DNA from: Tomocerus qinae
Taxonomy: Eukaryota > Arthropoda > Collembola > Entomobryomorpha > Tomoceridae
Assembly: GCA_020055645.1 (NCBI GenBank)
Contig: CM034546.1
Span: forward strand, 87,048,001-87,112,000
DNA length: 64,000 nucleotides
Direction of reading: 5' to 3'
Made by a program: the position numbers and the translations under genes. How positions within the stretch are numbered: the first letter of the stretch is position 1; each line of letters opens with the position of its first letter. Shown one piece after another: positions 1 to 64,000 of the stretch. The notes beneath the pieces are model-generated. The model did not search any database. It saw only the letters and a list, made by a program, of their open reading frames with translations, and had not been told where the DNA came from.

Positions 1-79
1 TGAACAATTTTGACTTCTAGTGATAGGTTATGAGGGAAATAAACTCGGTGGGATCTATAAAATTACATTTTCAATAACT

Positions 80-2101
80 TTAGCGTAAATTAATTTTAGT
101 GTGATATTCAGTGAAACATGGAATTTTACACAGTGATACATTACAAGCTCTACACCGAAAAGCTGTCTGCGTTGTGATTTTTTTGATGCTGCATACGTGA
201 CATCGTCTTAAACCATGAACCCTTTTCCTCGTTGGAGAATTATATTGAATATTATGGTCTTTTAAATTCCCAAAACGTAGAGGGTTGTTTCCACTTGACC
301 TTTGTTCTGAGACCTGCGAATTGACTTGTGTAGCTTCTAGAATACCTCGAATCAAATCCAATCTAAAGTCCAAAAAAGATTGTCGAGAGTTGATTGATTT
401 GGAAATGCAGTATGCATTGTATATACATAAGTCGATGAGGTGAAAGAAAACTTTCTTGTACCATTTTTGAGTCTTGCGTAAAATACTGTAAAAATGGCAC
501 ATCATGTCACTAAGGTCTATACCGCGAGCGTTTTGATTATAGTCGATAACTGTCTGCGGCTTAATGAGAGTAATTCCAGTGCCTCGCTTTTGAACTTCAT
601 TCATTTCATGACTATGGACAGTGGAAATCATCCTTACAATTTTCTTGTCCTTCCAATACTCAACCATGACACCATTGCTGCTGTAAGCCTCTACTTCACC
701 TCTTTTCATTCGTTTGTTAGTAAGGAGGGGCATATTTTTTCTGTTCTGTCTTACGGTTCCACACATATAGGTGTTTCTCATCAGTAATTCATACGCAAGA
801 TTTGGAGAACTGAACCAGTTGTCCATAAAGACTTGATGATTTTTGTCAAGAAAGGTTCTCAATAATTCCATTACGACTGCTCCGCCATAGCCAAAATCCT
901 TAGTTGAGTAAAGGAAAACATGTCCCTTTCCAGTGTAAATGATGCATCCTATTACGAATCCAGTCTGATTGTCCACAATGGAAAATATCTTAATACCAAA
1001 TCTATATCTTTTTGAGGGAATGTATTGCTTGAAATATAAGCGACCTTTGTACAGCAACAAACTCTCATCAATGGATAAGGATTTGCCCGGTTTAATTAGA
1101 TCTTTGAAATTTTGCATACACTTTTCCCAAATTGGTCGTATTTTTCGTAGTCGATCTTCATTTTGAATTTCGTTTTCATTAAAATGCAGATAGCGATGAA
1201 CTTCTTTGAAACGATCTGAACTCATTATTTTTGGAATAATTGGAGATGCTAGCAATGGATCCTTGGACCAATAGTTACTTATCTCAGGTTTCTTATTGAT
1301 TCCCATCAGCATTCGGATAGCAATGACTTTCATGAATTCATCACTATTGATGTCCTTAAATGCCTCCATTCGCCTGCTTACATTTTCAGAATTGAGAATT
1401 TCTTCTTCAGCAAATTTATTTGTTTGTGTTACGCAATAGTTGATGCAGTCGTCGGTAAAACATAGCTTGAAGTAGTCCAAAGCTTTTCGATTTGGATCCT
1501 GGGAAAATGTCCATCCAGTCGAGGTGCTGTCAAAATCATTAACTATTGGTCCTGTGGTAGGAGTAGGAGGAACCCAGTTCCATTGTAAAGGTGTTGCAGT
1601 GATTGGCGTGTTAGGAGAATCTGTAAAAATCAACTTTGGAAATTAGGCAATTCGCATGTCGGCATTGTGAATTGAATAAAAGTGTAAGTAATGTTTACCC
1701 CCAGCTAAGTCATTTCCTTCTTGACTAAAAGTTTCTTCTTCAGTTCTGGCTAACAATCTTGCCCACAAGTCATTTTGGAAGCCGCTTCTAGAACTACTAC
1801 TGCTGGAACTGCTGCTGCTGGAACTGCTGCTACTGGAACTGCTGCTGCTGGAACTGCTGCTGCTGGAACTGCTGCTGCTGGAACTGCTACTGCTGGAACT
1901 ACTACTGCTGGAACTGCTGCTGCTGGAACTACTACTGCTGGAACTGCTGCTGCTGGAACTACTACTGCTGGAACTACTACTGCTGGAACTGCTGCTGCTG
2001 GAACTGCTGCTGCTGGAACTTCTGGAATTACTTCTGCGGCTTTTCCGACCTCTGCCAGTAGAGCTACTGCTAATATTGCTTGACTTACCACTATTGCCCA
2101 T
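80..2101 (-). CDS. piggyBac transposase, two exons
   Basis: Cuts and inserts the element at TTAA sites (DDE_Tnp_1_7 family). Exon 1 is 2101-1699 and exon 2 is 1620-80. The 78-bp intron (1698-1621) has a GGGG|GTAAAC donor and a TTTTTACAG acceptor and joins the frames in phase 1. Counting from residue 1 of the exon 2 frame, catalytic aspartates lie in SIDES (about 189), VFMDNWFSS (about 271) and GIDLSDMM (about 373). The C-terminus carries a cysteine-rich zinc-binding tail (CHVC, CRAC, CKIPC) like that which binds piggyBac ends. Exon 1 encodes a basic Ser/Arg start, then about 75 consecutive serines from a 15-bp tandem repeat. No stop or frameshift is visible, so the copy may be recent. The start ATG at 2101 is the first in frame, but splicing was not tested. 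Confidence 0.9.
1775..2034. repeat. 15-bp CTG-rich minisatellite inside the piggyBac exon 1
   Basis: Tandem copies of GGAACTGCTGCTGCT with CTG/CTA variants, about 17 units. Read on the minus strand it encodes an uninterrupted serine run. The 15-bp unit is a multiple of three, so length change keeps the reading frame. It also creates long spurious open frames of Ala/Val and Thr/Ala in the other phases. Confidence 0.9.
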
Positions 2102-2324
2102 TTTAAAACTTTTATTTGATTCACTATATCTGCTGCTATCTGCTCTATTGTTGATGTATGAAAACTAAATTGAAAGTTCAATGAAAGTGATTTTCTCTCG
2201 TCAGTGACAAAAGTCATCAAACCCCATGGAAAGTCATGTGATATAAACAATGACTTATGTCATCACCCCACGAAACCACTGGCAACATTGATGATGACCT
2301 ATGTCATCGTCCCACGGCAAAGGG

Positions 2325-2328
2325 TTAA
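2325..2328. other. TTAA target site at the piggyBac 5' end
   Basis: TTAA immediately outside the CCCTTTGCC terminus. This is the expected one-sided view of the 4-bp target duplication made by piggyBac; the partner site is outside the window. Confidence 0.8.
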
Positions 2329-2909
2329 CGTATTTTATATTGTGTAGGGATATGTGAAGTAACTTTGTTTTGTGAACTTGTACTAAATTACAAAATTGTG
2401 GTATTGAAAACATGCTAAGTAAAATGTGGTCAAATAAAACAATCTCAGTTTCGTGGCAAGGCAATTCAAGTGATGCACGCATGGGTATCATGTTCTGGGA
2501 TTTTGTGCTAAGGAACTAAGATAAGAGATTATGCGACATAACATGTTACCTGACAATACTTATTATTAAGGGACTACATAATATTATTTATCCCCGTAGA
2601 CTTACATGACATACTTACACTAGTTGAATCCTAGCACACAAAGTGTGCTAGAAAATGTTGAAATGAGTAAATTTCTAGCTACTGCGCAATTTCATGGACC
2701 GTTGATTAGACTCAGTACTGATAGTCTAGTCCTTGGTCATTAATTACAAAATATTCCCGTTACTCTTTAGTTACAAAATATTACGGACAAATATACAAAC
2801 CTTAATACATTAATACAGAATTCCATGCGCATGTCCCACTTTTGTTTAAAAGATTATGTTTATGTAGAGTAAAGATACTTAATTACTTAATATAATACAT
2901 TATTACAAT
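2329..2909. other. AT-rich spacer, nothing recognised
   Basis: No open frame with recognisable content, no inverted repeat longer than a few bases and no tandem array was seen between the piggyBac end and the ACGAGCCCGTC repeat. Confidence 0.5.
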
Positions 2910-2990
2910 ACGAGCCCGTCAATAGACCCAAGCCGTCACTATACGCAGGCCTTAACAAAAATGCGAATTAATTCGCACGACAGGATTCTA
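2910..2990 (+). repeat. Helentron/DINE-like terminal sequence, fragment
   Basis: Begins ACGAGCCCGTC and continues through a short palindrome (TGCGAATTAATTCGCA) to GGATTCTAGATGG. The same order of motifs occurs at 24107 (plus) and at 16718 (minus): ACGAGCCCGTC, then a GTGAA..TTCAC hairpin, then GGAAxCTAGCTT. The other two copies lead into 20-bp minisatellites; this one does not and looks truncated. Confidence 0.5.
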
Positions 2991-3064
2991 GATGGATTTG
3001 CCTGGAATTGAATGTGAGATAGTAAGGCCATCACACCAACTCACCAACCTCCTTACTTCTCACA

Positions 3065-3260
3065 CCCAAACAGAGCCCCCAGCCGTGATGGTCAGACTCT
3101 GCCGCCGCCGTTTTATGGTCAAGTTTGCTATCAGTCGCCGCCGCGCCACTGATGGGGAAAAATACATGAAACTGATGAAACCATATGACGGCCACCGTTT
3201 TTCCCAACATTTCCAGCCGCCGCGGCCACTAAATATCACGACTGGGAGCTCTGCATGTCT
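3065..3260. repeat. GC-rich inverted-repeat fragment
   Basis: Outer arms AGAGCCCCCAGCCGTGAT (3074-3091) and ATCACGACTGGGAGCTCT (3236-3253) are inverted, with CCGCCGCCG-rich sequence between. The right half recurs at 22348-22390 (CCACTAAATATCACGGCTGG), so this is a dispersed element. The superfamily is not assigned. Confidence 0.5.
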
Positions 3261-3357
3261 AATTGCAAACAATTTTTAATAGATTGAAAATCAACTGATA
3301 ATGACATCACAATCACAAATCGTGATAGCAATAGGATTAGGAAGAGTATGGCCTTAA

Positions 3358-3409
3358 CCAAGAAGCATAAACTGACTTAAGCGCTATGACTATAGTTTAT
3401 GCTTCTTGG
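3358..3409. repeat. Perfect 16-bp inverted repeat, hairpin
   Basis: CCAAGAAGCATAAACT at 3358-3373 and its exact complement at 3394-3409, separated by 20 bases. It could be a very short MITE relic or a hairpin RNA; no target duplication was recognised. Confidence 0.55.
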
Positions 3410-4755
3410 CCTAAACTCATTTTTATAATATTTCGCCGATGGTATAAAATCCCCTAGAAGGTCACATATAAACTAATAATTGAGCTCTTAAGGCTGGCTC
3501 TACGGATTTTCACCTTTTACTAAATACTGCCCACTCTCGCGCCGTAGAGCAACATAAAACATGAACTCCTCATAATTTCATGTTATAGTAGGTAGTGTAT
3601 TGAATTATACCTACTCTGTTTTGTTCCGTGTCACAAAATGAATAAATTTTTTATACACAGAATATTGAAAATTTAAAACCGCACTGTTACAAAAAGATTA
3701 TGATCATAATTTTATTTCGTACATTACGTATACGTTATATTATGCTAAGAATATTGTAACATTATGGGTATTATACTGGCAAGTGCAATCACAAATCAGC
3801 CGCAAAACTTTTCATCTCAGGTTTTCCTATTTGCTGTTGGTAATAGAGTGACATCCTACTCAATGATATCAATCCTCTCATCTAATGACTGAAAATCGTG
3901 ATTTGACCTTTTGGGGTCACTTTTAGGGATTTTGTAAAGATATCAAAAAGAAAGAGAAGAAAAATATCTGGTGAACCTAGAGCTTACTTTTCTCAATTAC
4001 ACCATTAGTAACGACTACCGATGTAATGTATCTGTCTCACAGGCTCTTTTGCATGTATTAACTTTTGCAGAAAATGACCCAACTTTTTATTTTCAAAAAT
4101 CAAAAAATACTATTTTACTTCCGTTTAAAAAAATTCTAAGGACTAGGTTCACTATATAATAAGTCGAAGAATCTTCAATTTCAAATTTGGGTTCGTAGAC
4201 CTTGTGGTAATGGAGGTAGGAGGACTTTGCGAAACGTAATGAAGATCCGTAGAACCAACCTTAAAACGAATAATGGCAAATCTCAGTTGCTACTCTTGCT
4301 ACGAATAATATTTGTTAACTTTAACAAAATTTAATTTCGTAGCAACTGAGAATTTTCATTTCACGGTGGAGGTGCTCAATTAATGTGCATTAATTAATAT
4401 GCATGAGGCAAAAAGTATAATAACACTGCCAAGAGTCGAAGTCATTACCGGATGTATGGGCGGCGCTTTTACTACTTGAGCTTAAAAGTGAGTTGTTAAC
4501 GTGCAGCAGCGGAGCGAAGGTTATGCCTACCATAAACACACACAAACAAACTTTTCTCTCCCTTCATTCTGCAGCACGCATTCACGCATAGAGCATGTAT
4601 GTTACAAAAACAGGCATCGCGTAAAATTCTGTTAGTAGTATAATTCTGCAAAACCATTTACTATTGCTTTGCAAACTAACAAACACTGTACGTTAAGGTG
4701 CATCTTGTAGCTTGCATGGAAACCTTGTCAACTTAGATTCCAAGATCTGGTCGTT
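3410..4755. other. Spacer with one small inverted repeat
   Basis: Mostly AT-rich sequence without a credible gene. The only structure seen is TCTCAGTTGCTAC at 4281-4293 inverted at 4339-4351, probably a small MITE remnant. Confidence 0.45.
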
Positions 4756-4971
4756 CTACAACAGCTACAGAGTCGAAAAATACCTCGTTGAAAAGCTAAA
4801 GAAATAACTTGGTCCGTAAAGGTCCATAAGGTCGCAATTTTAATTGCATTAACCACATATCCCCTCTTATGGGGAATCAGGGTACAGATATAAAGAATAA
4901 CGGAACTTCACGGACCAAGTTATCATCCGACATTTCCAACGAGCTCTTATTTGACTTTGCAGCTGTTGTAG
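4756..4971. mobile_element. 216-bp foldback MITE
   Basis: Outer arms CTACAACAGCTACAGAGTC (4756-4774) and GACTTTGCAGCTGTTGTAG (4953-4971) pair with two mismatches. Inner arms ATAACTTGGTCCGT (4804-4817) and ACGGACCAAGTTAT (4910-4923) pair perfectly. The whole unit can fold on itself and has no coding capacity. No clear target duplication was found. Confidence 0.6.
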
Positions 4972-5318
4972 TTCAGCCTGTGGACAGTCACAAAAGGTCA
5001 AATGATGACCCCATAACTAGACTAAATAAAAATCATGAATGTTATGAAATGAGATGGCCCTAGAAGTGCGAGCGTTGGTGTGTAGGTGGTAGGCTACCTA
5101 AGCTAGGCACTTCCATGTACATTGCATTGCACCTCTACATCACCAGCTAGAGCTACATTGCTACTTGCTACATTCACGGTTTTTATGGTGATTGAGCGGG
5201 TCTAACCAATGGTGCAAAATCTTAACTCTTATCTGAACTTCTGATATGCATTGCATATCAACAACAACAGCTAATAATACCTTTGCTTGCTGCATTTTGC
5301 ATTCTTGGTATTCCTAGG

Positions 5319-5581
5319 CAGTGTTTGATGACCAGCCGGCTGGTTGGTTAAAATGGCCAGCCGGCTGGTTGAAATTCTTGGTTAGGCAGTGGCTAAAATG
5401 GTCGAAATGGCTGAAATGAACAAAAACAGTCAAATAGGGCTATGTGAACTGAGAAAATCATCCTTGATTTGGCGGGAAATTTAAAAATCCATGATTTTTG
5501 GCCATTTTGGCCACTAGCCATTTCAGTCACTTTAGCCGGCTGGCTGGTCAAAATCATTTTAGCAGGCTAAATGGAACACTG
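5319..5581 (+). mobile_element. hAT-like MITE, copy 1 (CCGGCTGG family)
   Basis: Runs from CAGTGTTTGATGACCAGCC to GGAACACTG. It is filled with short GCCGGCTGG / AAATGGC repeats on both strands. CAGTGTT..AACACTG ends fit hAT elements. The flanking 8-mers TTCCTAGG and TTCATGGG agree at six of eight bases, consistent with an old 8-bp target duplication. A second copy lies inverted at 5879-6120 and a fragment at 5604-5672. Confidence 0.6.
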
Positions 5582-5603
5582 TTCATGGGTTCGCCACCCA
5601 GTG

Positions 5604-5672
5604 CTCAGTGACTAGCCGGCTGGTCGGATAAATTGGCTGGCTAAATTGGCTAGCCGGTTGGTTGAAATTCTT
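5604..5672 (+). repeat. Fragment of the CCGGCTGG hAT-like MITE
   Basis: Matches the 5' part of the 5319-5581 element (CAGTGACTAGCCGGCTGG through GGTTGAAATTC). It then runs into unrelated sequence. Confidence 0.5.
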
Positions 5673-5878
5673 TATGAAAAATTTTAGATTCATTCAAATT
5701 TTGTTAGTTTTCGAATGAAAGTAAACTTTCGGACAGAATCTATAACCACTGTACAGTAAACTGGATCAGTTTAAAATAATATACATTCAGCTCAGATTTG
5801 GCCCATGAATCTCCATATTATAATCGTTGACTTGATAAAGCAATACATTTATCTGTATATATATTTATGTGGGTGTAC

Positions 5879-6120
5879 TAGTGTTCCATTTTAGCCGGCT
5901 AAAAGTGATTTTGACCAGCCAGCCGGCTAAAATGGCTAGTTGCCACAATGGCCAAATATCATGGTTTTGTAAATTTCTTCTAGTAAAGTATGATTTTCTC
6001 AATTTCAACCGGCCGGCCACTTAAGCCAGCCATTTAAGACAATTTAGCCACTGGTTAACAAAGAATTTCAACCGACCGGCCATTTTAGCCAGCCATTTTT
6101 CGGCTGGTCACCGAAAACTA
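5879..6120 (-). mobile_element. hAT-like MITE, copy 2, inverted
   Basis: Reverse-complement relative of the 5319-5581 element over nearly its full length. Shared segments include GGTTGAAATTCTTTGTTA, ACTGAGAAAATCAT-like and GGCCATT..GGCNACTAGCCATTT. Its ends are TAGTGTT..AAAACTA. Internal motifs differ enough to show age. No target duplication was recognised. Confidence 0.55.
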
Positions 6121-6592
6121 GTATAATAATTATTACATGAAGAGTAACAACATCAACAAAATGCGTGTAATGTGTAACAAGACGATGGAGTGGAGGAGGG
6201 AGCCTTGTATCAATATCAATATTATTATCAACAATCAACATATAACAACTAATGCGTTGTAGTGGTCTGGTAAAGGTAACATATACTAAGAGGTGAAGTG
6301 GCGGTGGAGGGGTGACGACGCCTGATCTCCCAACAGCTCCGGAGCTCCAACAGCTCCAGTCTCTTCACTGCAACAGCTCCGGAGCAGTTGGAAAGGTTTG
6401 GAAAGACTCCAAACTCATTTGACCCCATGCGCCTATGTGAGAAATAAACGAACTTCTTGAGGAAGCTCAATCTTCTCCATCGGCAGTTTTGATTTTTAAA
6501 TGCGACACCTGGATAAGTAGTCAACAAGTGTATGCGTAGAAAAGCCTTAAAGGGAGGGTTTCTATTCTGAAAGCAGTTAGAAATAAAAATAA
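6121..6592. other. Spacer with CAGCTCCGGAG repeats
   Basis: Contains the short palindromic motif CAACAGCTCCGGAGC three times near 6330-6385 and otherwise AT-rich sequence. Open frames here have no recognisable content. Confidence 0.4.
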
Positions 6593-8370
6593 TCACAGTG
6601 CATTAAGGATTGAAAAATCAAAAGGTTCATTTTCATATCCTTCCATAACTTCAAAGATTATTCGTTCGTTAGAAGTTGCTTCTTCAATAGTAGGTCTCAA
6701 GCAGGCATAGAAAGTCTTCTCCGGAGGGCAATAAAACGTTGACAGTAAATAAGTCAAATTTGCATACTTGGCGGCACTTATTGGCAAATAGTCTTGATAC
6801 GCGATCGGAGTATTTGCTATTGTATCAAGATGTTTCTAGTTACAAGAGGATTGGTGAGAGCAAATTTTTCGGTGGGTTCTACAGCTAGATCTCTACTTAC
6901 TAATGGTTGAATTCGGTCCTTAGTAAACAACTTACGTCGAATTTTTCTGATGCCCTGAGCTTGAACCAGATGGGGACTAAAACTATCCTTGAAATTATAA
7001 ACTTGAACTAAAGGTGTACCATCATCTTGAAGAGAATCTGTAATCGGATGATTGACAAATATTACATTAAAAGTTTTGTTCTGTCTTGTTTCACGAATCA
7101 AAGTAATCCATTCGGAAGGAAATTCAATCCTGTCTTGTTTTCTCTTCTTTTTTTCAATAAGTGCAAAATCTGCATCGACCTGCATGCGGCTGTGACCAGG
7201 CAAGGGGTAATTAATTTCAATAGTATCGAATCTAGTATCGCATAATGATTGACAATAGCACATTAAGAATCGATTCTTATTTTGTCCGAATGAGTTATCG
7301 TTAAATAAATGTAAATGACGAATGTCAGGTGCAGCGATATTTGTATGAAATATTTTATGAAACTTGTTACTTCAGAACATCCTTTCTTGGCAAAATTTTC
7401 ACAGTATAAGAACATGTATGCTTGATGAGTCCTCAGATCATGAATGGTGAAGTTGTAAAGCCAAACTTGGCAAAGAAAAAATTCTTTGCCAACATTAGTT
7501 ACCGGAAAGGGAAGGTTTTTTGGATAATCGAAACAGAAATAACCGTGGGTTTCATCTGAAGCGGCAATGACTTCCTTAGACATTCTTAATACAAAATTTT
7601 CAGCGTCCCTCCAGTGCGCTTCCTGTGCATCGTTGAATTTACGAATTTCTTCAGCATTTCCGTTTGATTGAGCCTTTCTTAAACTGCAGTTTATTATCTC
7701 ACAGGTTTCACACACATCGCTCCTTGGAAATCCGATAGAAATGTTGAACTCATAGGAATAAATTTTTCGAAATTGCCACATCTTTAAGTTATCTTCCGTT
7801 ATTATAGTTTGTTCGCTCCGGCACAGATCTCTGTAGAGAGAAGAAACTGTGACTCCAGATTCCAAATAACTTCTGTTTGCATTGTTATTTCGGGAGTAAT
7901 GGCTCTCTCTGGTCCCTAAATTCGATAGAAAATTCCTAACAGCCAGCAAAATCTCTTCATCGGTACGACGGTGATAATCATGTTTTCCCCTCCCTTCTTG
8001 GATGGGGACTTCTCTTTTTAAAACCTTAAGTCATTGTGGTTTGTTTAAAATACATTATGAAAATCTGTCTAGTAGTATTTAGAATAGTAGTATTTTAAAC
8101 CTTTCTTTCTAATCGACTTCTCTGGATTCCGTGTAATCCAAGGAAATATTTAAGGCAAACATTTACAATTTTTTGAGGAAGATGAATTATCCAGTTTTTC
8201 AGGCCATCTATCAATCCGACGCTTTTTCTCAAATAAATATTCTGTTTTTCGTGATCAGCTAACTGGTTAAAGGTATTAAACACATGCTCCTTCTCTGCTG
8301 TGGATAATTTGGCTCGGCAATCATGTCGGCAGTTATTGTCAGCCATTCTTCTTGGTGGTCGTATGTTCAT
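6593..8370 (-). pseudogene. Decayed copy of a GQN(K/R)N / CD-FALIEKK transposase-like family (DUF7869-like)
   Basis: The minus strand encodes pieces that line up in order. First is NCRHDCRAKLSTAEKEHVF..NQLADHEKQNIYL (8370-8095). Then GRGKHDYHRRTDEEI, ESHYSRNN, FRKIYSYEFNISIGFPRSDVCETC (about 8010-7350), then NDNSFGQNKNRF and PLPGHSRMQVDADFALIEKKK (about 7305-6817), and LPISAAKYANLTYL (6787-6593). This order is that of a multicopy invertebrate family I recall as carrying a DUF7869 domain and behaving like a mobile element. Function is unproven. The copy is broken by a frame change near 7340-7360, another near 6820, and an unresolved junction between 8095 and about 8012. No terminal repeats were found. 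Confidence 0.6.
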
Positions 8371-8482
8371 GATGTGGTTAAAGATATAACCCTCGCCTAA
8401 AATAACACTCCATTCTTAGTATTGCGTAGTTTATTAATATTATTGAGAGTCAATTTTTAAAACCACCATAATAATATCAACA

Positions 8483-8770
8483 TTACCTTCTGTAACTTTG
8501 CTCTTTTTCTTCGCCAATTCTGCTCATCCTTAGCTCTTTTTTGGCTTCAATGGATGGATATTTTCCTGGTTCTCCATGACTCACTAACTTAAATAGATAC
8601 AACTTTCCGATCCGAGATTTTTTGCAATGAAATAAAATATTCTTCAAAGTAATATATTTTCCTCTTAAAACGATTCGGATGAATTGACAAAAGAATTTAA
8701 TAAAAGAATCATAAAAGAGCGGGAAAATTGTTAGTGGACCTCCCCCATTTAATAACCAAATTTTGTCCAT
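8483..8770 (-). other. Unidentified 95-residue reading frame
   Basis: Lies upstream of, and in the same direction as, the decayed gene at 6593-8370. It ends in a basic, charged tail (SIEAKKELRMSRIGEEKEQ). It might be a degraded first exon of that gene or chance. I do not recognise it. Confidence 0.2.
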
Positions 8771-8833
8771 TTCTATGACGATTTTTTAAAATTCTGAAAG
8801 TAAGACTTCTACATCCCACAGCTTCAATTACAA

Positions 8834-8842
8834 AGTAAAGTA
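8834..8842. repeat. Target site duplication of the Foldback element, left
   Basis: AGTAAAGTA, identical to the right-hand copy at 12470-12478. Confidence 0.75.
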
Positions 8843-9689
8843 AGGCGTGTTAAGTTAGACCCAAACCCAAATCCAGAATCTTGCCAAAGATGGGCAACAC
8901 CAAATGCAACATGAGGGGGGATATCAGAACCTATTGCAAACGGTAAAACAAGGGTAGACAAGGCTTCCAGGAGGCTTCTAACACAAATTCCAAAGTGGTA
9001 CAGCATAAGTGGGAGACTTCCAAAATACATCCCGAAATGCTTCTACATGAGCGGAGATTTCAGAACTAATTCCAAACGTTGTTCCAAGCGTAGTGGAGGC
9101 TTCCAACAGAATTTCCAAAACAGTGCAGCATAAGTGGGAGACTTCCAAAACTAATCCCAACACGTTTCTACATGAGGGGGGATATCAGAACCTATTGCAA
9201 ACGGTGAAACAAGGGTAGACAAGGCTTCCAGGAGGCTTCTAACACAAATTCCAAAGTGGTGCAGCATAAGTGGAGACCTCAAAAACAACCCAAAATGCTT
9301 CTACATGAGGGGAGATTTCGGAACTAATTCCAAACGTTGTTCCAAGCGTAGAGGAGGCTTCCAACGCAATTTACAAAACAGTGCAGTATAAGTGGGAGAC
9401 TTCCAAAACATATCATAAAATGCTACTACATGAGGGGGGGATTTCAGAACTAATTCCAAACGTTGTTCCAAGGGTACATGAGGCTTCCAACACAATTTCA
9501 AAAACGATGCAGCTTAAGTGGTAGACTTCCAAATCATATCCCTAAATGCCACTATATCAGGGGGGATTTCAGAACTAATTCCAAACGTTAATTCCAAGGA
9601 GAGAGGAGGCTTCCAACACAATTTCCAAAACGGTGGAGCATAATTTGGAGACTTTCAGATATAGATGACTAATAGGATTAGGGGGTGCT

Positions 9690-10366
9690 TAGTAAAAATA
9701 GCTCCAAACAGTTTTATAGTTTCGGTCTAAAGTTATTTAAGTCTTAGTAGAAACTAGTACAATAGAATTTCATTTTCAAAGTACCTAAATTTTTGTGGGC
9801 CCTTAAACCTTGACAATCAATTGTAATGATAATTGAGTCAGATAAAGCACCGATGAAGAGATTTTTAATAAAAATTTCAGACACTTTGATAGTTCCGATC
9901 GAAACATATTTAATCTTTTGTTCAAGTGTTCCGAATATTCTATAAACCTTTAAGATGATAAAATTTTGAAGGACCGATAAACTTGGCATTCAATTGTAAT
10001 GATAATTGATTCTGATAAACCACTGATTGGAAGAATTTTATTAAAAATTTTAGACATTTTGATTGTTCCGATCGAAAAATATTTAATTTTTTGTGCAAAT
10101 ATTCCGAATATTCTATATATCTTTGAGATGAAAAAAGTATAAAAGACCGATAACCTTGCCATTCAATTGTAATGATAATTGATTCTGATAAACCACTGAT
10201 TTGGAGATTTTTAATCAAACTTTCAGACATTTTGATAGTTCCGATCGAAAAATATTTAATTTTTTGTACAAATTTTCCGAATATTCTACACACCTTTAAG
10301 ATGAAAAAAGTTTAAAAGACCGATAACCTTGCCATTCAATTGTAATAATAATTGATTATGATTTTC
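9690..10366. repeat. 173-bp satellite, about four units
   Basis: The anchor TTGTAATGATAATTGA recurs near 9821, 9994, 10167 and 10340, an exact 173-base spacing. Each unit also contains GTTCCGATCGAAA and ATTCCGAATATTCTA. Divergence is modest. Apparent minus-strand open frames here are translations of the satellite, not genes. Confidence 0.85.
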
Positions 10367-10389
10367 TATCTAAAAGAAATGGCAGTGTC

Positions 10390-11456
10390 GATATCGGCCC
10401 CACTGCACAACACTGGGCAGTGGCTGTATTGGCAAGGCCGAGGTAGTAGCAATCGCACTAATCATGTCGATTTGCTAACCAAACTCTGGAGGGAGATCCC
10501 TGGATTAGCACTCCCTTGGGAAGCAATTCCTAAGGCGGGGCTGACTAGAGATCACCTTAAGACATGGACAGGAATAGTCGAACCTTTTGAAAAGGAAATG
10601 ATTCTAGAACCATCAGAAAAGCTTACAATATGCTATACTGATGGGTCCAGAATCAATGAACACAGGATCAGCAGCTGTACTGTTTCTATCAGAGGGGGTG
10701 CAAAAAATTGCGCACCCGCTGGGAAGCTACAGTACCGTTTTCCAATCTGAAGTGTATGCTATAACGATGGCCGTCAATGGACTAATCGAAAAAGATTGGG
10801 ACAGTGAGGCAATAATTTATAGCGATTCAAGGAGTGCCATTCGGGCGCTAGGAGCAGATACCACAGTGTCTGCCCTGGTCCTTGAATGCTCTCAAACAAT
10901 AGCAAGAGCCAATGGAAACATAACTCTGCATTGGGTACCAAGTCATTCAGGCATACCAGGAAACGACGAAGTCGATGAATTGGCAAAAGAAGCGACAGGG
11001 ACTACACCCTGTGGGCCTGAGCCGTTTCTGGCGCTCTCTGAAAGGACAATAAAATCAATCGTTGGGAGCTGGGCTTCGGCACAGCATACCAAGATGTGGA
11101 GAAGTAGGAATGACTGTCGGCAGGCAAAAATTTTTCTGCCCGCTCCGAGGATAGGGATCAGTAAATATTGTCGAAGTCTGAAAAGAGAGTCTTTGCGGGC
11201 TCTCGTACATATGATCACAGGTCATTGTTACCTTGCAAAGCATGTGAAGAACATCAACGGGCGGGGGTCTGCTCTTTGTCCCCACTGTGGCTTAGAGGAT
11301 GAGACACCTGTTCATCTGGTGGCATTTTGCCCGCGATACGCAATGGTAAGAAACCTGAACATGGGTTACTGCGTGATACCGACTAATACTCTGTCTGAGA
11401 TACCCTTTTCTTCAATGCTAAGGTTCTATATCATGTCTAGTCGAAAAGATGGTTAA
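10390..11456 (+). pseudogene. Non-LTR retrotransposon RNase H / zinc-knuckle fragment
   Basis: Encodes the C-terminal part of a LINE polyprotein. In order: CYTDGSR, SEVYAIT, YSDSRSAIRAL, and HWVPSHSGIPGNDEVDELAK supply the RNase H Asp-Glu-Asp-Asp set. CPHCGLEDETPVHLVAFCP is the terminal CCHC-type knuckle seen in RNase H-bearing clades such as I, R1 and LOA. The first motif and the rest are in different frames, with a shift close to 10650, so the fragment is not functional. Reverse transcriptase and endonuclease are absent. About 100 bases of 3' sequence follow the stop before the Foldback arm begins. Confidence 0.85.
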
Positions 11457-12469
11457 CCCTACAGTAACCTGTACCGAGGAGTTGGCAATAGGCCCATTTT
11501 TGCGACCTGCGCCCTGGACGGCATATCTTATCTATAGTATGTCGTCCACCTCCTATAACAGAACAGAAAACAGAACAGAGGTCTCCGACTTATGCTGCAC
11601 CGTTTTGGAAATTGTGCTTGATGCCTCTTTGGAATTAGTTCCGAAATCCCCCCTCATGTAGTAGCATTTTATGATATGTTTTAGAAGTCTCCCACTTATG
11701 CTGCACCGTTTTGGATTTTGTGTTGGATGCCTCCTCTGCCCTTGGAATAACGTTTGGAATTAGGTCTGAAATCCCCCCTCATGTAGAAGCATTTTGGGTT
11801 ATGTTTTTGAGGTCTCCGACTTATGCTGCACCGTTTTGGAAATTGTGTTGGATGCCTCTTTGGAATTTGTTCCGAAATCCCCCCTCATGTAGTAGCATTT
11901 TATGATATGTTTTGGAAGTATCCTAATTATGCTGCACCGTTTTGGAATTTGTGTTGGATGCCTCCTCTGCCCTTGGAATAACGTTTGGAATTAGGTCTGA
12001 AATCCCCCCTCATGTAGAAGCATTTTGGGTTGTTTTTGAGGTCTCCACTTATGCTGCACCACTTTGGAATTTGTGTTAGAAGCCTCCTGGAAGCCTTGTC
12101 TACCCTTGTTTCACCGTTTGCAATAGGTTCTGATATCCCCCCTCATGTAGAAACGTGTTGGGATTAGTTTTGGAAGTCTCCCACTTATGCTGCACTGTTT
12201 TGGAAATTCTGTTGGAAGCCTCCACTACGCTTGGAACAACGTTTGGAATTAGTTCTGAAATCTCCGCTCATGTAGAAGCATTTCGGGATGTATTTTGGAA
12301 GTCTCCCACTTATGCTGCACCACTTTGGAATTTGTGTTAGAAGCCTCCTGGAAGCCTTGTCTACCCTTGTTTCACCGTTTGCAATAGGCTCTGATATCTC
12401 CCCTCATGTTGCATTTTGTGTTGCCCATCTTTGGCAAGATTCTGGATTTGGGTTTAACTTAACGCGCCT

Positions 12470-12478
12470 AGTAAAGTA
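12470..12478. repeat. Target site duplication of the Foldback element, right
   Basis: AGTAAAGTA, identical to the left-hand copy at 8834-8842. Confidence 0.75.
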
Positions 12479-12599
12479 ACTTAAACCATAATCGAATGTT
12501 TCACTTGTTATTTTCTTCTTTCTACATAGTTTTTAGTATAGAAATGCACTAATAACGAGGGATTGTTTGTATGAGTTTGTTATTCTTGTTTTATTTTAG

Positions 12600-12951
12600 C
12601 GATGAAGCACGCAACAGTAAGGATTTGGCAGAATGAAAACTGTACAGAGGCCTACGAAGGTGACAAGAACAAAGTGATCACAGATGACCAGGTAAAATAT
12701 TCGAATCTGTTTATCGGTAAATTAAAAGTTAAATCGTATTTTTGGTTTAGATCTGCGCCCAAGGATCTCTGAACGAAGATTCGTGTCGAGGCGACAACGG
12801 AGCATCCATGATGGCCATTATGACAGAACAAGAAATATTTTTCCAAATTGGAGTAGTCTCTTACGGACCTAGATGTGGCTACGAAGTTCCTTCGGTTTAC
12901 ACACGCGTGTATTCTTATTTACAATGGATTTTGGAATCCATTGAAAGATAA
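12600..12951 (+). CDS. Serine protease homolog, last two exons
   Basis: Exon 12600-12691 (acceptor TTTTATTTTAG, donor CCAG|GTAAAA) reads KHATVRIWQNENC..ITDDQ. Exon 12751-12951 reads ICAQGSLNEDSCRGDNGASMM and continues through VVSYGPRCG to YTRVYSYLQWILESIER and a stop. This is the C-terminal half of an S1 (chymotrypsin/clip) domain. Conserved cysteines and the SYGPRCG and VYTRV-Y-W segments are kept. The active-site GDSGGP is GDNGAS: the catalytic serine is asparagine, so it cannot be a normal protease. It may be a regulatory serine protease homolog, common in insect immunity, or a decaying duplicate. Upstream exons with His and Asp were not found between 1 and 12600; the Foldback insertion sits just upstream. 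Alternative splicing was not examined. Confidence 0.8.
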
Positions 12952-13827
12952 TCTCGAAGCATTCATATAGCATTTATGTTAACTTACATAATTAATTATT
13001 TTGCAAAACAAATGGACAAGAAGACTTATGGAAGGAATGTACTCGTGGCAATATGCCTCCGTAGAAAATTTAAAAATATGACAGCCAGAATGGATGTGTG
13101 TGTGTGGCAGTATGTACGACAATGTACATATCAAATTCATATATTCAGGAGAATGTGAAGAATTTACTTTTAATGAGGTTTGGTAACTGTTTGTTGATTA
13201 GTGGTATACCATATCTACATGAACAAAGGAATGGTAGAGTATATACGTCACACAAAATGAGACATACGTGATTGCATTACAAAGACATACGGCCAAGGCA
13301 CGTTATTATGCATTGGAAATCTAATCAATTGTTATACTTATCTGCATCTGCATATTAATTTCAAATTCAAGGGATTTTCAAATTCTGACCACACTCAAAA
13401 ACGATTCTGATTGGTGGAAATTTTTTTCGATTAGCCAATGAAATTGCAGATATTCATTATCAAATTCTATATGCTTACTAGTTACTACCCCAAGGGGTAA
13501 TATTTCATGAAATAATGCTCTCAATAGTGAATAGCGTGTGCACCTATGGTAAATAATACAAACTAAGAGTTTTACTCTATCAGAAACTCATTGCACATTG
13601 AAAGGCTTCAGTAATGCATTATTCATTCGTTCCCTCCACTCATTCTTACAACCAATAAGTGAAAAGTGTTGGTAATGATTTGTCAGCGAGAAATGAGACA
13701 ACTGCATGAAAATTGGAATAACACAGGCAGATACAGCATTGCCAATCTACTAGTTAGAAAATCAATACTCATTCGAACTTGTCGCCTTACGTTGTTCGGA
13801 AGTTGAATGAGTTAAAACGCTGAGCTT
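12952..13827. other. Spacer with a MITE-like remnant
   Basis: Around 13405-13510 the sequence GATTGGTGGA..CCAATG..ATATGCTTACTAG..CCCCAAGGGGTAAT resembles arms of the 45027-45901 MITE family (CCCCAAGGGGGAAT). No gene was recognised. Confidence 0.4.
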
Positions 13828-13901
13828 TTGTCCATCAAATCCTTCCCCGTCTTGAAAGAGTAGGCCTACTCTTTTAAGACGGGGAAGAATTTGATGGACA
13901 A
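13828..13901. repeat. 74-bp near-perfect palindrome without a loop
   Basis: The 37-base left half (TTGTCCATCAAAT.. to GAGTAGG) matches the complement of the right half at 35 of 37 positions, centred on AGG|CCT at 13864/13865. It could extrude as a cruciform or transcribe into a long hairpin. No flanking duplication was recognised. Confidence 0.75.
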
Positions 13902-15849
13902 TCCCTCCCACAGAACATTCACACTAAGTAACGTCATACTTAGTTTTGTTCAGAGAAAAGCAACTTGTGCTTCAGAGTAAAGTGAAAGGTTAAAGTCTAC
14001 TAGTAGAAGACAGTAAACAGTCCTTCTCTTATTGCATGTTGCCTAACGTAAAGACGCGTATTCTATGGGACAGTACAGAATATAGCACTTCTTACTTTGC
14101 GGGGATTTTAAAACCAATCTACTCAGCCGCTAGACCACCAATCTACCCTTATTGAATATCAAAATTATATGAAAATGCCCATCATATCATGTATGTCCGT
14201 CCGGCCGTCGAAAATTCAGTTTCAGTCAACCCATGGCTAAGCCATCTAAAATCTAGGGTTATAGTAGGAGATTTTTTGGTCCAACTATCTGAGCGGGAGT
14301 TAATGGTATTGGTAATGTGAGTCAATGAGATAGATATTATATAGTAGGAGGCGCCAATTAATTCCCCTCTCAACGGTAGGGTTTAATTGTATTTAGAAAT
14401 GTCGCTGCTGCAGCTTCGCTACTGTCCTCGTCCTATCCACACTATTACTTTTCCAGATTAACCTATTACCTATATATCTATCTTCCTTGGTTTCAGAGTT
14501 TCAGTCAATAGCTTTCAGTTCAGTTCAGCCAGCATTATTGCAGTTTACACTGTGCTACAACCAGAGAGTTGGCAATCTGCAGGTTGTAAAGTAGAGCCTA
14601 TTGTCTTCGATTATGCATCAGTAGGTATGGTAAAAATTTCGCGCCGTTTCACGTCGGAAGTTGTCGGATGTATTAGTAGGTATCGGTACCGTTGACGTAG
14701 TTCCACTATCGACATGTGACTGATTAAAACTGTAGCATTTTGCTAAGTACAGTGGGTAATTCACCAGTATAAAAACTAGTTAAATAGTGGTAATATGAAA
14801 AGTGGTTTTATAGTACTAATATGAAAAGCAGTTTTAAAGAAGTAGCATTATTAATGTCAAAAAACTGCAATATCTTTTCTCTCCTTAAAAGCATTGTTTT
14901 TTAACTGTTACAAGTATAGTTATAGTTGCAATTCTATTACTTTTCTTTGATATTCCCTTACACCCGTCTGTTACGGTTTATTCCTAAATCTATTGTATCA
15001 CCACATCATTTTTGGAGCATCATAACATTGGAGCACATTGATACACATTATTGTACCATTTAAATACATTCTATGTAACTATACCCTTATAGGGTACGTT
15101 ATATATAGCGTTTGATACTTACATTCTTCCACCAACATTTCAAAAAAATTCAAATGGATTGAGTCATGTATGACCCAATTGTGTAATAATATGAAGCATT
15201 ACATATGGATGTTTGGTTGGGCCATACTATGGGATTGGGACAAACCCATGCCATTTCTCGGCGGAATAGATTTTTAAACTCAAGTGCTACTTACTACTTA
15301 CACAATAAATCATGGGTGGTTTTGTCATTTTTTCTTCGGTTACTGACCGGCACTGGCTGGCTCTTTCATTTATAGATAATCTAAGTACAAAAGGGTCAAA
15401 ATTTAGAAGTAAGGAGAAAGAGAATACCTTCACTTTTGTATACCAAGTAGGAAGCACCAACTTTGCTTTAGAATCATGGAAATAAATAATCTATTAAATA
15501 TTTAGTACCAGTAGTCCATAAAAAGACTATTATAAAAGTATACAGAATTACACCTCATTTACATCTGTCTAGAATCTATGGCCTTGTGGGGCTCCATGCC
15601 AGCACACCCTTGCAAGGGTCTGGAGAGTTTCCCTTTAAAAAATGTCTTAACTTTTGTAATGAAATTCACTACAAACAGAGATGATGGCCAACAATGAGGC
15701 GAGGAGGAAATGAGGAGAGGCACAGCATTTCATTTCAAAATTTTATATGATTTTCATAAATATTCTCAGGGGGAATATTTATTGCAACATTTGACTTCTG
15801 CATTACAGTCGTTTGATTTAAGTATATTACATACCTTTTAGCATACTAC
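13902..15849. other. AT-rich spacer, no gene seen
   Basis: No coding segment with recognisable content. A MITE-like arm at 15738-15792 (AAAATTTTATATGATTTTCAT..GGGGGAATATTTATTGCAACA) is inverted at 16967-17028 and belongs to the same family as the arms at 45027-45901. Confidence 0.4.
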
Positions 15850-15858
15850 TACCATCAT

Positions 15859-16093
15859 CAAGATTCGTCTATAACAGGTTAGTCGGTCCGGTAGTTGGCA
15901 TATTAAAAATTCACTTTTGTCATTTCTGGAGGACAAATCCTATAAGTCCTCCCGTGCTTGGATAGGATAAAGGACTGTCATTGCTAACTACCATGGCGAT
16001 TACAGGCAGGTGAATATGGAGGTGAAAAAAGTGAACTTTTAATTTGCCAACTCCCGGACAGACTAGTACCTGTTACCATATAGACGAATCTTG
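15859..16093. mobile_element. 235-bp MITE with CAAGATTCG ends and 9-bp duplication
   Basis: Ends are CAAGATTCGTCTATA and its complement. The arms stay recognisable for about 60 bases (GTCCGG-AGTTGGCA-ATTAAAA-TTCACTTTT). TACCATCAT stands directly outside on both sides (15850-15858 and 16094-16102), a perfect 9-bp target duplication. The terminus CAAGATT is shared with the THAP element at 35162-36936, which also has a 9-bp duplication. Confidence 0.8.
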
Positions 16094-16426
16094 TACCATC
16101 ATTTACTATCTCTTTTACTATCTCTAACCCGATAAGAAGTTTGTCGTGTGCCGTGTGTCGCCGCCTAAGAAATACGCTTGGTGTGTTGTGCGTTATTGGC
16201 TAATCAATGACTGCTGAGCCGGAGCCAAAGATTAAGCTAAAATAAGCTGAACCTATAAGCCAATTGAAACTCGTAGTTGGACCCAGGGGGGGGGAGGGTA
16301 AAACTTAAGACCGGACATACTATTATTGCACTACCGACCGAAGTCCTAATCTTATTTACTCGGAAATGGATACACTATACCTATACCAATTGTCTTTACT
16401 GTTAAATTTGTTCACATCACAACCTT

Positions 16427-16579
16427 CAAATAAATTCGAGTGCCTTTGAATAAATTCGGGTGCCTTTGAATAAATTCGAGTGCCTTTGAATAAATTCGAG
16501 TGCCTTTGAATAAATTCGAGTGCCTTTGAATAAATTCGGGTGCCTTTGAATAAATTCGAGTGCCTTTGAATAAATTCGT
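16427..16579. repeat. 20-bp minisatellite, about 7.5 units
   Basis: Unit TGCCTTTGAATAAATTCGAG, nearly identical copies with A/G variation at one site. The core AATAAATTCGAG is shared with the arrays at 24781-25090 and 33733-34200. Confidence 0.9.
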
Positions 16580-16718
16580 CAAAATAGACTGGGTGCTGCT
16601 ATATTAGCAAAAAATGCTTTTTTAATTATTATCGCATCTACATTCGAAATAAGCTAGGTTCCTTTGTGTGAATGTTTTCACATTGTTGTTACATTTTAGT
16701 GTTTATGGACGGGCTCGT
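16427..16718 (-). mobile_element. Helentron/DINE-like element with 20-bp minisatellite, partial
   Basis: Read on the minus strand: ACGAGCCCGTC, then an ACAACAATGTGAA..TTCACAC hairpin, AAGGAACCTAGCTTATT, a spacer ending GTCTATTTTGAC, and a tandem array of 20-bp units (16427-16579). The head matches the 24107 copy. A conserved terminus plus an internal short tandem array is the layout of DINE-1/HINE derivatives of Helentrons. The assignment is by architecture only. Confidence 0.5.
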
Positions 16719-17867
16719 TATAGACTAACTAAATTACTTGCTGAACAGAGCAACTATTATTGTCTAATGTCAACTAACAGAGTATTATTGTCTAATTTCA
16801 TTTACAAAACACATACATAGAACTAGCACCAAGTAATAGCAAAGAAAATTGGACGTACCTCGCATGCCAGCTAAAATTATTTGTTAGTCTTAAATAATTA
16901 GATGCAAAATATTTTCAATGATTAAATGATTATCCTATCACAAGTCTGTAGTTCAAAGTTCAGTGTTGCAATAAATATTTCCCCCGGGAATGATTTATGA
17001 AAATCATATAAAATTTTGCTATAGAATTATGTGTTCTGATTGGTCAATTTTAAAAATGCATCCACCAATCATAAGCAATTTTCACTGCGGTTATTATTTG
17101 AATAAAGTCGCGAATTGATAATTCCAACAGTATTCTGTCTGTGTTAGCCGAAAAATCTGTTGTCTTTGTTAACGGACTGACTAACTCGGTAATCCATAGT
17201 ATACAAAAAGTCGAGGTCAGATCAATCGCCCTTAAGGTCTGTGTTATATATACGTACCGTATTTATCGATATATATATATACTCTCATCGAGATAGTTTC
17301 CCTACCGGGGAACTATATCAATTTTTCCCCGTAAATGTCAGCATTTGAAACTATAATTCCCCATTCGAATCAATTCCCCGGTCAAAATTTAGGGCATTTG
17401 GTACGTGTGCACTTACAGTAAGTATATGTGTACTAAGAGAGAAAGGAAGCAAGAACATTGGTATTGAAAGGTAGAATAGTTGCAGTGCATATATATCTCG
17501 AAATTTAACTTTTAAATTGGAAGCTATCAAATTTTAAGTGAGGAAACTTCCATTACCAAAGGAGAAAACCCCAAGCCACCCCCATTACTTATTGTCTGCA
17601 ATTGGATCAAGGAAGCCTGGGATAAAGTATCAGGCATTCAGATGGGTATGTGGAATGTGTTGCCGGTGGCGCCGGCGAACTTGCTCGTGTAAAAGTGATT
17701 TACACGAGGACGGAACGGGCGCACAGAACCTTTCTACGTTAAACTACGAAAAATGGCAAATTACCATAGAAATATATTGGTTACAGTTACCTTCTGTACA
17801 AATTTTCTTCTGTATACTTTCCATGTAATGTGTCTTTTAGATGGGGATCACCTTTAGATATTATTAA
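16719..17867. other. Spacer, no gene recognised
   Basis: Holds the inverted partner of the 15738-15792 arm (16967-17028) and an open frame at 17538-17828 with low-complexity basic content and no recognisable domain. Nothing else was seen. Confidence 0.35.
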
Positions 17868-18838
17868 CGTTCAATAGCACAACATTACGTATAAACAATA
17901 AAAACTATAAAATAAATTAAAAAGTAAAAACTTAAAAAAACTCATAGGGAGACGCGAGGAAAACCAGAAAACAAGGAAAAATAAAGTTTCTGGATAATCA
18001 GAATATGGCATAAATTAAAAAACATATTTGCCCCAGTCTCCCGGTTGAAATCATTTTTAGCATTGTGAAATGTGAAATCGCAATGGTCCCACTTCCGCTA
18101 GATATACGAGGTAGAGACAAATGTAAGTCTTGAACTGCAAATAGGAGTATCGAACTCTAGCTCTAATTAATCCTGATTCTCTGCAGTCAAAAGATTGTAG
18201 AAGTCTCTCGATTATTTCCACTTGGCCTTGTCAAATCCAACCTGCAAGATTCCCAGGCACTTTGGATTTTTTGTGTTGCTTTAGCTGTTATGGGGTCACA
18301 CGGCGAAAATTTCCATAATCATCCTCATAGGGAAATTGCCACCATGTGGCGTCACACATAGCTAAGCAACAAAAAATTCAGACTCTGTCTGGAATTCCAA
18401 ACCTATTTTACCTCTACTAAACTTGGGTCAAACCACGATTGTCATTTAGATTGTTTTCAGCCGACTCTTTCCGAAAGATATTCATTTTCTTATGCTGTCT
18501 GGTGTTTTCATAATTTTTAATTCATTTCAGGAGAACCTTTTTGAATCAAGCCAAAGGATTTTCAATATTATAATTTACAGTATTTGTTTATTAATTATTG
18601 TACTATTATTTAGTATTTATTAATTTGCGTGAAAAGACGATTTTGAATTTGTAATTTCAACCGGGAGACTGGGGCAAAAATGTTTTTTAATTTATGCCAT
18701 ATTCTGATTATCCAGAAACTTTATTTTTCCTTGTTTTCTGGTTTTCCTCGCGTCTCCCTATGAGTTTTTTTAAGTTTTTACTTTTTAATTTATTTTATAG
18801 TTTTTATTGTTTATACGTAATGTTGTGCTATTGAACGT
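17868..18838. mobile_element. 0.97-kb element with about 180-bp nearly identical inverted arms
   Basis: The left arm begins CGTTCAATAGCACAACATTA and runs to CCCAGTCTCCCGGTTGAAAT (about 18050). The right arm is its complement at 18657-18838, with almost no differences. The centre is non-coding and includes GGGGTCACACGGCGAAAAT, related to the 37068-37220 repeat. Arm identity suggests recent activity or gene conversion. The superfamily is unknown. Confidence 0.7.
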
Positions 18839-19309
18839 ATGGCGGTATAAGTGAGAATATTTAGGGATGATGTACACAAAACAATATTTTTCCATCTGAA
18901 ATATTTCACCATTTGTAAAAAAAATTTCTGTCCCTGGAGTCTTTTCCAAGTTTTAAGAATAATTTCCATCTCTAGAATACTTCACAATTTCGGAAATCCT
19001 TTTTCTGTGTCTGCAATCTTACCAGTGCACTGTCTACCATTTATTCACAAAAGTATTAACAATATACTCTATCGAATGATATCACTATTCGGCTTTATGG
19101 GGGGCTCTGCCCCCCAACCCCCGTTAGGGGAACGAAAGGTGAGTGTTGAGGTTGCAGTTAGTGGTACCAGTAGTAATTCAATCCTTTGGATTAGTAATAT
19201 GCAACGGTATTTGGTCACTTTGTGTATTACTATGACAAGAGTGTATTGAGAGGACGTGATAGTGGTGATGCGGATTTGAAAGAGTAGTACAGTAGTACAC
19301 TGTACACTA
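18839..19309. other. Spacer with no recognised feature
   Basis: One open frame (18851-19249) contains a GGGGCTCTGCCCCCCAACCCCC stretch, resembles no protein I know and is probably chance. Confidence 0.35.
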
Positions 19310-19311
19310 TA

Positions 19312-20418
19312 CAGGGTGGGCCAGAATGAACTGGAATTTTAACTTTGACTTTTAATAATTCTGGAATAGGTAACTTTATTGAGACTAAAATAGTAGCATC
19401 TGAAAGAACATGCGTTTCTTAGTCAGAATTAAAATTATGAACACAATTGTAACACAAAAACAGACTAAAGAAGGACGTGAAATAGTTAAAAACGACAAAA
19501 TCTTGTAAAATTTACATTTTGTAAAATTAAATTTTCACATTTCATTGAAATGATAATGGCGAGAATGACGAGAGAGCAGAAAGTGTAAGAAATAAAGAGG
19601 TAAAAAACGTTCAAATTGAGTTTGAGCAAAAATTTAATTTTGTTCCCAAGTTTGACACGTTCCCAAGTCGTTCCCTTTGTGTGTGGGCTGGCATTTGGTC
19701 AAGAGGCGTCTTAGGTCCATTTTTCTTTACAGGAGCATGTAACGGTAATAAAAAACGAAATCTGGCCACCAATTCAAACGTTAACAACCAAACTATGAAA
19801 ACTTTATGCTAATGCAAGACATTTTCCCACTTCAGACTGGATTGCCGGGCATAGATGGATGAACATTTCCATGATAAATGGATAGGTAGAGGTGGTCTAA
19901 TTTCATGACCCCCCTAATTTGAGTCTTTTGAGCCCAATGGATTTTTCAGTATTGGGTTTGATGAAGGATAGAGCGTATGCTAGAAAGCCGAAGACAATGG
20001 CTCAACTTGGTGGACCTAAAATGCCTCTTGACCAAATGCCAGCCCACACACAAAGGGAACGACTTGGGAACGTGTCAAACTTGGGAACAAAATTAAATTT
20101 TTGCTCAAACTCAATTTGAACGTTTTTTACCTCTTTATTTCTTACACTTTCTGCTCTCTCGTCATTCTCGCCATTATCATTTTAACGAAGTGTGAAAATT
20201 TAATTTTACAAAATGTAAATTTTACAAGATTTTGTCGTTTTTAACTATTTTACGTCCTTCTTTAGTCTGTTTTTGTGTTACAATTGTGTTCATAATTTTA
20301 ATTCTGACTAAGAAACGCATGCTCTTTCAGATGCTACTATTTTAGTCTCAATAAAGTTACCTATTCTAGAATTATTAAGAGTCAAAGTTAAAATTCCAGT
20401 TCATTCTGGCCCACCCTG
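19312..20418. mobile_element. 1.1-kb Tc1/mariner-type foldback element with 400-bp arms
   Basis: Begins CAGGGTGGGCCAGAATGAAC and ends with its complement, with TA directly outside both ends (19310-19311 and 20419-20420). The inverted arms extend about 400 bp (to about 19718, and from about 20012) with only scattered differences. No transposase is encoded. A one-armed relative lies at 55914-56225. Confidence 0.75.
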
Positions 20419-20420
20419 TA

Positions 20421-20731
20421 CTACTACTGCACTGTATCTACGGAAACTGAATAGGATAATTGAATTATGCTAACCAAACAAGGTCACAACCGAATCTTCG
20501 GGCTCTAGCAGGAGAACCAATCCTCCGACAGAGTTGCTGAATTAAAGCATACTCCGTCGAAGAATTGTTTACTAATTTTGTCTCTATAATTTTTGCCCAG
20601 AAGTTTCAAGTTTTCGAGATATCCTTTACAGAAATTTTCGAACCCCCACCCAACCTCATACATAATAGGGATTGACAAATCCTGAGAGCAGTTAGCCTGC
20701 CTCGAATGTCTCCCTATGAAAAAGGACAATA
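20421..20731. other. Short spacer, nothing recognised
   Basis: Sequence between two TA-flanked foldback elements; no gene or repeat seen. Confidence 0.4.
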
Positions 20732-22002
20732 CCCTTACGCAAAAATCTTATAAGTTCTACAATAGATCTTATAAGATTGTTGTACGACTGGCCATTTTCA
20801 TTATTTCTCACATGAATCTTGCATAGATATTACATTCAACTTGTAAGTTCATCGTATTGTAATCTTACGCCCTGAAAATATACAAGTTTCCTGAAGGAAA
20901 TTAGTATGAATATCTCCTAAACCATTTCTCGCAATCCACTGAACTTAATTCCCATGGTAACATAAATATTTGTTTGGAAGTTTCATATTTTCGTCATGAT
21001 TTTGTCCCGTGAACAGAAACGAAATAGAAAATACAATTTTCTGTCAGTCAGCGTCAGCGGTCGCAATTTTAAATTCCAAAGTTCTTTCTTGTCTTAGGTC
21101 TTCGGCTCCAAAAGTACTGCAACTGCATTCTCCAATTAAAAGTGACTCAATAGCATTTGATCGGAATTGTATACCGACCGGGTGGACTTATCCTATAGGT
21201 CACATTACACCTGACATCCTTTCTATTCAAAACCGTAAGAGTCAGTTACTTTCATATAGATTCCTTGGATCGGAGTTGGAGTGGAAACTACTTTCATTAC
21301 TTTCAAGACATTACGTCGGTCTGTAAAAACATATTTGTTAAATGTACAGTTCCAAAGTTATGGATAATTTTTGAAAATGTTGATTTCTTTTCTGGATGGC
21401 GGATTCAAATTTTCTCAAAAACTACCAGACGGATTTGAATGAAAGTTTGTGGAAGGATTCATTGATAGTTAAACCCCGTGGAATATTAACCTGACTCTTG
21501 CGGTTTTTGAATAGAAAGGATGTTAGGTGTAATGTTGCCTATAGTATAAGTCCACCCAGTCGGTAGTACATTTCCGACGAAATTGAGTAACTTCTAATTC
21601 GAGATAATGCAGTTGCAGTATTTGAGTCTGCCAAAGACCTAAGTCAAGAAAAGAACTTTGGAATTTAAAAATTGCAACTGCTTGTATTGTCTATATCGTG
21701 TGTTCAAGGAACAAAATTATGACGAAAACATGAAATTCCCAAATAAATATTTATGTTACCATGGGAATTGAATTTAGTGGATAGCGAGAAATGGTTTAGG
21801 AGATATTCATCCTGCAATAATGTCTTTCATGATTCATATAAGCAAATGCTAAAATTCTTGCTAGAAATATACAAAATGCTTACAATTTTCTTACAAGTGA
21901 CTTGTAAGATGTTATAAGTTACTTGTAAGAAACTTATGTGGAATTGGCCTCCATTATCACACAATTTCTTACAAGATATCTATGCCGACTTTTCCGTAAG
22001 GG
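20732..22002. mobile_element. 1.27-kb foldback element with about 520-bp imperfect arms
   Basis: Ends CCCTTACG..CGTAAGGG with TA outside both (20730-20731 and 22003-22004). Inverted arms share blocks such as GAATATCTCCTAAACCATTTCTCGC, CCATGGTAACATAAATATTT, TGCAACTGCATT and GTGGACTTATxCTATAGG. Divergence is clearly higher than in the 19312-20418 element, so it is older. An open frame across 21009-21326 lies in the arm and is not credible as a gene. Confidence 0.65.
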
Positions 22003-22426
22003 TACACATCCCATCCAGCCTATCACGACCATCCAAGCTACTATACCCATCCCATCCAGCCCATCATCAACATTTAAGAAATTGCCTCCATCCAGCCTAT
22101 TACCGACATCCAAGTAAATATATCTTTCCAGCCCCTCCAAACATGGCATGGTGGATGGCAATGTTTACATCTATTCTATTCTACATCTATTTATCTATGG
22201 TGCGTTGGTATGCAACATACTTACAAACATGGAATATTTCACTACGCATGTCCAAACATCGCGTTTATACTTTAAAAATGGTATTTATCAGCCGCCGCCG
22301 GTAAACCTCGGTGAAGGTGGTTCTGCTCTGCCGATGAAAATTGGGGGATCAGCCGCCGCCGCCACTAAATATCACGGCTGGGGGCTCTGCTCGTGTGTAC
22401 ATACAAACATGTGTACATACAAAAGT
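22003..22426. other. CATCCAGCC-rich stretch and GC-rich repeat fragment
   Basis: CATCCAGCCxAT recurs four to five times at 22010-22135. At 22290-22395 lies a relative of the 3065-3260 repeat (GCCGCCGCC, AAATATCACGGCTGGGGGCTCTGC). Confidence 0.5.
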
Positions 22427-23620
22427 ATTTAATAATGTACCCCAAAGCAGTGTACTCGACGTCCACCACACGAAACATGCTTTTGTCGGGTGCCTTCCTA
22501 AGTTACCCCACAAAGCGCTGGTGGAAATTATGTTTTCTTCCCGGTATCCAAAGTACCAACAAAATTCTTCCCAATTTTGTTGGAAAATTTTTCCCGGTTT
22601 TGGGGTACGGATAAAAATATGTAGAGTTGCGCTACGCCCTAAAGGTTTTTGGCATTCAGAAGGGGAAAATTGATAAGGATAAACACGAAGCGGTAAAAAA
22701 TTGCTATTTAGAAGCAAAAGTCAAAGAAAGAAGGATAAAATTGCGAGTAGCGCACAAACATTTTTGCAATTTAGAATCGAAAACTTCAGAGGAATACAGG
22801 ATAAAATTGTGCGTAGCGCAATAATTTTTCTCAGTTTAGAAGCGAAAAATTCAAAGGAAATCAAGATAAAATTGCGCGTAGAAATTTTCCCAGTTTTAGG
22901 CGCAAGGCGGTTTTGGTTCTCAGTCAGCGAAAGGGACGAAGCCATACGGTATCGGTTCTTTCTTCCCATTTTTCCCTTCCTTTTTCCCTTTTTTATTCCT
23001 ATTTCCCTTCCTTCTTCCCTTTTTTAATCCTATTTCCCTTCCTTCCTCCCTTTTTTAATCCTATTTCCCTTCCTTCTTCCCTTTTTAATCCCTTTTCCCT
23101 TCCTTCTTCCCTTTTTTAATCCTTTTTCCCTTTCTTCTTCCCTTTTTTAATCCTTTTTCCCTTCCTTCTTCCCTTTTTTAATCCTTTTTCCCTTCCTTCT
23201 TCCCTTTTTTAATCCTTTTTCCCTTCCTTCTTCCCTTTTTAATCCTTTTTCCCTTCCTTCTTCCCTTTTTCCCTTCCTTCTTCCCTTTTTTAATCCTTTT
23301 TCCCTTCCTTCTTTCCTTTTTTAATCCTTTTTCCCTTCCTTCTTCCCTTTCTTATTCTTTTCGTCCCTTCCTTTCCTTCTTCCCTTTCTTATTCTTTTCG
23401 TCCCGTCTTCGCTTCCTTCTTCCTTTCCCCCCCTTTTTTCCCTCTTTTCCTCCCTTTCTTCCTCTTTTCTTCCCTTTTTTCCTTCCCTATGCGAGCGTTT
23501 TGAAGGCGAAGCCGAAAACTTCCTGGTATCCAGGATACCGAACAATTTCCACCAGCGCGACAAAGACACTTTGCTAATAATGGACTTCGGGTAAACTGCT
23601 TTGGGGTACATTATTAAAAA
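22427..23620. mobile_element. Inverted-repeat element carrying a polypyrimidine minisatellite
   Basis: The left end TTTAATAATGTACCCCAAAGCAGT and the right end are inverted, with about 120 bp of related arms (both contain GCGCTGGTGGAAATT and a GGTATCC-type block). Between them lie three degenerate units of about 75 bp with AAAATTGCGxGTAGCGCA (22640-22890) and the pyrimidine array at 22968-23487. Confidence 0.6.
22968..23487. repeat. Polypyrimidine minisatellite, about 31-bp unit
   Basis: About 15 units of TTCCCTTCCTTCTTCCC plus TTTTTTAATCC. The plus strand is nearly all C and T for 500 bases, broken by TTAATC. Open frames read here on either strand are low-complexity artefacts. Confidence 0.9.
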
Positions 23621-24106
23621 CATTAATTATTCTATGCGCGTGCGCCAGTTTACGTTTATACATTAGTCATGATTCTTTTACTTGATCATGAAATTCCGAA
23701 TCCTACTCCTTTACAAGGGGAAGTAAAAGGTGTAGTTGCCCCAAGAGTAACTGCAAAAATTTCAAGGCGTTGTCATAAAACCAAATGCTAAACTTTATTC
23801 AAGCCAATGGTAAGCATTTGTTTGAAAAAGTAGCTAATACTGGGGTGGTCTTAACAAAACCTTTTGCTCAAGCTCTGAGCTCTGACCTTCTTGTGGTCAG
23901 AGAAACCTAGCTTTTCGGGCCTCAATTATATGGAAAGATTCAACAAAAAATTAAACAAAGACCCGTATAAAATTAGTCAAAACTGTCTAAAAAACCGCAT
24001 TGAGGACAATGTTGATTAAATTAAGAGAAGAAAAATAATATGCTTCAAAATTGACTTTTACCAACTTAATGATAAGTGATGACATTGAAATTAGTATTAT
24101 ATATTA
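23621..24106. other. Spacer, nothing recognised
   Basis: A short stretch near 23695-23750 (AATCCTACTCCTTTACAAGGGGAAGTAAAAGGTG) resembles 46150-46200, so part may be an old dispersed repeat. Confidence 0.35.
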
Positions 24107-25090
24107 ACGAGCCCGTCATTAAATCCCGGCCGTAACAACAATGTGAATAAATTCACACAAAGGAATCTAGCTTATTTTGAATGGCGGGTCGATGATAATC
24201 AGATAATTGAAAAGGATATTTTTTGTTAATGATACCAGTCTCATGTCTATTTTGACCATCAAGTTTTAGGTTTAGGCTTCAATAACTTCGGCACAACCGT
24301 ACATTAGTCATTTAGTCATAAAATATTAAGTTTGTTAGAACCAATGTAACATATTTATCCTATATATCTGGCAACAATTTAAATTTTTAATGCCTATTTT
24401 CTAATTGGACTATCAAAATCAAGTCAAAGTGAAGGAGCGTATCTCAAAACCAATGAAATGAACTGATGTATTCCAGGATCAATAGAAATGTTCAAATAAT
24501 AATCATCAATAGAAATAACCATAGGCATTGTTTTTGCCAAAATTGGTCAATATCTGTCATTTCTTTTGAAAATTATCATAGGTACGGACAGAGTGAGCGA
24601 TTCTATAAGCTCGTCAGGAAGGCTAAAATAACATCTGATATATAATGATTTCTTTTCAGAAACACTGATTATATTTAAAATCTACCTAAACACTTTAATT
24701 TATTCTAAAACATTCAAATTTAATTTAATTCCTAATATATGAATTTCTATATATCATATTAACTAATATATGTTTCTCCAATTTCTTCGGAGTACTCGAA
24801 TTTATTCAGAGGTACTCGAATTTCTTCGGAGGTACTCGAATTTATTCGGAGGTAATCGAATTTCTTCGGAGGTACTCGAATTTATTCGGAGGTAATCGAA
24901 TTTGTTCGGAGGTACTCGAATTTATTCGGAGGTACTCGACTTGAATTTATTCGGAGGTAGTCGAATTTATTCGGAGGTAGTCGAATTTATTCGGAGGTAG
25001 TCGAATTTATTCGGAGGTACTCGAATTTATAAGGAGTAACTCGAATTTATTAGGAGGAACTCGAATTTATTAGGAGGAATTTGAATGGGG
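24107..25090 (+). mobile_element. Helentron/DINE-like element with 20-bp minisatellite
   Basis: Head ACGAGCCCGTCATTAAATCC, palindrome TGTGAATAAATTCACA, then AAGGAATCTAGCTTATTTTG and TCTATTTTGACC. These appear in the same order as in the minus-strand copy ending at 16718. The tail is a 20-bp tandem array. There is no coding region. The far boundary is uncertain. Confidence 0.55.
24781..25090. repeat. 20-bp minisatellite, about 15 units
   Basis: Unit TCGGAGGTACTCGAATTTAT with C/A/G changes at the GGTAxTCG position, read in the opposite sense to the array at 16427-16579. The complement contains AATAAATTCGAG. Confidence 0.9.
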
Positions 25091-25810
25091 CTCCGACAAT
25101 AGTCAGGTGTTGATTGTATTCATATTAGACGAAATATGATTGGGTTTTCGATGGTCAATAGCATCGGAGGTCTCATAGCACCTTAGGCTCCGCCGAACTT
25201 TTGGCACCTTCTAATTTGTTTATAATTTCAGCTTAGGCTCCGCCGAACTTTTGGTTCCGACTGAGTGAGCGGAGTGGAAGGAAGCGTAACAGTGAGTCAT
25301 CGGGTTACACATACGTATGTGACTTTCAAATAGTAATAGTATAATAGATAATTAAGCTAAATTTAAATCTCCCGATTAGGAATCATATTAGAATATCGAG
25401 AGTTTTATTTGTGACACCTGAGAGAGAACAGTCGGTCTAATACTTGTATTTTTCTAGAGCTGATCAGCGCTGTCACGTTAATAAAGCAATCAAATCAAAT
25501 CAAGTGGAAACTAGAGGTAAAAGTTATTGTTTTAGTTTTTAATCAATCCGAGACTACCTTTTCCTTAAAGAACTTGAAGTAAAAGCATTGCCTTAACTTT
25601 ATTCAAATGGCCCAATTTCGAAATCGAGTCACGCATGCTGGGGGCTACTAGTAGAATATATGATTGATGATTAAATAGGGCAGTTAAGATTAAGATAGTT
25701 TTATATGACTTTAAAGTAGTTAGGAGTAGAGGGATACCTACTAAGACTACAACTAGTATCAGTACACATTTTCCTATTTAGGAATACAGATATAACCAAG
25801 ATGCCTCCAT
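25091..25810. other. Spacer, two short repeats
   Basis: TTAGGCTCCGCCGAACTTTTGG occurs twice (about 25183 and 25232). GAACTTGAAGTAAAAGCATTGCC near 25569 recurs at about 40289. No gene was seen. Confidence 0.4.
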
Positions 25811-25812
25811 TA

Positions 25813-26004
25813 CAAGGTGAAGACATAGAGGGATATTCCCGGAGTTTGCACCCAATTCGAATTCTACTTACTGGAACAGAGAAGTATGCATCCAAGCCGA
25901 AAGTAACCATGGTTATTTGGTTTGGGTGCCTACCTCTCTGTGGTAGTCAGTAGAATACGAATTGGGTGCAAAAATCCGGGAAACCCCCTCTATGTCTTCA
26001 CCTT
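25813..26004. mobile_element. 192-bp TA-flanked MITE
   Basis: Ends CAAGGTGAAGACATAGAGGG and its complement, with TA outside at 25811-25812 and 26005-26006. Arms continue through CCCGG and TTGCACCCAATTCG to about 55 bases. The TTGCACCCAA block also occurs in the 53741-54006 family. Confidence 0.65.
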
Positions 26005-26069
26005 GTATTCGAGTTGATATTAAACAAATGCGTTACTATAGAGTGACAAATTCGAGGCATCTTGGATAT

Positions 26070-26952
26070 TATTGTCATCGTGAAGTAACATCGTTTGTAC
26101 AGAAAAGATACGAATCATATCCCTTCTATACTAACCAAGTTTCCATAGGGTTAGATTTGTCGCCCGTCCGGTGTGTGTTAAAATGGGTTTTAACGTGTGA
26201 AAGCTATGTCACGCCTTACTGCCCTGTACGAAAGTCATTTTGGATATGATCGCTATAGGCTGTTTCCAGTTTCGGGGCAGGAATGTGAAAAACATTTAAA
26301 ATTGGGCAATGGTTATTTTCAGTATGCACTGTGTACAACCTTAATTTTGTAATTATCAATTTTTGAAACCTAACTCATTACAAATTAATGATAAAAACAT
26401 GAAGCTACGGATGATGGATAGTTGCGTTGTTAGAAGAAATCAATGAAATATTTACATTTTACGTATTTAAATGAGAATACAGATATAGTACTGCACTTTG
26501 CAATAGTTGTGGAGGTCATTTTTGCGTCTCATTGGATTTTGTAGCCAGTAAGTCCAGGAAATAAATAGCAAAGACAGGGGACGAAAGCGCGGTGAGAAGG
26601 CAGAGTTAAATTGCAATAAGATACCCGCATATTTAGAATTGATCCACATATTACGTAATCAAAAAATTTATCGGTTTTTAGAAACACCGTTTCCCTCAGT
26701 CATCCCTAATCATTGCCCAATTTTAAATGTTTTTCACATTCCTGCCCCGAAACTGGAAACAGCCTAGCGATCATATCCAAAATGACTTTCGTACAGGGCA
26801 GTATCAGGTGTGACATAGTTTTCACACGTTAAAACCCATTTTAACACACACCGGACGGGCGACAAATCTAACCCTATGGAAACTTGGTTAGTATAAAAGG
26901 GATACGATTCGTAACTTTTCTGTACAAACGATGTTAGTTCACGATGACAATA
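26070..26952. mobile_element. Long-inverted-repeat element A, copy 1 (0.88 kb)
   Basis: Arms begin TATTGTCATCGTGAA and pass through ACATCGTTTGTACAGAAAAG, GGGTTAGATTTG, CACACACCGGACGGGCGAC and CCTGCCCCGAAACTGGAAAC, about 260 bp on each side. The centre (CTAATTCATTACAAATTAATGATAAAAACATG..) is non-coding. Related copies are at 32301-36983 and 54033-55913. The family is not one I can name and no transposase was found in it. Confidence 0.65.
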
Positions 26953-27434
26953 CAATAAATGCAATTTTTGACTAATTTTATACTAATTAATAATATTTGA
27001 AACTGTATAACCTATAAAGTGCCAAATAAATCCATTATAATATGTTACACATCTGACATCAAAATCGTAGCGTATGTGCTTCCTATATTATTGTACAGAT
27101 TGTACTTAATGTGTTTTCAATTCTACAGCTTGGTTGAAAAACTAGAAATGGCACATTACTTGGCGGGAAAATAAATGAAAAAGCATCCATGGGTAAAACT
27201 AAATAGATTACTATACGATTATTTTTATGTTCTAAAATTTCCATATCAAACTGACAGAATTTACAATTTTGCTTTTATTGTCAATATTAGATGTTAATTC
27301 TTAAAATATTTAAAATCACAATTTTGCTTCCAATGTTCATAATCCAAGTTTATTCTAAACTTTTTCCCGCAATACAATATATCCTGTAGAAGTTTTAACA
27401 TAATTGTTACAGGTACTTTAGTTTGAGATTTAAT
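26953..27434. other. Spacer, nothing recognised
   Basis: AT-rich, no gene, array or inverted repeat noticed. Confidence 0.4.
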
Positions 27435-28132
27435 TCTGCCGATGCGGCCATTTCCGTCGATTACCGATGAATCGGTATCGGCCTAGGCCGATTCTTTGGC
27501 CGATGCGACCCAGGTCTAAAAAGGGATCCATACACAGTGAAATTACAAATATTTTTTTTTTATTTTTGATTTTGTGAAATAAATCTTACCATAACCATGT
27601 TGTAATAAAGATTTTATTTTATATTTTAGCATAAGTAGTTGTTAGTTGACTTTGCATACACAAAGTAAATGAAATTGCAAAACGCGCATAAAACATGATA
27701 AACTCCGCTTTACTATATTATTTAAAACTTCAAACTTCTACCCCTATCTAAAGATGCCATGTTGTTTCAATTAACTATCTGTATAGCCCACTGAAGCAAA
27801 ACAACTATACTTCGCTGCTTTTCGTATAAAAGATAATTTTGAAGTTTGTTTGACTTATTTCTGGCTTTTAAATTTATAGTCAAGTGTTAGCTACTCAAAG
27901 TGATTGATGCCTACTCGCTACTGTCTGTATTTTAAAATAGAATTTAATTTTTCTGGGCATCAAGTTTCGTCACATCGGCCGATGCATCGGCCTTTGCATC
28001 GGTATCGGCAAATGAAAAGGGTCGATGCATCGGGAACGCCGATGCGGCAAAATCTCCGCATCGGGAACGCCGATGCGGCAAAATCTCCGCATCGGGAACG
28101 CCGATGCGGCAAAATCTCCGCATCGGGGCAAC
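27435..28132. repeat. CGATGCATCGG-rich repeat, probable hAT-like derivative
   Basis: Both ends are dense in CCGATGC / GCATCGG words. The right side has three exact 31-bp tandem units starting CGGGAACGCCGATGCGGC (28031-28123) and ends CGGGGCAACACTA, whose complement TAGTGTTGCCCCG resembles hAT termini. The left boundary and target duplication are unclear. Confidence 0.4.
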
Positions 28133-28733
28133 ACTAATTGGATTTTAGTTAATACCAATCGTTATAGACTAAAGCTTATAATCATAAAGAAGTTTTTCAA
28201 TTAATGGACACTGAAATGCAAATATTAATTAGAAATATTAGTAAATGAAATTACAAAAAGCACAGGTACACAATTTTCTAAGAGGATAAGGTGTATGGAA
28301 CAGTGACAGATCCTATTTAATCTCTGAATTTGTACGCAGAAAGTCTATCATTTCACATTTAGGTATATATAACAATGTAGTAAAGCGTACGTACGTATAC
28401 GTACACATAAATATCCCATAAAATATTTAAAACATACATTGAAGGCGTTGTTGTGTATAAAATATGTTTGCTTGCATACATTATACGTGGCATATATATA
28501 AGTTCAAATAAATTAAATCTAAGCTTTATACAGACACAAAGAACCATCTTCAAAGTTTTACATGGGAGGTTCAGACGTCAAAATTCAAAACATTATCACT
28601 AATTTATCATATTATAACATAAAGGTCAATGGACATAACTTGAAACTTAAAACAGGCCACACAATGTTAAGGAAGTTATTGTCCATATCAAAGTGATTTG
28701 AATGTTTCCAGGGCTCCGCCCTCAGGGACAAAG
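28133..28733. other. Spacer, nothing recognised
   Basis: AT-rich; a GTACGTACGTATACGTAC palindromic run near 28386 is the only structure noticed. Confidence 0.4.
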
Positions 28734-28849
28734 TGACGACATGCTCCAGAAAACTGGTTTCCCCCAACCAGTTCTCCGAATCGAAATTGGGGGTAAAGTA
28801 CCTGGAAAGAAGTGGTTGGGGGAAACCAGTTTTCTGGAGCATGTCGTCA
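28734..28849. repeat. Perfect 37-bp inverted repeat with 42-base loop
   Basis: TGACGACATGCTCC..AACCA (28734-28770) and its exact complement (28813-28849). The hairpin would be fully paired over 37 bp. Both arms sit in a GC-richer island of about 180 bp. It could be a young MITE or a hairpin transcript; no target duplication was recognised. Confidence 0.7.
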
Positions 28850-29119
28850 CCTTGCTAATGAGAGGCGTAGCCATGGGACCAATCAAGGCATCTTGGTCCA
28901 TATAATATTACGATGTCATCAATGATTAAATTCAAAATTCAAAATATCGATCCCTACTTATTTTAGTAAAACAATCCCTTTAAAACGTTTATTTTACCGT
29001 ATATAAAATGTTTTTGGCCTGTGAATTTATATATTCAAAGCATTTTAGTAAAGTGGCGGTTGTGTGTTTAAGTCACTGTCCAATAATGAATAGTTTTTTT
29101 GTTATAATGTTGAGAAGAT

Positions 29120-29445
29120 GCTAGGCATACAGAAAATATATTTTGATCTTCCCTTTTCGGGCAGGTGGAAAGTAGACTGACCGCTAACCAGGTAAGTGCG
29201 GCCAAAAATTAATGATTGCCCGCTAACTAGGATGTTTTTTACGCACGAAAATATTGAAGCGAATAAAATTTTTTCAGCTCTTGTGTCCGCATTTGATTAT
29301 ATAAACTCTGTTCAGGGTGACAGCGCATCAGGCTGCCAACCAGTTTTTATAAAATTACTGCCCTCCGGACTCCGGACAAGTAGCACTAAATTCTAACGAG
29401 GTTAGCGGGAAAATAGATTTTCTGTATGCTTGGCCTTAGAATTCG
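29120..29445. mobile_element. About 320-bp MITE remnant
   Basis: GGCATACAGAAAATATATTTT on the left and AAATAGATTTTCTGTATGC on the right are inverted. CCGCTAAC / GTTAGCGG motifs repeat inside. No target duplication was recognised. Confidence 0.5.
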
Positions 29446-30109
29446 TACCAGAAAATCGTCAAACATCTAATGCTGTTCAAACTTTTAGAATTTGTGACAG
29501 AACTATCGTTTAAAATTGGCCAAACGTTAAATAAGGGACAGCCCACTAAGTTAAGTCCCAAAATTTATTTTGCCCCCAAAAAAAGCAATTCAAAATTGTT
29601 AACTTTCATATTTTCTACACCAGAAGTGCTAGTATTTATCTAGTGATTTCCCCCATCACGTCTGATATTTCGAAATATTTTTCAAACTTTCTCCAGTGTT
29701 TTTATGATTTTGCCCCATATAATGCGAAACTGTTGAATGTGTTGAATAGGTGTTGATTTAATTCACCCCCTTTTTGTTTACACTAAAATGTCAACAGAGC
29801 CAAAAAAATCAAACCTTTTTGTCAACACCACTTTCTTTTTTGTCAACAGCAATTTCCCTTTTTGTCGGTAGTCAAATAAGTAGTATGAGGTATTAATCAA
29901 ATAAGCACTTGGCATGTTACAAATACTTAGTAGAATAAGCAGATGAGATATTAAGAAGACAGTAAAAATTAACTCAAATAAGCATCTAGACATAAAAAAG
30001 TAAAATTAAGCCAAAAATTGATTTTATAATCTGCTAAAAACTTCACTTTTTTCATGGATAATCGCTGTACGTTACCGTAACACCAAGGATAATAGAAGTA
30101 CATATATTA
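29446..30109. other. Spacer, nothing recognised
   Basis: AT-rich, with TTTTTGTCAACA repeated near 29775-29850; no gene seen. Confidence 0.4.
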
Positions 30110-30365
30110 GAGTTTTTCACTTATTCGTTACAGGCTTATACAACGTGAATAGAAATCATGGCAACCCTTTTACCCTTTCCCCATACAACGTGAAGACAAT
30201 AGAACATTTTGCCCTCTTTCTGCAGCCAGTTTGAAATCATTAGGACATCATCTAAGGGGAAAACTGGGTGCAGTTAGACTAGTCTTTGGTACACTGCAAA
30301 TTCTCCAAGATTGAACTGAGGAAGTTAATTTAACACTGCGAATAATATTAATATTATTGAGTAGA

Positions 30366-30575
30366 ATGGCAAGTTGTGTGATCAGTTTCTGTCTGAACAA
30401 TCAGCGGAACATCAATTACAATGGCAAACCGCATGTCACCTTCCACAGGTTCCCTAAAAATGAAGAATGGATATCTATTTGCAAAATTACAAATAAGGAA
30501 CCTCGTTACTTGTGTAATGCTAAATGCTCGGAGCATTTTCTTCCAAAGGACTTTCAAGCTAATGGACGTACTATG
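30366..30575 (+). pseudogene. THAP zinc-finger exon, left arm copy
   Basis: MASCVISFCLNNQ, then HVTFHRFPKNEEWISIC, then CNAKCSEHFLPKDF. This gives a C-x4-C...C-x2-H THAP module, the sequence-specific DNA-binding fold of P-element transposases. After residue DF the frame continues into unrelated sequence, so no transposase body follows. The right-arm copy is identical over the module. Confidence 0.7.
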
Positions 30576-31477
30576 ACTAAAATCAATATCCTCATTGCAT
30601 TGGCTGAATTTAGGCAGTGGTATCTCATTTCCTCCGTTTCCTCCAAAATGCCACATTACCTATTATTATATTTATTGCCTCCCGTAACTATTTTTGCCTC
30701 TTTTCTGGCCCAATCTAATAAAAAATAAACATAAATAACAAGTAACATTTTTATTACGTTAGGTCAGCAAAGAGGCAAACATAGTGACGGGGTAAAGAAT
30801 GTTAAGGTATTTTATTAAGTTTGGAGGAAACAGATAATACGTTATGTGGCACCTTGGAGGAAACGGGATTTGAGGAAACGGAGGAATTGAAATCCTGCTG
30901 CTTAAATTCAATCATTCTGATTTCCCGAACACTCAACGGTTCCTTTAAATATGAAAAGTGGCCACCTAAATACAAAGTAAACATTTTTTAAGAACAACCA
31001 ACCACTAAAATATTAGGACAATATTAACCATGATGAAAGACAATTAAAATATAAGGAAATGCCACCGACATACCCATTTTGAAACAGCAGGTCAGATCAT
31101 TCGGATTTATTTGGCATGTGAGGAAGTCAAGTTGATTACTTGCTTTCGTATTTGAATCTCACGCTTCCAAGCGTACAATTTCATGAATTTCGTTCACGAC
31201 GACCCCCTTGATTAGGGGAGGGGACGTTCAGATATTGTCCCGGATTTAAGAGATACGAAGCACGGAATCTACGGTTCCATTAAGAATACTGTTTCCGGAG
31301 GTCTAAGGATAATTAACTCGGCTGGATTTAGGCAGCGGGATCTCGTTGCCTCAAGTTTCAAATAGACTACCTTGAATTTTGAAATGACAAAGGCAGAAAT
31401 GGCTATTAAATCTATTCTAATTTTTATTTCAAAGCTAACTCGGAATTTTTTGTGTTGGAGTAGGTTTGCTTCGTTAA

Positions 31478-31682
31478 ATTCATAGTACGTCCATAAGTCC
31501 TTTGGAAGAAAATGCTCCGAGCATTTAGCATTACACAAGTAACGAGGTTCCTTATTTGTAATTTTGCAAATAGATATCCATTCTTCATTTTTAGGGAACC
31601 TGTGGAAGGTGACATGCGGTTTGCCATTGTAATTGATGTTCCGCTGATTGTTCAGACAGAAACTGATCACACAACTTGCCAT
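31478..31682 (-). pseudogene. THAP zinc-finger exon, right arm copy
   Basis: Inverted duplicate of the THAP module at 30366-30575 with the same C-x4-C and C-x2-H ligands. It continues as KDLWTYYEFNEANLL with no catalytic domain. Near-identity of the arms implies recent duplication or conversion. Confidence 0.7.
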
Positions 31683-32438
31683 TCTACTCAATAATATTAA
31701 TATTATTCGCAGTGTTAAATTAACTTCCTCAGTTCAATCTTGGAGAATTTGCAGTGTACCAAAGACTAGTCTAACTGCACCCAGTTTTCCCCTTAGATGA
31801 TGTCCTAAATATTTCAAACTGGCTGCAGAAAGAGGGCAAAATGTTCTATTGTCTTCACGTTGTATGGGGAAAGGGTAAAAGGGTTGCCATGATTTCTATT
31901 CACGTTGGGCTTATAGCTACTGGCCTTACATCTCCCAAAATCTAAATAAACACATATAAGGCGGGCAATAAATGAGCGCTTCTTTTTTGCAAGTCTTATC
32001 TTACAGTTACTATTAATAATAAGATAAAAACTGCCTTCCAAAACATGTGAAAGAAGTATGAATTTTGAATTTACGCTCTCATTTGGTCAATAAGTCAACC
32101 TAAATGTTGCGTTTTCTTGTAGATGTAAGTCAAGTAAGCCGAAAAACATGCCTTTCGGCGTGGTTTCGGTTTACTTGATTTTGACATTGGAAAAGGCCGG
32201 GAGCTTACATCATAAACGTTACTCGGCTTACAAGAGAAGTAAGCTCAGTAACATGTAACCCGATGTAACCTATGTAACGAATAAGTGAAAAACCCTATTA
32301 TATTGTTCTCGTGAGCAAACATCGTCTGTACAGAAAAGATACGAACCCTATCCCTTCAATACTAAAATCAGTTTCCATAGGGTTAGATTTGTGGCCCGTC
32401 CTGTGTGTGTTAAAATGGGTTTTAACCTGTGAAAGCTA

Positions 32439-32869
32439 CTGTTTGAATCACCCAACGTCAGTCCTCTCTACATAAAAGTCTACATTGAAAGGGAAACTGG
32501 TACTAATAAAATAGATGATTCATAGTTCATGGCATAAAATTTATATTGTAATATACCTGCATAAGGCGTGCATGTAAATAGCTCGATATATACATTTCTC
32601 ACTCTCATCGCTCAATATCATATTACAGAATGAATGTCTACTTGAAATGAAAACTATTAGGCAATAAAATAGATGATTCATGATATGACTGAATTGTAGC
32701 TTGTAACAATTCAAAACTTGCTAAAATGTCCCCATTTGGGTAATCTATAGAATTTTCGTCCTAGAAATAGCCAATCAGAAGGCTGGATTTCAAAAAATTT
32801 CAGCCAATCAGAAGGCTTATCGCCATACCACAGGGCAACCAGAGGTCTGACGATGGCTGATTCTAACAG
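32439..32869. mobile_element. 431-bp TA-flanked MITE nested in element A
   Basis: Ends CTGTTTGAATCACCC and CTGTTAGAATCAGCC (complement), flanked by TA at 32437-32438 and 32870-32871. Element A reads GTGAAAGCTATGTCACGCC at 54140 but here GTGAAAGCTA-insert-TATGTCACG. That proves insertion with TA duplication, as in Tc1/mariner-type elements. Confidence 0.85.
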
Positions 32870-33732
32870 TATGTCACGCCCTACTGCCCTGTACGAAAGT
32901 CATTTGGATATGATCGCTAGGCTGTTTCCAGTTTCGGGGCAGGAATGTGAAAAACATAAAATTGGGCAATGGTTATTTTCAGTCTGCACTCTGTACATGT
33001 TCAAACCAATTACCTTTTTATTAACCTTAATTGTAATTATCAATTATTGAAACGTAACTTATTACAAATTAATGATAAAAACATGAAGCTATGGATGATG
33101 GATAGTTGTTGTTAGAAGAAATCAATGAAATATTTACATTTTACGTATTTAAATGAGAATAAAGATATAGCACTGCACTTTGAAATAGTTGTGGAGGTCA
33201 TTGTTGCGTCTCATTGGATGTTGTAGCCAGTAAGTCCAGGAAATAAATAGCAAAGATAGGGGACGAAAGCGGTGAGAAGGCCGAGTTAAATTGTAATAAG
33301 GTACCCACATATTTAGAGTTGATCCACATATGCAAGCACGTATGCAGAACTGAGTTTCGGAGGGGGCTAGATTTCCAATAGATATTTTAAGTATATATAT
33401 TCGCGCTCGTATTATATAGCGCGAAAATTTTTGGCATTTTTTGAAGGAAATGAGTCAAAAATGGCAAATAATCGCGCGGAGCGCGAAAGTTTTTGCTATT
33501 TTGAGAAAAAAATTCCCTTTTTCTTGGATTTCGGGGGGGGGGGAGGCTTCAGCCCGTAAAGCCCATCCCTAAATACGTCCTTGCACATATTATGTGTGCC
33601 AACGGGAATAAACCATAACACTCGTGTAGTAAGAGTTCTGAAAAGTAGTAAGCCTCCTCGTAGTAACCATACCCGAAGTCCACTACGACAAGCACCCAAC
33701 ACCAATAACTGTGTCACACTGCAGCAATGTAA

Positions 33733-34200
33733 ATTTCAGAATAAATCCTAGCAGCTTCGAATAAATCCGAGCAGCTTCGAATAAATCCGAGCAGTTTAAA
33801 ATAAATTCAAGCAGTTTAAAATAAATTCAAGCAGTTTAAAATAAATTCAAGCAGTTTAAAATAAATTCGAACATTTTTAAATAAAATCGAACATTTTTAA
33901 ATAAAATCGAACATTTTTAAATAAAATCGAACATTTTTAAATAAAATCGAACATTTTTAAATAAAATCGAACATTTTTAAATAAAATCGAACATTTTTAA
34001 ATAAAATCGAACATTTTTAAATAAAATCGAACATTTTCAAATAAAATCGAACATTTTTAAATAAAATCGAACATTTTCAAATAAATTCGAGCAGTTTCGA
34101 ATATTTTCGAACTGTTTCGCATATTTTCGAACTGTTTCGCATATTTTCGAACTGTTTCGCATATTTTCAAACTGTTTCGCATATTTTCGAACTGTTTCGA
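33733..34200. repeat. 20-bp minisatellite with three successive variants
   Basis: About 23 units of 20 bp. The 5' part has CGAGCAGCTTCGAATAAATC, the middle AACATTTTTAAATAAAATCG (about 12 nearly identical units) and the 3' part CGAACTGTTTCGCATATTTT. The core AATAAATTCGAGC links it to the arrays at 16427 and 24781. Confidence 0.9.
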
Positions 34201-35161
34201 CTATTTTCGAACTCTTATCATTATCATTCATTTGATATGCGATAGTGGCACAGTAACTCTCACTTAGCTTATTACACATTATGTACATAGTAAATACTAT
34301 TCGTAGTTATAGTTTATTCACAATTGCCACAATGTGTGTAAGGGCAGATATTAGATATTGCATAGAAGAATGGGTATAGGTTGAAGTGACAATATTATTC
34401 CTTCCGTCCGATATACCGATATGGCACTGTACTATATCTTATTATATTACAGATAGTACAGTGCAATATTCTCATTTAAATAAGTACTAAATAGAAATAG
34501 ACCAAAAAATTTCAATTCAAATTAATTAATTAAATGTTGACATTTGATGACAGAGGGAAAAGGTGTTTCTAAAAAACGATAAATTTTTTGATTACGTAAT
34601 ATTATGTGGATCAACTCTAAATATGTGGGTACCTTATTGCAATTTAACTCGGCCTTCTCACCGCTTTCGTCCCCTGTCTTTGCTATTTATTTCCTGGACT
34701 TACTGGCTACAACATGCAATGAGACGCAACAATGACCTCCACAACTATTTCAAAGTGCAGTGCTATATCTGTATTCTCATTTAAATACGTAAAATGTAAA
34801 TATTTCATTGATTTCTTCTAACAACAACTATCCATCATCCGTAGCTTCATGTTTTTATCATTAATTTGTAATAAGTTACGTTTCAATAATTGATAATTAC
34901 AATTAAGGTTAATAAAAAGGTAATTGGTTTGAACATGTACAGAGTGCAGACTGAAAATAACCATTGCCCAATTTTATGTTTTTCACATTCCTGCCCCGAA
35001 ACTGGAAACAGCCTAGCGATCATATCCAAATGACTTTTGTACAGGGCAGTAGGGCGTGACATAGCTTTCACAGGTTAAAACCCATTTTAACACACACAGG
35101 ACGGGCGACAAATCTAACCCTATGGAAACTGATTTTAGTATTGAAGGGATAGGGTTCGCAT

Positions 35162-36936
35162 CAAGATTTATAAACCGTAGTTTCCATGAACACTGACAGG
35201 TTGGCTTGTCAGGACGATGAAAAATAAAAAATCACTTTTTTCCTCCTGGACCCAATTTTCCCCCAATTTGAGTCCAGGTCACCGATACCGACTGTTGCAT
35301 AATTAATTAAATAAGTTACAATGTCGAAATGCGCTATCAAAGGGTGTCCCAACGCTCGGAGACTAAAAGGAAATCTTACAAAACTTTACTCTTTGCATAG
35401 ATTACCTAATGATTTGGAAATTCGCAAACAATGGCTCTCCATTTGTGGCTTAGAGGAAAATAGTTCCGGAAAAGAATGTCGACGTATATGTAATCGACAT
35501 TTTTCGAGTCAAAACTTTAAGACAGACACAAGAGGTAGAAAAATACTTAAGTCAAGAGCTACACCGGCATTATTTTTGAAAGGTAGCTAATAATTATTAC
35601 TTACGTATAGATATACAAATCTATCCAACTTGATGCAACCGTTACTATTACTGTTAATAATTATTAGGACTACCACTGCCTCAACATCAGTTTACTATTA
35701 AGCTTCCTACATCTGGCAACGATCATAAGTACTTCGTAGCACAGCTTGACAATGGGATAGTCATTAAGATCACGTAATAACCAGAAATTCGAGTATAAAA
35801 ACTAAAACTACATATTAATAGGGTTTTGTTCCTTAGTTTTGAAAATGAAAATGATTTGTCGCCCCATCCGGAGGTCATAGAAGGTCATTCGCAGATTGCC
35901 ACAAATCACAACACAACTATGTCTCCTGATATCGATGATGAAACAAATCGTTTAAAACAGATAATAAAATCTTGTAGACAAGCTAAGGCCAGGAAGATTA
36001 GAAAGGACAGATTAAAGCGACTTCGGGAAACAGGCAGATTGAAAGCTTTGAGTGATAAAGTAAAACTACTGCAAGATGAACTAAGCCGAAAAAAAACGGA
36101 ATGCATAACCATGTACAAAACTGCAAAGTCCGAAGTACTTGCAAACTTCGAAACGATTTTCTCGGAAAAACAATTAAAAATGATTTTGACTAAACAGAAA
36201 AAGGCCATGTGGACAGAAGAGGATATATCGAAGTCAATTTCTCTCAGAACAAAATCTACTAGCTGTTACCGCTTTGTACGAGATGTTTATAGAATTCCTT
36301 TGCCTGGAGTATCAACGCTAAAACATTACTGTCAAAAGATTGAAATGAACCCTGGGATTCAATTTAGTGTACTGAATCTGTTGAAACAAGATTTTTTAAA
36401 CTTCACTCCTCAGGATCAAGAGATGCTAGATGATTGGAAAGGCTCGTGTGAAAACACTAGTGGATAATATTTCGCTTAATATTTGATTTATAATACTTGT
36501 ATGTCTGTTTGTTTCGTTTAAAATGTAATTAGTAAATTTTTGCTGTATTTGTTGAATAATGATTTTTGTTTTGCTTGCTTTGTGTAGTATGATTATTATT
36601 ATTGGAGAGCTATTATTATTATTGTATAAGATAAAAGAATATTATTAAGAGAGGGGTATTTCTGAAAAAACAAGAGCTGTGACCGATTTGTGGGACATCT
36701 TCTTTTCCTGAACTATTTTCCTCTAAGCCACAAATCATTAGGAAATTTAATTTAATCCGCATTTCGATATTGTAACTTGACATAGTTATTATGACATTCG
36801 ACATAGTCGGTATCGGTGACCTGGACTCAAATTGGGGGAAAATTGGGTCCAGGAGGAAAAAAGTGATTTTTTATTTTTCATCGTCCTGACAAGCCAACCT
36901 GTCAGTGTTCATGGAAACTACGGTTTATAAATCTTG
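35162..36936 (+). mobile_element. P-superfamily THAP element, 1.78 kb, 9-bp duplication
   Basis: Terminal repeats start CAAGATTTATAAACCGTAG and are identical for about 130 bp on both sides. GGTTCGCAT stands immediately outside at 35153-35161 and 36937-36945. The insertion splits the right arm of element A, giving an empty-site comparison at 55890. It carries a spliced THAP gene on the plus strand. Beyond the terminal repeat the 3' side also has an inverted, degraded copy of the THAP exon (ICGLEENSSGKE), so the element is a foldback of its own 5' end. Confidence 0.85.
35321..36467 (+). CDS. THAP-domain P-type protein lacking the catalytic domain, three exons
   Basis: Exons 35321-35582, 35668-35773 and 35837-36467 join in frame. 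Junctions are AAAG|GTAGCT to TTATTAG, and ATCAC|GTAATA to CCTTAG, in phases 1 and 2. Exon 1 is a complete THAP finger (CAIKGC, HRLP, W, CNRHF). Exon 2 encodes a short linker with HQFTIKLP. Exon 3 encodes a basic coiled coil (about 60 residues, KARKIRKDRLKRLRE..KLLQDEL) and then the helix-turn-helix-like region before the RNase H fold (WTEEDISKSISL, IPLPGVSTL, PGIQFSVLNLL). It stops at a TAA just where the first catalytic Asp segment (AYDEM in the 56.4-kb copy) should follow. By analogy with P-element truncated repressors it could bind element ends and block transposition; that is inference. Confidence 0.75.
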
Positions 36937-36983
36937 GGTTCGCATCTTTTCTGTACAGACGATGTTTGCTCACGAGAACAATA

Positions 36984-37067
36984 GGGATAAAGGTTCCGGG
37001 CAAAAGAGTATACTTTTACACAACCTGCGGCATTCCAGGCTTCATTCGATTTTTTTGTAATGCATTT
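36984..37067. other. Short spacer after element A
   Basis: No feature recognised. Confidence 0.3.
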
Positions 37068-37220
37068 GATTTGTGACGTCACACGGCGACATTTCCTATA
37101 CATTTCCATGGGGCAGAAAAATATTTTTGACAAAAGTTTTTTAATTTTTTGACATGCACTTTCACCATGGTGATGCTGCATGCAAATGTATAGGAAAGTC
37201 GCCGTGTGACGTCACAAATC
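37068..37220. mobile_element. 153-bp MITE with TGACGTCA in both ends
   Basis: Arms GATTTGTGACGTCACACGGC and complement pair over about 38 bases. Each arm holds the palindrome TGACGTCA (37074-37081 and 37207-37214), the consensus CREB/ATF site. A degraded relative (GTCACACGGCGAAAATTTCC) lies near 18295. Confidence 0.6.
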
Positions 37221-37287
37221 GGTTTACATACACAAAAATTCAGAAGTGCCTGGGAATTCCAAACCTATTTAGCTTAGTTTAGGCCTT

Positions 37288-37670
37288 ACGAAAAGATTTG
37301 GATTGCGACTTTCAAGGGATTGTTCATATACAAATACAGTTTACCGCGCGAGGGCTTTTTGAATTCGAGCTTCCCGCGCTATGTGAACGGCTCCTTGGAA
37401 TTCGCAATCTAAATCTTTTCGCAAAGTATACTGGGAGCTTTTTACTTCTACTAGCCTTGACTTTTACATGTATTTCAAAAATGACGGCAGCTGACGTCAC
37501 TGTCAACATGTATCTAGTGGGACGGTGGGCCGGAACTCACGGTCCATGCAAATTTGTTGTCATAGATATTTTGACTTAGTTTTAAGGACACTGAAAATGC
37601 CTATCAAATACATGGACCAACCCCCGACCCCCTAACTTGTGACGTAAGCTGCCGTCAAAAAATTGACCCA
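37288..37670. repeat. Two small inverted repeats
   Basis: CGAAAAGATTTGGATTGCGA (about 37290) is inverted at about 37405-37425. GACGGCAGCTGACGTCAC (about 37483-37500) is inverted as GTGACGTAAGCTGCCGTC (about 37639-37656). Both look like MITE ends. Open frames here are not gene-like. Confidence 0.45.
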
Positions 37671-38609
37671 AAATCCCACTTTTCATTTTAGTTGACATTG
37701 TCCGCAGGTGTAACACTATGTAACTATGGTCCCCTATTCGGGGTCCCTTACTGTGTTATGAGTGTTGGGAATAAATCGCGATTTTATTCCCAAGAATGAA
37801 AAAAGTGATTATTATTGGAAATATTACGGGAATGGGCTACCTATATAGATGTTGCTATATACTACCTTGGTGCACACCACATCTAAAACTTTTTGGGAAC
37901 TTTCCTATAAATTTAAATTCGTCGGGTCGGGAACATCATCGAAGTTTTAAAAGTGAAGTACCTTACTCGGTTTATGATTCCCCCGAGTCAGTTGGACAGT
38001 AGATTTTATCGTCCGCAACGATTACCTTTGGTGATTCATAATTGAGTGATTTTTCACGAGTTTTCGACAATTTATTTTCGGGCGTGTATTCTCCATTGAG
38101 AGAATTTTGGAGCAGTAGTTGCTTTATGTGTCTTTAGTCCTACAATGTTGGTCTCACATTTTTGAAGATAGGATTCTGATAATCCTACTTTCTTGGTCAC
38201 AATCCTTTTTGCAATATTTAGATGGTCCGGATATACTTTCTCTACTTTCTTTATGGCCCTTTTTGTTTACGGATATTGAGGTCGTCCTGAAGGTTTCTTA
38301 TATTCACGTTGTTACTCGTTCAGTCCTTGTAATGGTTATTTTAGGCATTCCTTTGCGAACCAAGTGACAAATCGGCAAATATTTTTTCAGACTTATTCCT
38401 AATTTTTGATTCTCATTTTTGTAAAACTTGGAGAACTAAAATAAGGCTGGGATATTTGACATTTGATATCACCGAAAACGTTAGAGGCATACCAATTTGG
38501 TATCCATTAATTGCTTTTTTACCAGGGCATCAAAATTTAGGGATTAACTTAGTGGTCAGGTCTTAGGCCTGGAATTCGAGCCAGAAAATCTTTTAATGTT
38601 TTTCAAACG
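37671..38609. other. Spacer downstream of the RUFY-like gene
   Basis: No gene recognised. GGCCTGGAATTCGAGCC occurs twice (38568 and 38617), the second within the last RUFY codons and stop region, so the repeat may have contributed the gene's C-terminus or 3' UTR. Confidence 0.4.
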
Positions 38610-40655
38610 TTAAGCAGGCCTGGAATTCGAGCCAGAGGCAGAAAAGCTATTTAACTTCTGAGAAAAGCATAGATCACAGACTCTGACAGGCGTTTTCGAA
38701 CACTGGAGACTCAGTTGGTTATTGCTACACTGTTTACAGAAGATTTTCCCACAATTTCTGCAATGGTGCTGTAATGACATAAAAATGATTGTTAACTTAC
38801 AGATATTCTTGACGCACATATTTGCATTAAGTTTCAAAGATAGTGTGTATTTTTAGCGAGGAAAAAAATAATTATCGATTCAACTTCCTGAGTTTTACTC
38901 CGATTTTTTAATGAAGTACATTTTCGGAAAGGTAAAAACATTGGCTAGGATTTGGATTGGGAAAACTTTCGATTTTTTTGATCATTTAGGAGTAGCAATG
39001 GTTCAAAATTTTAACTGAATTTCTATCCAAAAGTCAACATTAAAGTGTGAACTGTATATAAACTGAAGCAATAATCGAAAATTTTCCCAATTTAAATCCT
39101 AGCCAATGCGTTTGCCTTTCCAAAAATGTACTTCATTAGAAAATCGGAGTAAAACTCAGGAAGTTGAATCAAAAATGGCAAAGAGAGTTTCATGAAAAAG
39201 TTTGAAATGTAAACTGCCTTATCCTTGACCGGATTTGCAGGTCATGAATATCCGACAGATTGAAGCGATGGACTAACATGAGAAAGAGCATTGAGCTTTT
39301 CTCTATGCCAACGCTGGTGTAGTCAATTTTGCCCTGCGAATTTCCACTACGTAATAAAATTACTTATCACAGTACAGTAATTCGATCCCATGGTTATGGA
39401 TTACTGTCCCAAAGAGATCTAGCAGTGCAATACGACAATACTCGAAATAACACTACATGAGTGGAAAATGTGCACCAAGGTGTCCAAGTCAGCCTTTTTC
39501 TGCAGCATGTTTGATTGAAGGCTAGCTGGATGCATTCAGTTCACGGGCTGGGAAAAGCCTGTGGTCATGGATACAGCCACTGATCACCTCGCTTTTATCT
39601 TATTCAAACTGGTGGCAGAAGAAGGAGAGCTAAACAAAACACATCCTCATTGACTTCACCAAAAGTGGTAGGAGCCAGTAGGAGCTACATTTATGAAGAT
39701 TCTGCAGATTACTGTTGCTATTGGCTCCCTGTGGTAAACAGCTACATAACCTATTCAAAATTAGGAACTCGGGTGTAAACGTAAACATTTTGTTATTTTG
39801 AGTATATTGCACTACTGTCTTGTGTTTGCATCCTCAGTTAGTTTGTCGGTTAGTAGGGCTATGGGTTTCGGCTACTGTTAAGAGCATATTTTTATTTGAA
39901 TTTCGAAATAATAAAGGAACAGCCCCCTTAAGGATCTGAGCCCACTGGTCCTAACTCATACAGTAATTTAAAAAAAAAATTCTTCGAAACTTATTCTATA
40001 GTAGTTATACTGAAAATTCCACATTTTTGTCTTCGACTTGAAGTTATCACCGTTTGAAACCGAATATTTGTGTGTTATTACCTATTTCTATTATTCCTTG
40101 CGAACCTTATATCTTCAAGTCAAAGAGCAAAATGTTAACTACTGAAGAATAAAGTTCGAAGAATTTTTATAAAATTACTGTATGGGTGTAGGACCAGTGG
40201 TCTCAGATCCTTAGAGAATTTCCAAAAAAATACTGGCAAATATGATAGTCGAGAAATCATTTCCGTTTCCATGCACCTGGGCTTTAAAGAACTTGAAGTA
40301 ATAAGCATTGCCTTAACTTTATTCAAGTGGCCCATTAAAGTTTTAGATTTAAAATAGCAATATCTCGAAATCAGAGATGAATATGAATATATGCAGAGTT
40401 GCAGACCTAGACCAGGTTTGTCCACGGTTTTAGAGACCAATCTTGTCTTTCTACGACCAGTATTTGCGGAGTTGCAGTTTTCAGAAAAAAAGTTGAAGGC
40501 TAATTTGAGTGTCTAGGTCATATCCCGTGACTTTGGAGACCTGAGCCTTCATAAACTCGCTAAAAATACACCCGCACCCTGTACTATACCTTGCGTCTAG
40601 TCAGGCTGAACTCCTTATCGCAATTTTTGCAATTAGTGACCACTTTGTCGTCCGC
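38610..40655 (-). CDS. RUFY: RUFY-like gene: two exons coding the FYVE finger
   Basis: Exon 40655-40590 encodes [22 protein letters not shown] and exon 38768-38610 encodes [26 protein letters not shown] and a short tail to the TAA. Together they give eight zinc-binding cysteines, the R(R/K)HHCRxCG phosphoinositide-binding motif and RVC. W and D of the WxxD motif fall at the preceding exon's last codon (EAHW) and ADD. The last intron is 1.8 kb and holds at least three MITE-type repeats. Confidence 0.92.
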
Positions 40656-43600
40656 CTATAAATTGTCCACTTAATTGTTATTTAATTTCTTTAAAATTAT
40701 TATTATTAATTTTATTTACCCAGTGTGCTTCAGTAAATACTTTTGAGGCTTCACGAAGATCTTCCACCCGCAACTTTGATTCCGAAAGAACAACTCCCAT
40801 GTCGGTCAGCGTTTCTTCGTGTTCACGACAAGTCTTCCTTAAATTGAATATTTCCTTTTCAGCCACTGCAAGATCCTAAATTACAATGAAAACATCGACA
40901 TTATATTATTTTTATATTACATTATGTAAACACCATTTCAAACAACTTATGTCAGGATAAACAGTTTTCACATTTAACACTTACCACAGAGAGCAATTGT
41001 AACTTTTGTACATCCATATTTAGTTCAGAAATTTTTTCTTTATCTTTAACGATAGTGTCCTGCAGAGATTGTCTCCATTCCCTTTCGATTCTTAAGTCTC
41101 CTTCCAGAGTCGACACTTTAAGTTCCCTTTCCGCGATTTGCTGCCCCAAATTTCGCATTGTCTCGAGTGAAGATTTCAGTTCCTTTTCTCCAACAGTTAA
41201 TCTGTTCCGTTCGTCCACGATTTTAAGGAGTTTGAGTTTGAAATCAAAGAAAAATACTACAATTAATAAAAAAGCTCAGCAAACCAGACAAAAATACACA
41301 AAATAAATCATTTATGTCACTATCTTGGAAGACAAAGCTACTGGCAAACAAAACCAAAATCTTATTTCAACAATCAATGAATATGAACTATATTTTCCAA
41401 TCATTTTACTTTCCTTTATTGAAATATTTAGCCTTTCATTTTCCATCCCACTTCATACAATACACAAAATAAAATTACAGTTTCACAGTTTTGATATTTG
41501 ATGTAATAATCATAATTATTTCAGGATTATTGTATGCACGGTCCAACAAGCCCTTTCTCTGCTTTTTTTGTCATGCTCTTGCAATTGAAACTTACCACAT
41601 TACAATTATTATACTACTTAGGTACACTTTCCAGCAGAAGTGTGCAGAGCTCACTTAACAATAATAGTAGGCAGAATCTTAAAAGTAACACTTTTCATAG
41701 CAGCACATAGTTAATACTACCAACATCGCTAAATAATACACATCATGTCTGTTTTTTATTACGTACAAATAGATTAAGAAGGACACATACGCGTAGCTTT
41801 GACACAACAGGACGTCTTTTGACTATCATATTCAACGTTATTTTTCTTTTTAGCAAAGTCCCTAAGGATCTGAACTTATTTGACCTAAGAAGAAGTGTAA
41901 ATACCCAAAAAAATCACAGGAACTTCTTTGATAAAAGACCCGTCGAAAATTTGACATTTTCCACCTTTGTATCAGGTCCAGTAAGTTCAGATCCTTAGGG
42001 ACTTTGCTAAAAATGTCATACAATTTTTTCACTTGTATGTTTTTGTCCAAGGAATATAGAATATAATATTTTAGAAAAGGAATGGCAGATTGTTCGATTT
42101 ATTGGGGGTTCGGAACAAGTGAAAATAAGTGGAAAATTTACATGACAACAGCCGATCCCTAATTCCCCCCACTTGGGGATCCCTATTTAAATACACACTC
42201 GCCAATTGACGTCATTGGCGAGCTTTCCCACCCACTTTTCATTTTTTCATTTTTCCATAGGGATCTGCCTCGGGTTGGTTTTTGTCCAAGATGTACATGG
42301 TAATCACTACGTATCCATAGAGATTTTCTAATTTGTGAATCTATACACTTTTGGATTGCTTTGGTTCAGTTTGTGTAGTCGTGCACCTTTTTAAATAGCA
42401 AATTTAGGTAAGTAGGTAGTATTTGAAATCCACTACACTTTAAGCAAAATACAATTAAAACGAATTACAAATAACGAACATTTCAAAACAGTCACACAAT
42501 TGATTGAAAATAGGTAATTTAGTAATGTTAGAAGCAAAAGATTGTCATATTGCGTTAAGGTAAAATTCGCAAACACACAGTTTATTATCAATTCAATAAC
42601 TCAACAGTTTTTTAAAAGTACATGTAATAAGTACATACGCAGAAGAAATGTTCATGCATATTTTATGGTTCCCGTCGGTCAAAGGTTGGATTTTAATTAA
42701 ATGACTATGTCATGGTAGAATATCAGCTCTGGTTCATCCATCATGTATAATTATTAATGCTCAATAGTACATAGTACTTGACTTTGAGATTAGTTTAGTT
42801 AGTACAAATTAAAGTATTTATAATATTATGTTAAGTTTGCCAGTAACTCGTCCACGATATTTATACTTATGGTAAACCAAAAAATGGAATAGTTTAAGAG
42901 TCAACATACTTCTCATCGAGCTTGTTGATGGTATCGTCGAGCATTGCGGCTTTTGCCTCTAACTTCTCTACCAACTCACTTTTGTATTTCACAGTTTTTT
43001 CACATTCCTACAATATAACAAGCATATAATACAAGATAGTACTTCGCAAATGAATATTCAGTTTTCTATATAATACATAAATACATATTGTTGTGCAGAA
43101 ACATATTTAGTATGAGTGTACGAGCCGAGTCTTAATCCTTTAAATAAAAGAACTTATTAGCTGGTGCCTCATGCGCCTGCTTTGTGTGCAAATATTATGT
43201 ACTTTACTGAAGTCGACATATTATTATCTATCTATATCCATCGAGATTCTTTCCGAGATCATCAAGCGAGAACTCGCTAATCCCATATTAGTGTCTAGAA
43301 AACTTTAAAAGCTACAATTGGCACTTGGCTTACTGACAAATCAACTTTTAATTTTATAAGATATGACAGCCATCTTATGAGGAATTTATAATTGTCATTT
43401 AGATGCAGAGCAACAAATTCTTTGTAAATTCAAAACTCTAAATTCCAGAAGTAAATTCTGGTAGAATACAGTAATCTATACTCTAGATATTGAGGATTTT
43501 TTTAAAAGGCAGGCCAAAGTCAATATTCCAATAATGACTTTCAGTAACACTTTATGAAGATTTTGAATTTTTAGGATAAATGTTAAGGCTTGAGATATTC

Positions 43601-46600
43601 GCAGTGAAACTAATTATACATCAAACGAATGGATCATTTAGGGTCTTTTTCTTTTGCCAAAGATTGCGAAGGCTGACCAAATGAAGTGCTCGGTAAATCT
43701 TTCAGTGGTTGAGATTGAGGCTGAAATTGATTTTGAGGGGGGACAAAAGATTTGCCAAAAGAAGCCATTCGAGCAGCTGCACAAGGGGAGGGTAAATCAA
43801 ATGCTTTCGTCGCTTCCAAATTTTGTAAAAGAGTAGCAATTTGAGTTGTCTTCAGTTGTAAACGGTCAATCAGACGACCTTTATCGTGCAGTTCCTCCTC
43901 ACACTCCTATATGTCCGTCTCAGTCATTAATTTGCCAATTTAGTTAGATTACTAACTATACTATTTTACAATTACGTCTACAACAATGCATACGTGCGAA
44001 AAGCGAAGCAGTGTAAGTGCTTTTCAGAGTAAAACCATAAAAACAAAATCCAATACTACTTTTAAACACAAAAATTACACTGCATGAAAACTGCTCAGCT
44101 CACTACACAGCCACAGTACTTAATGATTGCAATAATCTTACATTCGCAACTGTGCAACCATCTACCATTAAAAAGTACTATATCGATTTTATACATAAAA
44201 ATTAAAAAGGACCATACTTGTAATTTTCGGTACATCTCTAAATTGATCATTTTAATATCTTCAAGTTGCCTTCGTAGGGTTATAACTGTATCCTGTTTCT
44301 CATGGATATCCTTTTCCATTAGTTTCATAGCTTCCTCCATTTCCGCCTTCTGAAATGCCTAAAATTAGCATATAAGTAATTAATTGACCACTGTAACAGG
44401 GAGGAACATAAATTAATTTTTGTTAATTTTTGCATTGATAAGTACTTGTGTTTTCAGTTCTTTCTCCAAGTCGGCACGCCGAACTCTTTCATCGTGCAGT
44501 TTCTTACTGAGATCAGTAACGGATAATGTTTCATCAGGAGAGATAGGGGTATTTAAAAGCAATGAGTCTTCCAGTATTTTCTTAGCTGCTGCTTCTGCTT
44601 CAGTATCCGAAGTACATGGAGAACCTCTGGAATTGATTGCTTTGCCTTCCTGCTGCTTCGAAATAAAGTCAGAAATGTCTCCACCAGCTACGTATTGATC
44701 TAGTCTTAATTTTAGAGAACGATTTTCATCTTGCAGTGACAAAATCGCATTTTTCGAAATGGCCAAGTCTTCCTTCATCAAGGCATTGGTTGTTGTCAAC
44801 GTCTCTACTCTTGTTTGCAAATTCGTAACCGTTGCACTGAAATAAATTGTGTTTACAACCATTTTATGAGTGCAATTCATGTCAATTTAAAAAAAAATAA
44901 TTTATAGGTATATAGAAGTCATAACTATTTTGTGAAATAAAATAAAGATTGGTATGAATAAGAATAAGTATTTACTACAAAGTAAAAAGTATCAGTAAAA
45001 GGTCTAGACTTGAAGTAAAAGGTACTGTTGCTATCACGAATTCGGGATATGGGTGTCATAAAAACCGCAGTCGAAGTCTCTTCTCATTGGTGGATTCAAA
45101 TTATTTTTAGCCAATAGGATTGAAGCTTTCAATTACAAAATTTTATATGCTTTCCACAAATCACCCCAAGGGGGAATGTTTATTTTTGCTTACTACATTT
45201 CATTACAACAGACATAATACACTGCTGAATACACACATCAATATATCTAATTGTTTAATTATAGGATAATGGTAGTTAAGCTGAAAGTGTTGTATTTGGA
45301 ACAAATTTCAGATTTAGAGTCATGTAAAGAAAACAGGGCCGCAGCGAGGGGGGGCACCGGGGCACGTGCCTCCCCGAAATCGAGAAAACTAAAGAAATTT
45401 TTATCTAAAATCGCAAAAAATCGCTAAAATTTTTGCGCTCCGAGCAAAAATTAGCTAATTTTTTCTCGGTGCCCCTCCCGAAATTTTTTTCTGGCTGCGG
45501 CCCTGAAAGAAAATGGTAATGATATATTGTTTTACTGTGTCTTCGTAATGTGATACAATTAGCAATACTGATTTGATCACAGATCGTGTTATGCTTCCAA
45601 GTATGGTTAAATTGTACCGACTACATGAACAGTCAAATAATCGATATTTATGTCAATACGATTTGTTCGTATCGTCGTAAAATTGGGTATATCGATGATT
45701 GTATTCAGTGTATTATGTGTTGTCATGAAATGTAGTAAACAAAAATAAACATTCCCCCTTGGGGTGATTTATGGAAATCATATAAAGTTTTGTAATTGAA
45801 AGCTGCAATCCCATTGGCTAAAAACAATTTGAATCCATCAATGAGAAGAGACTTCGACTGCGGTTTTTATGATACCCATATCCCGAATTCGTGATAGCAA
45901 CGAAGCAAAAGCATTTGCTTCAAATCGAATGAATAAAAGAAAACTTTTACTGTCAAGCAAATACTTTGCAATTGTAGTATTTACTTCCCAATTTCGTACA
46001 GAACAAAAATTGGTTACTATGACTCAGCCAATAAGAGACCAGCAACGAGAAACATTATACCCTTCAATTCACAAATATGCAATTTCGTGGTCATGGTTAT
46101 AAGTAACCGGTCCGAGTTATCTATGAGATACTTTAGAAAATTAATCGTGAATCCTACTAATCCTACTATTTTGCGTGGAGAAGTAATAGGTGAAGTTGCT
46201 ATCGGAGAAGCTTCAAATTTTTGAAGCAAATACTCAAAGTAGAAGTAAGTAAATTCAAGATGTTATTCATACCAAAATGTAGTATTTACTTCTAACGGTA
46301 GTAAATGCTTCATGCAAATTAGCAAATACTTTTACTCATAGATTAAGCATAAGCAAAAGTAATAGCTAATATTTTTATTCATACCAAAGGAACCTTTTAC
46401 TTCAAAAACTTTAAGTAAAAGCATAAGGTAGACCTTATTCATACCACTCAGTATATGTATTGTGTAATAGTAATAAGACCAACTTTAGATGACGATTTAA
46501 CTCTTCAATGTAATTCTTTTGATCCAGCACACTGTCGATGTTACTTGGTTCTGTATCATCCTCTGCTGACTCACTTGAACGACTTGACCTCAAATACAAG

Positions 46601-48107
46601 GAAAAGTCAATAACACCTTGTTGACTGTCCAAATCCTCCTCCTAATCAAATAAAATTAAATAAACACACAAAACATAAGTAAGAGATGAAGAAATAGAAT
46701 ATACACAAGAGGAACTAGGAAGAGGAAGTATAAATAGGACACAATGATAATTATTAACCTTCAAGCAGAAGTTGCAATCGATGACATTAAGTCCTACTAA
46801 GAGCCCAGACAACACTGGGGCTTCGTCTGACATCATAAGTGCAATAGGCTCATAAAACTCTTTTAGTATTTCTTCTCTGTTGTCCACAAGAATACGGAAA
46901 TAATCTGCCAATTTCTTTTGCATTAATGCCAGCCGGAGCCAGGCTCGAGCACGACCTAAATGTGTGCTGCACAATTGCCATACGAATTATTACAAAAGTT
47001 TGCGTAACAAAATCAAACTAGATCTGACAAACAGATACATTATTGCCCAAAAAATGGTTAAAGAAACTAAATTGCATTTACTAAATTAAACATTTATTTG
47101 CAATGAGTTGATGTTAATGCAGGTAGTTATTTTTCTTTGTATATACATAATTATGATCAAGATAAATATGATATCATCAATCATCATACACAGATCCTAC
47201 ATTAATACATGTATATCATGTATAAAAACATATTGGTGTTGCGTTTTACCTAACGGTAGGCAAGTCTCTAATCGATGCAGTAATATCTTGTGCTTCCGCA
47301 GTGCATCTTTCTACCATTTGCAGCACATCCCATAACTCTTTTTTCGGTCCCAAAAGTCCCTTTACATTTACAATTATTAAAGGTATGTTAAAAAAGCCCA
47401 ATTTTAAAAAACCTTCCAGCAAAATCAAAGGATACTCTTGGAGAATGGTAAACTATTTTCTACTTCAGAACAGTTCAAAAAAACGAACCTTTTTTGGCTT
47501 GAGACCGTGTCGCATTGCATGCTCCAGCACGATAAAAAAATGCTGAAGTGGAGGATGATCAGACTCCAATGATCTTCCATGACGAATAGACCACTCAATT
47601 AGCTCTTTGATTACCAATTTTGTGATATTTAGTAGATTGCTCCTTTCCACAGCTGTAGGGTCTCGATCTAGACACAACAGTAACCAATTAAATAAGCTTT
47701 TTACATTGCATTTTCATGTGAACGGTCAATATTTTTAAGCAGTACAAAATGAACACTCCGTAATGCATTTAGTCTAGTCTACTGTCTTCATTGTAACCAA
47801 AAACTAAATCTATGCTTTATTTATTACTAATGTATCTAAGGTGAATATCTTAATTTCTGTAATCACCATAAAAGGGGAGGAAATCTGGAGACGGCAAAGT
47901 TTCGTAAATGGGTCTGTGTAAAGGAACTTCCACATCGTCCAACTGTCTCAAACAGAGCCAGTCACCATCGACAGACACGCGAAAATTGCATAGATAAATA
48001 GTATCTTGTGCACTGTTATTGTTGGGGTTGGAATGCTGTTGTGAATGTGGTTGCACATCAGTATTTCCCCCTCCACACGATTGTGACCCTATTTCCTTCT
48101 CTTTCAT
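38610..48107 (-). CDS. RUFY: RUN and FYVE domain-containing protein (RUFY family)
   Basis: Endosomal adaptor: RUN domain, long coiled coil and a PI3P-binding FYVE finger, as in vertebrate RUFY1/2 and the fly homolog. Exons: 48107-47867, 47667-47489, 47359-47250, 46966-46759, 46641-46484, 44836-44446, 44358-44218, 43007-42910, about 41260-40985, 40875-40720, 40655-40590, 38768-38610. An alternative exon at 43906-43634 is listed separately. Splice phases match at every junction checked except 42910 to about 41260, where a small exon or another acceptor is missing from my model. ATG 48107 follows an in-frame stop. The RUN domain spans exons 2-4 and contains [40 protein letters not shown] and [16 protein letters not shown]. 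Exon 5 has [15 protein letters not shown] and [12 protein letters not shown]. Coiled coil occupies exons 6-11. Confidence 0.93.
38874..39170. mobile_element. MITE in the last RUFY intron
   Basis: Arms of about 100 bp begin TTCAACTTCCTGAGTTTTAC and include CTCCGATTTTxTAATGAAGTACATTTT and TTGGCTAGGATTT. The block ACTCCGATTTTxTAATGxAGTACA is shared with the 63190-63499 element, so both belong to one family. Confidence 0.65.
39685..39822. repeat. Degraded fragment of the 53741-54006 MITE family
   Basis: GATTCTGCAGATTACTGTTGCTATTG..CAGCTACA..ATTCAAAATTAGGAACTCGGGTG and TTTTGTTATTTTGAGTA follow the order of the 53850-53960 segment with about 20 percent differences. Confidence 0.5.
39927..40215. 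mobile_element. About 290-bp MITE, CTAAGGATCTGA family
   Basis: Arms share TTAAGGATCTGAG, CCACTGGTCCTA, CATACAGTAATTT and AATTCTTCGAA, about 85 percent alike over some 80 bases. TAAGGATCTGA is also the core of the 41853-42007 element. Confidence 0.65.
41853..42007. mobile_element. 155-bp MITE with perfect 26-bp ends in a RUFY intron
   Basis: GCAAAGTCCCTAAGGATCTG.. (41853-41878) and its exact complement (41982-42007) are flanked by TA at 41851-41852 and 42008-42009. It is non-coding, of Tc1/mariner type by its TA duplication. Confidence 0.8.
43634..43906 (-). CDS. RUFY: RUFY-like gene: alternative terminal exon giving a FYVE-less form
   Basis: Acceptor GACATATAG is followed by [22 protein letters not shown].., in the same phase (0) and with the same first residues (ECE) as the exon at 43007-42910 ([16 protein letters not shown]). 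This exon has no usable donor and runs to a stop after a Gln/Pro/Ser-rich tail ([21 protein letters not shown]). The two exons therefore look like alternatives: one continues to the FYVE finger, the other ends the protein with the RUN domain and part of the coiled coil. Needs transcripts to confirm. Confidence 0.7.
   Translation of the reverse strand, partial: ECEEELHDKGRLIDRLQLKTTQIATLLQNLEATKAFDLPSPCAAARMASFGKSFVPPQNQFQPQSQPLKDLPSTSFGQPSQSLAKEKDPK
45027..45901. mobile_element. 0.87-kb foldback MITE in RUFY intron, CCCCAAGGGGGAAT family
   Basis: Arms begin GTTGCTATCACGAATTCGGG and run about 165 bp to ACCCCAAGGGGGAATGTTTAT, inverted at 45740-45901. The centre carries a nested hAT-type MITE. 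Related arms occur at 15738, 16967 and 13428. Confidence 0.7.
45334..45505. mobile_element. 172-bp hAT-type MITE, perfect 8-bp duplication, nested
   Basis: Ends CAGGGCCGCAGC and GCTGCGGCCCTG, flanked by AAAGAAAA at 45326-45333 and 45506-45513. CAGGG..CCCTG ends and an 8-bp duplication fit hAT. It sits inside the loop of the 45027-45901 element, so it is younger. Confidence 0.85.
46759..47667 (-). CDS. RUFY: RUFY-like gene: exons coding the RUN domain
   Basis: Three exons (47667-47489, 47359-47250, 46966-46759) encode the RUN domain. They begin [20 protein letters not shown] and end [15 protein letters not shown] domains in this family bind small GTPases such as Rap, Rab or Arl8 and kinesin/dynein adaptors. 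The conserved [16 protein letters not shown] helix is intact and no frame damage is visible. Introns are 129 bp and 283 bp. Confidence 0.9.
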
Positions 48108-49000
48108 TTTCCCTCTGCACTTCGACCGAAATGGAAAACACTCTTGTTGACTTATGGTGACTTATTTTTGTAACTGTCCAATAATAGAAATTATATTACT
48201 CTACTCCTAATACTTTGTGTCACTTTATGCATATTACAATTTCGAGAGCGAGCAGTCGGTAAGGAAGTACGTAGTTCTATTATAATTCTTAAAATACTCC
48301 TGGTATTGGAAAGTATGTACGTTGATATGCTTTAATACGCTAACAAATTCTGATGAAAGTCGAAAAATTAATAGCAGACAAAATACAACATGGATTTCTA
48401 TAAAATGTAGGTTAAGCAGGTTTAGCTTAATTAATATTAGTTTTAGGAAATAGAATATTTGGAAATGAAGTGAAGTTTTATTAAGGCTGTCTGTAGAACT
48501 CTGCATGTTTTCCTGCAGATATGCTACTTCGTATTACTTTCACTTTGTTAATACGCAGTCGTTGGAGCTCTATGCTGTGGACTGTATGGGACTGTGACTG
48601 GAGTCTATAACTGCGCATAGAAATCCGAGATGACGGGCATTTTGCAATACACTGAGTAAACTGCACTAGATTCTAGACTGGGAACTTTACGAGAGAAGGG
48701 CGGAATTACTTTTATTTCTGAACTCAATCCTCCAGAAATTCCCGATCGATGAAATGCTAGGGAAGTGGAATTAAACCCCACTGGAAGCAACCGACCGCGT
48801 AGTCACACGTTGTTACGGTATTATCATTTCTGTCTAACCCGTGCAATGCCAACAGCAGTGCACAAACTGCGAGAAGGAACACTAGTTTCAAAATATAACT
48901 CAATGCGGTGGAACTCTCGGAAGGGAAAACAGCCATGCAGAACGAAGAATCAGCCAGTGCTCATAAGACCAGCCAACGAACGACATCTCCTAATATTCTC
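48108..49000. other. Region upstream of the RUFY-like start codon
   Basis: Probably holds the 5' UTR and promoter of the minus-strand gene, but no TATA-like or other element could be singled out. Small open frames here are not credible. The Merlin element is inserted at its far end. Confidence 0.4.
48993..49000. repeat. Target site duplication of the Merlin element, left
   Basis: ATATTCTC, identical to 53184-53191. Confidence 0.85.
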
Positions 49001-49143
49001 GGTAAGAGTAGCGATGTCGTGGTATTTAACTTTTTTTTCTAAGTTTTTGGAAAAAGACCTCTAAAAAGGCTAAAAATTTTTATTGCATATTTTTTCGTTT
49101 CAGACCATTTGGAGTCGATTTAGGGGTGGTCATATTTTGGGTG

Positions 49144-49177
49144 GGGAGACCCGCCCCCTCATGGGGGCGGGTCTCCC
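49144..49177. repeat. GC-rich perfect hairpin in the left Merlin terminal repeat
   Basis: GGGAGACCCGCCCCC, loop TCAT, then the exact complement. It is mirrored in the right arm near 53007-53040. It could form a cruciform or mark transcript ends; its role is unknown. Confidence 0.7.
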
Positions 49178-50091
49178 ATGTTAATACTAATTGGTACTAA
49201 AACTTACCACGAGACGAGTAGGACGAATTTCAACACTCCCCATAAAGGGGAACACATGAATCCAACACGCGACGATGGACGACCACAAGACAAACTCCTG
49301 GACCTGGAGACGAGCACAACGCAACGCACACAACCAACACAACATTCTACTCTACTCCAACATGCTAGCATTAAGCTAGGTTTTGAGTGTCACTTCCTAT
49401 TCACTTCTAAGCTAGGTTTCGAGTGTAACTTCCTATTCAATTCACCCGCAAATGAACAATTCAAAAATAAAACATTGCCGTAGCCCCAGTTGAGGGGATG
49501 GAAATTTAGCAAGCATAAGTAACTGAATAATCTTGGCGTGAAGTGAAAGTGACACTTAAAACCTAGCTTTAGGCAAGAAGGATACTTCCTTCTGTCCTAC
49601 TCATGTATTTAAGCATTTATACTATATTATAATTTTCAAGTGTTTGTCGATATGTCTGTCAGCCCCTTAATTTTTCTATGTTGGTAATAGTAGTTTAGTT
49701 TATTTCAGCCACTTTATATAAAACAAAAACTAATTAGTCTGAAAACTAATTATACAATACGTTTAGTTTTTATTAGTTGGGCTCAGTAAACTTGTATACA
49801 AGTGGAGAGGTAAAACCATCTTCCAATATATTTGTAAATAGTTATCATCATTGCCCTCGAAGACCTGAAAACTAAATGGGAAAATTAAGGAAACATTGCA
49901 GTAATTTTTGAAACAAAAATAAAAGTAAGGTACATGGGTGACTAGATGACGACTAGACGACATAGTAGGACATCAGGTAGGTCTGTTTTGGTTCGCTCCA
50001 TTGGTTTTTAAAGTTTCTGCGATAAATTTTATCTTGGTGTTAACTATTTGCAATGAATTATAGCAATGAAAATAGTAAAAAATATTACAAA

Positions 50092-51655
50092 TCAATCAAT
50101 AGAACAACGGTCACATTCACATAGGTCTGGATTATTTTGTTCGAACATTCTGAATCCTGGTTTATTAGCACGAATTGGTCGAATGTTAGGACCTGGGTAA
50201 ACTTCAGTTAAGTGCCCAATAAGCTGTCTAAAGCGATGGCCTTCATCTCCAGGTAAATGGTTAACAATATTTTGCCGGTACATTGTTTCCCCTTAAATTA
50301 ACAAAGTTCAAATAGACACAACAGTTGGTATAAAATAGGCACTTCAAATATATTTAATGTAATTTTCGTAACAATTTATTACCAAGATAACTGCTAACTA
50401 CTGGGCGAGTTACTGTACTTTTTATTATCTTCTTAGCCTCTTTCCATGTTCTCTCAGCATTTTGAGTATGCCACCAAAGAGGGATTATATCACCTTCAAT
50501 TGGGTCTGGCGCAGGATACGGTCCAATATATTGCTTATCCCGGCATTCATAATCAAATCCAGTACGCCATTCAGGTTCTTCTTCTCGGGGCGGATTAATG
50601 AAATGCTCGTTATGAATTACGACTTCATGGCCTCTGAAGTAAACCGGACCTGTGTTGTCGACCCGCAGTCTTGGTATCTGTTGATATGCTGCCCAACCAT
50701 CAGTGCAGACTAATGTGCCGGGCGATACACAATCCATTATCTCCGCCCCAAGTGTTTTGTTATCTCGATAATCCACTTGCACTGCAAAACTGTGTCGCAA
50801 ATGATCAGTAAAAATGTAAATCAGTTAAAATGATATTGCCATACGTTACCATTGCTTGGTTGTGCGATCAATGCCTCCAAAAACCCATTTTTCTGATAAC
50901 ACTCGGCCCTGGTTATTTTTCCTTCGGGCAATAAGGGTTTCATCCACTTCCCACAATATTATTTGGTCCACCTATTCATTTGCCAGTTAGTAGATGATAA
51001 TGAAAAAGTGTTGCAAATTCATTTTTTCAATTGATGTACCTATTTTATCAAATTCATGCCATGCTTTAACAGAAACACTTTCCCGGAACCAGAGGTACCA
51101 TTGTACGGCTGTCGTCTGCGCAACTTGGCATTGCTCAGCTGCTTCGGTAACATTCTTTTTTGCAAACCAAAAATATAATATCTTCATCATTTTTGCATAA
51201 TCAATTTTGGTGTTCTGAAATATGGTATTATAACATGGGTCAACAACAACTGTGCCATGGCTAGGTCTTCTTTGAGCTTGTAAAGGGCGGCAAAGTAATC
51301 GCCGACATACACCTTCGCGTCCGCATCCTGGGCAAGGTGGTCGTGTTCCACAACAAACAAATCGGAATCCAAGTTTCCTAGTTGGGTCTTCATGTGCAGA
51401 CATCACCGCTTCACACTGCTGGTGTCTTCCTAATGCATCTGTAACTGGAATCCCATTGACGTCAAATAGGAACTCTTCGCAAAGTACCACTGTCCCTCGT
51501 GTTGGTAGCAAACCCAACTCTTCGAAGAAATGGCGTCCTCTTTCATTAGCTGCATTTCTTCTTTCCTCGGTCCCGTCATCAAAACCCAAATAAGCTCCAA
51601 TATTAAAAATATTGAAACATCCAGGTGCCAGGAGTTGATCCACTGTTACAGCCAT
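50092..51655 (-). CDS. Merlin transposase (IS1595-like DDE), four exons, one frame disruption
   Basis: Exons 51655-51040, 50971-50850, 50789-50383 and 50291-50092, with introns of 68, 60 and 91 bp that have GT-AG ends. The N-terminus contains a cysteine cluster (CCGTRPPCPGCGREGVC) and a helix-turn-helix-like AAEQCQVAQTTAVQWYLWFRE. The catalytic core follows: VDETLIARRKNNQG..WVFGGIDR (first Asp), PGTLVCTDGWAAY (second Asp) and WWHTQNAERTWKEAKK (Glu). The C-terminus ends MYRQNIVNHL..DRCSID. All junctions keep frame except within exon 2: IGGPNNIV and EVDET are offset by one base at a GGG run (50950-50952). That suggests a single-base insertion, so this copy is probably inactive or contains a sequencing error. 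Confidence 0.85.
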
Positions 51656-52059
51656 TGAATTAATAACTTAATAAAATGAATTATCCTGTTATTATATATT
51701 TACTGTATAAATAAATAATGTTTTCGTTTTAACAAACGTTTGGTTTAAGAACTTAGCTTTAATGGTTGAGTAAAATCTTCCAAATAAAGTTTGCAGTCAT
51801 CAAAGTTCTAAATTATATTGAATTAAAAGATTTATAGTATTTACAATTAATTAAATAAATTTTACCGAATATTAAAATGGGATTTCGACGTATGCTTTGC
51901 GAGCAGAGTCTTTGCTATTTAACTCCTTATGCGTTATAACTTAACAATAGTATGGTATGGCAGAGAAAAGCGAGTTTTACCAGACAGATATCAAATATCT
52001 GTCGGGTAACTCCCGAATTCCTTCTGCCATGCCTCTATTGCTAAGGTACAACGCACAAG

Positions 52060-52350
52060 AAGTTGAATACCAAGGGGGGCATGCTCTCCCACTTAGCTCC
52101 GCCGGCCAACTAATGGTCTTCTATGGGCATAGTCAGGGCCATGGTGGAACTACGGTACTTTTCCTACGTGTACTAGGTACCGGGGAGGAGATGCCGGCAA
52201 ACGTAGGTAGCCACTAAGGGCCCGACGCGGGAGAGTGTATCCAGCCACCAAACTATTATAGAATGGCGACTGGATACAAGCCCCGTCCTCTGCGTGTGCT
52301 AACCCTTTAGGGTTAGCACTATTGCCAAACACCGATGGCCCTGGCCGTCC
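52060..52350. other. GC-rich segment inside the Merlin element, origin unknown
   Basis: Base composition is markedly richer in G and C than its surroundings (GGGCCCGACGCGGGAGAG, CTCCGCCGGCC). No reading frame, tRNA-like box pair or repeat structure could be assigned. It may be a captured host or retroelement segment or the element's promoter region. Confidence 0.35.
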
Positions 52351-52377
52351 TTAACCTATTTTGATCCATTTACCCGT

Positions 52378-52447
52378 AATGATTCCCATTTATGCCCCAC
52401 ATTGTTATGATGTGTCATTACAATGTGGGACATAAATGGGAATCATT
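52378..52447. repeat. 28-bp hairpin with 14-base loop
   Basis: AATGATTCCCATTTATG.. (52378-52405) and its complement (52420-52447) differ at one position. The size resembles a small-RNA precursor hairpin. It lies in the 5' region of the Merlin element. Confidence 0.7.
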
Positions 52448-52485
52448 AAAATTGATTCTGGAGTCTGCTTCTGAATTGGAATTGA

Positions 52486-52522
52486 ATTGCTATTACCTGT
52501 TTAGAAAACAGATAATAGCAAT
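52486..52522. repeat. 17-bp hairpin with 3-base loop
   Basis: ATTGCTATTACCTGTTT, loop AGA, then its complement with one mismatch; 38 bases after the hairpin at 52378-52447. Confidence 0.6.
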
Positions 52523-52619
52523 CCAACTTGTTCAGCAGTCTTCTTCTATATTTGATACTCACCGTCAGCCATCAGACATCAGAATGACGGCTAATGATTC
52601 TGTTGGGCTGCGCTGTGAA

Positions 52620-52735
52620 CTTGCAGTACAATACATACACTAGTAGCATGATGCTAATAATGTATTGCAGGACAATACACACACTACTAGCATGATGCTA
52701 CTAGTGTATTACAGGACATTACACAAGTACAGGTA
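52620..52735. repeat. Two tandem units with AGCATGATGCT palindrome
   Basis: About 43-bp units containing TACACTAGTAGCATGATGCTA and GTATTxCAGGACAxTACA, next to the right terminal repeat of the Merlin element. Possible subterminal transposase-binding sites. Confidence 0.45.
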
Positions 52736-53183
52736 TGCTAGATGCATGCACTTGTGCAGAAGATAGGAAGGAAAGAATCGGCTGCGTCGTTCTTTTGTCC
52801 TCCAGCTGCTTAATGCTAGCATGTTGGAGTAGAGTAGAATGTTGTGTTGGTTGTGTGCGTTGCGTTGTGCTCGTCTCCAGGTCCAGGAGTTTGTCTTGTG
52901 GTCGTCCATCGTCGCGTGTTGGATTCATGTGTTCCCCTTTATGGGGAGTGTTGAAATTCGTCCTACTCGTCTCGTGGTAAGTTTTAGTACCAATTAGTAT
53001 TAACATGGGAGACCCGCCCCCATGAGGGGGCGGGTCTCCCCACCCAAAATATGACCACCCCTAAATCGACTCCAAATGGTCTGAAACGAAAAAATATGCA
53101 ATAAAAATTTTTAGCCTTTTTAGAGGTCTTTTTCCAAAAACTTAGAAAAAAAAGTTAAATACCACGACATCGCTACTCTTACC

Positions 53184-53191
53184 ATATTCTC
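53184..53191. repeat. Target site duplication of the Merlin element, right
   Basis: ATATTCTC, identical to 48993-49000. Confidence 0.85.
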
Positions 53192-53740
53192 TATACTGTT
53201 GGTCATGTTGACCAACAGTTCTTTCATAATTTGAAGTCCTAAGTCTAATCTTGTACTTATACAGAATCATTCAATTCTAATTAAACTGATCATTTCAAGA
53301 ATCTATCTATTGTCGTTTCATGCAGCACTCAGTACTCATTGGCACAGACTTCATAATATAGGGAATGTTAAGGCGACGAACCACACTCCTATTCCATTTA
53401 ATATAATAGCAAAACTAAATTCATTTACAAAACTAAACTCTAGCAAATTAATGGCATAATTCATACTATTCTCACATAATATAAGTATAATTCATATTAC
53501 TCATGAAATATATGGCGCTCCACGATAATTTACCTTTCCAATTTTTTGAGTTTAAAATATTGCAAAAAGATGTATTCATGTGTCAAACAGGCTTATATCT
53601 ACACATCTACAGAACTTCTTATTATTGCCTCTGCAAGTAACTTTATTGTTATGGTACTTTTGACTTTTCCTGTTCCTAATTTTTGGACAGGTAAGTCAAT
53701 AAATAGCTAATAAGGATGGCTTGCGCAGTAATAGTATTGT
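53192..53740. other. Spacer with a small hairpin
   Basis: ACTGTTGGTCA-TGT-TGACCAACAGT near 53196-53220 is a perfect short hairpin. No gene was recognised in the remainder. Confidence 0.4.
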
Positions 53741-54006
53741 CACAGTACTTTGATCCCCATGGCTACTCCCCCACATACAGTATTGCCCTACCCAAAATAA
53801 CAAAAATTTTGCACCCAAGTTGGAGGAGCTCATGGCATTGACAATTTGGGTGTGGATTCTGCAAACTGCGGTTACTATTGACTCCACGTGTTGAGCAGCC
53901 ACACAAGACCCCATTCAAAAATCGGAACTTGGGTGCAAAAATTTTGTTATTTTGGGTAGGGCATTACTGTATGTGGGGGAGTAGCCATGGGAATCAAAAT
54001 ACTGTG
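53741..54006. mobile_element. 266-bp MITE with perfect 8-bp duplication
   Basis: Ends CACAGTACTTTGATCCCCAT and its near-complement (ATGGGAATCAAAATACTGTG), flanked by AGTATTGT at 53733-53740 and 54007-54014. Arms run about 85 bp through CTACTCCCCCACATACAGTA and CAAAATAACAAAAATTTTGC. Relatives: right half at 59034-59113, degraded at 39685-39822. Confidence 0.82.
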
Positions 54007-54032
54007 AGTATTGTAACAATGACGAAAGGTCG

Positions 54033-55913
54033 TCTGTACAGTAAAGATACGAACCCTATCCCTTTAATGCTAAAATCAGTTTCCATAGGGTTAGATTTGT
54101 CGCCCGTCCGGTGTGTGTTAAAATGGGTTTTAACCTGTGAAAGCTATGTCACGCCTTACTGCCCTGTACGAAAGTCATTTGGATATGATCGCTAGGCTGT
54201 TTCCAGTTTCGGGGCAGGAATGTGAAAAACATATAAAATTGGGCAATGGTTATTTTCAGTCTGCACTCTGTACATGTTCAAACAAATTACCTTTTTATTA
54301 ACCTTAATTGTAATTATCAATTATTGAAACGTAACTCATTACTAATTAATGATAAAAACATGAAGCTACGGATGATGGATAGTTGTTATTAGAAGAAATC
54401 AATGAAATATTTACATTTTACGTATTTAAATGAGAATACAGATATAGCACTGCACTTTGAAATAGTTGTGGAGGTCATTGTTGCGTCTCATTGGATGTTG
54501 TAGCCAGTAAGTCCACGAAATAAATAGCAAAGACAGGGGACGAAAGCGGTGAGAAGGCCGAGTTAAAGTGCAATAAGGTACCCACATATTTAGAGTTGAT
54601 CCACATATTACGTAATCAAAAAATTTATCGTTTTTTAGAAACACCTTTTCCCTCTGTCATCAAATGTCAACATTTAATTAGTTAACTTGAATTGAAAATG
54701 TTTATTTTCATTTTTTGGTTTATTTATTACCCGATTCTATTTAGTACTTATTTAAATGAGAATATTGCACTGTACTATCTGTAATATAATAAGATATAGT
54801 ACAGTGCCATATCGGTATATCGGACGGAAGGAATATATATTGTCACTTCAACCTACCCATTCTTCTTTGCAATATCTAATATCTTCCCTTACACACATTG
54901 TGTCAATTGTGAATATACTATATACGAATAGTATTTACTATGTACATAATGTGTAATAAGCTAAGTGAGAGTTACTGTGCCACTATCGCATATCAGATGA
55001 ATGATAATGTGAATTAGGATAATAATTATAATTAGGGCAATTAACATCATAGTTTTTACAGTTATGTTTTATAATTTAAGCTTACAGACTTAGTTAACAT
55101 TATGGACAACCGAAAGTTTCTAGGCATATAGTCATTCTATTTCGTCTAGCTCTAAGACATTCTTCTTCCTCTCTCAACTTTTCAGCCTGTCGCTCAACCT
55201 CTTCCATTTCTTTCTCCTTATCAGCTTGTATCTGTGCCTGTAATATTTTACGCTGCTTTTCTGCGATCTAATTAAATGTTGACATTTGATGACAGAGGGA
55301 AAAGGTGTTTCTAAAAAACGATAATTTTTTTGATTACGTAATATGTGGATCAACTCTAAATATGTGGGTACCTTATTGCAATTTAACTCGGCCTTTTCAC
55401 CGCTTTCGTCCCCTGTCTTTGCTATTTATTTCCTGGACTTACTGGCTACAACATCCAATGAGACGCAACAATGACCTCCACAACTATTTCAAAGTGCAGT
55501 GCCATATCTGTATTCTCATTTAAATACGTAAAATGTAAATATTTCATTGATTTCTTCTAATAACAACTATCCATCATCCGTAGCTTCATGTTTTTATCAT
55601 TAATTAGTAATGAGTTACGTTTCAATAATTGATAATTACAATTAAGGTTAATAAAAAGGTAATTTGTTTGAACATGTACAGAGTGCAGACTGAAAATAAC
55701 CATTGCCCAATTTTATATGTTTTTCACATTCCTGCCCCGAAACTGGAAACAGCCTAGCGATCATATCCAAATGACTTTCGTACAGGGCAGTAAGGCGTGA
55801 CATAGCTTTCACAGGTTAAAACCCATTTTAACACACACCGGACGGGCGACAAATCTAACCCTATGGAAACTGATTTTAGCATTAAAGGGATAGGGTTCGT
55901 ATCTTTACTGTAC
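54033..55913. mobile_element. Long-inverted-repeat element A, copy 3 (1.9 kb)
   Basis: Arms of about 640 bp (54033-54675 and 55270-55913) run from GTCTGTACAG(T/A)AAAGATACG to GACATTTGATGACAGAGGG with high identity. The centre 54676-55020 matches 34210-34555 of copy 2 in reverse. The remaining centre includes a coiled-coil coding segment on the minus strand. The left tip is cut by or adjoins the 53741-54006 MITE, and the right tip runs into the CAGGGTGG repeat. Confidence 0.65.
55100..55267 (-). CDS. Coiled-coil C-terminal exon of unknown gene
   Basis: After an acceptor (TTAATTAG at 55269-55268) the frame reads AEKQRKILQAQIQADKEKEM, then EEVERQAEKLREEEECLRAR and ends TICLETFGCP with TAA, 55 residues. 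It is highly charged and heptad-like, with no start codon upstream, so it looks like a last exon. It may be the remnant of element A's own protein or a captured host exon. I cannot name it. Confidence 0.4.
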   Translation of the reverse strand: MAEKQRKILQAQIQADKEKEMEEVERQAEKLREEEECLRARRNRMTICLETFGCP

Positions 55914-56225
55914 AGGGTGGTCCAGAATGAACCGGAATTTTAACTTTGACTCTTAATAATTCTGCAGTAGGTAACTGTATTGAGACTAAAATAGTAGCAT
56001 CTGAAAGAGGATGCGTTTCTTAGTCAGAATTAAAATTATGGACACAATTGTAACGCAAAAACAGACTAAAGAAGGATGAGAAAAAATTAAAAACGACAAA
56101 ATCTTGTAAAATTTACATTTTAAAAAATTTAATTTTCACATTTAATGTTTGAAATGAAAATGGCGAGATTGACGATAGAGCAGAAAGTGTAAGAATGAAG
56201 AGGTAAAAAAAGTTCAAATTCAGTT
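55914..56225 (+). repeat. Single arm of the CAGGGTGG foldback family
   Basis: Matches the left arm of 19312-20418 from TACAGGGTGGxCCAGAATGA through GGTAACT, GCATCTGAAAGA and GCGAGA-TGACGA. It stops at AAAGTTCAAATT; the second arm is missing. Confidence 0.65.
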
Positions 56226-56392
56226 TCCGGCTGCAGTTTTATGTTCCAAAAGAGTAGGAGAACTCTGATATCAAATGCAGTGCCAAGCATTAACCTCCCT
56301 GGTGTGGCCCTTTAATGCTTTTATTCATAGTCATTCATTCCTAAAAATTGGCAAATAATTATTTTATCCTCTAAAAAACTTTTGTTAACTCT

Positions 56393-58589
56393 TTGGGCAT
56401 AGACAAAAGTAAATCTGTACAATCAAGAGAGATGATGAAAACTTTACAAGAAAATGTTAAAGCACTTGAAAAACTTAATAAAAAGCTACAGGAACGAGTA
56501 AATAATTCAGAATCTATCCTAAAAAGATTGTTTACTCCAGTACAAATCAAAATGTTAAAAAATAACAACGCAAAAACTCACTGGACTTCTAAAGAAATGG
56601 CCAAAGCAATACAGATGCAAATGACATCTCCCAAAGCATATGAGATTTTGAGAACCGAGTGGAAGCTACCACTGCCGTGCAAAAGAACGATTCAAAAGTG
56701 GACGTCGGAAATAGTTTTCAAACCGGGAATACAGCATTCCGTGTTAAACATGATGACTGAAACTTTTAAAGAATCCTCTTTCAGAAATCGCCAATGTATC
56801 ATAGCTTACGATGAAATGGCAGTAGACAGTTACGTATGTTACGATGCTAAAAATGACGTCATCCTAGGGCCACATAAGAAGATGCTTGTTATAGCAATCA
56901 GAGGAGTGTACGGAGATTGGAAACAGCCTGCCTATTTTGGTTTTGATGTTAAACTCTCTAAAGATTTATTTGTTAATGTGGTAGAAGCTATTCAAAATTC
57001 TGGGCTAAATGTAGATGGTAGGTAATAGTTTTGGAAAATGAGATAAATACCTAATCCTATTAAATTCCTAATCAGCCGATTGCTATATGAAATATATTTC
57101 CTTCCAAAGGTATGGTCAGTGACCTGGCTACTACAAATAGGGGTCTTTGGAAGGAATACGGTGGAGTAACTGAGGAGTGTCCATTCATAAGAAATCCTGT
57201 AACTGGTGAACCAATTTGGGTGTTCCCCGATTTCATTTATCTTTTAAAACTTCTACGGAATAACATTATGGACCACGGTTTTATACTGAGAAATGGTCAT
57301 TCAATCATGCGATCACACTACCAAACTCTGGTTAATGCTAACAATTCTGAATTGACGGTGGCTTATAAGATAAATCAAAAGCATTTGGACGTGATTGGAA
57401 GAGAAAGAATGGATGCAAGACTAGCTTTCGAAACACTATCAAACTCTGCAGCCAATTGTTTTGAAAATGTTCTCAAATTGCCACATGTTGCAGAATTTGT
57501 GCGACTTGTCAATAATTCAAGTGATATTTTGAATTCGAGGGTTCCAATAAATGACAACCCTTATAAATCCGCTTTTGGAAAGCACTATGCACAACAAACT
57601 GAACTTTTGGACCGTTTTGGTGATGAAATTAGGGAAATGAGAGCATATGAGATCAGATTAAAAGATGGAATAAAGAAATCCAGGATGCCTTTTCTGAATG
57701 GAATTTTGATTTATTTGGCATCGTTAAAAGGTCTATATCAACAAATGCATGAAGATCCTTTGATTAAAAACAAATACATTTTGACAGCCAGATTAAACCA
57801 GGATTTTTTGGAAAACATATTCAGTTGTGTCAGAGGATTAGGAGTTTTCAATCAACATCCTTCACCTTTAGAATGCATTTACAGGTTAAAAACACTCGTA
57901 CTTACACGAAGCCTGAGGAGCCCAAAAAGTTGCTCTGTTTCTTCCGAAGATAAATGGAGCAACGAAACCACCTTATTACAGTGCGATATTTTAGATTATC
58001 TAGGAAATAATCTCAACGAGAATCGTTCGCTAGAGGCACAATGGGAATTAGAAGCTAGAGAATTTGGATCAGTGTCTAAAATTCAAGATATGGACATTAA
58101 TACAGTGGTAATCTCTGCAGATAATTGGCTTGATATGAATGAATCTTTGACATTCAAAGAGCAATGTGAATTAGGAGGTGAGGAATATGTGGCTGGATTT
58201 ATAGTAGGGAAAATGAAAAAGTTTAACCCCCAGCTTCAAATAAGTCAAGAATTGAGGGAGCGAGTTCCACTGAGTTGGACCCAAACCGTAGCAAGAGGAG
58301 ATTTATGTACTCCCTCTTACGACTTCCTCAACTTATTTAAGAAAATGAATCAATGCTTTGTGTTGTACCATCAATCGGATGATAAATGGGACCTTAACAG
58401 AAAAACGGTGTCATGAAATTACTCCAACAAGGATTAGAACTTAAATTTCCGGACGTAGATGCTAAAATAATTAAGTTGTTTGTAAAAATAAGAACTCATA
58501 TACGAATTGGTTACATAAACAGTTTGGCTAAGCTCAAGCGTAGTCAATCGTCATATATGCAACGAGTTCTAAGATCGAATATTGAATAA
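56393..58589 (+). pseudogene. P-element-type transposase (THAP9-like body), late frameshift
   Basis: Exon 56393-57017 and exon 57110-58416 join across a 92-bp intron (GATG|GTAGGT, CCAAAG) in phase 1. A coiled coil (about 35 residues) is followed by a DNA-binding helix region (HWTSKEMAKAIQM). The catalytic domain has IIAYDEMAVDS (first Asp), GMVSDLATTNRGLWKEYG (second Asp) and NQDFLENIFSCVRG (Glu), the order seen in P and THAP9 transposases. The frame then stops at 58416, but the family's C-terminal helix block (LLQQGLELKFPDVDAKIIKLF..) continues in another frame to 58589. One base is probably lost in the A-run near 58397. No THAP exon was found upstream; a repeat fragment occupies that place. 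Confidence 0.85.
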
Positions 58590-59033
58590 TTGTTGAGAAA
58601 ACGAATGTTAATGTTTATGTTGAATAATATTAATTTTAGTATAGAATTAGAGCGTATCGCAAGGTGTGTTGAAAAGTGCTGCCATATGTAATTTGTTCGA
58701 ATGAAAAGTTGCTTTACATATTTTGTGCAAAAAATGTATAAAATATATATGCCAAAAATATTAAGTAAAATATTTAAAATTTCAATTGCCTCGTCTAATT
58801 TGTTTTGGAAAGCCATTTATTTATCTCGTAATGCTATGCACTAACCATATTCAGATTCAACTCGTGATGTTTCCGATTTTGGTAATCGGTGAATAGGTTA
58901 GGTATACATAGTTCATAGCTTTTTTACAGTTGTGAATTGTCCACACAGTATAATAGTCGAGAATGGGTTGAGTACTTGGATTGGAAGTCCAAGCGTTGTA
59001 ATTCAACACAATCCACTGAATGGGGAATGAAAA
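58590..59033. other. Spacer after the P-type gene
   Basis: No terminal repeat for the P-type gene could be matched and no other gene recognised. Confidence 0.35.
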
Positions 59034-59113
59034 TTGGGTGCAAAATTTTTGTTATTTTGGGTAGGGCATTACTGTATGTGGAGGAGTAGCCATGGGGATC
59101 AAACTACTGTGGT
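59034..59113. repeat. Right half of the 53741-54006 MITE family
   Basis: TTGGGTGCAAAATTTTTGTT through GTAGCCATGGGGATCAAACT to ACTGTGG matches 53925-54006 closely. Confidence 0.65.
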
Positions 59114-59272
59114 TTCCTCCATAAATGAAACATCAAATATCGCATGGGCGGAAATTATGGTCTCCTTAGACCAAGTACCCATTACTACAGTTGAAAAATT
59201 ACTGCTGTAGAAAAGTTACTGCTACTGCGTTTCAAAGGTTTCATAATATGCATTACGAAAGGTGGTAACATT

Positions 59273-60709
59273 TTGGTGGGAATTCAAATCTCAGACAAAT
59301 CATTGCTTTTGACTCAGAGGGTTTTGAACATGAATTTGTTTTTAGTATTTAATACTGTACAAACAGTTCTTAATATTTATATTCGATACCGTAATTTGAG
59401 AAAAAGACAACAGCGGATAAAAAAACAGAATTTACACAGAATTTTGTGTTTCCGGAAGGCCAAGCTGAAAACTCGGAGTTCGCCAAGAGAATGGAGATTT
59501 CAACGCGAAAGCACTTTTATGTCAAATGTGTCAACATGGCCAAATGACGTTTTTCAACGTCTTTTTCGGATAAGAAGAAATTTATTTTATGACATTGTGG
59601 CGAGGATGTTACCCGTACTATCTAAGCAAAATGTGCTTCGGCCATCTATTCCAGCTGAGATTCGAGTTGCTGCGTCACTCTATGCCTTAAAATCAGGAGC
59701 AGATTATTCAGTTGTGGGTGACGTATTCGGAATTTCAAAAACTTCTGTTTGTCGTATTTTAGATGAATTTTTGAATGAATTCATAAAACTCTACGGGAGC
59801 GACAATATTTCATTTCCAAACACAGAAGAACAACAGAAGCGAATAGCCGACAGATTTCTAATGAACTTTCAATTCCCAAATTGTATTGGGGCACTGGATG
59901 GTTGTCACATTCCACTAATAACACCCTCTGAATACGGCTCCGACTATTACAATTACAAAAATTGGCACTCCGTCGTTCTTCAGGCATTGGTGGATTCTGA
60001 TTACAGGCACATTATGACTATGATTAACTATATTTGGCGTAAAATATTTTGAAACCAAAAAAGTTGATTGAATATGTTTTGCATTGACAGATTTCTTAAC
60101 ATTTATGTCGGTCAACCTGGAAAAGTTAGTGATGGAGGAGTATTTCAAGCCTCCGCATTAGGGGCAAGTTTGTACAGACTGGTACATGCACCGTTTCATG
60201 TAATTGCAGATTCAGCATATCCCATTTCGGAGAAGCTTCTAAAACCCTACTCCGGAAACAATTTAGCAGATCGGGAGGCTAATTTCAATTATCGCTTGTC
60301 CCGGGCAAGAATGGTGGTCGAAGGGGCATTTGGTAGATTGAAAGGCAACAACTTTTTAATTCTGAAATAAAATGCCAAATGAATTTTAGAAACTAAATTA
60401 GAAACTAAAAATTCTAAATTAATTATATTTATAGGAAGATGGAGAATTTTGCTGAAAAGGATGGATTTTGAAGTGTCAAAAGTCATTCAATGTATACATG
60501 CATGTTGCATATTACACAATTTAGCAGAGGATCATGGCGAATATTTCAACCCCGATTGGCTAAATGAAGTGGCAGAATTAGATGCTGTGTATCCGCAGCC
60601 AGATATGATTCACAATTTTCCAGGTGAAAATTTTGCAAGAGTGGATGGAGAAATTAAAAGGGAAGAAATCTCCCATTTGTTACAAACAGAGTACATTTTA
60701 AATATTTAA
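59273..60709 (+). CDS. PIF/Harbinger transposase (HARBI1-like DDE), three exons
   Basis: Exons about 59273-60006, 60091-60344 and 60435-60709. The N-terminus is hydrophobic/basic and its start is uncertain (first clear Met is in MNLFLVF). A helix-turn-helix reads YSVVGDVFGISKTSVCRILDEF. The catalytic residues lie in IGALDGCHIPL (Asp), VIADSAYP (Asp) and ARMVVEGAFGRLKGRWRIL (Glu), the last one spanning the second junction. Both introns (84 and 90 bp) restore this family order only if their donors are GC (TACAG|GCACAT and AAAG|GCAACA), with normal AG acceptors. No stop interrupts the spliced frame, so the gene may be functional. Confidence 0.85.
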
Positions 60710-60807
60710 TATATTTTAAACTCTGCATATAAAAATAAGAATATAAAAATATTTTATTAAAATACCAAATGCTGTAAAAACTTAATAGTGAGTCTTCATT
60801 GGCCTTT

Positions 60808-61745
60808 TTATTGCTGACTAAAATTATGAGCCCATCTTTCTTTCAAATGAAGCTTTCGCTCTTCAATTTCAACTAGTTTAGAAATGTTGAAACCAATGCT
60901 TCTTATTTCTTGGAACATAGAAGCATCTTGTTTCTCAGCCGATAGTCGGTGACTTTCCTCTCGATCTTCGACTTGCTTTAGATATGTGATAAGTGCACTT
61001 GATTCTGCTTTCTCAGTGGCCTTTCGTTTTCTTATTCTATTTCATCAGAGAAAATAATATATAGATACATAATTACTATTGCATGATAATACTAGATTTA
61101 AATGGTTATTAATATCCAGATAAAATAGCAAAATTTACCTCGTCAAGCTTTCACCCGAAGTTACGACCTCACTTGACCCTTGCTGTGCATTTTTGCAAGT
61201 TGAATCCCCTACTCTTGAGTCTTCTATTTCATGTGCATTTTGGTCGTCATCCATTACTATTGGCGTCGAACACCTTAAAATTAAAATGCAATGTACATTA
61301 AATTACCTACCATCCAGTCATAGTTTTAATACTTATAGAATTGATATTATAGATTTTATTTAACAGTACATTTTAAGGTAATAAAGGATAATTACATTTC
61401 GACCGATTCTGGAGCTAAAGTGTCCACAGTGGCCACCGGCTTGCAAATAGGCGTTTCTCCGTAAATCTTATTTAATAATGAAAAATATGGACATCTTTCT
61501 TGGGCCGATCCAGTAGGCATTCTTCTTTTCTTAAAGAAATCGCGTTTCAAGTTTTGTATTTTATCCTTACATTGTTTGGCCGAACGACGATAATTATTCC
61601 GCTCCATTTCGGCTGCAATCTCATGCCACACGGCATTATGACTCTTTTTCAGATTTTTAAACTGATTTTGAATTTCCGGAGAACTGAATATATTGATGAG
61701 GCACACTGCCTCCGCAGTGGTAAAGTTGGACACTTTTTCAGTCAT
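60808..61745 (-). CDS. Myb/SANT-like Harbinger accessory protein, three exons
   Basis: Exons 61745-about 61393, 61273-61139 and 61036-60808, with in-frame junctions (GAAAT|GTAATT to TTTTAAG, and ACGAG|GTAAAT to GAAATAG). Residues about 8-90 form a trihelix/Myb_DNA-bind_4 type fold (FTTAEAVCLINIF, KKSHNAVWHEIAAEM, SAKQCKDKIQNLKRDFFKKR). An acidic, Ser-rich linker and a basic helical C-terminus (RIRKRKATEKAE..LKQVEDREES..HLKERWAHNF) follow. Such proteins carry the Harbinger transposase to the nucleus and to element ends. Convergent with the transposase; only about 100 bp separate the two stops. Confidence 0.8.
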
Positions 61746-61980
61746 GCTTTCAAATCAAAACTACTTTTGCATAAATGATGTAAAATGGCAAATTGTGATT
61801 GACTCTGACACTAGTCGTTCACAATGCATTACGAACTTTCGCGCTCTAAATAATAGCAGTCAACCCTCTTACACCTGTAAGCCAGTAGCAGTAACTTTCT
61901 ACAGCCGTAACTTTTGTTACGTGCGTTTCCATTATTATTTTGCAGCAGTTACGTTTCTATGGCAGTCAGAAAGACAGTAA

Positions 61981-62290
61981 TGGAAACTAGGACTTACAGG
62001 GATAAAGTTAATTGATAAGACAACTACTATAAGGGAAGGAAACCTTCCTTTGCTTATGTCAACAAGAAGTAATCGGTTAGTTTAGGTCATACCTTCCACA
62101 CTAAAGTATTACTTACAGTTCAATTTCTTAAATATTTTGGAGGATCCATTACTATGAATGATAACCCCAGAATGTCACTCTTACCGAACCGCATGATAAT
62201 GACATTCAGTTATCGGAGTAAATTTTCTTCACAAAGATTGTTTCTCAAAACTGCAAAATTCGTTCAATTTTTATTAACTTTTAAACCTTT
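61981..62290. other. Short spacer, nothing recognised
   Basis: No gene or repeat noticed. Confidence 0.35.
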
Positions 62291-62795
62291 TTAGCTCGTC
62301 TGAGTAAGGCAGCTTATAGAATCGCACAGCCTGTTCGTGCGTCCGTCCGAACCCACGATAGCTTTCGAACGCATTGACCGAAGTTGACCAAACTCCTAGA
62401 CATAAACAATGCCTGTAGACCGGTGATAAGTGTAAGTAGGTTGTGTGCATTAGCCAGCCATTAGCTAGCCAACAAAACATTTAGCCTACCTCAACACAAT
62501 AAGTAGATATGTATACCGTTACGGTCAGCACAGCAACGGACATTATACATGTTCCATGGATTGGTGGAAATCAAAGTTACCTGTAGCCATAGTGAGACCG
62601 AATGTATGCATGCTTTAGTAAGGCTAAGGTTGTCTCAAGCGGATATTTGAATATTGAAAATTCATTTTTAGCTCGCCTGAATAAGGCAGCTTATAGAACC
62701 GCACAGTCTGTCTGTCTGTCCGGACCCACGACAACTTTCGAACGCATTCACCGAAGTTGACCAAATTACGCATAGACAATGCCTATGGACTAGTG
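62291..62795 (+). repeat. Two direct copies of a 130-bp dispersed repeat
   Basis: TAGCTCGxCTGAxTAAGGCAGCTTATAGAA, CGTCCGTCCG-AACCCACGA and CTTTCGAACGCATTxACCGAAGTTGACCAAA occur at 62291-62420 and again at 62670-62795, about 85 percent alike. Class unknown; no tRNA-type promoter boxes were made out. Confidence 0.55.
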
Positions 62796-63189
62796 ACGAA
62801 CCCTATTGATTTTGGTTCAAATCATTCCATAAGTTGCTGAGATACCGCGCGCTCACTTTGTCTTTATTTGATAGTCAAAGTGAAAATTTGCTGTATAATG
62901 GATATTAAAAAGTTCAATGGCGTTTCCTATAAATTGTTAGCGAGATAGTACAAAACATTTCAATACGCTTCTACCAAATTTAAGATTTTATAATAAAGCA
63001 AATAAAACCGGAAAATAATTGTTATACGATGGAAATAAATCTATTTTGGATTTATAATCAATTTTATAGTCAAATTTTCATTTTTCGATTTCCTTTCAAT
63101 TTTACAGTCATTATTAGCCAAATTTAATTTTCTGCAGATTTTAATTATGTGTCATTTCCATCTTTCCATTTTTGCGAAGACACGCTTTG
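62796..63189. other. Spacer, nothing recognised
   Basis: AT-rich sequence without gene-like features. Confidence 0.35.
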
Positions 63190-63499
63190 CATTTCGATCA
63201 ATATCTACCAAAGTTCTACTCCGATTTTATAATGCAGTACACGGTTGAAATTAGAAACGTATTCCCTTCAAGTTATATAAATAAAATTAGCATTATACGA
63301 GCTAATTATGTATTTTGTTAATATTAAGTTGTGAAATCATGGCAAAATTCGACAAAAAAGTTTAACCATTTTTAACGGATAGTAAGCTAAGAATATTTAT
63401 TTCTTTTTTTATATAACTTGAAGGGAATACGTTTCTGATTTTAACCATGTACTGTATTATAAAATCGGAGTAGAACTTTGGTAGATATTGATCGAAATG
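63190..63499. mobile_element. 310-bp foldback MITE
   Basis: Arms of about 95 bp begin CATTTCGATCAATATCTACC, include AGTTCTACTCCGATTTTATAATGCAGTACA and end near CCCTTCAAGTTATATAA; the loop is AT-rich. Same family core as 38874-39170. Target duplication not identified. Confidence 0.7.
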
Positions 63500-63745
63500 T
63501 AAAAAATGATTTACATGTATTTTGATAGTCTTTTGAATTTTTTAAATCGTATATACCGGGCGCTTAAGTAATAAGGCTTAATAACCTGCATTAACATTAC
63601 AGAACTTCAGATAAATTGAAAACCTGATTTAGCTCCTATATCGCTTTATCAAACCTGCGGACATCTAAAGAATATAAACATAGTATTACGGAATAATATC
63701 AAAGTTTTAGGATGTTACAAATGAGGCAGATTTAAGTAAAAATCC

Positions 63746-64000
63746 CTATATTGCGGTCTCATGTATCATTGCGGTCTCATATATCATTCGTAGTAAATCT
63801 CTAAATTTTTGTGCGTCTATTGGAAGAAGTAAAGTATTTTTTTGTTGAAGGACGAATGTATCGTCAAGCCAAAAGTGTTCCCATTCTGCCCGATCCTCGA
63901 TCATTATCCCTACATTAAAGGGCTGTCGTACAATGTGCGCCTGAAACTGGCAATCTTCATGTGACACCTTCGTTAAAATAATACTTGGTCGTTCTACTTC
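63746..64000 (-). CDS. Unidentified partial reading frame open to the window edge
   Basis: The minus-strand frame enters from beyond 64000 (EVERPSIILTKVSHEDCQFQ), continues IVRQPFNVGIMIEDRAEWEHFWLDDTFV and LLLPIDAQKFRDLLRMIYE, and stops at 63746. Composition is protein-like with no repeats, and the last residues (TAMIHETAI) come from a short duplicated ATGATA motif, so the true exon may end earlier. I do not recognise the family; it could be a host exon or part of another element. Confidence 0.4.
   Translation of the reverse strand, partial: EVERPSIILTKVSHEDCQFQAHIVRQPFNVGIMIEDRAEWEHFWLDDTFVLQQKNTLLLPIDAQKFRDLLRMIYETAMIHETAI

Follow-up and report, generated by a model that had tools for sequence, protein, structure and literature searches.

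We describe here a 1775-bp element of the P superfamily, located at positions 35162–36936 of the 64,000-nt stretch of Tomocerus qinae DNA that was analysed (the window). Judged by sequence comparison, it very probably arose from a P-superfamily transposon through an internal deletion of the KP kind, was moved in trans and acts on its family, if it represses it, as a by-product of the deletion. The comparisons show the features expected of such a derivative: a full-length element of the same family is present in the genome, an internal deletion has removed the catalytic residues, and the ends are kept. In addition, an open frame with THAP and dimerisation segments is predicted in two of the three copies that share the deletion junction.

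Boundaries, insertion site and predicted product

The element is bounded by two terminal inverted repeats (TIRs) of 132 bp, one starting with CAAG at its 5' end (35162–35293, plus strand) and one at its 3' end (36805–36936, minus strand), which are 100% complementary, and it is flanked on the left (35153–35161) and on the right (36937–36945) by the same 9-bp target-site duplication, GGTTCGCAT. The original prediction of identical terminal repeats and a perfect target duplication was therefore correct. P-superfamily terminal repeats have CA...TG ends, as do the CAAG...CTTG ends found here. The 24-nt tip of the repeat occurs at only two sites in the window when up to three mismatches are allowed, for a chance expectation of 0.00. 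The element has inserted into a different repeat, which is present more than once in the window, and other copies of this host repeat provide the empty site that defines the duplication: those at 32.3, 54.0 and 55.9 kb are uninterrupted at the insertion point and show no gaps, and those at 26.1 and 26.9 kb are also uninterrupted there, with one gap each. The host repeat family, which by reading is palindromic, has several copies in the window (26070–26957, 32301–33331, 54009–55914, and 34219–36983, which hosts the element).

Pieces of exon 1 are found in inverted orientation inside the 3' end (36700–36793), in the window element and in the full-length copy A described below alike. On the minus strand, 36 nt at 36700–36735 repeat positions 35441–35476 of exon 1 with 97% identity and extend the terminal palindrome, and copy A has this piece too; sequence comparison reveals a more diverged inverted copy (78%) of 35298–35333, around the start codon, at 36758–36793, also on the minus strand. 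The terminal palindrome thus formerly extended into the THAP coding sequence.

Three exons on the plus strand, separated, as had been predicted, by GT-AG introns of 85 nt (35583–35667) and 63 nt (35774–35836), join into 999 nt that encode a protein of 332 amino acids (AA) with a THAP, coiled-coil and helix–turn–helix (HTH) organization and without catalytic residues. Exon 1 (35321–35582) carries the start codon and the THAP zinc finger, which matches the Pfam THAP domain (AA 4–85, 4.6e-15) and the THAP1 structure (1.4e-4), with zinc ligands C4, C9, C57 and H60 read from the sequence. In the gene model, exon 2 (35668–35773) encodes a linker. Exon 3 (35837–36467) encodes the coiled-coil and HTH region, crosses the deletion junction and ends with the native C-terminal 15 codons and the stop, as deduced from Pfam, from homology with the P transposase structure 6p5a and from copy A. 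The coiled coil was assigned by reading and by 6p5a homology, the dimerisation segment by 6p5a homology, and the Pfam Tnp_P_element HTH match to the product (0.019, 15.8 bits) lies below its cut-off of 23 bits. The match to P transposase 6p5a (6.6e-4) covers residues 192–310 of the product and falls in the part of 6p5a that precedes the catalytic Asp. The window element retains only the N-terminal part of a P/THAP9-type transposase.

Full-length copies, the deletion junction and the spread of the short form

A search for related copies in the genome had been proposed together with the original prediction; carried out on the DNA of the same genome (a 334-Mb assembly in which the window is C1:87048001-87112000), it returned 133 matching pieces, from which 16 copies were extracted, including the full-length copy A and two further copies, D1 and D2, that have the same deletion junction as the window element. 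This set excludes nine loci that are fragments or older copies (L058–L066), the single-ended L010 and the end-only L016–L018. Telomere-like arrays of the genome, among the matches listed, are of the TTAGG type, which is compatible with an arthropod but is no proof of one. Exact 9-bp duplications flank 14 of the 14 copies that have both ends, a count that omits S_C2_62.9 and S_C4_28, each of which is without one end as extracted.

Copy A (C2:47609958-47613469, 3512 bp) shares the three exons of the window element, and its frame runs for 912 codons without interruption. It matches the P transposase 6p5a at 6.6e-71, and its residues D324, D398 and E621 align to D230, D303 and E531 of 6p5a, the D/D/E triad of P transposase being named in PMC8230255 (excerpt). 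Pfam places THAP, RNaseH_N and GBD above their cut-offs, and RNaseH_C (20.3 bits, cut-off 24) and HTH (17 bits, cut-off 23) below them. Copy A has all the parts by which a P-superfamily transposase is recognized, namely THAP, HTH, a split RNase H with a GTP-binding insertion and D/D/E. Compared with copy A, the window element is 99.4% identical over bases 1–1256 and 98.1% identical over the last 519, where there are three gaps; bases 1257–2996 of copy A (1740 bp, 580 codons) are missing from it at a plus-strand junction between 36417 and 36418. The loss is in frame and no bases are shared at the junction. Downstream of it, comparison with copy A identifies plus-strand positions 36418–36467 as the C-terminus EMLDDWKGSCENTSG and stop codon retained from the full-length transposase, so that the last 15 residues of the 332-AA product are the full-length protein's own. 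The claim that the product ends exactly before the RNase H fold is thus nearly right: the last shared residue, 316, sits 8 residues before the first catalytic Asp, D324, but residues 294–316 fall within the start of the RNaseH_N match of copy A (294–411), and the native 15-residue tail follows. Within the first 1256 bases, five changes are private to copy A, which is therefore a sister of the window element and not its proven parent. With its predicted transposase, copy A is the best helper candidate found.

A second P-type transposase had been noted at 56.4 kb as a full-length relative. This frame (56375–58416) does encode a P-type transposase (Pfam RNaseH_N 8.7e-10, GBD 2.7e-13), but not a close full-length relative, as it is only 35% identical to copy A over residues 180–803 and a tblastn search of the whole window with two THAP queries found no THAP exon beside it. 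It was rejected as a helper on account of this low identity, of the lack of a nearby THAP match and because it belongs to another family; searching the genome gave one further near-full copy of it (C1:3904145-3906616, 99%). By reading, the frame stops short of where the family C-terminus would lie. The genome is rich in P-type transposases, with at least 157 RNaseH_N matches (150 of 257 candidates scored). Window positions 30141–31907 hold a palindromic P-type derivative of a second family, with terminal repeats of about 436 bp (97.7%) and a THAP exon in both arms; 10 other near-full-length copies at 95–99% are present among the matches listed, 8-bp duplications flank 6 of 6 copies examined, and C4:31764306-31767972 is likely a full-length relative, also with a THAP exon in both inverted ends. 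Positions 80–1642 (minus strand) contain a 520-codon piggyBac-like transposase frame (Pfam DDE_Tnp_1_7, 1.9e-82).

Five copies of full-length size were examined, and the transposase frame is open in one (copy A) and broken in the other four (P1–P4), which are 95.5–95.6% identical to the window element over bases 1–1254. Over the three exons, the window element differs from P1–P4 by 24–25 synonymous and 12–14 nonsynonymous changes in 312–315 codons, the broken copies being compared column by column with gapped and stop codons skipped. The resulting pN/pS of 0.13–0.16 indicates that the spliced gene model represents a real protein, and the three-exon model fits a protein that would have been spliced and translated in the history of the family, a result that does not bear on selection after the deletion. 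The dN/dS comparison proposed earlier found no coding differences between the window element and D1. The two introns differ from those of P1–P4 at just 4 of 148 sites (2.7%), compared with about 12% for synonymous sites.

D1 (C1:9359976-9361750) differs from the window element at 3 of 1775 nt, all noncoding, and encodes an identical 332-AA protein. D2 (C2:29040195-29044111; locus L014) is frameshifted either at the coiled coil or immediately ahead of it and carries an insertion of 2.1 kb. The ends of this insert (CAAGGTGAGTG.../...CTCACCTTG) and its apparent 8-bp duplication (GTCCAGGA) were also noted; the insert may be a further P-type element that landed in the terminal repeat of a P-type one. 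The window element, D1 and D2 are flanked by three different 9-bp duplications. The presence of one junction at three sites, each with its own duplication, argues that the truncated form itself spread after the deletion, in agreement with the predicted recent spread of a P-type element with an open THAP protein devoid of a catalytic domain. Most likely, as far as sequences tell, the short form transposed after the deletion using a transposase made elsewhere, in trans, although the deletion may instead have been copied into full-length insertions by gap repair. Recent movement had first been deduced from the identical terminal repeats; the conclusion stands, and this use of the repeats as a clock was rejected, since the full-length copy A also has only 1 mismatch in 132. 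A better argument for recent spread is that copies at different sites are nearly identical.

Transposition of the short form in trans fits the following history. Relative to copy A, an in-frame loss of 580 codons took away the D/D/E residues, together with the GTP-binding insertion and almost the whole C-terminal domain. The short form retained its ends, its introns and the open 332-AA frame, and the deletion is now at three sites; a transposase of the copy A type, recognizing the shared ends, would have moved it in trans. Less certainly, the product, if transcribed and spliced, retains the THAP finger along with the HTH and dimerisation segments, and would then bind where transposase binds in the terminal repeats and pair with it in inactive mixed dimers. 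Transposition of the family would then be lowered as a by-product of the deletion, not as a maintained adaptation.

Repressor, passenger or host gene

A repressor function of the 332-AA product is plausible by analogy. Putative P repressors were defined as having a DNA-binding domain that is intact and a transposase that is interrupted (PMC12393704, excerpt), and the window element shows both. These sequence criteria are lax, as nine of 15 copies, besides the window element and D1, predict a THAP product without a complete transposase (D2, P1–P4, S_C1_131, S_C1_101, S_C2_44.5 and S_C1_32.0); products were predicted for 15 of the 16 copies, S_C1_119, in which the 5' exons are absent, being omitted. 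Among the nine, the products of P2, P3 and P4 extend past the coiled coil and HTH and break off only in the catalytic region. S_C1_101 (C1:101945570-101946709), one of the smaller deletion derivatives, was truncated separately and has an open frame of 228 AA with THAP and most of the coiled coil.

The stronger proposal, namely that the truncated protein is expressed and that selection maintains it for curbing the family's transposition in trans, as KP does in Drosophila, is possible but somewhat doubtful. It draws on the extent of the retained part, which slightly exceeds the KP-homologous region (P residue 199, which we take to mark the extent of KP, aligns near Q 291), on the full open frame of two of the three junction-sharing copies, and on the second, independent truncation that leaves the 228-AA frame open. 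The third junction-sharing copy, D2, is frameshifted, and the nine copies, D2 among them, that keep THAP without a complete transposase weaken the argument. The clean frame itself is unremarkable: when 20,000 random deletions of copy A were simulated, starting in exon 3 before D324 (left ends from bases 676–1280, right ends from 1300–3340), the native C-terminus was kept in 27% of them and the tail was at most 20 residues in 62%, the simulation bearing on frame and tail and not on retention of the N-terminal domains. We therefore rejected the in-frame cut as a sign of selection. The three private substitutions among the junction-sharing copies are all noncoding, as a selected frame would have it, but the chance that all three miss the coding 56% is about 8% by simple arithmetic, and three substitutions are too few to test selection on the truncated frame. 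The sole clade-specific coding change, A256S, is nonsynonymous. That the 332-AA product and, independently, the 228-AA product (C1:101.9 Mb) are dominant KP-type repressors of a still-active P family outside drosophilids is a suggestion by analogy that we consider unlikely.

Alternatively, the short elements may be plain non-autonomous passengers, mobile through their ends alone, with a protein that is not made or is inert, and we give this an even chance of being true. S_C1_119 and S_C2_71.8, in which the THAP exon is damaged or absent, carry perfect 9-bp duplications, although the damage could postdate insertion, and internally deleted P elements are preferentially mobilized (PMC12393704, excerpt). 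The frame and splice sites are intact in two of the three junction-sharing copies, which tells against this reading; this weighs little, because so young a deletion leaves them intact either way. A last possibility is that a domesticated THAP gene of the host was picked up between two transposon ends. P-derived THAP genes have been domesticated more than once; Quesneville is reported to have described such repeated domestication in 2005, in a paper listed among the references of PMC1562414. This is highly improbable here, and was dropped, given the perfect terminal repeats and target duplication, the nesting in a repeat, the two near-identical copies and the full-length transposon relative: a multi-copy, recently spread state contradicts it.

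With the KP-like deletion derivative as the preferred reading, one genome contains a matched set composed of an apparently intact P-type transposase, a derivative without the catalytic half and the ends that they share. Such a set would let one ask directly whether KP-style self-limitation holds for P-type transposons in general or is peculiar to Drosophila.

Comparison with known P-type systems

The 9-bp target duplication is a small oddity within the P superfamily. Duplications are of 8 bp for P and zebrafish P (PMC7776569, excerpt) and for Anopheles P (PMC1562414, excerpt), and of 7, rarely 8, bp for Galileo (PMC4168063, excerpt), and the present family departs from all of these; we count it as a P-superfamily variant because the transposase match is decisive. 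The portions of the open-licence literature that were consulted for a 9-bp P-superfamily case led to Tetris, a Drosophila foldback element with 8–10 bp duplications, placed in Mutator by its authors, and a prior report elsewhere is possible. The family should be useful for asking how P-type transposases space their target cuts.

KP is widely spread, and like KP the short form is one deletion form found at several sites, in which an internal deletion takes the catalytic region while THAP, the dimerisation segments and the ends remain. In contrast with KP, the window element was deleted in frame, with the last 15 codons of the full-length protein preserved, and its 332-AA product includes the HTH region, compared with 207 AA for KP. 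Repression is established for KP, whereas for the window element it is plausible by analogy. The 207-AA KP and the 66-kDa protein are the Drosophila precedents for truncated repressors (PMC7776569, excerpt). The somatic 66-kDa repressor is likewise a truncated THAP-bearing transposase product, but it results from retention of intron 3 in a full-length element and is minus the C-terminal third only (PMC7776569, excerpt), whereas here the DNA itself is deleted. The terminal repeats of Drosophila P are also shorter, 31 bp instead of 132, and its duplications are of 8 bp instead of 9 (PMC7776569, excerpt). Galileo resembles the present family in its long terminal repeats, THAP-bearing transposase and internally deleted copies (PMC3688188 and PMC4168063, excerpts); however, its terminal repeats reach 1.2 kb (PMC3688188, excerpt) and its 7-bp, rarely 8-bp, duplications (PMC4168063, excerpt) differ from the 9 bp seen here in 14 of 14 copies. 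Finally, the P elements and P-MITEs of Anopheles gambiae are, as here, non-Drosophila P families with THAP proteins and non-autonomous relatives (PMC1562414, excerpt), but six P-MITE consensuses have a central region unrelated to P (PMC1562414, excerpt), whereas the short form described here has an open THAP frame.
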